NCBI GenBank assembly: GCA_018970085.1 | Contig: JAGWXD010000022.1 | Coordinates: forward strand, 1-46,229 | DNA from: Cyanobacteria bacterium REEB459 | GTDB taxonomy: Bacteria > Cyanobacteriota > Cyanobacteriia > Phormidesmidales > Phormidesmidaceae | Direction: 5' to 3' | Length of the DNA: 46,229 nucleotides | Shown here: in pieces, positions 1 through 46,229 of the stretch | Layout: the number at the start of each line of letters is the position of its first letter | How positions within the stretch are numbered: the first letter of the stretch is position 1 | Notes under the pieces: model-generated | What the model saw: the letters and a program-made list of their open reading frames with translations, nothing else | Told to the model about the DNA's origin: nothing | Database searches by the model: none | Made by a program: the position numbers and the translations under genes

Positions 1-98
1 CCTGGCCACCCCCTCTGAACTAGATCTAAGGATGACCCCAGCCACCTCAACCCCACCCAGTCTTTGCCCTTAAGGGCTTCACCGGGATTTAAGGGAAA

Positions 99-806
99 TT
101 ATACCTCCGCAGCGTCCCTGGCCTCTGCCCGCCGTTTGCCTAGCGCCCTTAAGCCAAAGGCAATCAGGCCAGGCAGTAAGGCTGGAGTCGGCACAGCAGT
201 GGGATGCGATTGCAGGCTGTAAGCAATGCTCCCCTGAGAGATTCCCGATTGGAAGAGCTCAACTTCAATATTATGGAGTCCTGGTGCCAGGGGAGTTAAA
301 AAGGTTCCATGCTGATATTGCTTGAAGGTACTACCATTCTGGCTAAAGCTAACCGGCCCCACCAGATACTCTGGCCCTAAAATAGTGGTCTTACCATCAA
401 CCCTAACTGCACCTGACAGGTCATTTTGAGAAGGGTCAAAGAGTGCGAAGCGGGCTGCTGCCAGGGTCTCAGGAAAGGGATCGGGGAAGGGGGGCGGAGC
501 GTTGTTGGTATAAAATACCGGAACATAGAGATAGGCACTATCGGTAACGGTGTAACTTTTAGGCAGACCATCCCTACTCACGATCTGACTAAAGGGAGTG
601 GCCGGCAAAGGTCCGCCATTGGGCAGCCAGGAAGCCTGTACCGAGGCAGCATCGGTGAGGGAATAACCACCGACAATAGCTGTGGCAGGCATCACCTCAC
701 CACCAAGACTGGTGGCTAGGGCAGGGGCAGCTTCCAGGGCGATTCCCCCAGTTAGCACCGCACAACAGGTTGCCACTAAGGCCGCAGAAGAATTTCCTAA
801 TTTCAT
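99..806 (-). CDS. Exported PTPA/PEP-CTERM sorting-domain protein
   Basis: A 235-residue secreted protein. Residues 1-31 form a signal peptide: a basic start, a hydrophobic run rich in A/V/L, and an APALA-type cleavage site. The last 30 residues, from 206, form a C-terminal sorting signal of the PEP-CTERM class: PTPALLPG, a short hydrophobic helix, then a GKRRAEAR basic tail. In this family the tail is recognised and removed by an exosortase/archaeosortase-like protease, so the mature protein should end up outside the cell or in the envelope. The body (about 32-205) is rich in Gly, Ser and Pro and looks beta-rich; I recognise no catalytic domain. No exosortase gene lies in the window. It appears monocistronic. 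The family call is well supported; the specific role is unknown. Confidence 0.85.
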   Translation of the reverse strand: MKLGNSSAALVATCCAVLTGGIALEAAPALATSLGGEVMPATAIVGGYSLTDAASVQASWLPNGGPLPATPFSQIVSRDGLPKSYTVTDSAYLYVPVFYTNNAPPPFPDPFPETLAAARFALFDPSQNDLSGAVRVDGKTTILGPEYLVGPVSFSQNGSTFKQYQHGTFLTPLAPGLHNIEVELFQSGISQGSIAYSLQSHPTAVPTPALLPGLIAFGLRALGKRRAEARDAAEV

Positions 807-1045
807 GACTTAAACCCTGCTATTAAAACAATGAACCCACGGACTAAACTAGCCATTGGGAACAACGAGAAAACCTTTTAGAAAAGCTCTAGTAAATTTA
901 CCTAGGCTTAATAAATTTAATATATTCTTCTTTTTAAGTCAATGAATAGCTTAATTAAAAATTATGATTAACACGTGATTCAGCCCTGAGCTGATAGACC
1001 TTCCGCCGCCCTGGGCAAGCAGATCTGCCCTCGGTGTACCTGCAG

Positions 1046-2740
1046 TTAATTGCGATCGGGGGGCAGGGTGGGAGTTAGGCTGAGGGGAAAACTGGCCTCC
1101 CCCAATTGCCAGGCAAAGCTGGGCTGCAGGAGGGGGCGAAACCGTTCGTCACCATTGAGGGTGAGTTTAAAGAAAGCCTGGGCAAATATCTTGATGTAGT
1201 TTTGAGCCAGATCGGGGCGGGAGCCAATGATATCACTAGGAATAGCCAGAGCCTGATCGGAACCGCCGGTCTCGCCATCACCAATGCCCGAAAAATGGGT
1301 GCCTTTATGCATCAGCAGTAGATACCGATGGGGAGTGGTTAACCAGCTAAAGGGCTGAATCTGTTCTGGAAAGGCCGGGGCAACGGTGTCAAGGGCACCG
1401 GCAACCATCATGGTTGGAATCGAGATGCGACCGTAGCCCGATCGCCCAAATAGGGCACTACCAATGGAACTAATGGTAAAAATTGCCTTAACTCTAGGAT
1501 CGGCCAGACTGGGGTTGGGAGAGCCCAGGTAAGCCGCCTGACATTGCAGCAACAGAGAAGGGTTAAAGGTAACCTGACTGGCGGGGCAGTACTGGGCTAA
1601 CTTAGCCTGATCAAAGCTCGCCCCAGCCAGGGCGAGAGCTGTATAACCTCCCAGGGACTGGCCTATTACCCCCACCTGTTCCATATTTAGATGGCCAAGC
1701 AGGGCGGGTTGAGTCAGGCGGGCCTTGGTCAGGGCCGTAATGGTTAGGGATACATCCTCAGGGCGACGGAGAAACTCGATGGGCGGTACAAGGCTGTCGG
1801 TTTCTCCCCGCAGCAGGTTAATCAGTTGTTGGCCGTTGCTGCCGCTGTGTTCTAGGTTGACCACCGCCAGGCCCGTGGCCGCCAGGTCTTGGGCCAGGTA
1901 ACTATAGCTGCGCCGGCTACCGCCTAATCCGTGGGAAATGATGATCACAGGAAACCCGGCGCTAGGGGCTCTTACCCCAGGTCTGGGTTGAGGCAAAAAT
2001 AGGGTGGCTGGTTTGCTCACTCCTGGCACTGCTAGATCATGCTGTTTTACCCTGTAGCGGTGGTCAGCCTGGACCATCTGCTGGAGGGAACGAAACATGC
2101 CGGCGGGGAGGGGGTTAGCCTCAGCTTGCTGTTTAGCGATCGCCTCTACCCTGGCAACGGCCTGGCCTGATTGTAAAATCGCCTGATTAACCTCCTGGAC
2201 GATGGTCAATACCCCCACCAGGTCAACTCGAATAGTGGCTAGGGGGTAGGCCCGCAGAACATCTAAAAAAGTAAGGTCATCGCTATGGCTGGCCGCCGCC
2301 AGAATCAGGGCAGCCCGCAGCGCCGAAAAACTGGCCTGACGTACAGGAGCCTGCACCGCCCGGGTGATCTGTTGCAGCAGAATTTGCCCCTGCTCGGTGT
2401 AAAGAAATTGAGAAACCGCCACCACATCAGGGTTGCGGACTGGGGTGACTAAAACCTGACGGATCTGATTTAAGCTGTCCTGGGACCACTGCAACTGCCA
2501 AATGTAGACCTGCAGCTGGGGACTCAGCTCACCGGTCTGGGAGAAGTGTTCTAGATCGGCAATCGCTAAGCTGCGCTCAAAGCCGCCGTAGGAAACCACA
2601 ATTTCACTGGCAGCGCGGCCGGGAGAGGCGGTCAGGATGGCAGCTAGGCCACCCAAAATCATCACGCTCCAGGACCACCAGCGGTTTGGCCGCCTGCAAA
2701 CGGCCGGCCCAGACTTTTTCCAACCCCGAACTGTGCCCAT
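1046..2740 (-). CDS. DUF1400-containing alpha/beta hydrolase, exported
   Basis: A 564-residue protein with an N-terminal hydrophobic segment (about 24-43, ending SPGRAAS) that should act as a signal peptide or anchor. Residues about 45-170 match the DUF1400 module that precedes alpha/beta hydrolases in cyanobacteria. The hydrolase part follows: an oxyanion-type HGLGG at 270-274, the nucleophile elbow GQSLGG with Ser362, a likely acid Asp451 (GALDTVAP) and a likely catalytic His482 (KGTHFSG). The combination resembles dienelactone hydrolase / PAF-acetylhydrolase-like esterases, so an envelope or periplasmic ester hydrolase is the best functional guess; the substrate cannot be told. It lies in the same direction as its neighbours but is separated from them by over 100 bases on each side. 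Family call is firm, substrate unknown. Confidence 0.85.
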   Translation of the reverse strand: MGTVRGWKKSGPAVCRRPNRWWSWSVMILGGLAAILTASPGRAASEIVVSYGGFERSLAIADLEHFSQTGELSPQLQVYIWQLQWSQDSLNQIRQVLVTPVRNPDVVAVSQFLYTEQGQILLQQITRAVQAPVRQASFSALRAALILAAASHSDDLTFLDVLRAYPLATIRVDLVGVLTIVQEVNQAILQSGQAVARVEAIAKQQAEANPLPAGMFRSLQQMVQADHRYRVKQHDLAVPGVSKPATLFLPQPRPGVRAPSAGFPVIIISHGLGGSRRSYSYLAQDLAATGLAVVNLEHSGSNGQQLINLLRGETDSLVPPIEFLRRPEDVSLTITALTKARLTQPALLGHLNMEQVGVIGQSLGGYTALALAGASFDQAKLAQYCPASQVTFNPSLLLQCQAAYLGSPNPSLADPRVKAIFTISSIGSALFGRSGYGRISIPTMMVAGALDTVAPAFPEQIQPFSWLTTPHRYLLLMHKGTHFSGIGDGETGGSDQALAIPSDIIGSRPDLAQNYIKIFAQAFFKLTLNGDERFRPLLQPSFAWQLGEASFPLSLTPTLPPDRN

Positions 2741-2844
2741 GCCTTCCCTGCTCCCCAGGGTGAATGGTAATCATTAGTAGTTATAATTTACAGCTCTTTT
2801 CTGTCGATAACTAAAGGATTGGCCGCAGCATCTGAAGCTGACCA

Positions 2845-3513
2845 CTAACTAGGTGGCAGCCGATCCAGGGAGAGGCGAGCGGCTTCTGCGACTTGAAAGT
2901 TAAGGTCTTTTTCGAGGTACCGCAGGGCTGATTTGGCTTGGGGGCTGGGCAAGTTACCAAGAGCCTCCGCTAGCCGTTGGCGCACCAGCCAATCCTCTGA
3001 CTCAACGAATTTCAGCATGGCTGGGATGGCTTCCATGTCACCGATTTCTCCCAAAGCTGCGATCGCCGCCTGCTGCATTACCACTTCATCGCTCCCCAGG
3101 GCCTGCAGTAAGACATCATGGGCGCGACTGTCCTTTAAATTGCCCAGGGCAACGGCGGCACTAAAGCGCACCAGCCAATCCGTATCTTCGTAGAAGCAGC
3201 GCACCAAAATCTCAAAGGCTCGGCCATCCTCTAGGTAGCCCAGGGCCCCAGCCGCATCCGCCCGAATACTGTAGTCAGCGTCGGTGGTTAATAAATTAAT
3301 CAAAATCTCAAAGGACTGGTCATCGGGCTTGATTCCGAGGGCAAAAACCGCCATGGAGCGAATTTGCAAGTTACTGTCATAGATCATCTGGCGAATCAAA
3401 GGAGCCGCCTGAGGGGCCGGGACATCACGCAGAGAAGCCAGAGCCAGCATGCGATCCCTGGAATTTTCGCTTTTTAGTTGAAGGGCAATTTGGTCTAAAT
3501 CTGGAGCGGCCAT
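2845..3513 (-). CDS. HEAT-repeat protein (PBS-lyase HEAT-like)
   Basis: A 222-residue soluble protein made almost wholly of about six 30-residue HEAT-like repeats. Each carries the recurring pattern of a short helix, a D-x-x-x-R/V-R turn and an A-A-x-A-L-G helix (for example VRFSAAVALGNL and IRADAAGALGYL). This is the PBS lyase HEAT-like family, which includes the phycobilin lyase subunits CpcE/CpcF, NblB and many general scaffolds. No phycobiliprotein genes lie nearby, so the lyase role is not supported and a generic protein-interaction scaffold is the safer description. The start ATG at 3513 opens straight into the repeat fold. It is read away from the petL candidate on the other strand. 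Confidence 0.8.
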   Translation of the reverse strand: MAAPDLDQIALQLKSENSRDRMLALASLRDVPAPQAAPLIRQMIYDSNLQIRSMAVFALGIKPDDQSFEILINLLTTDADYSIRADAAGALGYLEDGRAFEILVRCFYEDTDWLVRFSAAVALGNLKDSRAHDVLLQALGSDEVVMQQAAIAALGEIGDMEAIPAMLKFVESEDWLVRQRLAEALGNLPSPQAKSALRYLEKDLNFQVAEAARLSLDRLPPS

Positions 3514-3746
3514 AAAGTCAATATATTAACAATCTGAGTCAGCCTACGCCTGCTGCCAGAGAAACCTGAGCCGAAAATCGCCATAGGCGAATAAGGCGTA
3601 CCGTTAGCACCCGACCCAATGCGGCAACTACACATTTATTTACAGTATAGCAGCCCCCTTAATGTTTATTTGCCCTCCTTAGCAACTCGCCCAGGGATGT
3701 CCCTATTGTGGTTGAATAGGGGATGTAGACGACGTGGAGAACCATC

Positions 3747-3839
3747 ATGGGGTTTCTAGCCTTTGCACTGTTTCTGACCGGGATGGTGGGTCTCGCCTTG
3801 GGTCTGTACTTCAGCCTGAAGTTGGTGAAATTAATTTGA
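3747..3839 (+). CDS. petL: PetL-like cytochrome b6f small subunit (30 aa)
   Basis: A 30-codon ORF, too short for most gene callers. It encodes a single transmembrane helix: a short start MGFLAFALFL, a GMVGLALGLYF core and a C-terminal SLKLVKLI. Cyanobacterial PetL proteins have the same length, one membrane helix and a typical end of the form L-[KR]-x-x-K-[LI]-[IL]. A good Shine-Dalgarno sequence, GGAGA (3736-3740), sits six bases before the ATG, and a strong stem-loop terminator follows the stop codon, so it looks like a genuine single-gene transcript. PetL is a peripheral stabilising subunit of the cytochrome b6f complex in the thylakoid membrane. Other tiny one-helix photosynthesis proteins (Psb or Pet series) are possible alternatives, but their known sequences fit less well. 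Confidence 0.72.
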   Translation: MGFLAFALFLTGMVGLALGLYFSLKLVKLI

Positions 3840-3849
3840 GGTTTCACCT

Positions 3850-3899
3850 AACTGCCCCTGGGACAGACGTCTAACCCCAGGGGTTAGTTAGCTTTTTAA
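3850..3899 (+). terminator. Stem-loop terminator after petL candidate
   Basis: Arms AACTGCCCCTGGG (3850-3862) and CCCAGGGG-TT-AGTT (3876-3889) pair over about 12 bp around a 13-base loop, with a small bulge. A short T-rich stretch (CTTTTTAAT) follows at once. It begins 10 bases after the PetL-like stop codon, which fits a Rho-independent terminator. Confidence 0.7.
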
Positions 3900-4013
3900 T
3901 CCCCCAGGCGGTGGGGCTGTAGCGGATGCTCTCGGGCCTGATAGGGGTTTGGGCGCAGATTATCGAGATGGCAAATGGGGCTCGGCTTCGTCCTGGAAAA
4001 GAAGCGGAGATTT

Positions 4014-4043
4014 TTGTAAGTCTTCTGTTTAAAGACATAGATT
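4014..4043 (+). promoter_or_regulatory. Possible sigma70-type promoter for the mcdAB pair
   Basis: TTGTAA (4014-4019) and TAGATT (4038-4043) are spaced by 18 bases and lie about 80 bases upstream of the ParA-like ATG at 4125. Sequence fit only. Confidence 0.4.
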
Positions 4044-4124
4044 CGCTAAAAAATTGCGCTAGAGTCTATTAGTTATTTTTTTAGCTAATTGGGTCTAGTT
4101 GAGCAGACCCCCGAGAGAGACCCC

Positions 4125-4781
4125 ATGGCACTACCTGCACACCAACCGATTCTGCTGGTGGTTCTGAATGGCAAAGGTGGAGTGGGTAAAACAACCACTG
4201 CGGTGAACCTGGCGGCTATTTTTGCAGAAACCCGATCGGTGCTTCTGGTGGATGCCGATCCCCAGGGGTCGGCCCTGTGGTGGACTGGACGCAGCCCCAG
4301 GGCCCTGGGGTTTGATAGTGTTAAGGTTGCAGACGCAGCCGCCCTGGGGCAGTTAAGCCAGAGCTATCACCATGATCTGATCATCGTCGATACTCCGCCG
4401 GCGCTGCATTCCCCGGCCCTTACCCTGGTGTTGCCCATGGCGACCTACGTGTTACTGCCTACCCCCCCCGCTCCCATGGATTTAGCGGCCCTGATTACTA
4501 CGGTTAATCAAGCGGTGTCGCCCCAGGGGGTCCCCCATCGAGTATTGTTAACAAAGGTAGATTCCCGCAGTGTAGGGGAGGCAATCGAGGCACAAAGAAC
4601 CCTGCTAGATTTAAACATACCCGCCTGTAAAGCCTTTATTCGTGCTTACAAAGCCCACGAGCGGGCGGCGCTGGAGGGAGTTCCTGTCTTGCATTGGCAT
4701 GGTCAAAATGCCCAGGAAGCCCGATCTGACTATTGTCGAGTTGCTGAAGAAATAGAGCAAGACTGGAACCCCTATGACTAA
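4125..4781 (+). CDS. mcdA: ParA-family ATPase, probable type 2 McdA
   Basis: A 218-residue ParA/MinD-type ATPase. Counting from the ATG at 4125, the deviant Walker A motif KGGVGKT spans residues 17-23 with the signature lysine at 17, Walker A' is [11 protein letters not shown] near 40-50, and Walker B is LIIVDTPP with Asp89. The frame extends upstream to a TTG at 4089, but the ATG is chosen because it sits behind the purine-rich GAGAGAGA and matches where the family begins. Family knowledge: orphan ParA ATPases positioned with a small coiled-coil partner include McdA, which binds the nucleoid and spaces carboxysomes. Type 2 McdA keeps the signature lysine, as here. The next gene overlaps and looks like McdB, which drives the assignment. 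It is short for a plasmid ParA, and there is no ParB. A generic cargo-positioning ParA remains possible. Confidence 0.75.
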
Positions 4782-5352
4782 GAAACGTCTTTCTGACCTG
4801 TTGAAGGAAGAAGCTGGTAAATCCGATGCCGCCGACCTGCCTAGTCCCGAACCCCCACCCGAGGGGCGTCGCCCCCTGTCCCGGCGCCGTGGTACCGCTG
4901 CTGCCCTCCATAGCAGCAGTAGCGAGCTTGCCCCTGAGCCATCAGTGCCCTCCGAACCCCCTGCCCCAAGTGCTTTAGACCCTCGCCTTGCCGAGTTGCA
5001 GCAGGCCCTGGCTGGGGTCGAAGCCGAGAAAGCTGCCCTGGCCAGTACTGTAAAGGCTTTGCAGAGTGATCTGGAGGCTCACCAGGGGCGATTGTTTGAA
5101 CTTAAGGATCAACTGGACAAATCCCAAACAGAATTGCAGGCAGCTAAACAAACAATTTTGAAGCTCAGTCAGGCCCAGTCGGCCCCTACTCCGGTGAGTA
5201 AGTCCTCCGGTCGGGTTTCAGGGGTCGATATTCTGCCCCGCTCTCCCGGTCAGAGCAGACCTGGCTATAGCCGGGGTGTACCAGTCCAACCGGCCCAGGT
5301 CAGTCAGCCTAATCCGATGATGTCTAACGAGGATATTGGTTGGGTTGACTAA
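4774..5352 (+). CDS. mcdB: Coiled-coil partner of ParA, probable type 2 McdB
   Basis: A 192-residue protein whose ATG overlaps the end of the ParA-like gene by 8 bases, so the two are translationally coupled. Three parts are visible: a short charged N-terminal motif ([14 protein letters not shown], 1-14), a Pro/Ser/Arg-rich disordered stretch (about 20-68), a coiled coil (about 70-135, heptads rich in L/A/E/K/Q) and a disordered Gly/Pro/Ser C-terminal tail ending in GWVD, with the only tryptophan at 190. Family knowledge: McdB proteins are disordered-coiled coil-disordered adaptors that link McdA to carboxysomes, with an invariant tryptophan at or near the C-terminus; type 2 members carry an N-terminal charged motif. 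All these traits are present. Sequence similarity in this family is low, so the call rests on architecture and context. Confidence 0.7.
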
Positions 5353-5410
5353 GGGCCCAAGCCCGTGGCTAATGCTGGGCTGGTCATGTTAGCAGCCATT
5401 GCCAAGCTCT

Positions 5411-6088
5411 ATGGAACCCATTCGTATTTCCTATTTCTCTGATGTTCTTTGCATTTGGGCCTACGTTGCCCAAATTCGCCTGGACCAATTGCAGGCTACC
5501 TTTCAGGATAAGATTGCCTTTGAATATCATTTTGTCTCAGTGTTTGGTAACGCTCCCGAAAAGTTAGCCGATCGCTGGCGCGATCGCGGTGGCCTACAGG
5601 GCTATAGAGCCCATATTGAAGAGATTGTGGAGAAATTTGATCACCTCACCCTTCACCCCCAGGTCTGGAACCAGGTGGTACCCCCATCTTCCTTGAGCTG
5701 TCACCTGTTTCTCCATGGCGTCCAATTACTGGAAAAGAAAGGTCTGGTGCCGGCCTCGGAAAAGCTCTTTGAAAAGACCATCTGGGCCTTTCGTCAGGCC
5801 TTTTTTGGGGAGTCAGCCAATATTGCCGATCGCCGGGTGCAAGTTGAGATCGCCGCCTCCTTGGGTTTACCCATTCCCTTGCTTGAGCAGTTGCTAAGCG
5901 CCGGTGAGCCCTATGCAGAACTGGCCAAGGACTTTGACCGGGTGAAGGTGCATGGGGTATCGGTGAGTCCAACCCTGATCTTTAACGAAGGTCGGCAGCG
6001 ATTAAACGGTAATGTTGGCTATCGGGTGATAGCCGCTAATATCCGGGAACTGCTCCATAATCCAGGGGGGGAGGCGTCCTGGTGTTAG
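5411..6088 (+). CDS. DsbA-fold (FrnE / HCCA isomerase-like) protein
   Basis: A 225-residue protein with a DsbA-like thioredoxin fold: an N-terminal strand (RISYFSDVLCIWAYV), a long helical insert, and a C-terminal VSPTLIFNE that holds the expected cis-proline. FrnE-type oxidoreductases usually have CPWC at this site; here it reads CIWA (Cys14 to Ala17), leaving only one cysteine, which suggests a glutathione- or isomerase-type activity rather than dithiol exchange. There is no signal peptide, so it should be cytoplasmic. The frame extends back to a TTG at 5399, but the ATG at 5411 is preferred because MEPIRISYF matches the family start. It lies 58 bases after the McdB-like gene in the same direction; a functional link is not evident. 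Confidence 0.75.
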   Translation: MEPIRISYFSDVLCIWAYVAQIRLDQLQATFQDKIAFEYHFVSVFGNAPEKLADRWRDRGGLQGYRAHIEEIVEKFDHLTLHPQVWNQVVPPSSLSCHLFLHGVQLLEKKGLVPASEKLFEKTIWAFRQAFFGESANIADRRVQVEIAASLGLPIPLLEQLLSAGEPYAELAKDFDRVKVHGVSVSPTLIFNEGRQRLNGNVGYRVIAANIRELLHNPGGEASWC

Positions 6089-6101
6089 CCTGGGGCATCG
6101 G

Positions 6102-6701
6102 CTAGGGTCGGGAGACCGATGGCGAGTCCCCCAGATACCAGCGCCAGGGTAGGTCAGTGCCCTGGGTCAAGCCAATCCGGGTGGTTTGTACCTGATTATT
6201 CGGCTTGCTTAACCGTTGTTGCCCATCGGCGTCGGGTGGCTCCAGCCAGAGACCACTGGCAGGCTGGAGGGGACAATTGCTGAGGCGCCGATCGATATCC
6301 ATCAGCTGGCAGAGCTTGCCAGGTCCTGCACCCCAACGGTGGGATTTTTCCTGGCGGTAGCCCTGCAGCCAGTCAGGAATTGTCACCAGTTCTACGGCTC
6401 GAACCAGCACGGCTGCGGGTATCTGGTCGCGATCGGTAACCACATTAAAACAGTGGTAGATACCGTAGATCAGGTACACATAACTATAGCCCGCTGGGCC
6501 AAACATGACCCGATTACGGGGAGTTTGCCGGCGATAGGCATGACAGGCGGGATCGGTGGCGGTGTAGGCCTCTACCTCCACAATCACCGCCGTTAGTTGG
6601 CGCTGATCAGGCCAACGCCGCACCAGGCGGCAGCCTAATAGGTCAGGAGCTACCTCCAGGGCCGAACGGCTTAACCAGTCAGGGGTAATCAGGGCATGCA
6701 T
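6102..6701 (-). CDS. DNA-3-methyladenine glycosylase (MPG/AAG family)
   Basis: A 199-residue monofunctional alkyladenine glycosylase that excises alkylated purines such as 3-methyladenine to begin base-excision repair. Family hallmarks are clear: LLGCRLVR near the start, the catalytic EVEAYTATDPACHA block, RNRVMFGPAGYSYVYLIYG with the DNA-intercalating tyrosine region, and RIGLTQGTDLPWR near the end. The open frame runs 40 codons further upstream, but that part is the tRNA-Asn gene and its promoter read as protein, so the ATG at 6699-6701 is taken as the start. No ATG, GTG or TTG lies in the next 20 or so codons. The start codon is only two bases after the mature tRNA 3' end, which is unusual (see findings). 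Confidence 0.88.
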   Translation of the reverse strand: MHALITPDWLSRSALEVAPDLLGCRLVRRWPDQRQLTAVIVEVEAYTATDPACHAYRRQTPRNRVMFGPAGYSYVYLIYGIYHCFNVVTDRDQIPAAVLVRAVELVTIPDWLQGYRQEKSHRWGAGPGKLCQLMDIDRRLSNCPLQPASGLWLEPPDADGQQRLSKPNNQVQTTRIGLTQGTDLPWRWYLGDSPSVSRP

Positions 6702-6703
6702 AA

Positions 6704-6775
6704 CTCCCCAGGTAGGATTCGAACCTACGACCAATCGGTTAACAGCCGACCGCTCTACCACTGAGCTACTGAGGA
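6704..6775 (-). tRNA. tRNA-Asn (GTT)
   Basis: The minus strand folds into a 72-base cloverleaf beginning TCCTCAG and ending CTGGGGA plus discriminator G, with anticodon GTT in the loop CTGTTAA and the T-loop GGTTCGAATCC. The acceptor stem pairs over seven positions with one T-G wobble. CCA is not encoded. Confidence 0.96.
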
Positions 6776-6791
6776 TCAAGAAGTAGTAAAC

Positions 6792-6821
6792 ATAGTAGCG
6801 ACAAACCCGTTCCCTTGACAA
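6792..6821 (-). promoter_or_regulatory. Promoter of tRNA-Asn
   Basis: On the minus strand, TTGTCA (6816-6821) and TACTAT (6792-6797) are spaced by 18 bases, and the -10 element lies 16 bases before the tRNA 5' end. This would also drive the glycosylase gene if it is read through. Confidence 0.55.
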
Positions 6822-6881
6822 CCCTTGGCCAGGATTTCTCCGCCATGGCTGGGCCTGGAGTCAGGGGCAATCGCAGGGACC

Positions 6882-7415
6882 TCAGCCCGACCTCAGCCGC
6901 ATTAGCTTTTCGCGGGTTTCCTGATTGAGGTGGCTAAGCAGCGACTGGGGCTGGAGTCGCCGGTGGCTGGAGCTGATCGCCTGGCGCTGGGTAACATCGA
7001 TATCCCCCTGGAGTTGCCTGGCAGACATCCATTCAGCCCCGTACCCCACAACCGTGAGCTGGTGACTGCGGTCAGAGGTGGCGACAATCACCCGGTATTT
7101 GCCCCTAGCGGATTGGCGCAACTGGGCGCAGACTCGCTCAATATAGCTGTCGGCGGTTTGGCCAAAGGCGGTGTAACAAACGGAGAGATTGGGGGTAATC
7201 ATCTCCTGGTTCTGGGGAGACCTGACGCTGTAGGCGTCAAAAATAAGCTGGGTGTCCAGCCCTTTACGGGCGCTGTAGTTAACCAGTAGCTCAATTAACT
7301 CCTGCCGGGCTGCCTCAAAGCCATGGCGCTGACGAACCCTGACCAGGGTTGGCCAGGCTCCAATCATGTTGTAGCCGTCTACCAGGAGTTGGGCGAGGTA
7401 ATCATTGCTTTCCAT
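6882..7415 (-). CDS. YacP-type NYN domain RNase-like protein
   Basis: A 177-residue protein of the YacP/DUF901 family with a NYN (PIN-like) fold. The signature LLVDGYNMIGAWP is at residues 10-22 and holds the first metal-binding aspartate. Further acidic positions follow in LIFDAYSV, in the ADSYIERV helix and in VIVATSDRSHQ, giving the Asp/Glu set typical of metal-dependent RNases. Bacillus Rae1/YacP is a ribosome-associated endoribonuclease, and cyanobacterial members are often annotated only by domain. The gene sits between tRNA-Cys and tRNA-Asn in the same direction, so an RNA-related role is reasonable, though the position itself proves nothing. No signal peptide or membrane segment is seen. 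Confidence 0.85.
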   Translation of the reverse strand: MESNDYLAQLLVDGYNMIGAWPTLVRVRQRHGFEAARQELIELLVNYSARKGLDTQLIFDAYSVRSPQNQEMITPNLSVCYTAFGQTADSYIERVCAQLRQSARGKYRVIVATSDRSHQLTVVGYGAEWMSARQLQGDIDVTQRQAISSSHRRLQPQSLLSHLNQETREKLMRLRSG

Positions 7416-7514
7416 AGCCCTGTACTAATCTCTTAAGAAAGTTAGCTAAGCTGGTTTTTCCACCCGACCTGGCTCGACCTAGAGTCAGGCCGCAACCTTA
7501 ACCCCCGACTTGAA

Positions 7515-7586
<72 letters not shown>

Positions 7587-7605
7587 ATCCCTAACTTAAA
7601 AATTT

Positions 7606-7611
7606 AGTATA
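7606..7611 (-). promoter_or_regulatory. -10 element of tRNA-Cys
   Basis: TATACT on the minus strand, 20 bases before the tRNA 5' end, within an A/T-rich stretch. No convincing -35 box is visible. Confidence 0.4.
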
Positions 7612-7669
7612 ACAAACTTTAGAGTAGCTTAAGATTTTCCCGGGCTGGCCTGAGTCAGCACCACCTCAG

Positions 7670-8371
7670 CTAAACTGCCAGAAATTGCTGAATAACGCTG
7701 CTGCTCAATTCGTGGGTAGGGCCAGAGGCGACAATTCCACCCTTTTGCATCGCGTAGTAGTAGTCGGCTTGGCGAACAAAGTGCAGGTGTTGTTCCACCA
7801 GCAGCACCGAAATACCCGTCGTAGCGATAATCTGCCGTACCGCTGCCTCAATATCTAGAATGATTGAAGGCTGGATCCCTTCTGTCGGCTCATCCAGTAG
7901 GAGTAACCTGGGACGGCCCATAATCGCCCGGGCGATCGCCAATTGTTGTTGTTGCCCACCGCTGAGGTCACCCCCCATGCGCCCTAGCATGGTTTTAAGG
8001 ACAGGAAATAATTCAAAAATCGATTCAGGAATATCCTGGCTCACCTTGCCCCGTTTCCCCAGGGCTTCCTGGCCAATTATCAAGTTTTCGCGAACTGTCA
8101 ATCTAGGGATAATTTCTCGCCCCTGGGGCACGTAACTAATGCCCCCGCAGGCCCGGCGATCGGGAGTGAGTCCATTAATTAGTTGACCTTCGTAACAAAT
8201 CTCTCCCCGTCGAGGTTGCAATAAGCCCACAATATTTTTCAACAGAGTTGTCTTGCCGACCCCATTGCGGCCAATTAAGCACACCATCTGCCCCTTGGGT
8301 ACGGTGAGATTCACATCCCGGAGGATATGGCTTTCACCGTAGTAAAAGTTGAGGCCCGTAATAGTTAGCAT
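7670..8371 (-). CDS. urtE: Urea ABC transporter ATP-binding subunit UrtE
   Basis: An ATPase of the branched-chain amino-acid/urea (HAAT) class. It has Walker A GRNGVGKTT, the signature LSGGQQQQLAIARAI, Walker B LLLLDEPTEGIQP and the switch VLLVEQHLHFV. UrtE with UrtD energises urea uptake through the UrtB/UrtC channel. I take the start at 8371 (MLTITGLNFYYGESHILRDV), where the family begins. The frame also contains ATGs at 8422 and 8440 that would add a proline-rich leader of 17 or 23 residues. No start has a clear ribosome site. It is the last gene of a urtB-C-D-E cluster, with a longer gap after urtD than between the other genes. LivF-type subunits are similar, but the neighbours fix the urea assignment. 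Confidence 0.9.
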   Translation of the reverse strand: MLTITGLNFYYGESHILRDVNLTVPKGQMVCLIGRNGVGKTTLLKNIVGLLQPRRGEICYEGQLINGLTPDRRACGGISYVPQGREIIPRLTVRENLIIGQEALGKRGKVSQDIPESIFELFPVLKTMLGRMGGDLSGGQQQQLAIARAIMGRPRLLLLDEPTEGIQPSIILDIEAAVRQIIATTGISVLLVEQHLHFVRQADYYYAMQKGGIVASGPTHELSSSVIQQFLAV

Positions 8372-8536
8372 AGGAGCCGTCGTGGGATTCTGATAGGAGG
8401 GGGAAGGCTGGGGGGTAGTCATGGCAAAAAAAATAAACAATCGGACCAGAGTCTCAGCAGAGGGGGCTGGGGGGAGTTTCTAAATGACCCCCCATAGAAG
8501 ACCAGGGTAGGCAGCGGATTACTTAAGCCCGGTGAC

Positions 8537-9280
8537 TCAGCTGGCTTCTTCGCCCAGATAGACTTCAATCACGCGAGCATCGTTTTGAATTTGATCCATA
8601 GTGCCCTCACACAGAACCGTACCCTCATGCAAAACCGTAACCTGACGAGCAATCTGGCGCACAAATTCCATATCATGCTCGATCACAACAATGGAGTGGC
8701 TGGCAGCTAGGGACAATAGCAGTTGACCGGTTTTGGCCGTTTCCTCATCGGTTAGCCCTGCCACCGGTTCATCCACCAGTAGCAGATCGGGGGATTGGGC
8801 CACCAGCATGCCAATCTCCAGCCATTGCTTCTCACCGTGGGAGAGCAAGGCGGCAGGAATATCAGCTTTGTAGTCCAGGCCGATGGTTTCCAATAACCCG
8901 GCTACAGTACGCTTTTCAGCGGGGGGAGTCTGCTTAAAAAGGGTGGCCAGAACATTCTTTTGCCGGTTACAGGAGAGTTCCAGATTCTCACGGGGGCTCA
9001 AGTTCAGGTATACCCGGGGAGTCTGAAACTTTCGCCCAATACCCAGGCAGGCAATTTCGTGTTCCTTCCGTTTGCGCAGGTCTTTGCCCTTGAAGTAGGC
9101 AGCCCCTTCGGTGGGTTCAACTTTGCCAGTAATTACATCTAAAAAGGTAGTTTTACCAGCTCCATTGGGGCCAATAATCACCCGTAGTTCGCCTTCCTCC
9201 ATGGCAAAGTTGAGGTGATTAAGGGCCTTAAATCCGTCAAAGCTAACGGTAACGTCCTGAATATCTAGAATTTTACTCAC
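8537..9280 (-). CDS. urtD: Urea ABC transporter ATP-binding subunit UrtD
   Basis: A 247-residue ABC ATPase of the LivG/UrtD type. It has Walker A GPNGAGKTTFLDV, Walker B LLLVDEPVAGL and the switch region IVVIEHDMEFVRQIA. The signature is LSHGEKQWLEIGMLV, where SHGE replaces the usual SGGQ, as is typical of UrtD. The TPRVYLNLSPRENLEL stretch is also characteristic. It lies 5 bases downstream of urtC, consistent with one transcript. It partners with UrtE as the cytoplasmic motor of the urea importer; urea is then split by urease, which is not encoded in this window. Confidence 0.94.
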   Translation of the reverse strand: MSKILDIQDVTVSFDGFKALNHLNFAMEEGELRVIIGPNGAGKTTFLDVITGKVEPTEGAAYFKGKDLRKRKEHEIACLGIGRKFQTPRVYLNLSPRENLELSCNRQKNVLATLFKQTPPAEKRTVAGLLETIGLDYKADIPAALLSHGEKQWLEIGMLVAQSPDLLLVDEPVAGLTDEETAKTGQLLLSLAASHSIVVIEHDMEFVRQIARQVTVLHEGTVLCEGTMDQIQNDARVIEVYLGEEAS

Positions 9281-9285
9281 TGGAG

Positions 9286-10449
9286 TTAACCTTCCTTCTC
9301 TGCCAGAGTATCAGCCCTTAACTCATCATTTTCTCCGTAGGCCATAGGACCAGCCGATAGCCCCAGGGCTTGACTGACGGTGGGGCCAAACTGCCGTCGC
9401 CCCCAACCAATCAAACCATCCGGCAGGGCCGTAACCACCAAAAGAAATAGGGCTCCTTGAAAGAACAGCCAGATATTGGGAAACCGTTCGCTTAAAAGGC
9501 TGCGGGCCATATTGACTAAAACTGCTCCGAGAATCGCTCCCACCAGAGTAGCTCTGCCTCCCACGGCTACCCAAATCACCATTTCGATAGAAAAGGCAAT
9601 GTCCATGGCCTGGGGAGAAATAATACCCGACTGGATCGTATACAGAGCCCCAGACACCCCTGCGATCGCCCCTGAAATGGCGAACACCAGTACCTTAAAG
9701 CCGGTGGGATTATAGCCTGAAAACCGCACTCGGTTCTCATCATCTCGAATCGCCACCAGCATCCGCCCAAAGCGTCCACTGGTGAGCCATCGACAGAGCG
9801 CATAGACAATCACCAGCACCGCCACCGTCACCACATAAAGGAAAAACTGGGTTTCTGGGGTGCCAACCTGCTTACCCATCAAAATGCTGGTGTTGGTTTT
9901 CAATCCGTTGGTGCCGTTGATCAACTTTTGTTGACCATTGAAGAAGTTAAAAAAGACCACCAGGGCAGCCTGGGTCAAAATCGAGAAGTAAACCCCTCGA
10001 ATTCGGTTACGAAACACCAGGTACCCCAACAAACCAGCTACCAGGGCTGGGATGATAAAAATTGCCGCCAGGGTGAAGGGAAAGCTATAAAAGGGCTGCC
10101 AAAACCAAGGCAGGGAAGAAACCCCGTAAAGACTGAAGAATTCAGGAATCTGACCAGATGGAATCGACACTAGCGAAAGATACATGGCCAGGGCGTAACC
10201 GCCCAAGGCAAAGAAAATGCCATGGCCCAAACTGAGCAGCCCCGTAAATCCCCAAATCAGATCAATGGCCAGGGCAACAATACCAAGGGATAGAAATCTG
10301 CCCAGCAATCCCAAGCGAAAGTCCGTCAGCAGGTGAGGTAAACCCAACAAAAGGAATAGGGCGACAGCGATAACGGCAATCACTTCAAACACTATTTTTT
10401 TGCGTCCCAGGGCCTGGGCCAAACGTCGGGGCTTAACGGTTACATCCAT
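9286..10449 (-). CDS. urtC: Urea ABC transporter permease UrtC
   Basis: A 387-residue inner-membrane permease with about 8-10 hydrophobic helices. The family blocks are present: DLIWGFTGLLSLGHGIFFALGGYA, LLGYLVFRNRIRGVYFSILTQA, FNGQQKLINGTNGL and GRMLVAIRDDENRVRFSGYNPT, the cytoplasmic coupling loop that contacts the ATPases. It lies two bases after urtB and five before urtD, so it is clearly in one operon. LivM homologues are similar, but the length, the long extra loop and the neighbours identify UrtC. Confidence 0.94.
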   Translation of the reverse strand: MDVTVKPRRLAQALGRKKIVFEVIAVIAVALFLLLGLPHLLTDFRLGLLGRFLSLGIVALAIDLIWGFTGLLSLGHGIFFALGGYALAMYLSLVSIPSGQIPEFFSLYGVSSLPWFWQPFYSFPFTLAAIFIIPALVAGLLGYLVFRNRIRGVYFSILTQAALVVFFNFFNGQQKLINGTNGLKTNTSILMGKQVGTPETQFFLYVVTVAVLVIVYALCRWLTSGRFGRMLVAIRDDENRVRFSGYNPTGFKVLVFAISGAIAGVSGALYTIQSGIISPQAMDIAFSIEMVIWVAVGGRATLVGAILGAVLVNMARSLLSERFPNIWLFFQGALFLLVVTALPDGLIGWGRRQFGPTVSQALGLSAGPMAYGENDELRADTLAEKEG

Positions 10450-10451
10450 AG

Positions 10452-11621
10452 CTATACCTCCACCGAACGACCCTTCTGCGGAAAGATACCCGCTGGCTTA
10501 ATTTGTAAAAAGGTGATGATCAACGCAAATACCATGACCTTAGCCATACTGGTAGTGGCAAAAAAGGTAAAGAAGTCGGTTAACGGCTTCAACAACTCTC
10601 CGCCAGGTACCATCAGGGCCAGAGCTCCAGAGCCAATTAAATAGGTGGCAATGCCAATGACCAGGGCAGCCACAATGCTGCCCACCAATTTACCTACGCC
10701 GCCGACCACTACCACCATGAAGGCATCTACGATGTAGTTACCCCCCAGGTTAGGGCCCACCGAACCCAGCAGAGTTACGGCACACCCAGCGATACCGGCC
10801 AAGCCTGAGCCAAGGGCAAAGGTAAGGGCATCAACTCGCTCGGTGGGAATACCCAGACAAGCACTCATGGAGCGATTTTGGGTGACCGCCCGAATTCGTA
10901 GCCCCCAGGCAGTTCGATTAAGAAACCAATAGACCGCCAGTAGGCACAAAATCGTTGTGGCAATAATAAATAAGCGGGCGTAGGGAAATTGCATCGTACC
11001 CAAAGAAATGCCACTCCGTAACCAGGAAGGGGGAGTAACATCCACATTGCGGGTGCTAAACCAGGCCCGACCAAACCAGGTGGGGCTATTTTGTTGCAAC
11101 ATCACGCCAGCTAGAGCCGAGATCGCGGCAGATAGGCTCAAAAACAGCAGATTAGCCCAACCTGGTAAGCCCTTCCAGCGGCTAGAACGTCGCAGCACCC
11201 AGCCCCCCAGGCCAAACAAAAGCCCAAACACAACCAGGGCGATCGCCATAGGCCAATTCACACTGCGAACAAACTGGCGCAGAATCAAACTAACCCCCCA
11301 GGTCGCCAGCAGGGTTTCCAGAGGGCGACCGTAGAGATAGCGAATAACACTGCGTTCCATCAATAGCCCCACCAGGGCAGCCACTAAAAAAGCGCAGGGT
11401 AAAGCCGCAAAAATATAGGTCTCCGGTGCCCAACCCCCCATGGCCTTAGCGCCATTTTGAATCACGTAGGTGGTATAAGCTCCCAACATCATTAATTCGC
11501 CATGGGCAAGATTAATCACCCCCATCAGACCAAATACAATGGCCAGACCCAAAGCGACAATTAAGAGCACAGCACCAATGCTAACGCCATCGAATAAGCC
11601 GCTTACCAAGCCCTCAATCAC
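10452..11621 (-). CDS. urtB: Urea ABC transporter permease UrtB
   Basis: A 390-residue permease forming the channel with UrtC. It shows GVSIGAVLLIVALGLAIVFGLMGVINLAHGELMMLGAYTTYV near the start and the coupling block GLRIRAVTQNRSMSACLGIPTERVD, followed by a long run of glycine-rich helices. I start it at the GTG at 11619-11621 (VIEGLVSGLFDGVS), preceded by GAGGTAGGT. The open frame continues 32 codons upstream to 11717, but that leader is arginine-rich, is not hydrophobic and does not look like family sequence. It heads the urtB-C-D-E cluster. UrtA, usually just upstream, is absent here. Known urt operons are often controlled by NtcA; I see no clear GTA-N8-TAC box upstream. Confidence 0.92.
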   Translation of the reverse strand: MIEGLVSGLFDGVSIGAVLLIVALGLAIVFGLMGVINLAHGELMMLGAYTTYVIQNGAKAMGGWAPETYIFAALPCAFLVAALVGLLMERSVIRYLYGRPLETLLATWGVSLILRQFVRSVNWPMAIALVVFGLLFGLGGWVLRRSSRWKGLPGWANLLFLSLSAAISALAGVMLQQNSPTWFGRAWFSTRNVDVTPPSWLRSGISLGTMQFPYARLFIIATTILCLLAVYWFLNRTAWGLRIRAVTQNRSMSACLGIPTERVDALTFALGSGLAGIAGCAVTLLGSVGPNLGGNYIVDAFMVVVVGGVGKLVGSIVAALVIGIATYLIGSGALALMVPGGELLKPLTDFFTFFATTSMAKVMVFALIITFLQIKPAGIFPQKGRSVEV

Positions 11622-11915
11622 AACATTACCTACCTCTATTCTCCATATAAATCGGCACCTCAAGGAATCCTCCGGGTGATGCCAGCGAGGACCTAAAAAC
11701 CGTCGAAATCCAGCCATGGCCTTGAATCAGCCTAGATTCTGCCAGACACGCCGGTTTTACTGGCCCATCTTAGCCGCTAGAAAAACCAGAAACAGTTCAT
11801 ATTAAACAACTTTATTCGTCCCTTTGCGCATTCCAGGTGCCGTCACCCTCAGCCCAGTCGAGACCTGGCAACAACCCAGGGGTCCTGAGCAAAACAGCTT
11901 CAGCCAAAGAGATTG

Positions 11916-12077
11916 TCAACCTGGATTAGAAGGCTTGCTGGAACGATACTCCTTACGCCAGCAGCGCTCTAAAAAACGAATGCGGTAGAAATAGGAGAAC
12001 CGCCAGGGATTGTAGATGGCCCTGTGGGTGCGATTGAATACAGGTTGGTTCAGGTACGGCCAGAATGGAAAATGCAT
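11916..12077 (-). CDS. Small aromatic-rich hypothetical protein (53 aa)
   Basis: A 53-codon ORF between urtB and tmRNA. The ATG at 12075-12077 follows AAGGGGGTTGAG, a plausible ribosome site; the frame also opens at a TTG eight codons earlier. The product is unusually rich in Phe, Trp and Tyr (about a quarter of residues) and in Arg/Lys, with a core YNPWRFSYFYRIRFLERCW. That composition is not what random DNA of this GC content gives, so I think it is a real small gene. I do not recognise a family. It is not a typical membrane helix, since arginines break every hydrophobic run; it may be a small basic nucleic-acid- or protein-binding peptide, but that is a guess. Confidence 0.5.
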   Translation of the reverse strand: MHFPFWPYLNQPVFNRTHRAIYNPWRFSYFYRIRFLERCWRKEYRSSKPSNPG

Positions 12078-12414
12078 CGTCTCAACCCCCTTGACTATCA
12101 ACCCCTACAGCAGCTGGCTCAGAAATATTGCCCTGGCGCCTGAGTCGATTCGAGAGACCTGAATGCGCTCCTAGGGGCTCTTCTTAGTATACGCAGATAA
12201 AAAAATAGACCCGGACTCAGGTCTATTTTTGGAAAGATATTTAATAATCAAACATACTGGTTTATATTCGGGCACCAGTCCCACGTTGAATCCCCAATCT
12301 AGCCACGAAACCAACAGGCAAAGCACCGACAACCTATCCTACAGACTTGGGATCACCCCCTGGTTAACGCCGTGAGGAGCTGCCTGCCCTACCGCCCGTG
12401 AAAACACATTTTAA
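12078..12414. other. Gene-free stretch between small ORF and tmRNA
   Basis: It contains the terminator hairpin at 12201-12230 and otherwise no ORF, repeat or RNA I can support. The 184 bases between the tmRNA 3' end and the hairpin would be the tmRNA 3' trailer if that hairpin is its terminator. Confidence 0.6.
12201..12230. terminator. Perfect 11-bp hairpin, bidirectional terminator
   Basis: AAAAATAGACC (12201-12211) and GGTCTATTTTT (12220-12230) pair perfectly around an 8-base loop. The arm ends are A-run and T-run, so the structure works as a Rho-independent terminator on either strand. On the minus strand it lies downstream of tmRNA. Confidence 0.75.
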
Positions 12415-12798
12415 TGGAGCTGACGGGAGTCGAACCCGTGTCCGCTTTGAGTATTAACACACCACTCATTCACAGGTTTAGCCCCTTTAATCCGCGGGGC
12501 GGGAATCGTTCTTATCCCGAACGATGGGATGCTCCGGTTAAATCTTAGCTAGCTAACAACTGGAGAAAATCAGCTAGAGCATCCGTTGGGGTTTGTCCAT
12601 AGCTCTTAACGGAGTCAAACTATGAACGCTCGCTAAAAGAGTTTTTAGTTAAGCAGCAACAGGTGCAGCTTTACGAGCAAAGGGAACGATGTTGTTCGCA
12701 TTTACGTTTGGTTTGAGCCTGGATTAACGAGAGTAGACTCCCTCTCGACCTGAATCACAGCGTGACTTTCGTCAAAACGTCGAAACCGTTACAGCCCC
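12415..12798 (-). ncRNA. ssrA: tmRNA (transfer-messenger RNA)
   Basis: A 384-base RNA that rescues stalled ribosomes. On the minus strand the tRNA-like 5' end GGGGCTG pairs with CAGCTCC at the 3' end (one G-T wobble), followed by discriminator A, and the T-arm GGGTTCGACTCCC is present. The tag reading frame (12649-12699) encodes ANNIVPFARKAAPVAA and a TAA stop, a tag of the cyanobacterial type. The 5' sequence includes the conserved GTAACGGTTTCGACG. CCA is not encoded. The RNA is in one piece, not permuted or split. Confidence 0.97.
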
Positions 12799-12818
12799 CT
12801 GGATAAACTCTTACATTT

Positions 12819-12824
12819 AGTATA
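12819..12824 (-). promoter_or_regulatory. -10 element of ssrA
   Basis: TATACT on the minus strand, 20 bases before the mature tmRNA 5' end, leaving a short leader for RNase P to remove. I see no good -35 box. Confidence 0.45.
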
Positions 12825-12864
12825 GATCAGGACCTTGCGGATGGGAGACACAACCCCAAGCGGT

Positions 12865-13410
12865 TTACCGATCTGAAGCGGGGGAAGGGGTAAGGCGCTT
12901 TTTCAGAGACGCGGCCCGACGCTTAGCAGTGGAATTGCTGGGCTCAAGGCCCAGGGCTTGCTCGTAGGCCTCTAGAGCTTGCTTCATGAGTTGCTTGCGC
13001 TCGTAGCTATGAGCCAGGTTATTCAAAGCTGTCACATAACTGGGGTCGACCCTCAGGGCCTCGCGATAATTGCGAATTGCCAGATCATACTGCTCCTGAG
13101 CAAAATAGGCGTAGCCCAGGGCGTTGTGAACCAATGCTGAGTTTTCCAGTTCTTCTTGATCAATCTGTTTAAGGGCCTGCTGCAGGTATAGGGCCGCCTG
13201 GGTGTATAGCTTTTTGTCTAGCAGTAAGCTGCCTAGTTCGTAGTATTCCTGGGCTGTACCCTTAGCCTTGGTAAGTTTGGCTTGCAGCCGGGAAAGGGTG
13301 GCTTCAATGCGGCGGGTTTTAATCACCTGGCGAGTCACAAAAAAGGCGGCAACCCCCAATAGGCCCAGGAGTACCGTCAGGTAAATCAGCAGCAGGTTAA
13401 GGTTTTCCAT
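12865..13410 (-). CDS. Membrane-anchored TPR protein
   Basis: A 181-residue protein. Residues 5-26 form one hydrophobic helix (LLIYLTVLLGLLGVAAFFV), followed by a basic/coiled segment and then about three tetratricopeptide repeats from residue 55 onward. The patterns ALGYAYFAQEQYDLAIRNYREALRVDPSYVTALNNLAHSYE and ALEAYEQALGLEPSN are textbook TPRs. The tail is basic. TPRs act as protein-docking surfaces, so this is probably a membrane-bound assembly or interaction factor. It lies 12 bases after the solute-binding-protein gene and is likely co-transcribed with it and with rplT/rpmI upstream. The domain call is firm; the partner is unknown. Confidence 0.85.
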   Translation of the reverse strand: MENLNLLLIYLTVLLGLLGVAAFFVTRQVIKTRRIEATLSRLQAKLTKAKGTAQEYYELGSLLLDKKLYTQAALYLQQALKQIDQEELENSALVHNALGYAYFAQEQYDLAIRNYREALRVDPSYVTALNNLAHSYERKQLMKQALEAYEQALGLEPSNSTAKRRAASLKKRLTPSPASDR

Positions 13411-13422
13411 AGGGAGACTTAC

Positions 13423-14235
13423 TTAAGGAGTAGATGGCCGGGAGCCCGGTTGATCGGCGACATCGGGCAGCCCCCAGAAGCGTATCCGTTGTTGCAGCCA
13501 ACCGCTTTGATGCCAGTCTCCTATCGCCTGGTCAATCAGAGTTTGGAGGGAACCTAGAGAACTTCCCTTAGCCATGGCGATAGCCAAGGGCTCCGCGGCC
13601 ATGCGATCGGGTAGCAGGCGATAGCTGGCTTGCTCTTGTTGAATTCCTGTCAACACGGTTATGTCTGCCGCTAGGGCGTCGATCTTGCCCTGATCAAGGG
13701 CGATCAGGCCAGCGGCATAGGTAGCCAGGGGCACCAACTGGCTATGGGGTAAGCGGTAGCGGACCACCGCCAGGGTACTGGAGCCTTGTAAAACCCCTAT
13801 AGAGCCCCGCTGCAGGTCACCCAGCTGGCGTACTTTACTGCCTTGCAACAAAAATCCCGCGCCATCCAGGTAGTAGGGTCCACTAAAACTAACCAGGCGA
13901 CGGCGGGCTGGCGTGATGGTTAACCCAGCGATGGCTAGGTCTGCTTGATCCTCTAGAAGGGTGACCAGACGATCCTGATTGGTGACGACCTTGAGACTGA
14001 GGGCATTGGGGTCATTAAAGATCAGTCGGGCTAGCTCATGGGCTAGATCAACCTCCAGACCTTTTAAGGCGCCAGTACTGTCTCGAAAACTCAAGGGCCG
14101 CCAGCCCTCCCGCACAGCCACCACCAGATAGCCACGGGCCTTGATAGAGGCCAGATCGGATGCCAAGACTGGGAACACAGTCGCCTGCATTCCCAGGGTT
14201 ATGGCCAATGTCCACACAGCCCATTTCACCAGCAT
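13423..14235 (-). CDS. Periplasmic solute-binding protein, family 3 type
   Basis: A 270-residue exported protein. Residues 1-25 form a signal peptide ending in VLAS. The mature part is a type II periplasmic-binding fold of the amino-acid (SBP_bac_3) class: IKARGYLVVAVREGWRPLSFRD, GLEVDLAHELA, the DLAIAGLTITPARRRLVSFSGPYYLDG block and GSIGVLQGSSTLA. These proteins usually bind polar amino acids for an ABC importer, but no permease or ATPase is adjacent, so it may serve a distant transporter or a sensor. It lies 35 bases after rplT and 12 before the TPR gene. The family call is strong; the ligand is not predictable. Confidence 0.85.
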   Translation of the reverse strand: MLVKWAVWTLAITLGMQATVFPVLASDLASIKARGYLVVAVREGWRPLSFRDSTGALKGLEVDLAHELARLIFNDPNALSLKVVTNQDRLVTLLEDQADLAIAGLTITPARRRLVSFSGPYYLDGAGFLLQGSKVRQLGDLQRGSIGVLQGSSTLAVVRYRLPHSQLVPLATYAAGLIALDQGKIDALAADITVLTGIQQEQASYRLLPDRMAAEPLAIAMAKGSSLGSLQTLIDQAIGDWHQSGWLQQRIRFWGLPDVADQPGSRPSTP

Positions 14236-14270
14236 ATTCAGGTCACAGGGTGGCTTCGCGGGGTTTAGAC

Positions 14271-14621
14271 TTAGACCTTAGCAGCTACCTCAACCACCCT
14301 GGCAAAGCCATCGGGATCAAGAACCGCTATTTGAGCCAGCATTTTACGATTTAAGTCGATATTGGCCTTCTTCAACTGGCCCACCAGTTGACTATAACTT
14401 AACCCGTGAATCCGGGCCGCCGCATTAATCCGGGTGATCCAGAGGCGACGAAAGTCTCGCTTACGGTTGCGACGATCGCGGTAGGCATAGCGCAGGGCCT
14501 TCATTACCTGCTGGTTAGCGGTGCGAAATAACTTTGAGTGAGACCCCCTAAAGCCTTTCGCTAGCTTGAGAATCTTATTGCGGCGTTTGCGTGCAACATT
14601 ACCGCGCTTAACACGTGCCAT
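14271..14621 (-). CDS. rplT: 50S ribosomal protein L20
   Basis: A 116-residue basic protein matching bL20 over its full length: [26 protein letters not shown] at the start, then [27 protein letters not shown] and the conserved C-terminal helical region. L20 binds 23S rRNA early in large-subunit assembly and in many bacteria represses its own operon. It lies 69 bases after rpmI in the same direction. The infC gene often found upstream of this pair is not here. Confidence 0.98.
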
Positions 14622-14690
14622 GGTCCGTACAATCCTTAGGGAGACTTGAGAGTGGGCAATTGACTAACGCAACCGGGATAAAGGCTAAGG

Positions 14691-14888
14691 CTACAGGTAA
14701 GGTAGCATCAGTTCCACATTGGGGGCATCCTCTTCAGATACCAGAGCCTTGTGAGATAGGCGGGCTCGGCGATCGGCACCTTTGTGCTGTAGCAGGTGGT
14801 TTTTAAAGGCTTTTCGCCGCATAATCTTGCCACTACCAGTGCGGTGAAAGCGCTTGGCGGCAGCTTTGCGAGACTTTAATTTGGGCAT
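14691..14888 (-). CDS. rpmI: 50S ribosomal protein L35
   Basis: A 65-residue basic protein typical of bL35 in length and sequence: [20 protein letters not shown], the [17 protein letters not shown] middle and an acidic-tipped end. It is part of the large ribosomal subunit. It is the first gene of an rpmI-rplT pair, with the solute-binding and TPR genes closely behind. Confidence 0.98.
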
Positions 14889-15118
14889 GGGTGCAGATTA
14901 TTTCGACACAGTTTTTAATTTTACCATGGTTTACAGGTGCCCCTGAGATGGGTTTGCGTACTTTTCTTCAAACCCCTAGCGTCAGTATTACCTCAGCGAC
15001 TCAACTCGGGGCCCAACCCCAGTTAGAAAAGCCCTAGCCCCTCCCTTGATCGGCAAAGACTTGGGTTTGACAAGCTGGTGATCACGGTGTCTGGAGAAAC
15101 CAGCTGAGCTGGATTGGT

Positions 15119-15655
15119 TTACTCCAATTGGCCACAGTCAGTAATGACCACCGGCTTGGCTGGGCTGCCACTAGAGCTGCCCACTGCGGCTATGGCCTTA
15201 ACCACATCCATACCTTCTATGACCTGGCCAAAGACCACATGCTTACCATCTAGCCAGGGGGTGGCATCCAGGGTAATGAAAAATTGAGAGCCGTTAGTAT
15301 TGGGGCCGGCGTTGGCCATGCTCAATAGACCGGGGCGATCGTGGCGCAGGGTAAAGTTCTCGTCGCTAAATTTATTGCCGTAAATCGATTCTCCACCGGT
15401 ACCATTGCCCCGGGTAAAATCTCCACCTTGACACATAAAGCCGGGAATAATGCGGTGGAATGTAGAGTTTTTAAAGTGTAAAGGAGTATTGTTAAGCCCC
15501 TTACCCTTTTCACCGGTACAGAGGGCACGGAAATTGTCGGCGGTTATGGGAGTCACATCTGCGGTTAATTCCATGACAATGCGACCACTGGCCACATTGC
15601 CAATGGCGATATCAAAGAAAACCTGGGGATTGACCTTGGTATTATCTACACTCAT
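15119..15655 (-). CDS. Cyclophilin-type peptidyl-prolyl isomerase
   Basis: A 178-residue cyclophilin. The core motifs are intact: [16 protein letters not shown] with the catalytic Arg-Ile-Ile-Pro region, [29 protein letters not shown], and GPNTNGSQF in the substrate groove. It has no signal peptide, so it should act in the cytoplasm, speeding cis-trans isomerisation of proline bonds. The length and the presence of the [19 protein letters not shown] loop are closer to eukaryote-like cyclophilin A than to short bacterial PpiB, a form also found in cyanobacteria. It stands alone, with more than 90 bases free on each side. Confidence 0.93.
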
Positions 15656-15748
15656 GACTCAGGTTTGGGGGAATAGTTACACCCATAAGAGTAGCTCACC
15701 CCAGGTCGGTCTTCACCAGTGACCGCCAGATTGATACCAGGCCGGGGG

Positions 15749-17242
15749 CTAAAAATCAAAATAAATATAGGGCAGGGCCTGGGCTGGGGCCAATAGCCAG
15801 GCCAGCCAGCTAAACAGGGGCACCAGCAGGAGCTTAAGGGGCCAGTTGAGTTCCACCTTGAGGCTGCGCTTACAACTATGGGCGATCGCCATTACCCCCA
15901 ATACCCCCAGTAACAAAATCCCTAACTGGCCGTAGGAAAAACCCAGGGCCTCTAGATAAACCTTCTGGACAAACTGAGGATCGGCCTCCACCCCCCACAG
16001 ACGCTGTAAAGCCAGGGTGAACTGCTGAGGATCGGGCAGACGGAAGAACAACCAGCTAAAAAACACCAGAGACTGAGTAAGGATCCAGGCCAACCCCACT
16101 CCGGGCGGGGTTTTCCAAAAAACCTTGAAGTCCGGCGAGTCCTTTGCCAGGGCCTGGGTGAGTCGGTGTATCACCAGCCCCAGTCCATGGAGAGCTCCCC
16201 AGATCAAAAATCCCCAGTTATTCCCATGCCAGATCCCCGCCACCAGCATCACCACCATTAAGTTCAGGCAGGTGCGGGCTAAACCCTGACGGGACCCCCC
16301 CAGGGGAAAGTAAAGATAATTGCGGAGCCAATCCCCAAGACTCATATGCCAGCGCCGCCAAAAGTCAGCCAGGCTGGTGCTGAAGTAGGGAGCATCGAAG
16401 TTCTCTGGTAAGTGAATGCCTAGCAGGAGGGCGCTACCCCGGGCAATATTTACATAGGCGCTGAAATCCAGGTAGAGCTGGAGACCGTAGGCAAAGGTAG
16501 CTAGCCAGATATCGGTGCTGCCCGCTCGTTGTAGGTTATTAAAGCTGAGGTTGACCAGAATAGCGATATGGTCAGCGATCAGGAGTTTCTTCACCGCCCC
16601 ACAGGCAATTAACCAAACCCCCTCAACACTACCAACCAGGCCAGGGGCTTTGCCTTGCTCAAGTTGATCAATAAACAGGTGAAATCGAGTGATAGGGCCC
16701 GAAATCAGCTTGGGAAAGAAAAACTTATAGGCCCCAAAATCAGAGAAATTGAAGGCCGCCGGGGACCCCCGGTAAACATCAACCAGATAGGCAATACACT
16801 CAAAGCAAAAAAAACTTAGCCCCAGAGGCATGACCCCATCAACCAGGGAATTGGGTATGGCCACATTAAACCCCAGTGGGTTTGACCATCCCAGCAGCCG
16901 TAGTATCCCAGCCAAATACTTAAAGCCCAATAGGAGTAGAACATTGGTGGCAATACCCAGCCCCAGCAGCCGCGATCTGCGGCGGTTCCAGCCTTGCTCC
17001 GCCACTTGCCAGCGAGCGTTGGCAATGCGCCAGTCCAGGGGGGTTGAAAGGGCCTGGGCGACAAAAAAGGTGACCAGCACCAGCGCCACCATCAGCAGCA
17101 GGTACTGCACCTGTAAGGAGGCATAGAACACCAGCCCCGCCACCATCAGTAACCAAACCCGGGCCTGGAGAGACTGTAAAGTCCAGAAAATGCCGATGAC
17201 GCTGCATAAAAACAGCAGATAAACCAAAGAAGGCAGAATCAT
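15749..17242 (-). CDS. MBOAT-family O-acyltransferase (AlgI-like)
   Basis: A 497-residue protein with about 11-12 membrane helices in the AlgI/DltB pattern. Family hallmarks are DFSAYVNIARGSALLLGIHLPENFDAPYFS, FWRRWHMSLGDWLRNYLYFPLGG and the catalytic-histidine block AGIWHGNNWGFLIWGALHGLG. AlgI-type proteins move acyl groups, usually acetyl, across the membrane for O-acylation of exported polysaccharides. The ATG overlaps the stop codon of the DUF1574/SGNH gene by four bases (ATGA), so the pair is translationally coupled. That arrangement resembles AlgI-AlgJ/X and PatA-PatB modules, where an MBOAT partners with an SGNH-fold protein. The polymer acted on is unknown, as no glycosyltransferase lies nearby. 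Confidence 0.92.
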   Translation of the reverse strand: MILPSLVYLLFLCSVIGIFWTLQSLQARVWLLMVAGLVFYASLQVQYLLLMVALVLVTFFVAQALSTPLDWRIANARWQVAEQGWNRRRSRLLGLGIATNVLLLLGFKYLAGILRLLGWSNPLGFNVAIPNSLVDGVMPLGLSFFCFECIAYLVDVYRGSPAAFNFSDFGAYKFFFPKLISGPITRFHLFIDQLEQGKAPGLVGSVEGVWLIACGAVKKLLIADHIAILVNLSFNNLQRAGSTDIWLATFAYGLQLYLDFSAYVNIARGSALLLGIHLPENFDAPYFSTSLADFWRRWHMSLGDWLRNYLYFPLGGSRQGLARTCLNLMVVMLVAGIWHGNNWGFLIWGALHGLGLVIHRLTQALAKDSPDFKVFWKTPPGVGLAWILTQSLVFFSWLFFRLPDPQQFTLALQRLWGVEADPQFVQKVYLEALGFSYGQLGILLLGVLGVMAIAHSCKRSLKVELNWPLKLLLVPLFSWLAWLLAPAQALPYIYFDF

Positions 17243-20200
17243 GGCGTCGCTGGGGAGGATGGGGAGACCACGGGCCAGGAAATTAGAGGATCCTGGGCTA
17301 AGTGCAAGGAAACTTGATAAGCTCCATAGCGATTAAGGTGGCTGGGATCGGAGAAATAATCATAATGCCGGGGCCATATCTGCCCGAGATCGCGAAATAG
17401 AAACCCCACCTGGGACGAAGATAGCTTCAACATGTATTGGAGAAATTCCCCTTCCGCCTGCTGACGATAGTCATCTAGATACTCATCGGTGAGGGGGGTG
17501 TTAACAAATACGATGGGAATTTTTTTGGCCTGGGTAAACTGCAAGAGCTCTGCAAAGGCCTCTGATTGCTTGCCGTCCAGGCGGAAGCCATCGTAGTCGC
17601 CATCGTAGTTACCCGATACCCGAGCATAGGTTCGGTAGTAGGTGGCCGGGTTGAATTGTACCGACAAGGGCAAAAAGCCATCAAAATCAATGGCGCTACC
17701 GGCGGGCATAGGGGCATCCAGTCGTTCCTTACGCAGGTCTGCCGGTTGAGCCAGGGCAGAGGAAAGGGTAACCATCTGGGCCCTCAGCCAGGTTTTGACC
17801 TGTTCGCGATCGCGGTAAGCGCTTGATAGCTGGCCCATCTGGTCGCTGAGCCAATGGTCTAGATTGGCGTAGCTATTGGGTAGGGAGGGAGTATCAGCGG
17901 CGGTATGTCTGCTGCGGCTGGTTTGCCTGCCGACATGGACCGCCTGTCTAGCCATCAAGTCACGATAACCCGCCGAGGCCACGATGGCGTTATAGGTAAC
18001 ATCCTCCCGGCCGCTATTAAAGGCTCGCGCCCCATCGGCCCAGAGGATTAGTTTAGGTAACTGATCGGGTTCGAGAATTTGACGAATGACCAGATCAACC
18101 ACCTGAGCCGTAGCCCCATTGATGCCAAAGTTGAAAATATTTACAGAGCTATAGCCCAGATCCGCCAACTGCTTCTGCAGATTAGCCGGATCCACCCCCC
18201 GCAAGGCCCGAGAGCTGCCCACAATCATCACATCGGCTGGACCAGACTGGGCCAGGCGCTGCCGATAGAGGGTGAGCTTCTCATTTAATTGCTGACTATT
18301 AAAGCTAGCAAAGCTAGGGGATGCCGGCATCCCTTTGGCGGTTGTGCTGGAATTAGGGGGCACAGCCGATCTCTGCTTGGGCTCAGACTGGCCCTCTGGG
18401 TTGTCAATAAAGCCCTTAAGCTGGGTAAAGGGGGTCGGGCTGGGGCGGCTGGAGAAAGCCGTCAGGGTGCTTTGGTCAACTTTGGTACGGGGGCTGGCAG
18501 CTACCGTCTCTGCCCTGGCCAGGGCGGTGGTGGGGGTCAGCAGTTGACCAATCAGCCAATCCATTTGGAATGCTGCCAGGACCCCAACAGCTGCCCACAC
18601 CAGGGCAATTTTAATCCCCTCTCCAGAGTTGCCCCGACCAAGGCCAGTCAGGGGAGGGGGGGCAGAGGAACTGACAAAAAGCTGGGTTCGCAACAACCAC
18701 TGGCCCAGTCCGCGGCCCAGTTGGTGTGGTCCAACCGGTTCCTGGTGTGAGCTAATAGCCTCTTCGGGGCGAACTAGTAGGTCGTTTACGTAGCCGTGGG
18801 CGGCGGTGAACTCAGGGGCTGCCTCGGGCACCAGGCGATCGCGGGCGAAGAAGTTGCGGCCGTAGCTCCAGATCGGCTGAGACTGCCCCGATCTGCGACC
18901 ATAAATACGAACCCCTTCGATATCAACCGGCGAAAGACTTTGCAGATAATTGCGAATCAGCGGAGCAATCAGCCGGCGTTGGGGAACCAGAGGGCTATCT
19001 ACCATGATGTGCAGCAGCCGGTCTCGAATCAGCAGTTGTACCCGCATGCCCCCGGTGGCCAGGCGGTCCTCCAGGTTAGGGTTTAATTGTCGGGTGAGCA
19101 GAAAGGCCAGCGCCGGTAAATCCCCGATTTGGGCCAGGTACTCTGGTGGGTCCGCCAGGGCGGCATGACTTGCTGCCGGCAGATCGAGGTAGTGAACCCA
19201 ATCGGGCTGGCTATCATCCTGGGGCTGGCCGTAGATCACGGCCCGATGAATTCCCTGGGGTGCCAGGTCCTCCAGTAGGGTGGCTAAACTGGTCACCAGG
19301 TTGGCCTGGGTGGCCGACAACTCAGGGTGGCGATCCCCTGGTGGTTGGGCGGGCAGGATGCAAATGCTATGCAGAGTGGCATCCCTGAGGGCAAGGCTAA
19401 GGCTAATCCCGTAGCTCTCCAGATGCAGGTTGAGCAGTTTTGCCAGGGCATCCACATCACCCCAGCGGCCCCATTCCCGCAGCATTTCCTCCGCTGGCGT
19501 CAGATCAATGCGCAAGCTCCAATCGGGCTTGCTTTCTCCCCGCACCTGTAGCAGCAGCACAGCATCTTTAAATTGGGTTAGGCCTAATAGCCGCAATCGT
19601 TCAGCCGTCGGCCGGGCAATCAGGGCCGGATCAGGACTATAGGTAGCCTCACACAAAATCCACAGGCGGGGAATAGCCGTCTGGTTACCGGGGCGATCCG
19701 GCAGGAAACGACCCTGGAGCCATGGGTCTGGCAGTTGGGTATCCGTGGTCATCGAGCGGGGCAGGCGAGCCATCCCTGGAATCGCTTTAATGCTGACCCA
19801 AACCCCAACATCCAGGGCACTCAGGGTCTCACTTAGGTACCAGGCAATGGCCTCTAAATCGCCCCGACGGGCCAGACTCAGGTTAGACAGCACAATCGCC
19901 TGGCTACTATCGCTGCCCAGATTGGCCAGGTCACCGTGGCTGTGGGCGTAGTCCTCTAACAATAGTTGAGAGGCCTTGAGGTCTTCGTCATCTTGATTAT
20001 CCAGCACTAGCTGGGCCAGGTGGCGCTCTAAACGGTTGAGATAAAGGGGAGCGGTCCACTGGGGTGCGGTAGCGTTTCCGGCTCGACTGTAGAGGTAGAG
20101 TTGATAGATGTGGGGATAGAGGCGACGCAGGGGATACTGGTGCTGGGAGTCCAGCAGCGATCGCACCAACTTCAGCACCACGGTGGCTTGGTCTAAGGGC

Positions 20201-20352
20201 TCTGGAGTTTCGCACAAGACATGCAAAATGTTGCCGCGGAGCTTGATGTGAAAAACCCCCTGGGGTTGGCCCAGGGCAGTTCTAAACCAGCTTAAAAGAC
20301 TTGGCGCCGGGGCGCTGGTCATGGAATAAAATTGAGATAGGGGAACGACCAT
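17239..20352 (-). CDS. DUF1574 protein with SGNH-like C-terminal domain
   Basis: A 1037-residue protein. The N-terminal 500 residues hold four diverged copies of a module of about 70-100 residues, each ending in P-x-W after an I/L-Y or L-x-V strand; these tryptophans are at 99, 278, 385 and 495. One transmembrane helix follows (about 579-603), then a Ser/Pro-rich linker, then from about 700 an SGNH-hydrolase-like domain: VMIVGSSRALRGVDP (712-719), FNFGINGAT (743-748) and a C-terminal SDPSHLNRYGAY that supplies the Asp/His pair. The SGNH part corresponds to DUF1574 and should face the periplasm, like AlgJ/AlgX or PatB, accepting acyl groups from the coupled MBOAT protein. The first ATG (20352) and one ten codons later both lack a ribosome site; I keep the first. 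The repeat half has no function I can name. Confidence 0.85.
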   Translation of the reverse strand: MVVPLSQFYSMTSAPAPSLLSWFRTALGQPQGVFHIKLRGNILHVLCETPEPLDQATVVLKLVRSLLDSQHQYPLRRLYPHIYQLYLYSRAGNATAPQWTAPLYLNRLERHLAQLVLDNQDDEDLKASQLLLEDYAHSHGDLANLGSDSSQAIVLSNLSLARRGDLEAIAWYLSETLSALDVGVWVSIKAIPGMARLPRSMTTDTQLPDPWLQGRFLPDRPGNQTAIPRLWILCEATYSPDPALIARPTAERLRLLGLTQFKDAVLLLQVRGESKPDWSLRIDLTPAEEMLREWGRWGDVDALAKLLNLHLESYGISLSLALRDATLHSICILPAQPPGDRHPELSATQANLVTSLATLLEDLAPQGIHRAVIYGQPQDDSQPDWVHYLDLPAASHAALADPPEYLAQIGDLPALAFLLTRQLNPNLEDRLATGGMRVQLLIRDRLLHIMVDSPLVPQRRLIAPLIRNYLQSLSPVDIEGVRIYGRRSGQSQPIWSYGRNFFARDRLVPEAAPEFTAAHGYVNDLLVRPEEAISSHQEPVGPHQLGRGLGQWLLRTQLFVSSSAPPPLTGLGRGNSGEGIKIALVWAAVGVLAAFQMDWLIGQLLTPTTALARAETVAASPRTKVDQSTLTAFSSRPSPTPFTQLKGFIDNPEGQSEPKQRSAVPPNSSTTAKGMPASPSFASFNSQQLNEKLTLYRQRLAQSGPADVMIVGSSRALRGVDPANLQKQLADLGYSSVNIFNFGINGATAQVVDLVIRQILEPDQLPKLILWADGARAFNSGREDVTYNAIVASAGYRDLMARQAVHVGRQTSRSRHTAADTPSLPNSYANLDHWLSDQMGQLSSAYRDREQVKTWLRAQMVTLSSALAQPADLRKERLDAPMPAGSAIDFDGFLPLSVQFNPATYYRTYARVSGNYDGDYDGFRLDGKQSEAFAELLQFTQAKKIPIVFVNTPLTDEYLDDYRQQAEGEFLQYMLKLSSSQVGFLFRDLGQIWPRHYDYFSDPSHLNRYGAYQVSLHLAQDPLISWPVVSPSSPATP

Positions 20353-20403
20353 ATATTAGTAGGACAACTGTCTACTCTCCAGAAGTGTTGGCAGCAAGCC
20401 AGT

Positions 20404-20437
20404 GGTCCTATCATCCAACCCGCTGGGTGATAGGACC
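20404..20437. repeat. Strong 14-bp inverted repeat (stem-loop)
   Basis: GGTCCTATCATCCA (20404-20417) pairs with TGGGTGATAGGACC (20424-20437), with one T-G wobble and a 6-base loop. No T-run follows on either strand. It lies 52 bases upstream of the DUF1574 start, in its probable leader, and about 210 bases upstream of the small plus-strand ORF. Confidence 0.7.
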
Positions 20438-20648
20438 CTCAAAATAGCACCCGGTATAGGACTGAAGCATACCGCAATCTGCCAATTTGGTCTCAATATT
20501 CTCTCAAGATTAATTCCCTCAAGATTAGGGAAACTTTTGACCAGCCCCGGACTGTCAGACCTAATCAGCAGATCTAACCAGAGCCAGATAGATTTGGCCC
20601 GCACCGGTAAAGTCGAGTACATTGGGCATAACCGCAGCAGGTGAAATC

Positions 20649-20927
20649 ATGAAAAACCCGACTATCCCATGGTGCCCGCAGGGGCCCCATAGTGGCCCTA
20701 GGTTGTCTTCACCATCAGCCGATCTGCTGACCGCTGCCCTTGTTCCTGCCTATCTGCTAGCGATGCTAACTGGCCAGTCCCTGGCCCGAGGATTAGTCCA
20801 CCTGGGGTGGCTGAGTGAGCAAATTTTGCAAGGCCGCCGGCTGCCTACTTTGAAATATTCACGACTAAATATTCACGACCATCCCCCCGGACCTGACCAG
20901 ACCCAGCCCCGGCAAGCAGGTCCCTGA
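20649..20927 (+). CDS. Small hypothetical protein (92 aa)
   Basis: An ORF with a good ribosome site (AGGTGA, five bases before the ATG). The central part, SADLLTAALVPAYLLAMLTGQSLARGLVHLGWLSEQILQ in two overlapping amphipathic/hydrophobic stretches (about 28-66), looks like real protein, and I have an impression of similar short cyanobacterial ORFs but cannot name a family. A 13-base tandem repeat (AAATATTCACGAC, 20853-20865 and 20867-20879) lies near its 3' end. Removing one 14-base unit would end the protein soon after as ..LKYSRPSPRT, so the present 17-residue tail may be a frameshift product. The ORF may equally be chance, as no neighbour supports it. Confidence 0.45.
   Translation: MKNPTIPWCPQGPHSGPRLSSPSADLLTAALVPAYLLAMLTGQSLARGLVHLGWLSEQILQGRRLPTLKYSRLNIHDHPPGPDQTQPRQAGP
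20853..20879. repeat. Tandem 13-bp direct repeat (14-bp period)
   Basis: AAATATTCACGAC occurs twice in perfect copy, separated by a single T. The 14-base period shifts the reading frame of the small ORF that contains it. Confidence 0.9.
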
Positions 20928-21166
20928 GTGCCCCGGGATTGTCCCAGGATCGATTGTGAGAATTTCCTTAAAGCCCCTATCCATCCCTAGCCAAAATCGC
21001 CCCGGTGCCGGTAGAATGCCTCGAATACCGGTAGCCTCAGGGATATTTGGGTGGCGATCAGCGGTTTGTCTAGCTTTTCCACCATCCTCCCGGCTCAATT
21101 GCTTTTTCTATCGGGGTTAATCCTATAGAATCAGTGCAATATTGCTGTTCTCTCGCGGTCTAACCC

Positions 21167-24100
21167 ATGAGTTCTACACTGCATTCTTCTGGCGATATTC
21201 TACCGACCACGGCCATCGATGGCATGGGTTCCTCCGAGACCCTGGCGGCTTCCTCCACCTATGACTGGCTACTGCGTCACCGGCTGCGAGTGGTAGAAGA
21301 TGTCTGGGAAAACGTGTTGGATCATGCCTGTGGTCCAGAACTGCTGAAGTTGCTGAGACTGCTGAGGCAAATGTGTTCGCCAGAGGGGCAGGCTCCCACC
21401 ACCGACGAAGCCCGGGTAAAGGCCGTGGTTGATGTGGTGGAGGGGCTAGATCTAGAAGATGCCATTCGAGCTTCCCGAGCCTTTGCGCTCTATTTTCAGC
21501 TCATCAATATTGTTGAGCAGCACTACGAGCAACAGGGTCAAAAACAACAATATCGAGCCGCCTACCAAAATTCTGAACTGGCCCAGTGGGCTAGTAACCC
21601 CGCCCCGTGTCAGGGGTTAGACGGGGAGAGAGGTTTTGCCGATGAGTCTGGTGGTCAACGATTTCAGGCGGATCTGCTAAATCGCACTGTGGCAGACTTT
21701 AGCAGTTCTCGACAGGAGGCAGGCACCTTTCACTGGCTGTTTCCTACCCTGAAGCGACTGAATGTTCCTCCCCAAATTATTCAGAATTTTATTGATCAAC
21801 TGGATGTACGACTGGTTTTTACAGCCCATCCTACGGAAATTGTTCGTCATACCATTCGCGATAAGCAACGGCGCATTGCTAGAATTCTGCGCCAGATGGA
21901 TCAGGCTGAAGAAGGTGCCCAGACCCTGGGTCTGGCTTCTTCTTGGGAAATCGAAGATTTGAAGCTACAGCTAACAGAGGAAATTCGACTGTGGTGGCGG
22001 ACCGACGAGTTGCACCAGTTTAAGCCCTCCGTGCTGGATGAGGTGGACTACACGCTGCATTATTTTCAAGTGGTGTTGTTTGATACCTTGCCCCAGCTTT
22101 ATCAGCGGTTTAAGCGGGCGATCGCCACTACCTTCCCAGAGTTGGATCCACCCCGTCATCGATTTTGCCGCTTTGGCTCCTGGGTAGGAGCAGATCGAGA
22201 CGGTAACCCTTCCGTTACCCCTGAGGTTACCTGGAAAACCGCATGCTATCAGCGTAATCTGGTGCTTAACAAGCATATCAGTGCCATCGACCACCTCACC
22301 GAGTTGCTCAGCCTGTCTCTGCACTGGAGTGAGGTCTTACCGGAGTTACTGGAGTCCCTGGAACAGGACCAGGTGAAGATGCCAGAGATCTATGATCAAC
22401 TGGCGATTCGCTACCGGCAGGAACCCTATCGCCTCAAACTGGCCTACATTAAGCAGCGCCTCAGCCATACCCTGGAACGCAGTTTGCGCCTTTACCAGGG
22501 CGACTCCCTGGCCGCTGGCTATAGCAGTGAGCCAAGCTCCGGTACCACCTATCGCGATGGTGAAGAGTTTTTGGCAGAACTACACCTGATTCAGCGCAAT
22601 TTGGAGGCAACTGGATTACATTGTCAAGAATTGGACACCTTGATCTCCCAGGTAGAGATCTTTGGGTTTAACCTGGCCCAGCTCGACCTGCGCCAGGAAA
22701 GTTCCCGTCATTCCGAGGCTTTAGAAGAAATTACCAGCTATCTGGAAGTTTTACCCCAGCCCTACAATCACCTATCAGAATCAGAAAAAACCGCCTGGCT
22801 GGTGTCAGAGCTTAAGACCCGGCGTCCTCTGATTCCAGGAGAATTACCCTTTTCTGAGAAGACTCAGGAAACCATCGAAACCTTTCGCATGGTGCGCCAG
22901 CTACACCAAGAGTTTGGCCCCGATATTTGCTTCAGTTACGTCATTAGCATGAGCCACCATGTCAGCGACCTGCTAGAGGTGCTGCTTTTAGCTAAAGAAG
23001 CGGGTCTCTACGACCCTGCCAGTGGACTCAGCAGTATTCAACCGGTACCTTTGTTTGAGACCGTTGAAGACCTGCAACGGGCTCCTGCTGTAATGCAGGA
23101 ACTCTTCACCATTCCCCTTTATCTAAAGTTGTTGCAGGGCAAGGCCAGCCAAACAGAGGCCACTAGTGATCTAGACCCAAATCCTGGTCCACTGCAGGAG
23201 GTCATGCTGGGCTATTCTGACAGTAACAAGGATTCTGGTTTCTTAAGTAGTAACTGGGAAATTCACAAAGCCCAGCGGGCCCTTCAGACTACTGCCGACG
23301 AGTTTGGGGTGGCCTTGCGAATTTTCCATGGGCGGGGTGGGTCGGTGGGCCGGGGGGGAGGGCCTGCCTACGAGGCCATTCTGGCCCAGCCAGGGCGCAG
23401 TATTAAGGGGCGGATTAAGATTACTGAGCAGGGTGAGGTACTGGCCTCTAAGTATAATCTCTCCGATCTGGCCCTTTACAACCTAGAAACCATTACCTCA
23501 GCCGTACTCCAGGCCAGCATTTTAAGCAATAGCTTCGATGACATTGAGCCTTGGAATCAAACCATGGAAGAACTGGCGGCCCGGTCTCGTCAACATTATC
23601 GCCAGTTAATTTATGAACAACCCGATCTGGTCGATTTCTTCCATCAGGTTACCCCGATTCAGGAAATCAGCCAGCTACAAATTAGCTCTCGCCCGGCTCG
23701 TCGGGGTGGACGCAAGGACCTCAGTAGTCTGCGGGCCATTCCCTGGGTTTTTAGCTGGACCCAAGCTCGTTTTTTACTGCCCTCCTGGTACGGGGTTGGT
23801 ACGGCTTTAGAAGAGTTTGTGCAGGAAGCTCCCGAGGAGCATTTAAAACTATTGCGATATTTTTACCACAAGTGGCCTTTCTTTAAGATGGTCATTTCTA
23901 AAGCCGAAATGACCCTGGCTAAGGTCGACTTGCAGATCGCCGAGCACTATATGCGAGAGCTCAGTGACCCTGCCGATCTGGAGCGTTTTGCCCATCTGTT
24001 TGAGGCGATTTCTAGAGAGTTCTACCTGACCTGCGACCAGGTTTTGCGCATTACGGGGCAGGAGCGCTTGCTGGATGGCTCCCCTGATCTGCAGCGATCG

Positions 24101-24289
24101 GTGTACCTGCGCAATGGCACCATTGTTCCTCTGGGTTTTTTGCAGGTAGCTCTGCTGAAGCGATTACGGCAGTACCGCAGTCAGGCCGCTACTGGCATGA
24201 TTCGCTCTCGCTACAGCCAGGGTGAGCTATTACGGGGGGCTTTGCTGACCATTAATGGCATTGCAGCAGGTATGCGTAATACCGGCTAA
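21167..24289 (+). CDS. ppc: Phosphoenolpyruvate carboxylase
   Basis: A 1040-residue enzyme that fixes bicarbonate onto phosphoenolpyruvate to give oxaloacetate, the main anaplerotic reaction in cyanobacteria. The catalytic histidine block [12 protein letters not shown] has His221; [17 protein letters not shown] and the glycine-rich [19 protein letters not shown] loop are intact, as is the C-terminal [15 protein letters not shown] ending that closes the family. Length is normal for cyanobacteria, whose N-terminal region is longer than that of E. coli. No regulatory phosphorylation serine of the plant type is visible near the N-terminus. Upstream, TATAGA at 21124-21129 is a possible -10 element. 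The gene is free-standing, with 78 bases before the next gene. Confidence 0.97.
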
Positions 24290-24367
24290 GGGCAACTTGG
24301 CGACGGGGCTTGGCCCAAACTTTGTCGTCAAAGCTATAGTGGTTTAACCCGGATAACTCACCAGGTT

Positions 24368-25804
24368 ATGACTCAACTCCCTAACTCTAATCAGCGGGGC
24401 GGTCCTCCCCCCATTGTTTATATTGCCCTGGCTCTGGGTTTGGCAGCCGGGGGCTATTGGTTTTTTCGGCACCGCCCTGCTCTACCCAGGTTTAGCCTGC
24501 CCAAGCTGGACATACCCGCTCAAATCCCGACAGGATTGGGGCAGGGAACCCCAGACCCGGGTTTAACCATCAGTCGGGGCGATCGCCGGTTGTTTGGGGA
24601 CAACCCTAATCAGAACTTACAACAGGGCATAGCCGCCTTTAAAGCAGGGGACTACGGTACTGCGGTCAGCCAATTTACCGCCGCCCGGCAGGCGCTGCGG
24701 ACCGATCCCGAAGCTCTAATTTACCTGAATAACGCTCGCCTTGGCTCTCAACCCGCCCTGGGGATTGGGGTGGTTGTGCCCATCGCTGACTCCGCCAATG
24801 TGGCCCGGGAAATTTTGCGGGGGGTAGCCCAGGCCCAGACAGAGGCCCTACAGGCCGGTATTCCCCTACGGGTGCTAATCGCCGATGACGGTAACGATCC
24901 AGCCCGGGCCACGGCGATCGCCCATACCCTGATTGAAGATGGGTCCATCATCGCCGTGATCGGCCACGGCACCAGCCGCACCACCCTGGCGGCTGCCCCC
25001 CTGTATCAGCAGGCCAAGCTGCCCATGATTGCCCCCACCAGCACCACCACTGAATTGGCAACTATTCCCCGCCAGGGGGCTAACTTTATTTTTCGAGTCG
25101 TGCCCAGCGACCAATTTACCGGTACCGCCCTGGCCCGCTACATGCTATCTACGGGCAAAAATAAACCAGTGGTTTTCTATAACTCCCAAAGTTCCTACAG
25201 TAAATCCCTGCTGGATGTTTTCTCCACAACCCTGGGGCTGGAGGGAGGTCAGGTGGTAAAAACCGTTGATCTATCCCAGCCCAACCCGGGGAATGAATTA
25301 CCGCGTAGTGGTGCTGACGCCCTAGTGTTGTTTCCCGATTCCACCACCTTTGAGCCGGCCATTGCCGTGGTTCAGGCTAACCAGGGTAAACTGCCGGTGC
25401 TGGCAGGGGATTCCTTTTATCGTATTGAAACTCTGCAACAAGCTGGTTTTAGTTTGACAGGGGCGGTGTTAGCCGTACCCTGGCATCGTCAAAAGGCCTT
25501 GCCCCAGTTTATTCAAGCCGCCAACCAGTTGTGGGGAGCCGATATTAACTGGCGTACCGCCTTGAGTTACGATGCCCTGCAGGTGATTCGATCAGCTCAG
25601 GCAGCCGGGCAGATTACCGCCGCCATGGGGGTGCAAGGACGCTCCCGACTGGAGCAGGTGCTGGCCAATCCTGGTTTTTCTAGCCAGGGTTCAACGGGTA
25701 AGATTATCTTTTTACCCTCCGGAGATCGCAACGCCACGGTCTTGTTGGTAAAAATTAAACCCGGAGCGAGATCGGGGGCGGGCTTTGACTTTGCTCCCCT
25801 ATAG
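24368..25804 (+). CDS. Membrane-anchored periplasmic binding protein (Peripla_BP_6)
   Basis: A 478-residue protein. Residues 14-30 (PPIVYIALALGLAAGGYWFF) form a membrane anchor or uncleaved signal. A short TPR-like helical stretch follows (about 78-117: IAAFKAGDYGTAVSQFTAARQALRTDPEALIYLNNA), then a type I periplasmic-binding fold of the Leu/Ile/Val class from about 130: GIGVVVPIADSANVAREILRGVAQAQ, VIGHGTSRTTLAAAPLYQQAKLPMIAPTST and FIFRVVPSDQFTGTALARY. Such proteins bind small amino-acid-like ligands for ABC importers or sensors. It is not UrtA, which lacks the TPR part and has a different core. No transporter gene adjoins it, so the ligand is unknown. Confidence 0.85.
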   Translation: MTQLPNSNQRGGPPPIVYIALALGLAAGGYWFFRHRPALPRFSLPKLDIPAQIPTGLGQGTPDPGLTISRGDRRLFGDNPNQNLQQGIAAFKAGDYGTAVSQFTAARQALRTDPEALIYLNNARLGSQPALGIGVVVPIADSANVAREILRGVAQAQTEALQAGIPLRVLIADDGNDPARATAIAHTLIEDGSIIAVIGHGTSRTTLAAAPLYQQAKLPMIAPTSTTTELATIPRQGANFIFRVVPSDQFTGTALARYMLSTGKNKPVVFYNSQSSYSKSLLDVFSTTLGLEGGQVVKTVDLSQPNPGNELPRSGADALVLFPDSTTFEPAIAVVQANQGKLPVLAGDSFYRIETLQQAGFSLTGAVLAVPWHRQKALPQFIQAANQLWGADINWRTALSYDALQVIRSAQAAGQITAAMGVQGRSRLEQVLANPGFSSQGSTGKIIFLPSGDRNATVLLVKIKPGARSGAGFDFAPL

Positions 25805-25811
25805 TAGAGGG

Positions 25812-26900
25812 TTAGGTGGGGTCTGGTGAATCGACGGGCAGTTCTGCCAGGGGCTGAACCTGGCTATCCAGCATAGCAGGATCCAGCCCCGCCTTATGGG
25901 CAGCCAATAGGCCAATTGCCTCCAGATAATTGCCTACCCGGGTGGCCCTAATACCCAAAGCCTCAGGGGTGACCTGCAGGTGGGTGAGATTGGCGTCTAC
26001 CGCCACCACCAGAGCCCGGGTTTGACTCAAACTGAGCACGGCACTACCCCCGCAAGCCCCCGCCGGAATCACAACGGCGTCCACCTGATCAACCCAGAGG
26101 TCGCCTCTGCACCCCTGGCCGGGGGTGACAAATTGGGGAGCCCGACTCAGACCAGCCAGAACACAGGGTAAAAAGGTATAGCCAATTTCCTCAGCCGCCG
26201 CCTTGGGAGCCACGGTTCGATCCAGGGGGGCGGGGCTAAAGGCTGGAGCATGGGCGCAGGGAATGGCAAAGGTGCGCACCACCAGATGGCTAATCACCGC
26301 TTCGGCCCCCGCTACCGGGTCTACCCCCTGGCCCCGACGGTAGGCCTGCACCAGAGCCTCCTCTAGCTCTTCTGGAAAACGCGCCACAACAGCGATCGCC
26401 TGAGCCCCTGCGGAGATCGCCCGATCAGCCGCTCGTAGCAAACTGTCCGGACGTTCCAGGGTGCCCCAACTGGTGCCTGAATCGGCCTGGCAAAGCCTTA
26501 CCCCCAGGGGCTGGTCCGTCACCACATAGTCTTGCAGGGCCAACCCCAGAGTAGCTCGACAGGCCTCAGCCACCTGTCGATGGCGCCAGAATAGGGTCTC
26601 CTCGATGGCCTGGTCGAAAACCAGGGCAATTCGGTTGCCAGGCCCTGGTCGGAGCCCCCAGGCCCCGGCGGCAAATTGATCCAGCCCATAGCCCTCGACA
26701 TAGAAGCCATTGTCGAGGGGCCAATACAGTTGGGCTCCATTCATGACATTGGGATGGGTAATCAGGATATCGGCCACCGTTGCCATCGCCCGGGCCACGG
26801 GCAGGGCATCCCCGGCATAGCCACCAATGGCCGCCCCAATGCCGGTGGGAACCACCAACATCACGGTATAGGGCCGACGGTGACTATATTCCCCCGCCAT
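25812..26900 (-). CDS. DUF3326 domain protein
   Basis: A 362-residue protein matching the DUF3326 family of cyanobacteria and plants along its length: VVPTGIGAAIGGYAGDALPVARAMA, the TLITHPNVMNGAQLYWP-type block, GTSWGTLERPDSLLRAAD and VVIPAGACGGSAVLSLSQ near the end. The fold and biochemical role are not known to me. The ATG at 26900 is well supported, with GGGAGGA four bases upstream. It is preceded at close range by two short ORFs in the same direction and reads toward the binding-protein gene on the other strand, with a 7-base gap between the two stop codons. A conserved uncharacterised protein; the family is firm and function unknown. Confidence 0.85.
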   Translation of the reverse strand: MAGEYSHRRPYTVMLVVPTGIGAAIGGYAGDALPVARAMATVADILITHPNVMNGAQLYWPLDNGFYVEGYGLDQFAAGAWGLRPGPGNRIALVFDQAIEETLFWRHRQVAEACRATLGLALQDYVVTDQPLGVRLCQADSGTSWGTLERPDSLLRAADRAISAGAQAIAVVARFPEELEEALVQAYRRGQGVDPVAGAEAVISHLVVRTFAIPCAHAPAFSPAPLDRTVAPKAAAEEIGYTFLPCVLAGLSRAPQFVTPGQGCRGDLWVDQVDAVVIPAGACGGSAVLSLSQTRALVVAVDANLTHLQVTPEALGIRATRVGNYLEAIGLLAAHKAGLDPAMLDSQVQPLAELPVDSPDPT

Positions 26901-26909
26901 CGGTCCTCC

Positions 26910-27110
26910 CTAGCGTCGAGCCTGAACAATGACAACGGCTTCTACGGTGATCAAGTTAGTGGTCGAATTAACCCGGGTAATGGCCCAGCGTAGGGGCTCC
27001 CCCCGCTGTTGTAGTTGCTGCTTGATGAGGGGTATCAGAGCGCTGGTGAGCACTGGCAGGGGTAGTTCAAGGGTAATCCAATCGATGGTTAGGGCCATGC
27101 CAGCAGTCAT
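26910..27110 (-). CDS. Small conserved-looking hypothetical (66 aa)
   Basis: A 66-codon ORF just 9 bases upstream of the DUF3326 gene. The product (MTAGMALTIDWITLELPLPVLTSAL...) has a short amphipathic pattern, a basic helix LIPLIKQQLQQRGEPLRWAI and a terminal strand LITVEAVVIVQARR, with alternating hydrophobic residues that look like a small alpha/beta domain. The open frame starts at a TTG (27125); the ATG at 27110 or the one at 27098 are more likely. No clear ribosome site marks either. Spacing suggests co-transcription with DUF3326. I do not recognise the family for sure. Confidence 0.55.
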   Translation of the reverse strand: MTAGMALTIDWITLELPLPVLTSALIPLIKQQLQQRGEPLRWAITRVNSTTNLITVEAVVIVQARR

Positions 27111-27148
27111 GATTGGTAAAAACAAAGCGATGGCAGGTCGGGCTGGGG

Positions 27149-27334
27149 CTACTCTCCCGATAGACTCTCCAGGGAATTCAGGTAACGTCGCAACCGTTGA
27201 TAATCAACGGCAAAGCCCGGATCCATAGCCTTTCCCCTGGACTGGGCCGAGTGACGGGAGGTCTTAACCCAGCGGATAAACTCATGATCAAGGGGATCTT
27301 CGGAGCCATCTCTAGTGCCCATGGGAGTATCCAT
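27149..27334 (-). CDS. Small hypothetical protein (61 aa)
   Basis: A 61-codon ORF starting at the ATG 27332-27334, with AGGGG seven bases upstream and a TATAGT further up. The product is polar and charged: an acidic/glycine start (MDTPMGTRDGSEDPLD), HEFIRWVKTSRHSAQSRGKAMDP and a helical end DYQRLRRYLNSLESLSGE. There is no membrane segment. It lies 38 bases before the next small ORF in a three-gene run ending with DUF3326. The extended frame to 27394 is less likely. It might be a small regulatory or scaffold peptide; I do not know it. Confidence 0.5.
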   Translation of the reverse strand: MDTPMGTRDGSEDPLDHEFIRWVKTSRHSAQSRGKAMDPGFAVDYQRLRRYLNSLESLSGE

Positions 27335-27567
27335 CACAGCCCCTGTACTATAGCCAATTCTGGTGGCAAAACCAGGATCTGTTACAGTCCTCAACCTTTG
27401 GCCCCGCCAGGGCAGGCCAGGGGGCGAAGCACCCTGAAATGTTGGAGGGACCCAAAGGGGTGGTTAAGGGGAGTTTTTAAAGGTTTTAGCTCAGGTGATC
27501 GGTTCTCACCATGGCAGACCGTTAGGATAGAAGCAGCAGGCCTCGCACCGATAATTTCCATCAATCC

Positions 27568-28392
27568 ATGATCATGGTAGACAAACTTAATCAACTCAGG
27601 GCTTTATTTGCCACCATGGACCGGGCCCTGATTGCCTACTCTGGCGGCGTCGATAGTACCCTGGTGGCCAAGGTAGCCTGGGACGTACTGGCAGATCGGG
27701 CCCTGGCGGTTACCGCTAACTCCCCCTCCCTAATGGCCGCCGATCTCCAGGAGGCCAGGGCGCAGGCGGCCGCCATCGGTATCCCTCACCGGGTGGTAGA
27801 TACCCGAGAAATGGAAAACCCTCAGTACACCGCTAATCCTGTCAATCGCTGCTATTTCTGCAAGAGCGAACTCCACGATACCCTCAAGCCCCTGGCCCAA
27901 CAGTGGGGCTATGGCTATGTGGTCGACGGGGTCAATGCCGATGACCTCAAGGACTATCGGCCGGGCATTCAGGCGGCCCAGGAACGGGGAGCGCGATCGC
28001 CCCTGGCAGAACTGGGAATTACCAAGCTGGAGGTTCGGCAGATTACCCGCGAGCTGGGTCTCCCCTGGTGGAACAAACCAGCCCAGCCCTGTCTCAGTTC
28101 TCGTTTTCCCTACGGCGAAGCGATTACCCCTGAGAAGCTGCAACGGGTAGGCCAGGCTGAAGCCTATCTCCGCCATCTGGGTATCGCTAACCTGCGGGTG
28201 CGCTCTACTGGGGACACCGCTCGCATTGAACTGCCGGCGCAGGAGATTAGGGACTTCATTGCTAACCATGATCTAGAGGCCCTGGTGCAGGCCTTTCAAG
28301 GCTATGGCTTTACCTACGTTAGTCTGGACCTGGAGGGCTTTCGTAGCGGTAAACTAAACCAGGATTTGCCCTCCTCCCTGCCCCGTTTTTGA
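27568..28392 (+). CDS. larE: ATP-dependent sulfur transferase LarE
   Basis: A 274-residue PP-loop enzyme: SGGVDS at residues 25-30 binds ATP, followed by NRCYFCKSEL (Cys95, Cys98), GVNADDLKDYRPG and PCLSSRFPYG (Cys175). LarE installs sulfur on the pyridinium dicarboxylate precursor of the nickel-pincer nucleotide, the cofactor of lactate racemase LarA. In the Lactobacillus plantarum enzyme a single cysteine near 176 is sacrificed; homologues with three cysteines are reported to hold an iron-sulfur cluster instead. The three cysteines here fit the latter type. No larA, larB or larC is present in the window. The glucokinase gene begins 3 bases after its stop codon. NAD synthase or GMP synthase-like PP-loop enzymes are less likely. 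Confidence 0.88.
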   Translation: MIMVDKLNQLRALFATMDRALIAYSGGVDSTLVAKVAWDVLADRALAVTANSPSLMAADLQEARAQAAAIGIPHRVVDTREMENPQYTANPVNRCYFCKSELHDTLKPLAQQWGYGYVVDGVNADDLKDYRPGIQAAQERGARSPLAELGITKLEVRQITRELGLPWWNKPAQPCLSSRFPYGEAITPEKLQRVGQAEAYLRHLGIANLRVRSTGDTARIELPAQEIRDFIANHDLEALVQAFQGYGFTYVSLDLEGFRSGKLNQDLPSSLPRF

Positions 28393-28395
28393 ACT

Positions 28396-29430
28396 ATGAC
28401 CTATCTCCTAGCCGGTGATATCGGCGGTACCAAAACCATTTTGCGGCTACTCCGGGTGATCGGGGCAGCTGCCCCCAGTCTTTGCTTTGAAGCCACCTAT
28501 CCAAGTCAGGCCTATGCCGATCTGGTGCCAATGGTGAGGGAGTTTCTCCAGCAGGCGACGGCCCACACCGGTCAGGGTTGCCCTGCCGAAAGGGCCTGCT
28601 TTGCCATAGCCGGCCCCGTGGTCAATAACTGTTCTAGCCTGACCAATCTTACCTGGCTGCTCCAGGGCGATCGCCTGGAAGCAGAATTAGACCTGGCCCG
28701 GGTAGATTTAATTAACGACTTCGAAGCGGTCGGCTACGGGGTGTTTGGGCTCACCTCCGAGGATGTCTATCCGCTGCAGGCGGGAGACCCCCACCGCCTA
28801 GCTCCGGTGGCCATTATTGGGGCTGGCACCGGTTTAGGCCAGGGCTTTGCCCTACAGACCCAGGGCTCGCCGGTGGTGTTTCCCTCCGAGGGCGGCCACA
28901 GCGATTTTGCCCCCCGCTCAGAGCTGGAATTTCAGCTGTTGCACTACCTGCTGGACAAACATCAAATTTCTCGGGTTTCGGTAGAACGGGTGGTCTCAGG
29001 GCAGGGCATTGTGGCTATTTACCAGTTTTTGCGCGATCGCCAGTTTGCAGCCGAGTCCACGGCGGTAGCCGAAGCAATTGTGACCTGGGAACGCCAGAGT
29101 GGGTTGGCGACTAAAACCGTTGATCCAGCTGCCGTTATCTCTGCGGCTGCCGCCAGTGGCGATCGCCTGAGCCAGAACGCTATGGATATCTTTGTTTCAG
29201 CCTATGGCGCCGAAGCCGGCAATCTGGCTTTAAAGCTATTGCCCTACGGGGGGCTCTATATCGCCGGCGGCATTGCGGCTAAAAATCTATCGCTGATCAC
29301 CACCGGCGCCTTTATGGAGGCCTTTACCCACAAGGGCCGGGTCAGCTCCCTGCTGGAAAAAGTACCGGTCTATATCGTGTTAAATCCCCGGGTGGGCCTG
29401 ATTGGAGCGGCCCTGAAGGCAGCCAACTAG
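28396..29430 (+). CDS. glk: Glucokinase
   Basis: A 344-residue ATP-dependent glucokinase that makes glucose 6-phosphate, needed when cells break down glycogen or take up glucose. Phosphate-binding LAGDIGGTKTILRL lies at residues 4-17; FAIAGPVVN, NDFEAVGYGV, VIGAGTGLGQGF and the VFPSEGGHSDFAPRS glucose-binding block follow, and GLYIAGGIAAKN closes the C-terminal lobe. The length and motifs are of the bacterial Glk type, not ROK. It follows larE after only 3 bases and so is probably in one transcript, although the two enzymes have no known common pathway. Confidence 0.93.
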   Translation: MTYLLAGDIGGTKTILRLLRVIGAAAPSLCFEATYPSQAYADLVPMVREFLQQATAHTGQGCPAERACFAIAGPVVNNCSSLTNLTWLLQGDRLEAELDLARVDLINDFEAVGYGVFGLTSEDVYPLQAGDPHRLAPVAIIGAGTGLGQGFALQTQGSPVVFPSEGGHSDFAPRSELEFQLLHYLLDKHQISRVSVERVVSGQGIVAIYQFLRDRQFAAESTAVAEAIVTWERQSGLATKTVDPAAVISAAAASGDRLSQNAMDIFVSAYGAEAGNLALKLLPYGGLYIAGGIAAKNLSLITTGAFMEAFTHKGRVSSLLEKVPVYIVLNPRVGLIGAALKAAN

Positions 29431-29522
29431 ATACCTGACCCCTCAGCCGCCCCGCCCAAGGCTGGCTACGGCTAGCGCATCCAGGGCTAAAATCGAAGAT
29501 GCAGTTATCCCCTTCTGAAGCC

Positions 29523-30290
29523 ATGGCAGGTCATAGTAAGTGGGCCAATATTAAGCGGCAAAAGGCCCGGGTTGATGCTGTTAAGGGCCAGGTCTTTGCC
29601 AAAATGTCTCGGGAAATCATCGTTGCCGCCCGCCTAGGGGGAGCCGACCCAGGGGGCAACTTCCAACTGCGGACGGCGATTGATAAGGCCAAGGCGGCGG
29701 GGGTACCCAACGATAACATTGACCGGGCGATCGCCAAGGGGGCCGGGCAGTTAGGCCCTGACCAGGCCTACGAGGCCATCCGCTACGAGGGCTACGGTCC
29801 AGGCGGGGTAGCCATTCTAGTTGAGGCCCTAACCAATAACCGCAACCGCACCGCCGCCGATCTCCGCGCCGCCTTCAGCAAACGCCAGGGCAACCTGGGG
29901 GAAACGGGCTGCGTCGGCTGGATGTTTGAGCAAAAAGGAGTGGTCACCCTGATCAACCCCGGAGACGAAGAGCAATTGCTAGAGGCCGCCCTGGCGGGGG
30001 GGGCGGAGTCCTACGACCTGGTAGATCTGGAGGAAGACACCCCGGCGGCGGAGGTGTTCTGTGCCCCCCCTACCCTGGAAGCCCTGGACACCGCCCTCAA
30101 GACCCAGGGCTATCGGGTCCACCAAACAGAGCTCCGCTGGCTCCCTAATACCATTGTGGTGGTGGCAGAACCAGACCAGGCCCGGCTTTTGCTAAAACTG
30201 ATGGACGCCCTGGAGGATTTAGAAGACGTCCAGTCAGTCACCGCCAATTTTGAAGTTAGCGAGGAGGTACTGCAAGCCCTGGGCATTTAA
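29523..30290 (+). CDS. YebC/PmpR-family protein
   Basis: A 255-residue member of the YebC/TACO1 family: MAGHSKWANIKRQKARVDAVKGQVFAKMSREI at the start, GVPNDNIDRAIAKG and VALIVEALTNNRNRTAAD-type blocks, then the acidic C-terminal domain ending VSEEVLQALG. Members act as transcription regulators in some bacteria and as a translation factor easing proline stretches in others. The open frame begins eight codons earlier, but the ATG at 29523 matches the invariant MAGHSKW start. It stands in the same direction as larE-glk, about 90 bases downstream of glk. Confidence 0.93.
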   Translation: MAGHSKWANIKRQKARVDAVKGQVFAKMSREIIVAARLGGADPGGNFQLRTAIDKAKAAGVPNDNIDRAIAKGAGQLGPDQAYEAIRYEGYGPGGVAILVEALTNNRNRTAADLRAAFSKRQGNLGETGCVGWMFEQKGVVTLINPGDEEQLLEAALAGGAESYDLVDLEEDTPAAEVFCAPPTLEALDTALKTQGYRVHQTELRWLPNTIVVVAEPDQARLLLKLMDALEDLEDVQSVTANFEVSEEVLQALGI

Positions 30291-30334
30291 GGCTAGCCAT
30301 CTAGTCTTGCCAATCATCGCCGTCCCGTGGGATA

Positions 30335-30378
30335 AGGGAAATAGCCAGCGGTAGGCCGCTGGTTCAGGTGCTATCCCT
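30335..30378. repeat. Nested inverted repeat downstream of yebC
   Basis: Outer arms AGGGA-AA-TAGC and GCTA-TCCCT enclose an inner perfect stem CCAGCGG/CCGCTGG with a TAGG loop; one C is shared between the two possible pairings. No T-run follows. It begins 44 bases after the yebC stop codon, so it may end or stabilise that transcript. Confidence 0.5.
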
Positions 30379-30471
30379 GAGCGGGGCTCTGCCCTTGCAA
30401 TGCTGTGACCGTTGCCCCCGGCCAACCCTTGTCTTTATACTCTTTTCCCTATATCTAAATGATTAACTTAA

Positions 30472-31230
30472 ATGGTTAACCCAACTGCTACCGCCACCCC
30501 TGCAGCTACCCCTGGTTTTCAGTTGGGCGGCCAGCACCTCTCCCTGCCCCAACTGATTTGCCAACTGCGACGCTACAACTTGCTCCCAGCCCTGGCGAAG
30601 GAATTGATTATTGATCAAGCCATTGGGGCAGTTCCCCTGACAGAAGCAGAACAGAGCCAGGCCATGGAGGCATTTCTGCAGGCTGAAAACATCACGGAGG
30701 CGGATCAACGCCGTCAGTTTCTGCACCAACGGGGTCTGGCTGACCATGAACTTTCCGATCTGGCCTGCCGGGATCTAAAACTACAAAAGTTTAAAGCCGA
30801 TACCTGGGGCCACAAGCTAGAGTCCTATTTTCTCCAGCGCAAGGCCCAACTGGACCAGGTCCGCTATTCCCTGATTCGGACCCAGGACCCAGGCTTGGCT
30901 CAAGAACTTTACTTTCGTATTCAAGACGACGGCCAACCCTTTGCCGATCTGGCCCGAGAATTTTCTGCCGGCCCCGAGGCTCAGGTGGGCGGGCTGATCG
31001 GGCCGGTAGAACTATCGGTACCCCACCCCCACCTGGCCCGGCTACTATCGATTAGTCAACCCGGTCAGCTATGGCCGCCCAACCGCATCGGCGATTGGTT
31101 TGTAGTGGTACGGCTGGAGGAGTTCATTGCCGCCAGGCTAGATCACCCCACCCGCCAGCGGTTACTAGATGAGTTATGCCAGAGTTGGCTGACGACCCAG
31201 GTAGAGGCGGCCATGAACCAACTTGACTGA
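30472..31230 (+). CDS. PpiC/SurA-like peptidyl-prolyl isomerase
   Basis: A 252-residue protein of the rotamase family. An N-terminal helical part (about 20-120: [27 protein letters not shown]..., [25 protein letters not shown]) resembles the SurA/trigger-like chaperone region. The PpiC-type rotamase domain follows (about 130-225: [40 protein letters not shown]). No signal peptide or membrane anchor is visible, so it is probably cytoplasmic, as in several cyanobacterial homologues that sit near protein or peptide exporters. No exporter is found here. A 40-base gap separates it from the 5-oxoprolinase start. Confidence 0.85.
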
Positions 31231-31270
31231 GGGTCCCAGCCCCATCCAGCCCCATGGAGTTGACCCGGAC

Positions 31271-34200
31271 ATGACTGTGATTCCCCCTAACCATTCCCCG
31301 CCGGGCTGGCAGTTCTGGATTGATCGCGGCGGTACCTTTACTGACATCGTGGCCCGTCGTCCCGATGGTGGCTTGCAGGTGCATAAAGTGTTGTCAGAAA
31401 ACCCTGGCCGCTATGATGATGCCGCTCTTTACGGCATGGCAGAAATACTGGGCCTGGCACCCCACCAGCCCCTTGCCAGGGATGGCATCGAAGCGGTGAA
31501 AATGGGTACCACCGTGGCGACCAATGCCCTACTGGAGCGTCGGGGCGATCGCACCGTGCTACTAATTACTGAGGGTTTTGGCGATGCCTTGCGGATTGGC
31601 TACCAGCACCGCCCAGATATTTTTGCCCACCAGATTCAATTACCCTCTATGCTCTACGAGCGGGTAATTGAGGTGCCAGAACGCTACACAGCCGCGGGGG
31701 AGGAACTTCACCCCCTACCCCCAGATGGGGCCTGGGTAGAGGCTTTGCACACAGCCTTTGACCAGGGCCTGCGGAGTCTGGCCATTGTTTTTCTCCACGG
31801 CTACCAGTATCCTGCCCACGAACAGCAGGCCGCCGCGATCGCCCGCCGTCTGGGCTTTACCCAAATCTCGGTGTCCCACCAGGTGAGCCCTTTGATCAAG
31901 CTGGTAAGCCGGGGCGATACCACCGTTGTCGATGCCTACCTCTCCCCCCTGTTGCGGCGCTACGTCGATCACCTCAGCCAATCCTTGGGGACTACTCCCC
32001 TGCTGTTTATGCAGTCCCATGGAGGGCTGGTGCGGGCCCAACAGTTTCAGGGTAAAGACAGTATTTTATCAGGACCAGCCGGGGGCATGGTAGCAGCGAT
32101 AAAAACCGCTACTGCCGAGGGTTTCGATAAAATTATCGGATTTGATATGGGGGGTACCTCCACCGATATTTGCCACTACAACGGTGAGGTTAATCCAGAG
32201 GATTATGAACGCACCATCGAAACCGAGGTGGCGGGGGTACGGCTACGCACCCCGATGATGGCCATCCATACCATCGCGGCCGGTGGGGGATCGATTCTGG
32301 CCTTTGACGGCAGCCGCTATCGGGTAGGCCCGCAATCGGCGGGGGCCTACCCAGGGCCTGTGGCCTATCGTCAGGGGGGTCCCCTGACCCTGACCGACGC
32401 CAACTTGATGGTGGGTAAAATTCAGCCGGCCTACTTCCCCGCCCTATTTGGATCGACTGGCGACCAACCCCTGGATGGGGCCGCTGTAAAACTGGCCTTT
32501 CAACAGCTGGCGGCAGAGATCGCCGCTATTAAGGCTGACCAGCCTGAGCCCGAGCAGGTGGCGGCGGGCTTTCTGGCCATTGCTGTGGAAACCATGGCCA
32601 ATGCAATTAAACAGGTATCCATCCAGCGGGGCTATGACCTCAAAGACTATACCCTCTGTAGCTTTGGCGGTGCCGCCGGCCAGCACGCCTGTCTGCTGGC
32701 AGAAAGCCTGGGCATGGCCCGGGTCTTTCTCCATCCCCTGGCAGGGGTGCTGTCAGCCTATGGTATGGGCTTGGCGGACCAGCGAGTAGTCCGGGAGCAA
32801 ACCCTGGCCATGCCCCTGAGCGCAGCCACCATGGCCAGCCTGGGCCAGGCTCTAGACCAACTGGCGATCGCGGCGGAGCAAGAACTGCGGGCCCAGGGCC
32901 TAGGAGAGACCCCGGCAACGGTAACGCTGCGGCGGCTCCATCTCCGCTACCAGGGCAGTGATCTGCCCTTGACCCTGCCCTTTAGTGACCTGGCCAGCCT
33001 GGTTTACCAGTTTGAGCAAACCCACCGCCAACGCTACGGATTCATTCAACCCAATCAAGCCCTGGTCGTGGAGGCAATTAGGGTAGAAACCCTGGCCCCG
33101 ACGGCAGAATCGGCGCAACTCGGGGCCCTGCGATGCCCATCTGCCTCGACCGCTCTGGGGCCCCTTACCAGGGTTCCCCTTTATAGCCGCAACCAATGGT
33201 GGCAAGCCGATCTTTACCGGCGGGCTGACCTGGGCCCGGGGCAGCAGATTGAGGGCCCAGCCCTGATCGTTGAAGCCACCGCCACCACCGTGGTAGAGCC
33301 GGGCTGGCAGATGCAGATCACCGACCAGGGGGGGCTGGTAGGCCAGCTCTCTGCCCCAGCCACCTCTGCCCAGGCTTTTGCCCCGCCCCCTAGCCCAGAC
33401 CAGGAGCCGACCCCAGACCCGGTTGAGTTAGAGCTTTTTCACCATCGGTTTCGCTCCATTGCCGAAGAGATGGGCCTGGTGCTGCGAAATACGAGTGTTT
33501 CAGTCAATATTAAAGAGCGCCTTGACTTTTCCTGTGCCCTGTTTGACCAGCAGGGGCAGTTGGTGGCCAATGCCCCCCATATTCCCGTTCACTTAGGTGC
33601 CATGGGAGCCAGTGTGGTCAGTCTGATGGGCGATCTCGGCGCCACCCTGGCCCCCGGCGATGTCTACCTCTCCAATAACCCCTATAACGGTGGTACTCAC
33701 CTGCCCGATATCACGGTGATAACGCCGGTATTTTTGCAGGCTGACTGCCAGCGGCCCCAGCTTTACGTTGCCTGCCGGGCTCACCATGCCGATATTGGCG
33801 GCCTCACCCCCGGTTCTATGCCTGCCCATAGCACCCACATCGACCAGGAGGGTGTTCGGCTGGATAACCTGCTACTGGTGCACCAGGGAGAGTTTCTAGA
33901 GGCGGCCATCGCCAATCACCTGGGGGCGGGGCCTTACCCCGCCCGTAATATTCCCCAAAATCTGGCAGACCTGCGGGCCCAGGTGGCGGCCAACCAGCGC
34001 GGCGTGCAGGCTATGGAAGGATTAGTCCAGAGGATGGGCCTGAAGCGGGTACAGGCCTATATGCAGCACCTCCAGGATAATGCCGAGGCTAGTGTGCGGC
34101 GAGTGATTGGGGAATTGCAGGGAGGATGTTTTAGCCTCACTACCGATGAGCAGACCACCATTCAGGTGGCGGTGAGGATTAATCCCCACCAGCGCTCTGC

Positions 34201-34948
34201 CCAGATTGACTTTACCGGTAGTTCTCCTCAGCAGCCCACCAACTTTAATGCTCCTCTGGCGGTTTGCCAGGCCGTTGTTCTCTACGTCTTTCGCACCCTG
34301 GTGGCGGATGACATTCCCCTCAATGCCGGGTGTCTTAAACCCCTGGAGATTGTGGCCCCCCTGGGCTCCTTGCTCAACCCCCAGTACCCAGCGGCGGTGG
34401 TGGGGGGCAATGTGGAAACCTCCCAGGCGATCGCCAATGTCCTCTACGGGGCCCTGGGGCTACTGGCCGCCGGTCAGGGCACCATGAACAACCTCACCTT
34501 TGGTAGCGATCGCTACCAATACTACGAAACCCTCTGTGGCGGGTCGGGAGCCGGGCCAGACTTCGACGGTGCCGATGCGGTACACACCCACATGACTAAC
34601 TCCCGTCTGACCGACCCAGAAGTGTTGGAATCCCGCTTTCCAGTCCTAGTGGAGGCCTTCTGCCTGCGTCCCAATAGCGGCGGTGCCGGTCGCTACCGGG
34701 GCGGTAACGGCGTCATCCGGCGCCTGCGCTTTCGAGAAACCATGACCGCCAGCCTGCTCTCCAGCCATCGTCACGTCCCTCCCTTTGGCCTGGCCGGCGG
34801 CCAACCAGGCCAACCAGGCCAGAATTGGATAGAACGTCGCCACGGTGGCATAGAAATCCTAGGCAGTCGAGCCCAGGTAGTTCTCCAGGCTGGTGATGCC
34901 CTGGTGCTGGCAACTCCTGGCGGCGGCGGTTTTGGTGCGCCAGAGTGA
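31271..34948 (+). CDS. ATP-dependent 5-oxoprolinase (HyuA-HyuB fusion)
   Basis: A 1225-residue enzyme that opens 5-oxoproline to glutamate, completing the gamma-glutamyl cycle. The N-terminal HyuA-like half begins [18 protein letters not shown] and includes [27 protein letters not shown] and [18 protein letters not shown] (ATPase fold). The HyuB-like half starts near residue 720 ([25 protein letters not shown]) and holds [21 protein letters not shown] and [26 protein letters not shown]. The fused form and length match OPLAH-type 5-oxoprolinase; hydantoinases are usually split. The frame extends to a TTG at 31223, but the ATG at 31271 is chosen. A short GGQPGQPGQ-coding repeat lies near 34800. 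Confidence 0.92.
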
Positions 34949-34980
34949 CTGTAGCCAAAACTACCTACCATCGGTGGGGG

Positions 34981-36930
34981 TCAACTGGATGCGGGCAGGG
35001 CTGCCGGTTGCCGTTGGGGCATAGTTGGCCCCGGGGTTGGCACCGTACAGGCGGGCAGATCAAACCAGAAGGTAGTCCCCACTCCCACCTCACTGACCAG
35101 ATACACCTGGCTGTGGTGCTTTTCAATAATATTTCTCACAATCGAAAGCCCCAGTCCCGTCCCCTCCAGGGTATGTACCCGGTTTTCTACCCGGAAAAAC
35201 CGATCAAAAATAGCCTGTTGATCCTCAGGGGCAATACCAATGCCCGTATCCGCCACTTCAATGCGAATACAATCGGTTTGACCACTCTGATCGCAGGCAC
35301 AGGACAAGCGATAGGCCCGCAGACTGACCTTGCCGCCAGACTCAGTAAATTTAAGGGCATTGCCCATCAGATTACTAAAGACCTGTAACAGCAAGTCGTA
35401 GTTCCCCATCACCGGCGGCAGGTTAGGTTCTACCAACTGGATTAACTCGATGTGCTTGTCTCTGGCGTTGAGGCGATGGGTACGCAGGGTTTGCTCAATC
35501 GGTTGGGCAATATCAACCGCATCAATGACATACTGCCGGCTCGACTCCAAGCGCGACAGATCCAGCACGTCGTTAACCAGGCGGGTGAGGCGATCGGTTT
35601 CATGGTTAGCGGTTTCAAGAAATTCCTGCCGCTCAGTGTCACTTAGATCTTCGCCGTATTCCTGCAGGGTTTCAATAAAAGACTTGATATTGAATAGAGG
35701 AGTGCGTAGTTCGTGGGATACATTACTGATGAACTGGGCTTTGGCCTCATTTAAGGCGGCTTCCCGGGTAATATCCTGCACCGTAATCGCCAGCCCCTTA
35801 ACATTTTCCCGGGCCTGATCTAAGACTGTATTCAACAGAATGCGCAGGGTGCGGGAAGCGGGCTCACTCAGGGGAATGCGAAATTCCATCGCCTCCGCCT
35901 CTCCCTGAACTGCCTGAAATAGGGGCCGGGTCAGCTGCACCCGCACAGGGCTGGGTAAGTGATCGAGAATGGGCTCGCCATCTAGGGACTGACTATCCCA
36001 ATTAAAGATGCGACGGGCGGTGGGGTTAACCAGCACCACGTGCATGTCGGTATCCAGTAAAATCGCCCCATCGGCAATGGTAGACACCAGGGTTTCTAAC
36101 TTTGCCTTTTCGGCGGTTAGCTCTTCAATGTTTTGCTCCTCGTAGCGCTCCAGGCGCTCAGCCATATCGTTAAAGCTGTAGATTAATTCCCCCAATTCTC
36201 CCCCCAGGGGCAGGTTAATCCGTTGCCTGAAGTTGCCGGCGGCAATGTTTTTGACTCCCAGGAGTAGTTCCTTAATCGGTTTGGTAATGGTCAGGGCATT
36301 GAAAACCGAGCCTAAAATCACCATTACCCAGATCGAAACAAACACCGCAATGGTGACATCTCGGGTCAGGTGAGAAGACGCAACCACCGTCGGGTTGGGG
36401 TTAATGCCCAGGGCTAAAATCCCCATTTGTCTGCCTTCGTAGTTAAGGGGGACAAACACATCGGTAACTTCTCCAGCCGGACTAAGATGCTGGCGTACCA
36501 GGGGCAGACTGGTATTTTGGGCATAGCCTTCAGGCAGTTGAATGCGTCGACGCAAGGTTAGGGCGTTGTCTACGGCGGCTTCTGATAGGGGAATGCCAAA
36601 AAAGATTTCCCCCTCTTCGTCGGCGTAGAGCATATAGCGCACACTGGTGGTGCTTTGGTAGAAGCTGGAAGAAAATCGCGCTAGTTCAGCCCGATCGCCA
36701 TGGCTAACCAGAGGAGCGACATTGGCAGCCAGCAGTAAACCCAGATCTCGGGCAAAGCGAGTATCGTTGAGGCGAGCATCGGACTGAATCGTGTGCACGG
36801 CCCAAAAGGTCAGGGCGCTGGTAATTAAAGAGACCACCAGCGTCGCTCCGGCCATCAACCGGGTCTGCAGAGTGAAGTCGCCCCACCAGCGTCGAAACAA
36901 CTGACGAATTTTTACAAGTAGCCTGATCAA
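34981..36930 (-). CDS. nblS: Sensor histidine kinase NblS (Hik33/DspA type)
   Basis: A 649-residue membrane kinase. It has a transmembrane helix at about 26-46, a periplasmic sensor loop to about 190 (VRYMLYADEEGEIFFGIPLSE), a second helix at about 192-214, HAMP to about 268, PAS (about 275-385), HisKA with phosphorylated His406 in FISNVSHELRTPLFNIKS, and an ATPase domain with NLMGNALKFT, VADTGIGI and GTGLGLSIVRNI. The order, the length and the sensor loop match NblS/Hik33, the cyanobacterial regulator of high-light and nutrient-stress genes and phycobilisome breakdown. It is the only gene here likely to control photosynthesis genes broadly. Its response regulators (RpaB/RpaA) are not in the window. 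The ATG at 36930 has no strong ribosome site. Confidence 0.92.
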   Translation of the reverse strand: MIRLLVKIRQLFRRWWGDFTLQTRLMAGATLVVSLITSALTFWAVHTIQSDARLNDTRFARDLGLLLAANVAPLVSHGDRAELARFSSSFYQSTTSVRYMLYADEEGEIFFGIPLSEAAVDNALTLRRRIQLPEGYAQNTSLPLVRQHLSPAGEVTDVFVPLNYEGRQMGILALGINPNPTVVASSHLTRDVTIAVFVSIWVMVILGSVFNALTITKPIKELLLGVKNIAAGNFRQRINLPLGGELGELIYSFNDMAERLERYEEQNIEELTAEKAKLETLVSTIADGAILLDTDMHVVLVNPTARRIFNWDSQSLDGEPILDHLPSPVRVQLTRPLFQAVQGEAEAMEFRIPLSEPASRTLRILLNTVLDQARENVKGLAITVQDITREAALNEAKAQFISNVSHELRTPLFNIKSFIETLQEYGEDLSDTERQEFLETANHETDRLTRLVNDVLDLSRLESSRQYVIDAVDIAQPIEQTLRTHRLNARDKHIELIQLVEPNLPPVMGNYDLLLQVFSNLMGNALKFTESGGKVSLRAYRLSCACDQSGQTDCIRIEVADTGIGIAPEDQQAIFDRFFRVENRVHTLEGTGLGLSIVRNIIEKHHSQVYLVSEVGVGTTFWFDLPACTVPTPGPTMPQRQPAALPASS

Positions 36931-37045
36931 AGGTATTTGTGTAACTAGATGGCATATTCCGCCTATATTTTGGCACGGTTAAGCGAGTTTGGCTGAGCTA
37001 GAGTGATAAAACCAGAGCCTCAGCCCTCTTGCTTAGACTAGAGCC

Positions 37046-39811
37046 CTAGCCAACCTGACGGTCTACCTGGATCACCGCCTCGGTGATCTTTTCAAAGGTA
37101 TCGTCATGACTGATGACAAACAGTTGTTCAAAGTTTCTGATGCGCCCAATCGCTTCCGCCAGTCCTTCCCGGCGAGACCGGTCCATATTGGTGGTGGGTT
37201 CATCGAAAAAGGCAATATTTAAGTCTGCCAGTACCTTCAGGAGTGCCAGCCGCACCGCCAGAGCCGCACACATTTGCTCACCCCCCGATAGATTGGCAAA
37301 ACGCCGCTGGTGGGGACCCTCCTGGACCAGAATTTCGTAATCCCGAGTCCACTGCAGGGCCACATTGGGGCGGTTGAGCAGTTCCCGAAAGAGCTGGTCG
37401 GCATGGTAGGAAATATTGCGCAGATACTGCTCCGTAATCCGGGGCCCGGCTTCGTTATAGGCTTTGCGGGCAAAATTAATAAACCGCTTCACCCGCTCTC
37501 GCCGTTGCAAATCCGCCAGGGCCTGTTGGCGTCGTTGCCCGATCGCCGCCAGCCCGGTTAGCTGCTGCTGGATATCGACCAACCGCTGCTGTTGCTGGGG
37601 CAGGCTACCGGCCAGGCGATCGGCCTCCGATCTCATCTGGCCATAGGTGGCCTCCAGGCTGGCGGCTGCCGCCGGGTCAAACTGGGCCAGGGCCTCCTGG
37701 TAGGTGGTTTCTAAGGTTGCCAGTTGGGCCTGTAGGGTTTCTAGTGCCCCCTGGGCCGCCGCTAGATCAGCCTTAAACTGAGGCTGTTGATGGGCTAGGG
37801 TTTGGTTTTGCAAATAGAGATCATGGCCCGACTGGGACTGACGGCGGCGCTCTTGCTGGGTAGCGATCGCCGCGTCGAGGTCCTTAAACACCTCTAACTG
37901 ATGTTCCAGGGCGACCAGTTGCTGTTCCAGGGTGGTCTGGTCTGCCTCCAGTCGAGCCTGGTTGGCCTCCATCTGGGCTTGATCCTGCAGGGTGCGCTGC
38001 AAAATCTGGCTTTTTTCCCGGGGTCGTCCCAGACCTTCGATCTGCTGGGTCAGGGATTGCACCTGCTGTTCCACCACTGATCGACCTGCCAATTGATCCA
38101 GACAGCGGCGGTAGGTGTGGTGCAATTGCTCCTGCTGGTGCTGAATTTGCTGTTGTTGAGTAGTTAATAGAGATTTTTGAGCCAGTTCACCCTGCCAGGC
38201 ATAGCGCTGTTGTAGATCTTTCTCGAGGGTTTTTAACTGATTTTTGAGCCCAGCCACATCGGTTTGATCGGTCAGGTCCTGCAAAATTGCCTCCAACCCC
38301 GCCATCAGGCTACCCTGGATCGCCGTCGCCCCCGCTAAGCTCAGCTTCAGTTCTTCCAGTCGGGCCGCACTGATGGGCGATAGGGTAGAGAGGAGAACGG
38401 CGAGGTCCGCCAGAATGGTCTCGGTTTCCCCTTGCTGCTGGGTCCAGTCCTGCTGGGTCCGATCCACCAGGGTCCGCAGGTCTGCTTCAAACTGGCGAGC
38501 CGTAGCCAGTCGGCTCAGATGCTGTTGACAGCGATCGCGATCGACCTCCAGGTTAGCCATGGCCGCCACCGCCAGGGCCAGTTGATCCAGACGCTCCAGG
38601 CTCTGCTGTAGTTGTTGCTGCTGCTGACCCAACCGCTGTAGTTCGGCCTGGGCCTGTTGCTGTTGCAAGGTCAGGGCCTGAAATTGCTCCAGTTGCTGCT
38701 GATACTGTTTCAGGTCCGCCTCCAACTGTTCCTGGACGGTAACCTGGGGCCGGAGTTGCTCCAATTCTCGGACCGTAGCGGCAAAGGTTTCCCTTTGTCC
38801 CTGGAGGCGAGCCAGTTCAGCCTTTTTCTGGCCATAGTTAGCTTGCCAAGCCTGGTACTGTTGCTGTAAGGTCTGGCGCTGCTGCTGCTGCCGCCCCAAT
38901 TGTTGGAGTTCCTGATCGGCAGCCTGGTAAGCCTGGTAGGCAGGTTGGTGTAACTGGCACTGGCTAACCGCCGCTTCAGCCAGGCTGAGGGCCTGTTGCA
39001 GGCGGTCTCGATGGGCCTGGCTAGCGGCAATTTGATGCATCAGTCCCTGACGATTCTGGTTCAGGTCCTGCAGGCGATCGGCCTCGGCCTTGAGGCGCTG
39101 CCGTTGCTCCTCCAGGGCCGTCAAATCCACCGTCAAGGTCTGGAGCCGCTGCTCCGTAGCCCCAATCTCTTCCCTCAGGGTCTGGTGTTTCTGGCTTAAA
39201 TCTGACCAGGGCAGGAGGGCCTCTTCGTACTGACTAATTTGGCCCTTAACCGCCTCCACCTGGTCCTCGGCGTAACGGCGCAGGGAGTTCATCTGCTTGA
39301 AGGCCAGCTTGTAGTCTTCTACCTTGAGAACGGCGTCAAAGACCGCCTTGCGCTGTTCAGCGGGCTGGAGGAAGTCTGCCGTCAGGGTGCCCTGGGGCAC
39401 CCCGACGGTACGGGCAAATAACTGGGCCAGGTTAGTACCGGCGCCCACCCCTAGGTGCTGGCGCAACCAGGGCAACACCTCATCCTTGAGACGACTGTAG
39501 GGTAGACGTTCGTTTAACTGCGGATCAAACAGGCTATAGCCCCGCTGGGTGCAGCGCTGGACCTGGTAGGTGCGACTATCCCAATGGGAGACGAAGGTAA
39601 CGGTCACCTGGGCACTGCCACTACCATTGCGAATCAGGTCCTCCCTGGCATAGTCTCCCTGATAATTAAAGAGCACCCAGGCGATCGCCTCCAGGATGCT
39701 AGTTTTACCAGCCCCATTTTCGCCGCAAATCGCATTGATACCCGGTTGAAACTCAAAAAAGCGATCCTGATGGGTTTTGAAGTTTTGCAGAACAACGGAC
39801 AGAATCTGCAT
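37046..39811 (-). CDS. SbcC/Rad50-like AAA ATPase, no visible zinc hook
   Basis: A 921-residue protein counted from the family start MQILSVVLQNFKTHQ. Walker A GENGAGKTS is at 30-38, a long coiled coil rich in Gln/Leu spans about 180-750, and the C-terminal head has NLSGGEQMCAALAVRLALL and Walker B LNIAFFDEPTTNMD. This is the SbcC/Rad50 branch of SMC-like ATPases, which act with the SbcD nuclease on DNA ends. The coil contains no CxxC, so the zinc hook that joins Rad50 dimers is not seen. SbcD is not adjacent. The frame runs 29 codons further up, but that leader is not part of the family. The start at 39809-39811 follows TAGGACT. Confidence 0.87.
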   Translation of the reverse strand: MQILSVVLQNFKTHQDRFFEFQPGINAICGENGAGKTSILEAIAWVLFNYQGDYAREDLIRNGSGSAQVTVTFVSHWDSRTYQVQRCTQRGYSLFDPQLNERLPYSRLKDEVLPWLRQHLGVGAGTNLAQLFARTVGVPQGTLTADFLQPAEQRKAVFDAVLKVEDYKLAFKQMNSLRRYAEDQVEAVKGQISQYEEALLPWSDLSQKHQTLREEIGATEQRLQTLTVDLTALEEQRQRLKAEADRLQDLNQNRQGLMHQIAASQAHRDRLQQALSLAEAAVSQCQLHQPAYQAYQAADQELQQLGRQQQQRQTLQQQYQAWQANYGQKKAELARLQGQRETFAATVRELEQLRPQVTVQEQLEADLKQYQQQLEQFQALTLQQQQAQAELQRLGQQQQQLQQSLERLDQLALAVAAMANLEVDRDRCQQHLSRLATARQFEADLRTLVDRTQQDWTQQQGETETILADLAVLLSTLSPISAARLEELKLSLAGATAIQGSLMAGLEAILQDLTDQTDVAGLKNQLKTLEKDLQQRYAWQGELAQKSLLTTQQQQIQHQQEQLHHTYRRCLDQLAGRSVVEQQVQSLTQQIEGLGRPREKSQILQRTLQDQAQMEANQARLEADQTTLEQQLVALEHQLEVFKDLDAAIATQQERRRQSQSGHDLYLQNQTLAHQQPQFKADLAAAQGALETLQAQLATLETTYQEALAQFDPAAAASLEATYGQMRSEADRLAGSLPQQQQRLVDIQQQLTGLAAIGQRRQQALADLQRRERVKRFINFARKAYNEAGPRITEQYLRNISYHADQLFRELLNRPNVALQWTRDYEILVQEGPHQRRFANLSGGEQMCAALAVRLALLKVLADLNIAFFDEPTTNMDRSRREGLAEAIGRIRNFEQLFVISHDDTFEKITEAVIQVDRQVG

Positions 39812-39933
39812 AGTCCTAGGTACTCCCGCCAGAGAGTTGAGAAAGGCCATCCCCCTCCCAGCATACCCGGCCAATTTCAAGATGGGCTCTGCTGCCAAAA
39901 AACTTCAGAGAGTGTTGAAGGCTGAACATCGGG

Positions 39934-40635
39934 TTAGGCCAACCGTTGCACCCGATCTCGGGCTTGCTGCCGCAGTTGACGAGCGATGCGAAAGAGTTCC
40001 TCGCCGGTGTGCAGGTAAGATTCTTCGTAGCTCTGGGTAAACCGCTCCATTTCCTCCACCCCATCATCCAGTTGTCCCAGGCAGTGGTAGAGATCAGCGG
40101 CGATGGCCGCCGTCGCCGCCGGGTTCGCCATGGAGTTAAAGCGATCGCGGGCCTGGTCTAACCACTGGCGACAGTTTTCCAAGTAGGTTTGAAACCCCGC
40201 CATTAAATCATCATCAAAGGGATCGGCAGCAAGGTGGTGAATCTCTCCCCGCAGGGGAGTGATCACCTTGGCCAGGAGCCGGTCCACCGGTCGGTAGGTC
40301 AGTCTCAGCCAGGCCTCTAGCTGGGCCTCAGAAGATTGGCTGGCCTGGCGTTGCTGGCGGTAGAGATTTTGCAGATCGGCGGTGCGCTGAGTGCGCTGAC
40401 GGGCACTGCTGGCGGCATCGCCAGCGGCCCGTTGCCGGTCGTAGAGCCGGCGCTGTTGGGGATCCCCCAGCACTTCGTAGGCACTGTTGAGGCGAGCAAT
40501 GCGATCGTGGGAAGCGATCGCAGTTTGGCTATCGGGGTGAAACTGCTTCGCCAGCCGTCGGTAGGCCCGCTTAATCTCGCTCTGGCTGGCGGTTTCTTCC
40601 ACCTCAAGGGTGTCGTAATGGGTTGGATTTGCCAT
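39934..40635 (-). CDS. DnaJ-domain protein
   Basis: A 233-residue protein with an N-terminal J domain (about 5-70): HYDTLEVEETASQSEIKRAYRRLAKQFHPDSQ, including the HPD tripeptide that triggers Hsp70 ATPase, then LNSAYEVLGDPQQRRLYDRQ. The rest is helical and polar, without the Gly/Phe stretch or zinc fingers of DnaJ itself, so this is a class C co-chaperone. I prefer the ATG at 40635 (MANPTHYDT), in the run GGTGGTGA...ATG; a second ATG lies six codons upstream. It sits between the SbcC-like gene and chlP in the same direction. Partner Hsp70 and client are unknown. Confidence 0.88.
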   Translation of the reverse strand: MANPTHYDTLEVEETASQSEIKRAYRRLAKQFHPDSQTAIASHDRIARLNSAYEVLGDPQQRRLYDRQRAAGDAASSARQRTQRTADLQNLYRQQRQASQSSEAQLEAWLRLTYRPVDRLLAKVITPLRGEIHHLAADPFDDDLMAGFQTYLENCRQWLDQARDRFNSMANPAATAAIAADLYHCLGQLDDGVEEMERFTQSYEESYLHTGEELFRIARQLRQQARDRVQRLA

Positions 40636-40698
40636 AGAATCAGTCACCACCATGATTAAAGGATACCCGGATTTGGCCGTCCAGGCATCCTTTAGCCC

Positions 40699-41934
40699 CT
40701 ACCAGCTGCGGGTAGGTGAGAGAGCCTGACCCCGCATCAGGCTACCCAGGGTTTTGGCGGTGATCTTCATTTGTACCAGGGGGTTAGCCGGCACCACGGT
40801 TTTGTACAGGTAGCTGTCAAAGGTCAGCTTTTGCACATCAATGTCAGAACACATTTCCACAAAGGCTTCCCGGGTGGCATCGGAGCGGTAAAACACCGTT
40901 TGCAATAGATCCAGGACCTTATAGGTCATGCCGTACTGTTTATCCCACCGCTTCAGATAAACCTTGAGGTCGGCTTCGGTGGGGATACGCTGGCCCTGAT
41001 TGGACAGTTCCACAATGGTTTCAGCGCACATCCGGGCAGATTTGGCGGCAAAGTAAATGCCTTCCCCCGAAGACTTGGTGACGGTACCAGCGGCGTCGCC
41101 CACCAGGGCGACCCGTCCCACCACCCGCCGCGGACGGGGATGTTCGGGAATGGGGTGGGCTTCCACCTTAATGATTTCGCCCCCCTCCAGGCGATGGGCA
41201 GCTCGAGCCCGGATACCCGCTTGCAACTGCTTGATTTTAGCCTGGTTGACCCGCATGGTACCGGTGCCGACGGCCACATGGTCGTACTTGGGAAATACCC
41301 AGGCGTAGAAGTCGGGGGAAACATCATTACCCACATACATTTCCGCCAGGTCTTCGTAGTAGGCCATTTTATCGGCAGGCAGACGAATGCGCTCCTGGAA
41401 GGCGATCGCATAGTTGTAGTCACCCGCATCGATGGCCTTAGCAATGCGAGAATTGGCCCCATCGGCCCCAATCACCACATCCACCTGGAGGGATTTATTT
41501 TCTCCCACCAGGCCATCTTCCCGGTGGGCGGTGTAGTGCAGGGTATAGGGACCGCGATCGCCCTTGGGCATTTCCAGGGTATGCAAGGTGCCATTAATTA
41601 GCTTGGCACCCTGGCTGGCGGCCCGATCGCGGAGAAAGCCATCTAGAACTTCCCGCCGGCACATGCCAATGTATTCTTCATCATTCAGGGTGCTGCCAAT
41701 GTTCACCTCAACGTTAGAGGGGGAAATCATTTTCATCTTTCGCACCTGGCGATCGATGATATGAGGCGGCAGGTCAAACTCCTCCACCATACAGAGGGGA
41801 ATGGCACCTCCGCAGGGTTTGGCGTTATCCAGCTTGCGCTCCAACAAATAGGTTTCAATCCCAGCTTTGGCCAGAGTCTCAGCGGCTGAGGAGCCCGCCG
41901 GACCCGATCCTACTACAGCTACCCGAAGTGGCAC
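40699..41934 (-). CDS. chlP: Geranylgeranyl reductase ChlP
   Basis: A 411-residue FAD-dependent reductase that converts the geranylgeranyl group to phytyl for chlorophyll and tocopherol. The Rossmann start VAVVGSGPAGSSAAETLAKAG (5-25) is followed by YLLERKLDNAKPCGGAIP, VDVVIGADGANSRIAKAIDA, ARVALVGDAAGTVTKSSGEGIYFA-type FAD motifs and a conserved C-terminal region. It acts at the thylakoid membrane. The start codon is GTG at 41932-41934. Length and motifs are typical of cyanobacterial ChlP. Confidence 0.96.
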   Translation of the reverse strand: MPLRVAVVGSGPAGSSAAETLAKAGIETYLLERKLDNAKPCGGAIPLCMVEEFDLPPHIIDRQVRKMKMISPSNVEVNIGSTLNDEEYIGMCRREVLDGFLRDRAASQGAKLINGTLHTLEMPKGDRGPYTLHYTAHREDGLVGENKSLQVDVVIGADGANSRIAKAIDAGDYNYAIAFQERIRLPADKMAYYEDLAEMYVGNDVSPDFYAWVFPKYDHVAVGTGTMRVNQAKIKQLQAGIRARAAHRLEGGEIIKVEAHPIPEHPRPRRVVGRVALVGDAAGTVTKSSGEGIYFAAKSARMCAETIVELSNQGQRIPTEADLKVYLKRWDKQYGMTYKVLDLLQTVFYRSDATREAFVEMCSDIDVQKLTFDSYLYKTVVPANPLVQMKITAKTLGSLMRGQALSPTRSW

Positions 41935-42302
41935 GGATAGTTATCCCCCATCAATAAACGCTATGGAGGGCATCCTATCACGGCAGCTTAGGGGTGATCG
42001 CCTTACTTCAAAGGATGTAACTGAATTGCAACAGTCATTTACATTGACGGCCAAAAAATCCTGGCTGGCCGCCAAGCCCTTCTGACTGATGAATCCTTCC
42101 CCCCTGGGGTAAGCTAACTCCTAGGGCTGTTCACCGAGTTGTGATGAAACAGCTTTAAAATGAAGGTCAGGCCCCCAGGGTTGCTCCTCCAGGTGCTTTT
42201 TCTGGCATTGATTCGGCTCTACCGGTCCTTCAATAAGATACAAGTTTGTTCCCTTAGCGATACGGTTAAAACCGCCATTGCTTCTGCTCAGGTTCTAACC
42301 CC
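41935..42302. other. Divergent intergenic region, chlP / RecD-like
   Basis: This 368-base stretch carries the promoters of chlP (minus) and the helicase gene (plus), but I see no confident -35/-10 pair. 8-base arms CCCTGGGG (42102-42109) and CCCCAGGG (42173-42180) could pair over a 63-base loop. A small ORF from 42160 runs into the helicase gene in another frame and is not supported. Confidence 0.5.
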
Positions 42303-43616
42303 ATGGTGCGATCCAAATCACGACGCCAAAACTCTGCTGCCGGGGGGCTGGATCTAACCCCCGAGCAGCAGGTCGCCCTGGTCGCCTTGAACCAATTTGT
42401 GCAGGGGCAAGAAAAACTCTACCTGTTAACGGGCTATGCCGGTACCGGCAAAACCACCCTCTTGCAAGTATTTATCAGCGGTCTGCGGCAACAGGGAGAT
42501 CAGCGCTCCATTGTACTCACCGCCTTCAGCAATAAAGCCACCAAGGTGCTGGCGATGATGGCTGCCCAGTGGCGCTTAGATCTAGACACCATGACCTGCT
42601 GCAAGTTGTTGGGGTTACGCCCGGTGATTAACGAAGAAAATGGTAAGCAGGTATTTCAACTCGATCGCCAACAGGCTAACCAGATCGATCGCTATCGCCT
42701 GGTGATTGTAGATGAATGTTCGATGGTCAACGAAGAACTCTGGCAGTTGTTGGTGAATGGGGTTTCTAACCTGTACCGCAACACCCAGATTCTATTTGTC
42801 GGTGATCCGGCCCAGTTGCCACCGGTCAACGAACCGGAATCGGCTTGCTTTCGCCAGATCCACCAGCGGGCAGAGCTAACCCAGGTGGTGCGCTACGGGG
42901 GTGCCATTGGCGTGGTGGCCGAAGATATTCGCCGTAATCTGGATCGCCCCCAACTGCCCCGCTTCTACACCGATAGCAATAGCGACCAAACCGAAGGCTG
43001 TTTTGCGCTCCCTCGCCCGATTTGGGAAAAACTTCTACTGCGCGCCTTTAGCAGTGAATCCTACAGGCAAAACCCAGACCAGGTCAGGGCCCTGGCCTAC
43101 ACCAACCAGCGCGTCAACGCTCTGAACCGGCTGATTCGCACCGCCATCTATGGCCCCCAGGCGCAACGCTTTGTACCGGGAGAACGCCTGATTGCCCTCA
43201 ACCCCTGCCTGGAAGGGGATAGCATTGTGCTGCCGACCTCAGCAGAATGCCAGGTGCTGGAGGTGGCCCGGGGGCGAGAGGGGGAATGGCCGGTTTGGTT
43301 TCTGGAGGTAGAAACCGAGGAACTAGAGTACAGAACCCTGAGGGTGCTGCACGAGTCAGGGCAAGCCGAATTTAAAGCCAGACTTGATTTTCTGGCTCTA
43401 GAAAAACGTTGGATGGAGTTTTGGGACCTCCAGCAACAACTCCATGCCGTGGACTACGCCTATAGCCTGACCATTCATAAAAGCCAGGGTTCTACCTTTA
43501 AGGATGTATTTGTCGATGTCCCTTCCATGGTGGTTAACCGTAATGTGGTAGAACGTAACCAGCTCTGTTATGTGGCCTTTACCCGAGCCGCCAAACGACT
43601 GTTTTTATACCAGTAG
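42303..43616 (+). CDS. RecD-like AAA/UvrD-type helicase
   Basis: A 437-residue superfamily 1 helicase with Walker A GYAGTGKTTLL (Lys50), Walker B IVDECSMVN, motif III GDPAQLPPV, and the C-terminal SLTIHKSQGSTFKDVFVDV and LCYVAFTRAAKRLFLYQ that mark the UvrD_C_2 lobe. It resembles RecD/RecD2-like and T4 Dda-like helicases but is short and lacks the N-terminal beta-hairpin domain of RecD2. It probably unwinds DNA or replication forks; specific role unknown. RecB/RecC are not adjacent. The ATG at 42303 is kept. It is divergent from chlP. Confidence 0.85.
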   Translation: MVRSKSRRQNSAAGGLDLTPEQQVALVALNQFVQGQEKLYLLTGYAGTGKTTLLQVFISGLRQQGDQRSIVLTAFSNKATKVLAMMAAQWRLDLDTMTCCKLLGLRPVINEENGKQVFQLDRQQANQIDRYRLVIVDECSMVNEELWQLLVNGVSNLYRNTQILFVGDPAQLPPVNEPESACFRQIHQRAELTQVVRYGGAIGVVAEDIRRNLDRPQLPRFYTDSNSDQTEGCFALPRPIWEKLLLRAFSSESYRQNPDQVRALAYTNQRVNALNRLIRTAIYGPQAQRFVPGERLIALNPCLEGDSIVLPTSAECQVLEVARGREGEWPVWFLEVETEELEYRTLRVLHESGQAEFKARLDFLALEKRWMEFWDLQQQLHAVDYAYSLTIHKSQGSTFKDVFVDVPSMVVNRNVVERNQLCYVAFTRAAKRLFLYQ

Positions 43617-43728
43617 TTTTTGCAGTTACAGCGGCAGTTTTAACCGATCTGGGGTAGCAGATCGAGGACTCTGAGGGTATAGATAATCGCCGATAGCCGG
43701 GTTTGCACACCAAACTTGCTATTCTCCT

Positions 43729-44670
43729 ATGCCCCTAGCCCCTACTGCCTCCCTCACCCATCGTCTGGTTAACCAGGTCCTGGCCATCAAGCCCCTATGG
43801 AACTGGGCCAGGGGCCGGGCTCGCACCATGATGATCAAGCGGGCAGAGGGGATCGGTGTGGACTGGATGGGACGGGTGCAGGAGTTGCGATCGCGCCACA
43901 GCGACGATGACTTTTCTCCCCTCTGGCAAACTGACCTGGAGGCGCTGCGAAACCCCAATCTTACCTACCCTGCCTACTACACCACCAGTTTTCATGCCTA
44001 CGATGAGGGTAACCTGGGCTGGCAGCCGGCCCTGGAGGTGGAGGTGGCCGCCCTCGCTGTCCATGCTAAACTCTGGCCCGGCGCTGGCCCTCAGGGGGAT
44101 GCCCGACTGCGCCAGAGCTACCATGATGTGCTTACCTACCACCTGTCCCAACCCCCCAGGGCCATTCTCGACCTGGGCTGTGGCGTCGGCCTCAGTAGCG
44201 AAACCCTACAGGTCAGCTACCCTGAGGCCAAGGTCGCCGGCATAGATTTGTCCCCCTACTTTTTGGCCGTGGCCCAGTATCGCCAGCACCATAGCCCATC
44301 CCCCAGCCCCATTACCTGGCACCATGGCGCGGCTGAGCACACCGGCCTGCCCAGCGCCAGCTACGATTTGGTCTCTGCTTGTTTAGTTTTTCACGAACTA
44401 CCCCAATCTGCGGCCCGGGCTATTATCGGCGAGGCTCGACGGTTGCTGCGGCCCGGGGGACACCTGGCGATTATGGACATGAATCCGGCGTCGCCAGTCT
44501 ATAGGACCATGCCACCCCTGCTTAAGACTTTGCTAAAAAGCACCGAACCCTATCTGGACGAGTACTTCAGCCTAAATTTGGAGGCCACCCTGGTGGAATT
44601 GGGGTTTGAGCAACCAATCGTGGTCTGCAACAGCGCCCGCCATCGTACCCTACTGGCCTCAATTAATTAA
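43729..44670 (+). CDS. Class I SAM-dependent methyltransferase
   Basis: A 313-residue methyltransferase with an N-terminal helical segment of about 130 residues, then the Rossmann core: motif I ILDLGCGVGLSSETL (146-160), GIDLSPYFLAVAQYR, LVSACLVFHELP and LLRPGGHLAIMDMNP. The substrate is not evident; cyanobacterial relatives are annotated only by domain. The extra N-terminal part is not recognised. The stop codon lies inside the right arm of a 13-bp perfect inverted repeat. Confidence 0.85.
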   Translation: MPLAPTASLTHRLVNQVLAIKPLWNWARGRARTMMIKRAEGIGVDWMGRVQELRSRHSDDDFSPLWQTDLEALRNPNLTYPAYYTTSFHAYDEGNLGWQPALEVEVAALAVHAKLWPGAGPQGDARLRQSYHDVLTYHLSQPPRAILDLGCGVGLSSETLQVSYPEAKVAGIDLSPYFLAVAQYRQHHSPSPSPITWHHGAAEHTGLPSASYDLVSACLVFHELPQSAARAIIGEARRLLRPGGHLAIMDMNPASPVYRTMPPLLKTLLKSTEPYLDEYFSLNLEATLVELGFEQPIVVCNSARHRTLLASIN

Positions 44671-44682
44671 GGCCAGTAGGGT
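44647..44682. terminator. 13-bp perfect inverted repeat over a stop codon
   Basis: ACCCTACTGGCCT (44647-44659) and AGGCCAGTAGGGT (44670-44682) pair perfectly around CAATTAATTA. The stop TAA of the methyltransferase (44668-44670) lies at the loop/right-arm junction. The convergent htpG stop is 33 bases further on, so the hairpin may serve both strands; there is no T-run. Confidence 0.65.
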
Positions 44683-44714
44683 CAGCCCCAACCGGTAGAG
44701 TCGGGGCCTGGGCC

Positions 44715-46229
44715 TTAGCGTTCCGTTAAGCGGGTCAGGAGCCGGTTAGAACGGTCTACAAAGGTCTTCATGCCTTCGGCGTCAAACCCCTTCTGGGCCA
44801 TCAGGGCGGTGTCGTAGACCTGGTTGCAGATCAGCTCCGCCAGTTCGCCAGCGGGCGATCGCCCCCCACCGGGGCCAATGATGGTGCTCTGGCTCAGCCC
44901 TAGTAGGTTTTGAATCAGGGGATGGGCGGTATTCACCATGAGCACGTGATCATCGGGAAACTCCATGGCCTTTTGCTGAATCATGGCGCTGAATTCCTGC
45001 ATGCGGCGGGTGCTTTCCGGTAATAACACCATGGCGGGGGGAGCCCCTTCCCCCTTGAGGGCCTGGGGTTTGACGTTGACTCGGGGTTTGTTCAGGGCCT
45101 TCTCAAACATTTCCTTGACCTGGTCGTCCCGGGTTTTGTTGGTGGTTGGGTCGACGATTTCACTTTGCTTCTCCCGATCCAGGAGGGTATCATCCAGGTC
45201 GGCATCCACCCGGGAGAACTTAACGTCACTGTAGGTTTGCTCTAAAGCCGGAATAAAGTGGGTGTCGATGAAGGAGTCCAGATAGAGCAGTTCTAGACCC
45301 TGGCCCTTGAACAGCTCGATATAGGTGGCCTGGGAAACCTCATCGGTGGCGTAGAATACCCGATTCTGGTGTCTGTCCCGGTTCCGTTCCAGGTAGTCCT
45401 TGAGGGTGGTGTAGGAACGCCCCTGGGCATCGGTGGCGGGTTGGGTGCGGTCGGCCACTTCGGCCCAGGCGTCGTCACCGTCGCCCTGGACCTCTACTTT
45501 GGGGGTCTCCGAGCCCTGACCCAGGTCGGCGCTGGTGCGGAAGATGACGATATCTTCTACCTGACCCTTAAACTTCTCGTCATTGAGGAAGCCAAACTTC
45601 ACAAAGTTACCCAAATCCTGCCAGCTGCTGATGTACTTGGCGGGATCGTCCCGGTAGAGGGCCTTGAGGCTATCCCCGACCTTCTTGGCGATGTACTCGG
45701 CAATGCGGCGAACGGTGCGATCACCCTGGAGAAAGCTCCGACTGACGTTGAGGGGAATATCGGTACTGTCAATCACCCCCCGCAGGGGCAGCAGGAAGCG
45801 GGGCACCACCTCTTCGCAGTTATCGGTGACAAACACCTGATTACAGTAGAGCTTAATACTGCTCTTGGTGATGTCGATGTCCGGTTTGAGCTTGGGGAAG
45901 TAGAGAATGCCGTTGACCACAAAGGGATAGTCGGTGTTGAGGTGAATCCACAGCAGGGGGTCTTCCTGGAAGGGGTAGAGGTAGCGGTAAAACTCTAGAT
46001 AGTCTTCGTCGCTGAGGCTACTGGGGGACTGCTTCCAGGGAGCTTCGTGTTTGTTGACCACCTCCCCGTCCAGTTGGATGGGCACCGGCATAAAGTCGCA
46101 GTAGGTTTTAATTAACTGGCGAATCCGGGCGGGCTCCAGGTATTCCTCCTCCCCCTCCATCAGGGAAAGGGTGATGGTGGTACCAACGGTGGTGCGATCG
46201 CTGGCGCTTAGTTCAAATTCGGTGGAGCC
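44715..46229 (-). CDS. htpG: Chaperone HtpG (Hsp90), 3' part, cut by window edge
   Basis: The last 504 or so codons of Hsp90. The frame continues unbroken to base 46229, so the gene starts beyond the window; the apparent ATG at 46160 is internal. Visible blocks are the N-terminal domain end (GTTITLSL, EYLEPARIRQLIKTY), the middle domain WIHLNTDYPFVVNGILYFPKLKPDID with VFVTDNCEEVVPRFLLPLRGVIDSTDIPLNVSRSFLQGD, and the C-terminal dimerisation domain. HtpG is a cytoplasmic ATP-dependent chaperone, also tied to phycobilisome assembly and heat tolerance in cyanobacteria. About a fifth of the protein, including most of the ATP-binding part, is missing from view. Confidence 0.95.
   Translation of the reverse strand, partial: GSTEFELSASDRTTVGTTITLSLMEGEEEYLEPARIRQLIKTYCDFMPVPIQLDGEVVNKHEAPWKQSPSSLSDEDYLEFYRYLYPFQEDPLLWIHLNTDYPFVVNGILYFPKLKPDIDITKSSIKLYCNQVFVTDNCEEVVPRFLLPLRGVIDSTDIPLNVSRSFLQGDRTVRRIAEYIAKKVGDSLKALYRDDPAKYISSWQDLGNFVKFGFLNDEKFKGQVEDIVIFRTSADLGQGSETPKVEVQGDGDDAWAEVADRTQPATDAQGRSYTTLKDYLERNRDRHQNRVFYATDEVSQATYIELFKGQGLELLYLDSFIDTHFIPALEQTYSDVKFSRVDADLDDTLLDREKQSEIVDPTTNKTRDDQVKEMFEKALNKPRVNVKPQALKGEGAPPAMVLLPESTRRMQEFSAMIQQKAMEFPDDHVLMVNTAHPLIQNLLGLSQSTIIGPGGGRSPAGELAELICNQVYDTALMAQKGFDAEGMKTFVDRSNRLLTRLTER

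Follow-up and report, generated by a model that had tools for sequence, protein, structure and literature searches.

A probable beta-type 2 McdA/McdB carboxysome-positioning pair in a Nodosilinea-like filamentous cyanobacterium

Maintenance-of-carboxysome-distribution (McdAB) systems have been described in relatives of the cyanobacterium studied here, in which McdA formed patterns on the nucleoid and McdB localised to carboxysomes (PMC6328274). The definitions of their types were taken from the review PMC8262871 and from research papers such as PMC11321042. Beta-McdAB type 1, found in Synechococcus elongatus PCC 7942, was described as having an McdA that lacked the signature lysine and contained a large insertion, together with an McdB carrying a C-terminal coiled coil (PMC8262871), while beta-McdAB type 2 was described as having an McdA with the signature lysine and no extension, an mcdB gene directly after mcdA, and an McdB with a charged N-terminus, a central coiled coil flanked by largely disordered sequence, a Gln-containing centre, and a C-terminal Trp (PMC8262871). 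In two species, McdB could not bind carboxysomes without its Trp (PMC11321042), and the first 20 residues of an alpha-McdB were both needed and sufficient for McdA binding (PMC12204374). In Gloeobacter kilaueensis JS1, MacCready et al. (2018) reported that the rbcL promoter drives an mcdA-like gene, with an mcdB-like gene coming after it (PMC6328274), and the McdB-like protein of this organism colocalised with the carboxysomes of S. elongatus (PMC6328274).

The window (the whole analysed stretch of 46,229 nucleotides) was contig C9 of a 3.24-Mb assembly of 102 contigs, and the host was a filamentous cyanobacterium with a Nodosilinea-like genome. The window carried a two-gene locus (Table 1) that is very probably a beta-McdAB type 2 pair, the maintenance-of-carboxysome-distribution system of this host, as judged from the sequence, the order of the genes, their orthology, their co-occurrence with CcmM, and their decay in two genomes without a CcmM match. 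The family is widespread in cyanobacteria, the pair is typical of it, and the system as such is already known. The original prediction, made from the window alone, had called it a probable type 2 McdA/McdB pair; orthology, profile tests, CcmM co-occurrence, and decay all supported that call. By analogy with the described systems, the pair would be expected to bind, stimulate ATPase activity, and position its cargo as follows: McdA would dimerise with ATP and coat the nucleoid; McdB would bind the carboxysome via its C-terminal Trp motif; the basic N-terminal helix of McdB would touch McdA, which would then be released from DNA; and the carboxysome would be drawn from the local zone of McdA depletion toward higher McdA, giving spacing along the nucleoid. 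Elsewhere in the window, an ORF at 2845-3513 (-) encoded a HEAT-repeat protein whose match to the phycobilisome degradation protein NblB stayed below the cut-off (160 bits versus 300), and an ORF at 3747-3839 (+) encoded a 30-residue membrane peptide (MGFLAFALFLTGMVGLALGLYFSLKLVKLI), which we take to resemble a small cytochrome b6f subunit.

Table 1. Coordinates of the mcdA and mcdB loci compared in this work and of associated genes
Feature	Location	Strand or orientation	Remarks
mcdA, beta type 2: ParA-family ATPase, 218 aa (very probable)	window 4125..4781	+	signature lysine K17, without mid-protein extension
mcdB, beta type 2: predicted carboxysome adaptor, 192 aa (very probable)	window 4774..5352	+	basic N-terminus, helix 65-136, sole Trp W190
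mcdA end / mcdB start overlap, 8 bases	window 4774..4781	+	translational coupling plausible
Second host ParA	G000:C23:248435-249040		separate ParA-2 clade
mcdA of G079	L130:9788-10408		62% identical to window McdA
mcdB of G079	L130:10417-10869
rbcL of G079	L130:7822-9267	divergent from mcdA	RuBisCO large subunit by NCBIfam
mcdA abutting ccmN	L200 (G186) 7969-9134; L201 (G245) 8893-10100	convergent
Unlinked mcdB-like ORF of G077, 144 aa	L204:6524-6958		starts MMEPQNLSDFLRQE, ends GDAEMGWFD
Unlinked mcdB-like ORF of G266	L205:5841-6518		ends TDSEIGWFD
Decayed mcdA/mcdB loci	L191 + L208 (G385); L192 + L203 (G345)

The window pair fell within the published type 2 definition because its McdA had the signature lysine without an extension and its McdB had a basic N-terminus, a long central helix, and a C-terminal Trp with nearby acidic residues (PMC8262871, PMC11321042). 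The deviant Walker A motif of McdA was NGKGGVGKT at residues 15-23, the type 1 mid-protein extension was absent from the 218-aa protein, and tblastn alignments of this McdA with 16 orthologs were unbroken from about residue 10 to 214. McdB had five K/R and four D/E among its first 20 residues and ended in NEDIGWVD, whose Trp was the only one in the protein and stood third from the end; acidic residues lay near this Trp within the last ten. All of this agreed with the original prediction of a ParA ATPase with the signature lysine in KGGVGKT and a small, N-terminally charged partner ending in GWVD with a lone Trp; as to the translational coupling also claimed there, the overlap of the two frames was found and coupling through it is plausible. 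Compared with the review's account of type 2, the window pair showed no difference in the tested defining features, and the Gln enrichment was moderate: Gln made up 13.9% of the McdB centre (residues 65-136) versus 14 of 192 residues overall, and no published threshold for it was seen (PMC8262871). The type 2 likeness extended to the presence of beta-carboxysome genes in the same genome.

Type 1 and the window pair would share the combination of a nucleoid ATPase and a carboxysome adaptor with a C-terminal Trp, but the signature lysine of the window McdA set the pair apart from type 1, a distinction drawn from published features alone. The basic N-half and acidic C-half of S. elongatus McdB (PMC10554743) were likewise absent from window McdB, whose pI was 6.6 for residues 1-64 and 8.6 for residues 137-192; this polarity was not among the defining features given in the review (PMC8262871). 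The McdA-like structures 6NON, 6NOO, and 6NOP, described as being of plasmid origin (PMC10554743), shared the ParA family and the Walker A region with window McdA, but their best matching stretch covered 48 residues (E 6e-7 to 9e-6) and they were not of the same ortholog group; the PDB search returned no carboxysome-positioning entry closer than these three.

The family libraries left the pair generic: the ParA scored below the partition-model cut-off (top NCBIfam model ParA_partition, 110 bits versus a cut-off of 180; Pfam matches CbiA with 60.5 bits and AAA_31 with 57.3 bits) and the second protein had no model over cut-off in Pfam or NCBIfam, where its sub-cut-off matches were to coiled-coil proteins only. 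An AlphaFold2 model of McdB, built from a 35-relative alignment, contained a short helix at residues 6-14 and a long one at 65-136, with low confidence elsewhere (pLDDT 96-98 over residues 71-130; block means 50-62 for residues 11-60 and 51-63 for residues 141-192); the long helix is predicted to form a coiled coil, and the low-pLDDT flanks fit the disordered and coiled-coil partner originally proposed.

McdB of the window had matches at E<=1e-3 in 32 of 57 genomes, its own included, and a 35-row McdB alignment had M1, L121, P170, and W190 invariant. Profiles lacking whole clades were searched against mixed targets: (i) a 27-row profile without Nodosilinea-like rows, run against 530 targets (the ORFs of the host genome plus 400 shuffled versions of the window and Gloeobacter proteins), had the window protein as its sole hit (E 6e-24), and (ii) a 32-row profile without Gloeobacterales, run against 458 targets, found only the Gloeobacter protein, at E 3e-16. 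None of the 400 shuffled controls was reported in these left-out-clade tests. Judged by these profile tests, the second window protein is very probably a true McdB homolog, beyond likeness of composition.

The comparison was also applied to 96 ParA loci, comprising the best 80 of 189 from a contig search plus 16 further loci; they came partly from the same genome (e.g., L087 and G186) and were not all independent. The best 80 ranged over Nodosilinea, Fischerella, Calothrix, Nostoc, Microcystis, and a Gloeobacterales genome. The listed McdA orthologs across cyanobacteria were 55-81% identical to the window ParA, and the closest named loci (L041-L058; 74-81% identity) were mostly from Nodosilinea and allied Leptolyngbyaceae. 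An McdB-like ORF passing the filter lay downstream on the same strand at 86 of the 96 loci; its Trp was third from the end in 57 and fourth from the end in 29, the filter itself having required a basic pair near the start and a Trp within the last eight residues. The spacing between the two frames was -8 to +7 bases in 76 of these 86 pairs. Among the loci failing the filter, L132 and L133 (one genus) had an adjoining mcdB with a different start (MASSKQNLSDLL...GWFD), and L114 had an adjacent ORF without Trp. No adjacent mcdB was found at seven of the 96 loci (four Microcystis, one Synechocystis-like, one Thermosynechococcus-like, and L087); the Microcystis loci L107, L111, L116, and L119 had an mcdA ortholog 59-60% identical to that of the window and lacked an mcdB directly after it.

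The host genome was searched with PF01656, which gave 25 matches at E<=10, of which the best 15 were inspected and the remaining ten were weak (E 0.03 to 0.67). NCBIfam typed seven of the 15 as MinD, cobyric acid synthase, CobB, Mrp/ApbC, ChlL, Get3/ArsA, and a second ParA on contig C23; the other eight were the window's own ParA, SRP54, CTP synthase, an APS-kinase-like protein, and two tyrosine-kinase-like proteins (the last five by eye), plus L161 and L162, which received no identity. The C23 ParA was rejected as a second McdA: it was 33-35% identical to the window ParA, it was followed by an unnamed 206-aa gene product without McdB features, and it belonged to a separate clade. In a tree that left out one misextracted fragment, one dropped row, and the long MinD branch, 22 McdA orthologs split from four ParA-2 paralogs at 100/100 support; the deep forks within the McdA orthologs were mostly poorly supported. 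The clade of the C23 ParA also had members in other cyanobacteria. Among six host ATPases compared, the window ATPase was the best match of Gloeobacter McdA (254 bits versus 108 for the C23 ParA).

The carboxysome genes of the host lay outside the window. Six PF00936 (BMC-domain) matches were found in the genome (four on C90, one on C94, and one on C68) and none on the window contig. C90 carried the single ccm cluster of the genome, in the order ccmK, ccmK, ccmL, ccmM, ccmN, and ccmO, with ccmM called by NCBIfam (the sole CcmM match of the genome, 653 bits versus a cut-off of 550), the shell genes by PF00936, and ccmL and ccmN from their position and their resemblance to the Gloeobacter-type set (below). 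In line with the original prediction, neither a shell gene nor a CcmM match was found in the window, and similarity searches left the pair generic; the check for ccm genes elsewhere in the genome, proposed there, was positive. An McdB profile recovered the partner even without its close relatives. Neither of the two outcomes named beforehand as counter-evidence was obtained: Pfam and NCBIfam gave no better match of the partner to another ParA adaptor, and no second McdAB, near ccm or elsewhere, was found among the best 15 of the 25 PF01656 matches.

The pair and the ccm cluster thus lay on separate contigs in the host, C9 and C90, and mcdA stood beside ccm genes in two other lineages. The first was represented by locus L130 of genome G079, which we take to be Gloeobacter kilaueensis JS1. 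There mcdA and rbcL were divergent across a shared intergenic stretch, and the ccm neighbours of mcdA were ccmO, ccmN, ccmM (885 bits), ccmL, and two ccmK. Its place by rbcL also suggests that this is the published mcdA-like/mcdB-like pair, although the divergent arrangement fits the published expression from the rbcL promoter only loosely (PMC6328274). Compared to the window pair, the Gloeobacter McdB was 28% identical with the same architecture, but the Gloeobacter pair adjoined rbcL and ccm genes. The second lineage comprised G186 and G245 (2.4-2.6 Mb; family f23, genus g100), in which mcdA abutted ccmN at the end of ccmK-K-L-M-N; no mcdB lay beside it in either genome, and elsewhere in them only weak profile matches were obtained (E 0.003-0.004). 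In G280, the third genome sampled from the genus, mcdA and mcdB were neighbours, and the shell genes lay on different contigs from them.

Co-occurrence was counted in three draws of 388 genomes from the class, each genome being at least 90% complete; the draws were taken as the same genomes from their shared handles and equal size. McdA was matched at E<=1e-45 in 188 genomes, CcmM at E<=1e-30 in 294, and McdB at E<=1e-5 in 228, the last with the 35-row profile, some of whose rows were supplied by the searched genomes. CcmM was present in 185 of 188 McdA-positive versus 109 of 200 McdA-negative genomes and in 225 of 228 McdB-positive versus 69 of 160 McdB-negative genomes; McdB was present in 179 of 188 McdA-positive versus 49 of 200 McdA-negative genomes, leaving nine McdA-positive genomes without a match at its threshold. 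Fisher values were not leaned on because shared ancestry inflates them. The McdAB pair is dispensable for having carboxysomes, because 109 CcmM-positive genomes lacked this McdA and 61 of the 294 had matches to neither protein in these searches; type 1 systems also exist, and alpha-cyanobacteria are described as having no McdAB (PMC8262871).

Those 61 genomes, together with the distance of the pair from ccm in the host and with G135 (L190; a 99% complete assembly with open mcdA and mcdB, one shell-gene match, and no CcmM match), would fit a ParA/adaptor pair serving some other protein cargo, such as another microcompartment, a storage granule, or a chemosensory cluster, whose correlation with carboxysomes arose only because both are common in cyanobacteria. 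This is most unlikely, as the host shell-gene matches were confined to the three contigs named above with no other microcompartment cluster seen, the Gloeobacter kilaueensis McdB-like protein binds carboxysomes (PMC6328274), and mcdA was broken in two congeneric genomes that had no CcmM match and only remnants of shell genes. It is barely conceivable that the pair partitions a chromosome or plasmid, with a diverged ParB-like protein as the partner of the ParA and DNA as the cargo: the nearest NCBIfam model by score was a ParA partition ATPase and the top PDB match a ParA-family chromosome partitioning protein, but the partner showed no DNA-binding domain and nothing over cut-off in either library, the host had a different ParA of a separate clade on C23, and the pair tracked CcmM, with mcdA by ccm in two lineages.

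The beta-McdAB type 2 reading was further compared with the three McdA-positive, CcmM-negative genomes, G030, G135, and G385. Both mcdA and mcdB were open in G030, whose two shell genes sat at a contig end; the ccm cluster of this genome probably continues beyond that end. In G385, in-frame stops interrupted mcdA, and none of its open frames contained an intact GKGGVGKT; mcdB had diverged but still formed a 194-aa open frame, which shared 43% identity with the frame of its congener and kept a Trp close to its end; and a single shell-gene remnant was split between several frames. The congener G345, which likewise lacked a CcmM match, had mcdA broken over three frames, mcdB broken by stops with the C-terminal end missing, and two broken shell-gene remnants, while their larger congener G319 (4.8 Mb) had both mcdA and mcdB whole. 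From their size and kinship, G345 and G385 are probably rhopalodian diatom endosymbionts. Such endosymbionts were described as having genomes of 2.5-3.1 Mb with Rippkaea as the nearest free-living relative, and as having lost carbon fixation, with 12 carboxysome proteins among their core losses (PMC12903740); McdA and McdB were not mentioned in the main text of that source. The decay is supportive of a carboxysome role and is not proof of it, because such reduced genomes lose many genes, and it is incomplete because mcdB of G385 was still open.

Two further genomes had mcdA and mcdB apart. G077 (2.5 Mb on one contig), apparently Thermosynechococcus-like, had an mcdA ortholog without an adjoining mcdB and an unlinked mcdB-like ORF, and G266, which appears to be Microcystis-type from its kin and identity, had an mcdB-like ORF about 2 Mb from its mcdA (Table 1). 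Together these observations raise a wider proposal, for which the balance stands even: McdAB would serve the carboxysome alone and decay upon carboxysome loss (G345 as a natural double knock-out and G385 as an mcdA knock-out with open mcdB), and mcdA and mcdB could be unlinked (G077 and G266) or mcdA could end a ccm cluster without adjoining mcdB (G186 and G245). If this is true, lineages seemingly with half a pair would carry a split pair.

For the family as a whole, the analysis gives names to two genes for which Pfam and NCBIfam offer no more than a generic ParA and a nameless coiled-coil protein, and the 35-row profile, with its McdB matches in 228 of the 388 cyanobacterial genomes, provides a basis for a possible curated family model. 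The erosion of mcdA and mcdB in CcmM-less genomes adds genetic support, separate from sequence likeness, for a carboxysome role of the pair.
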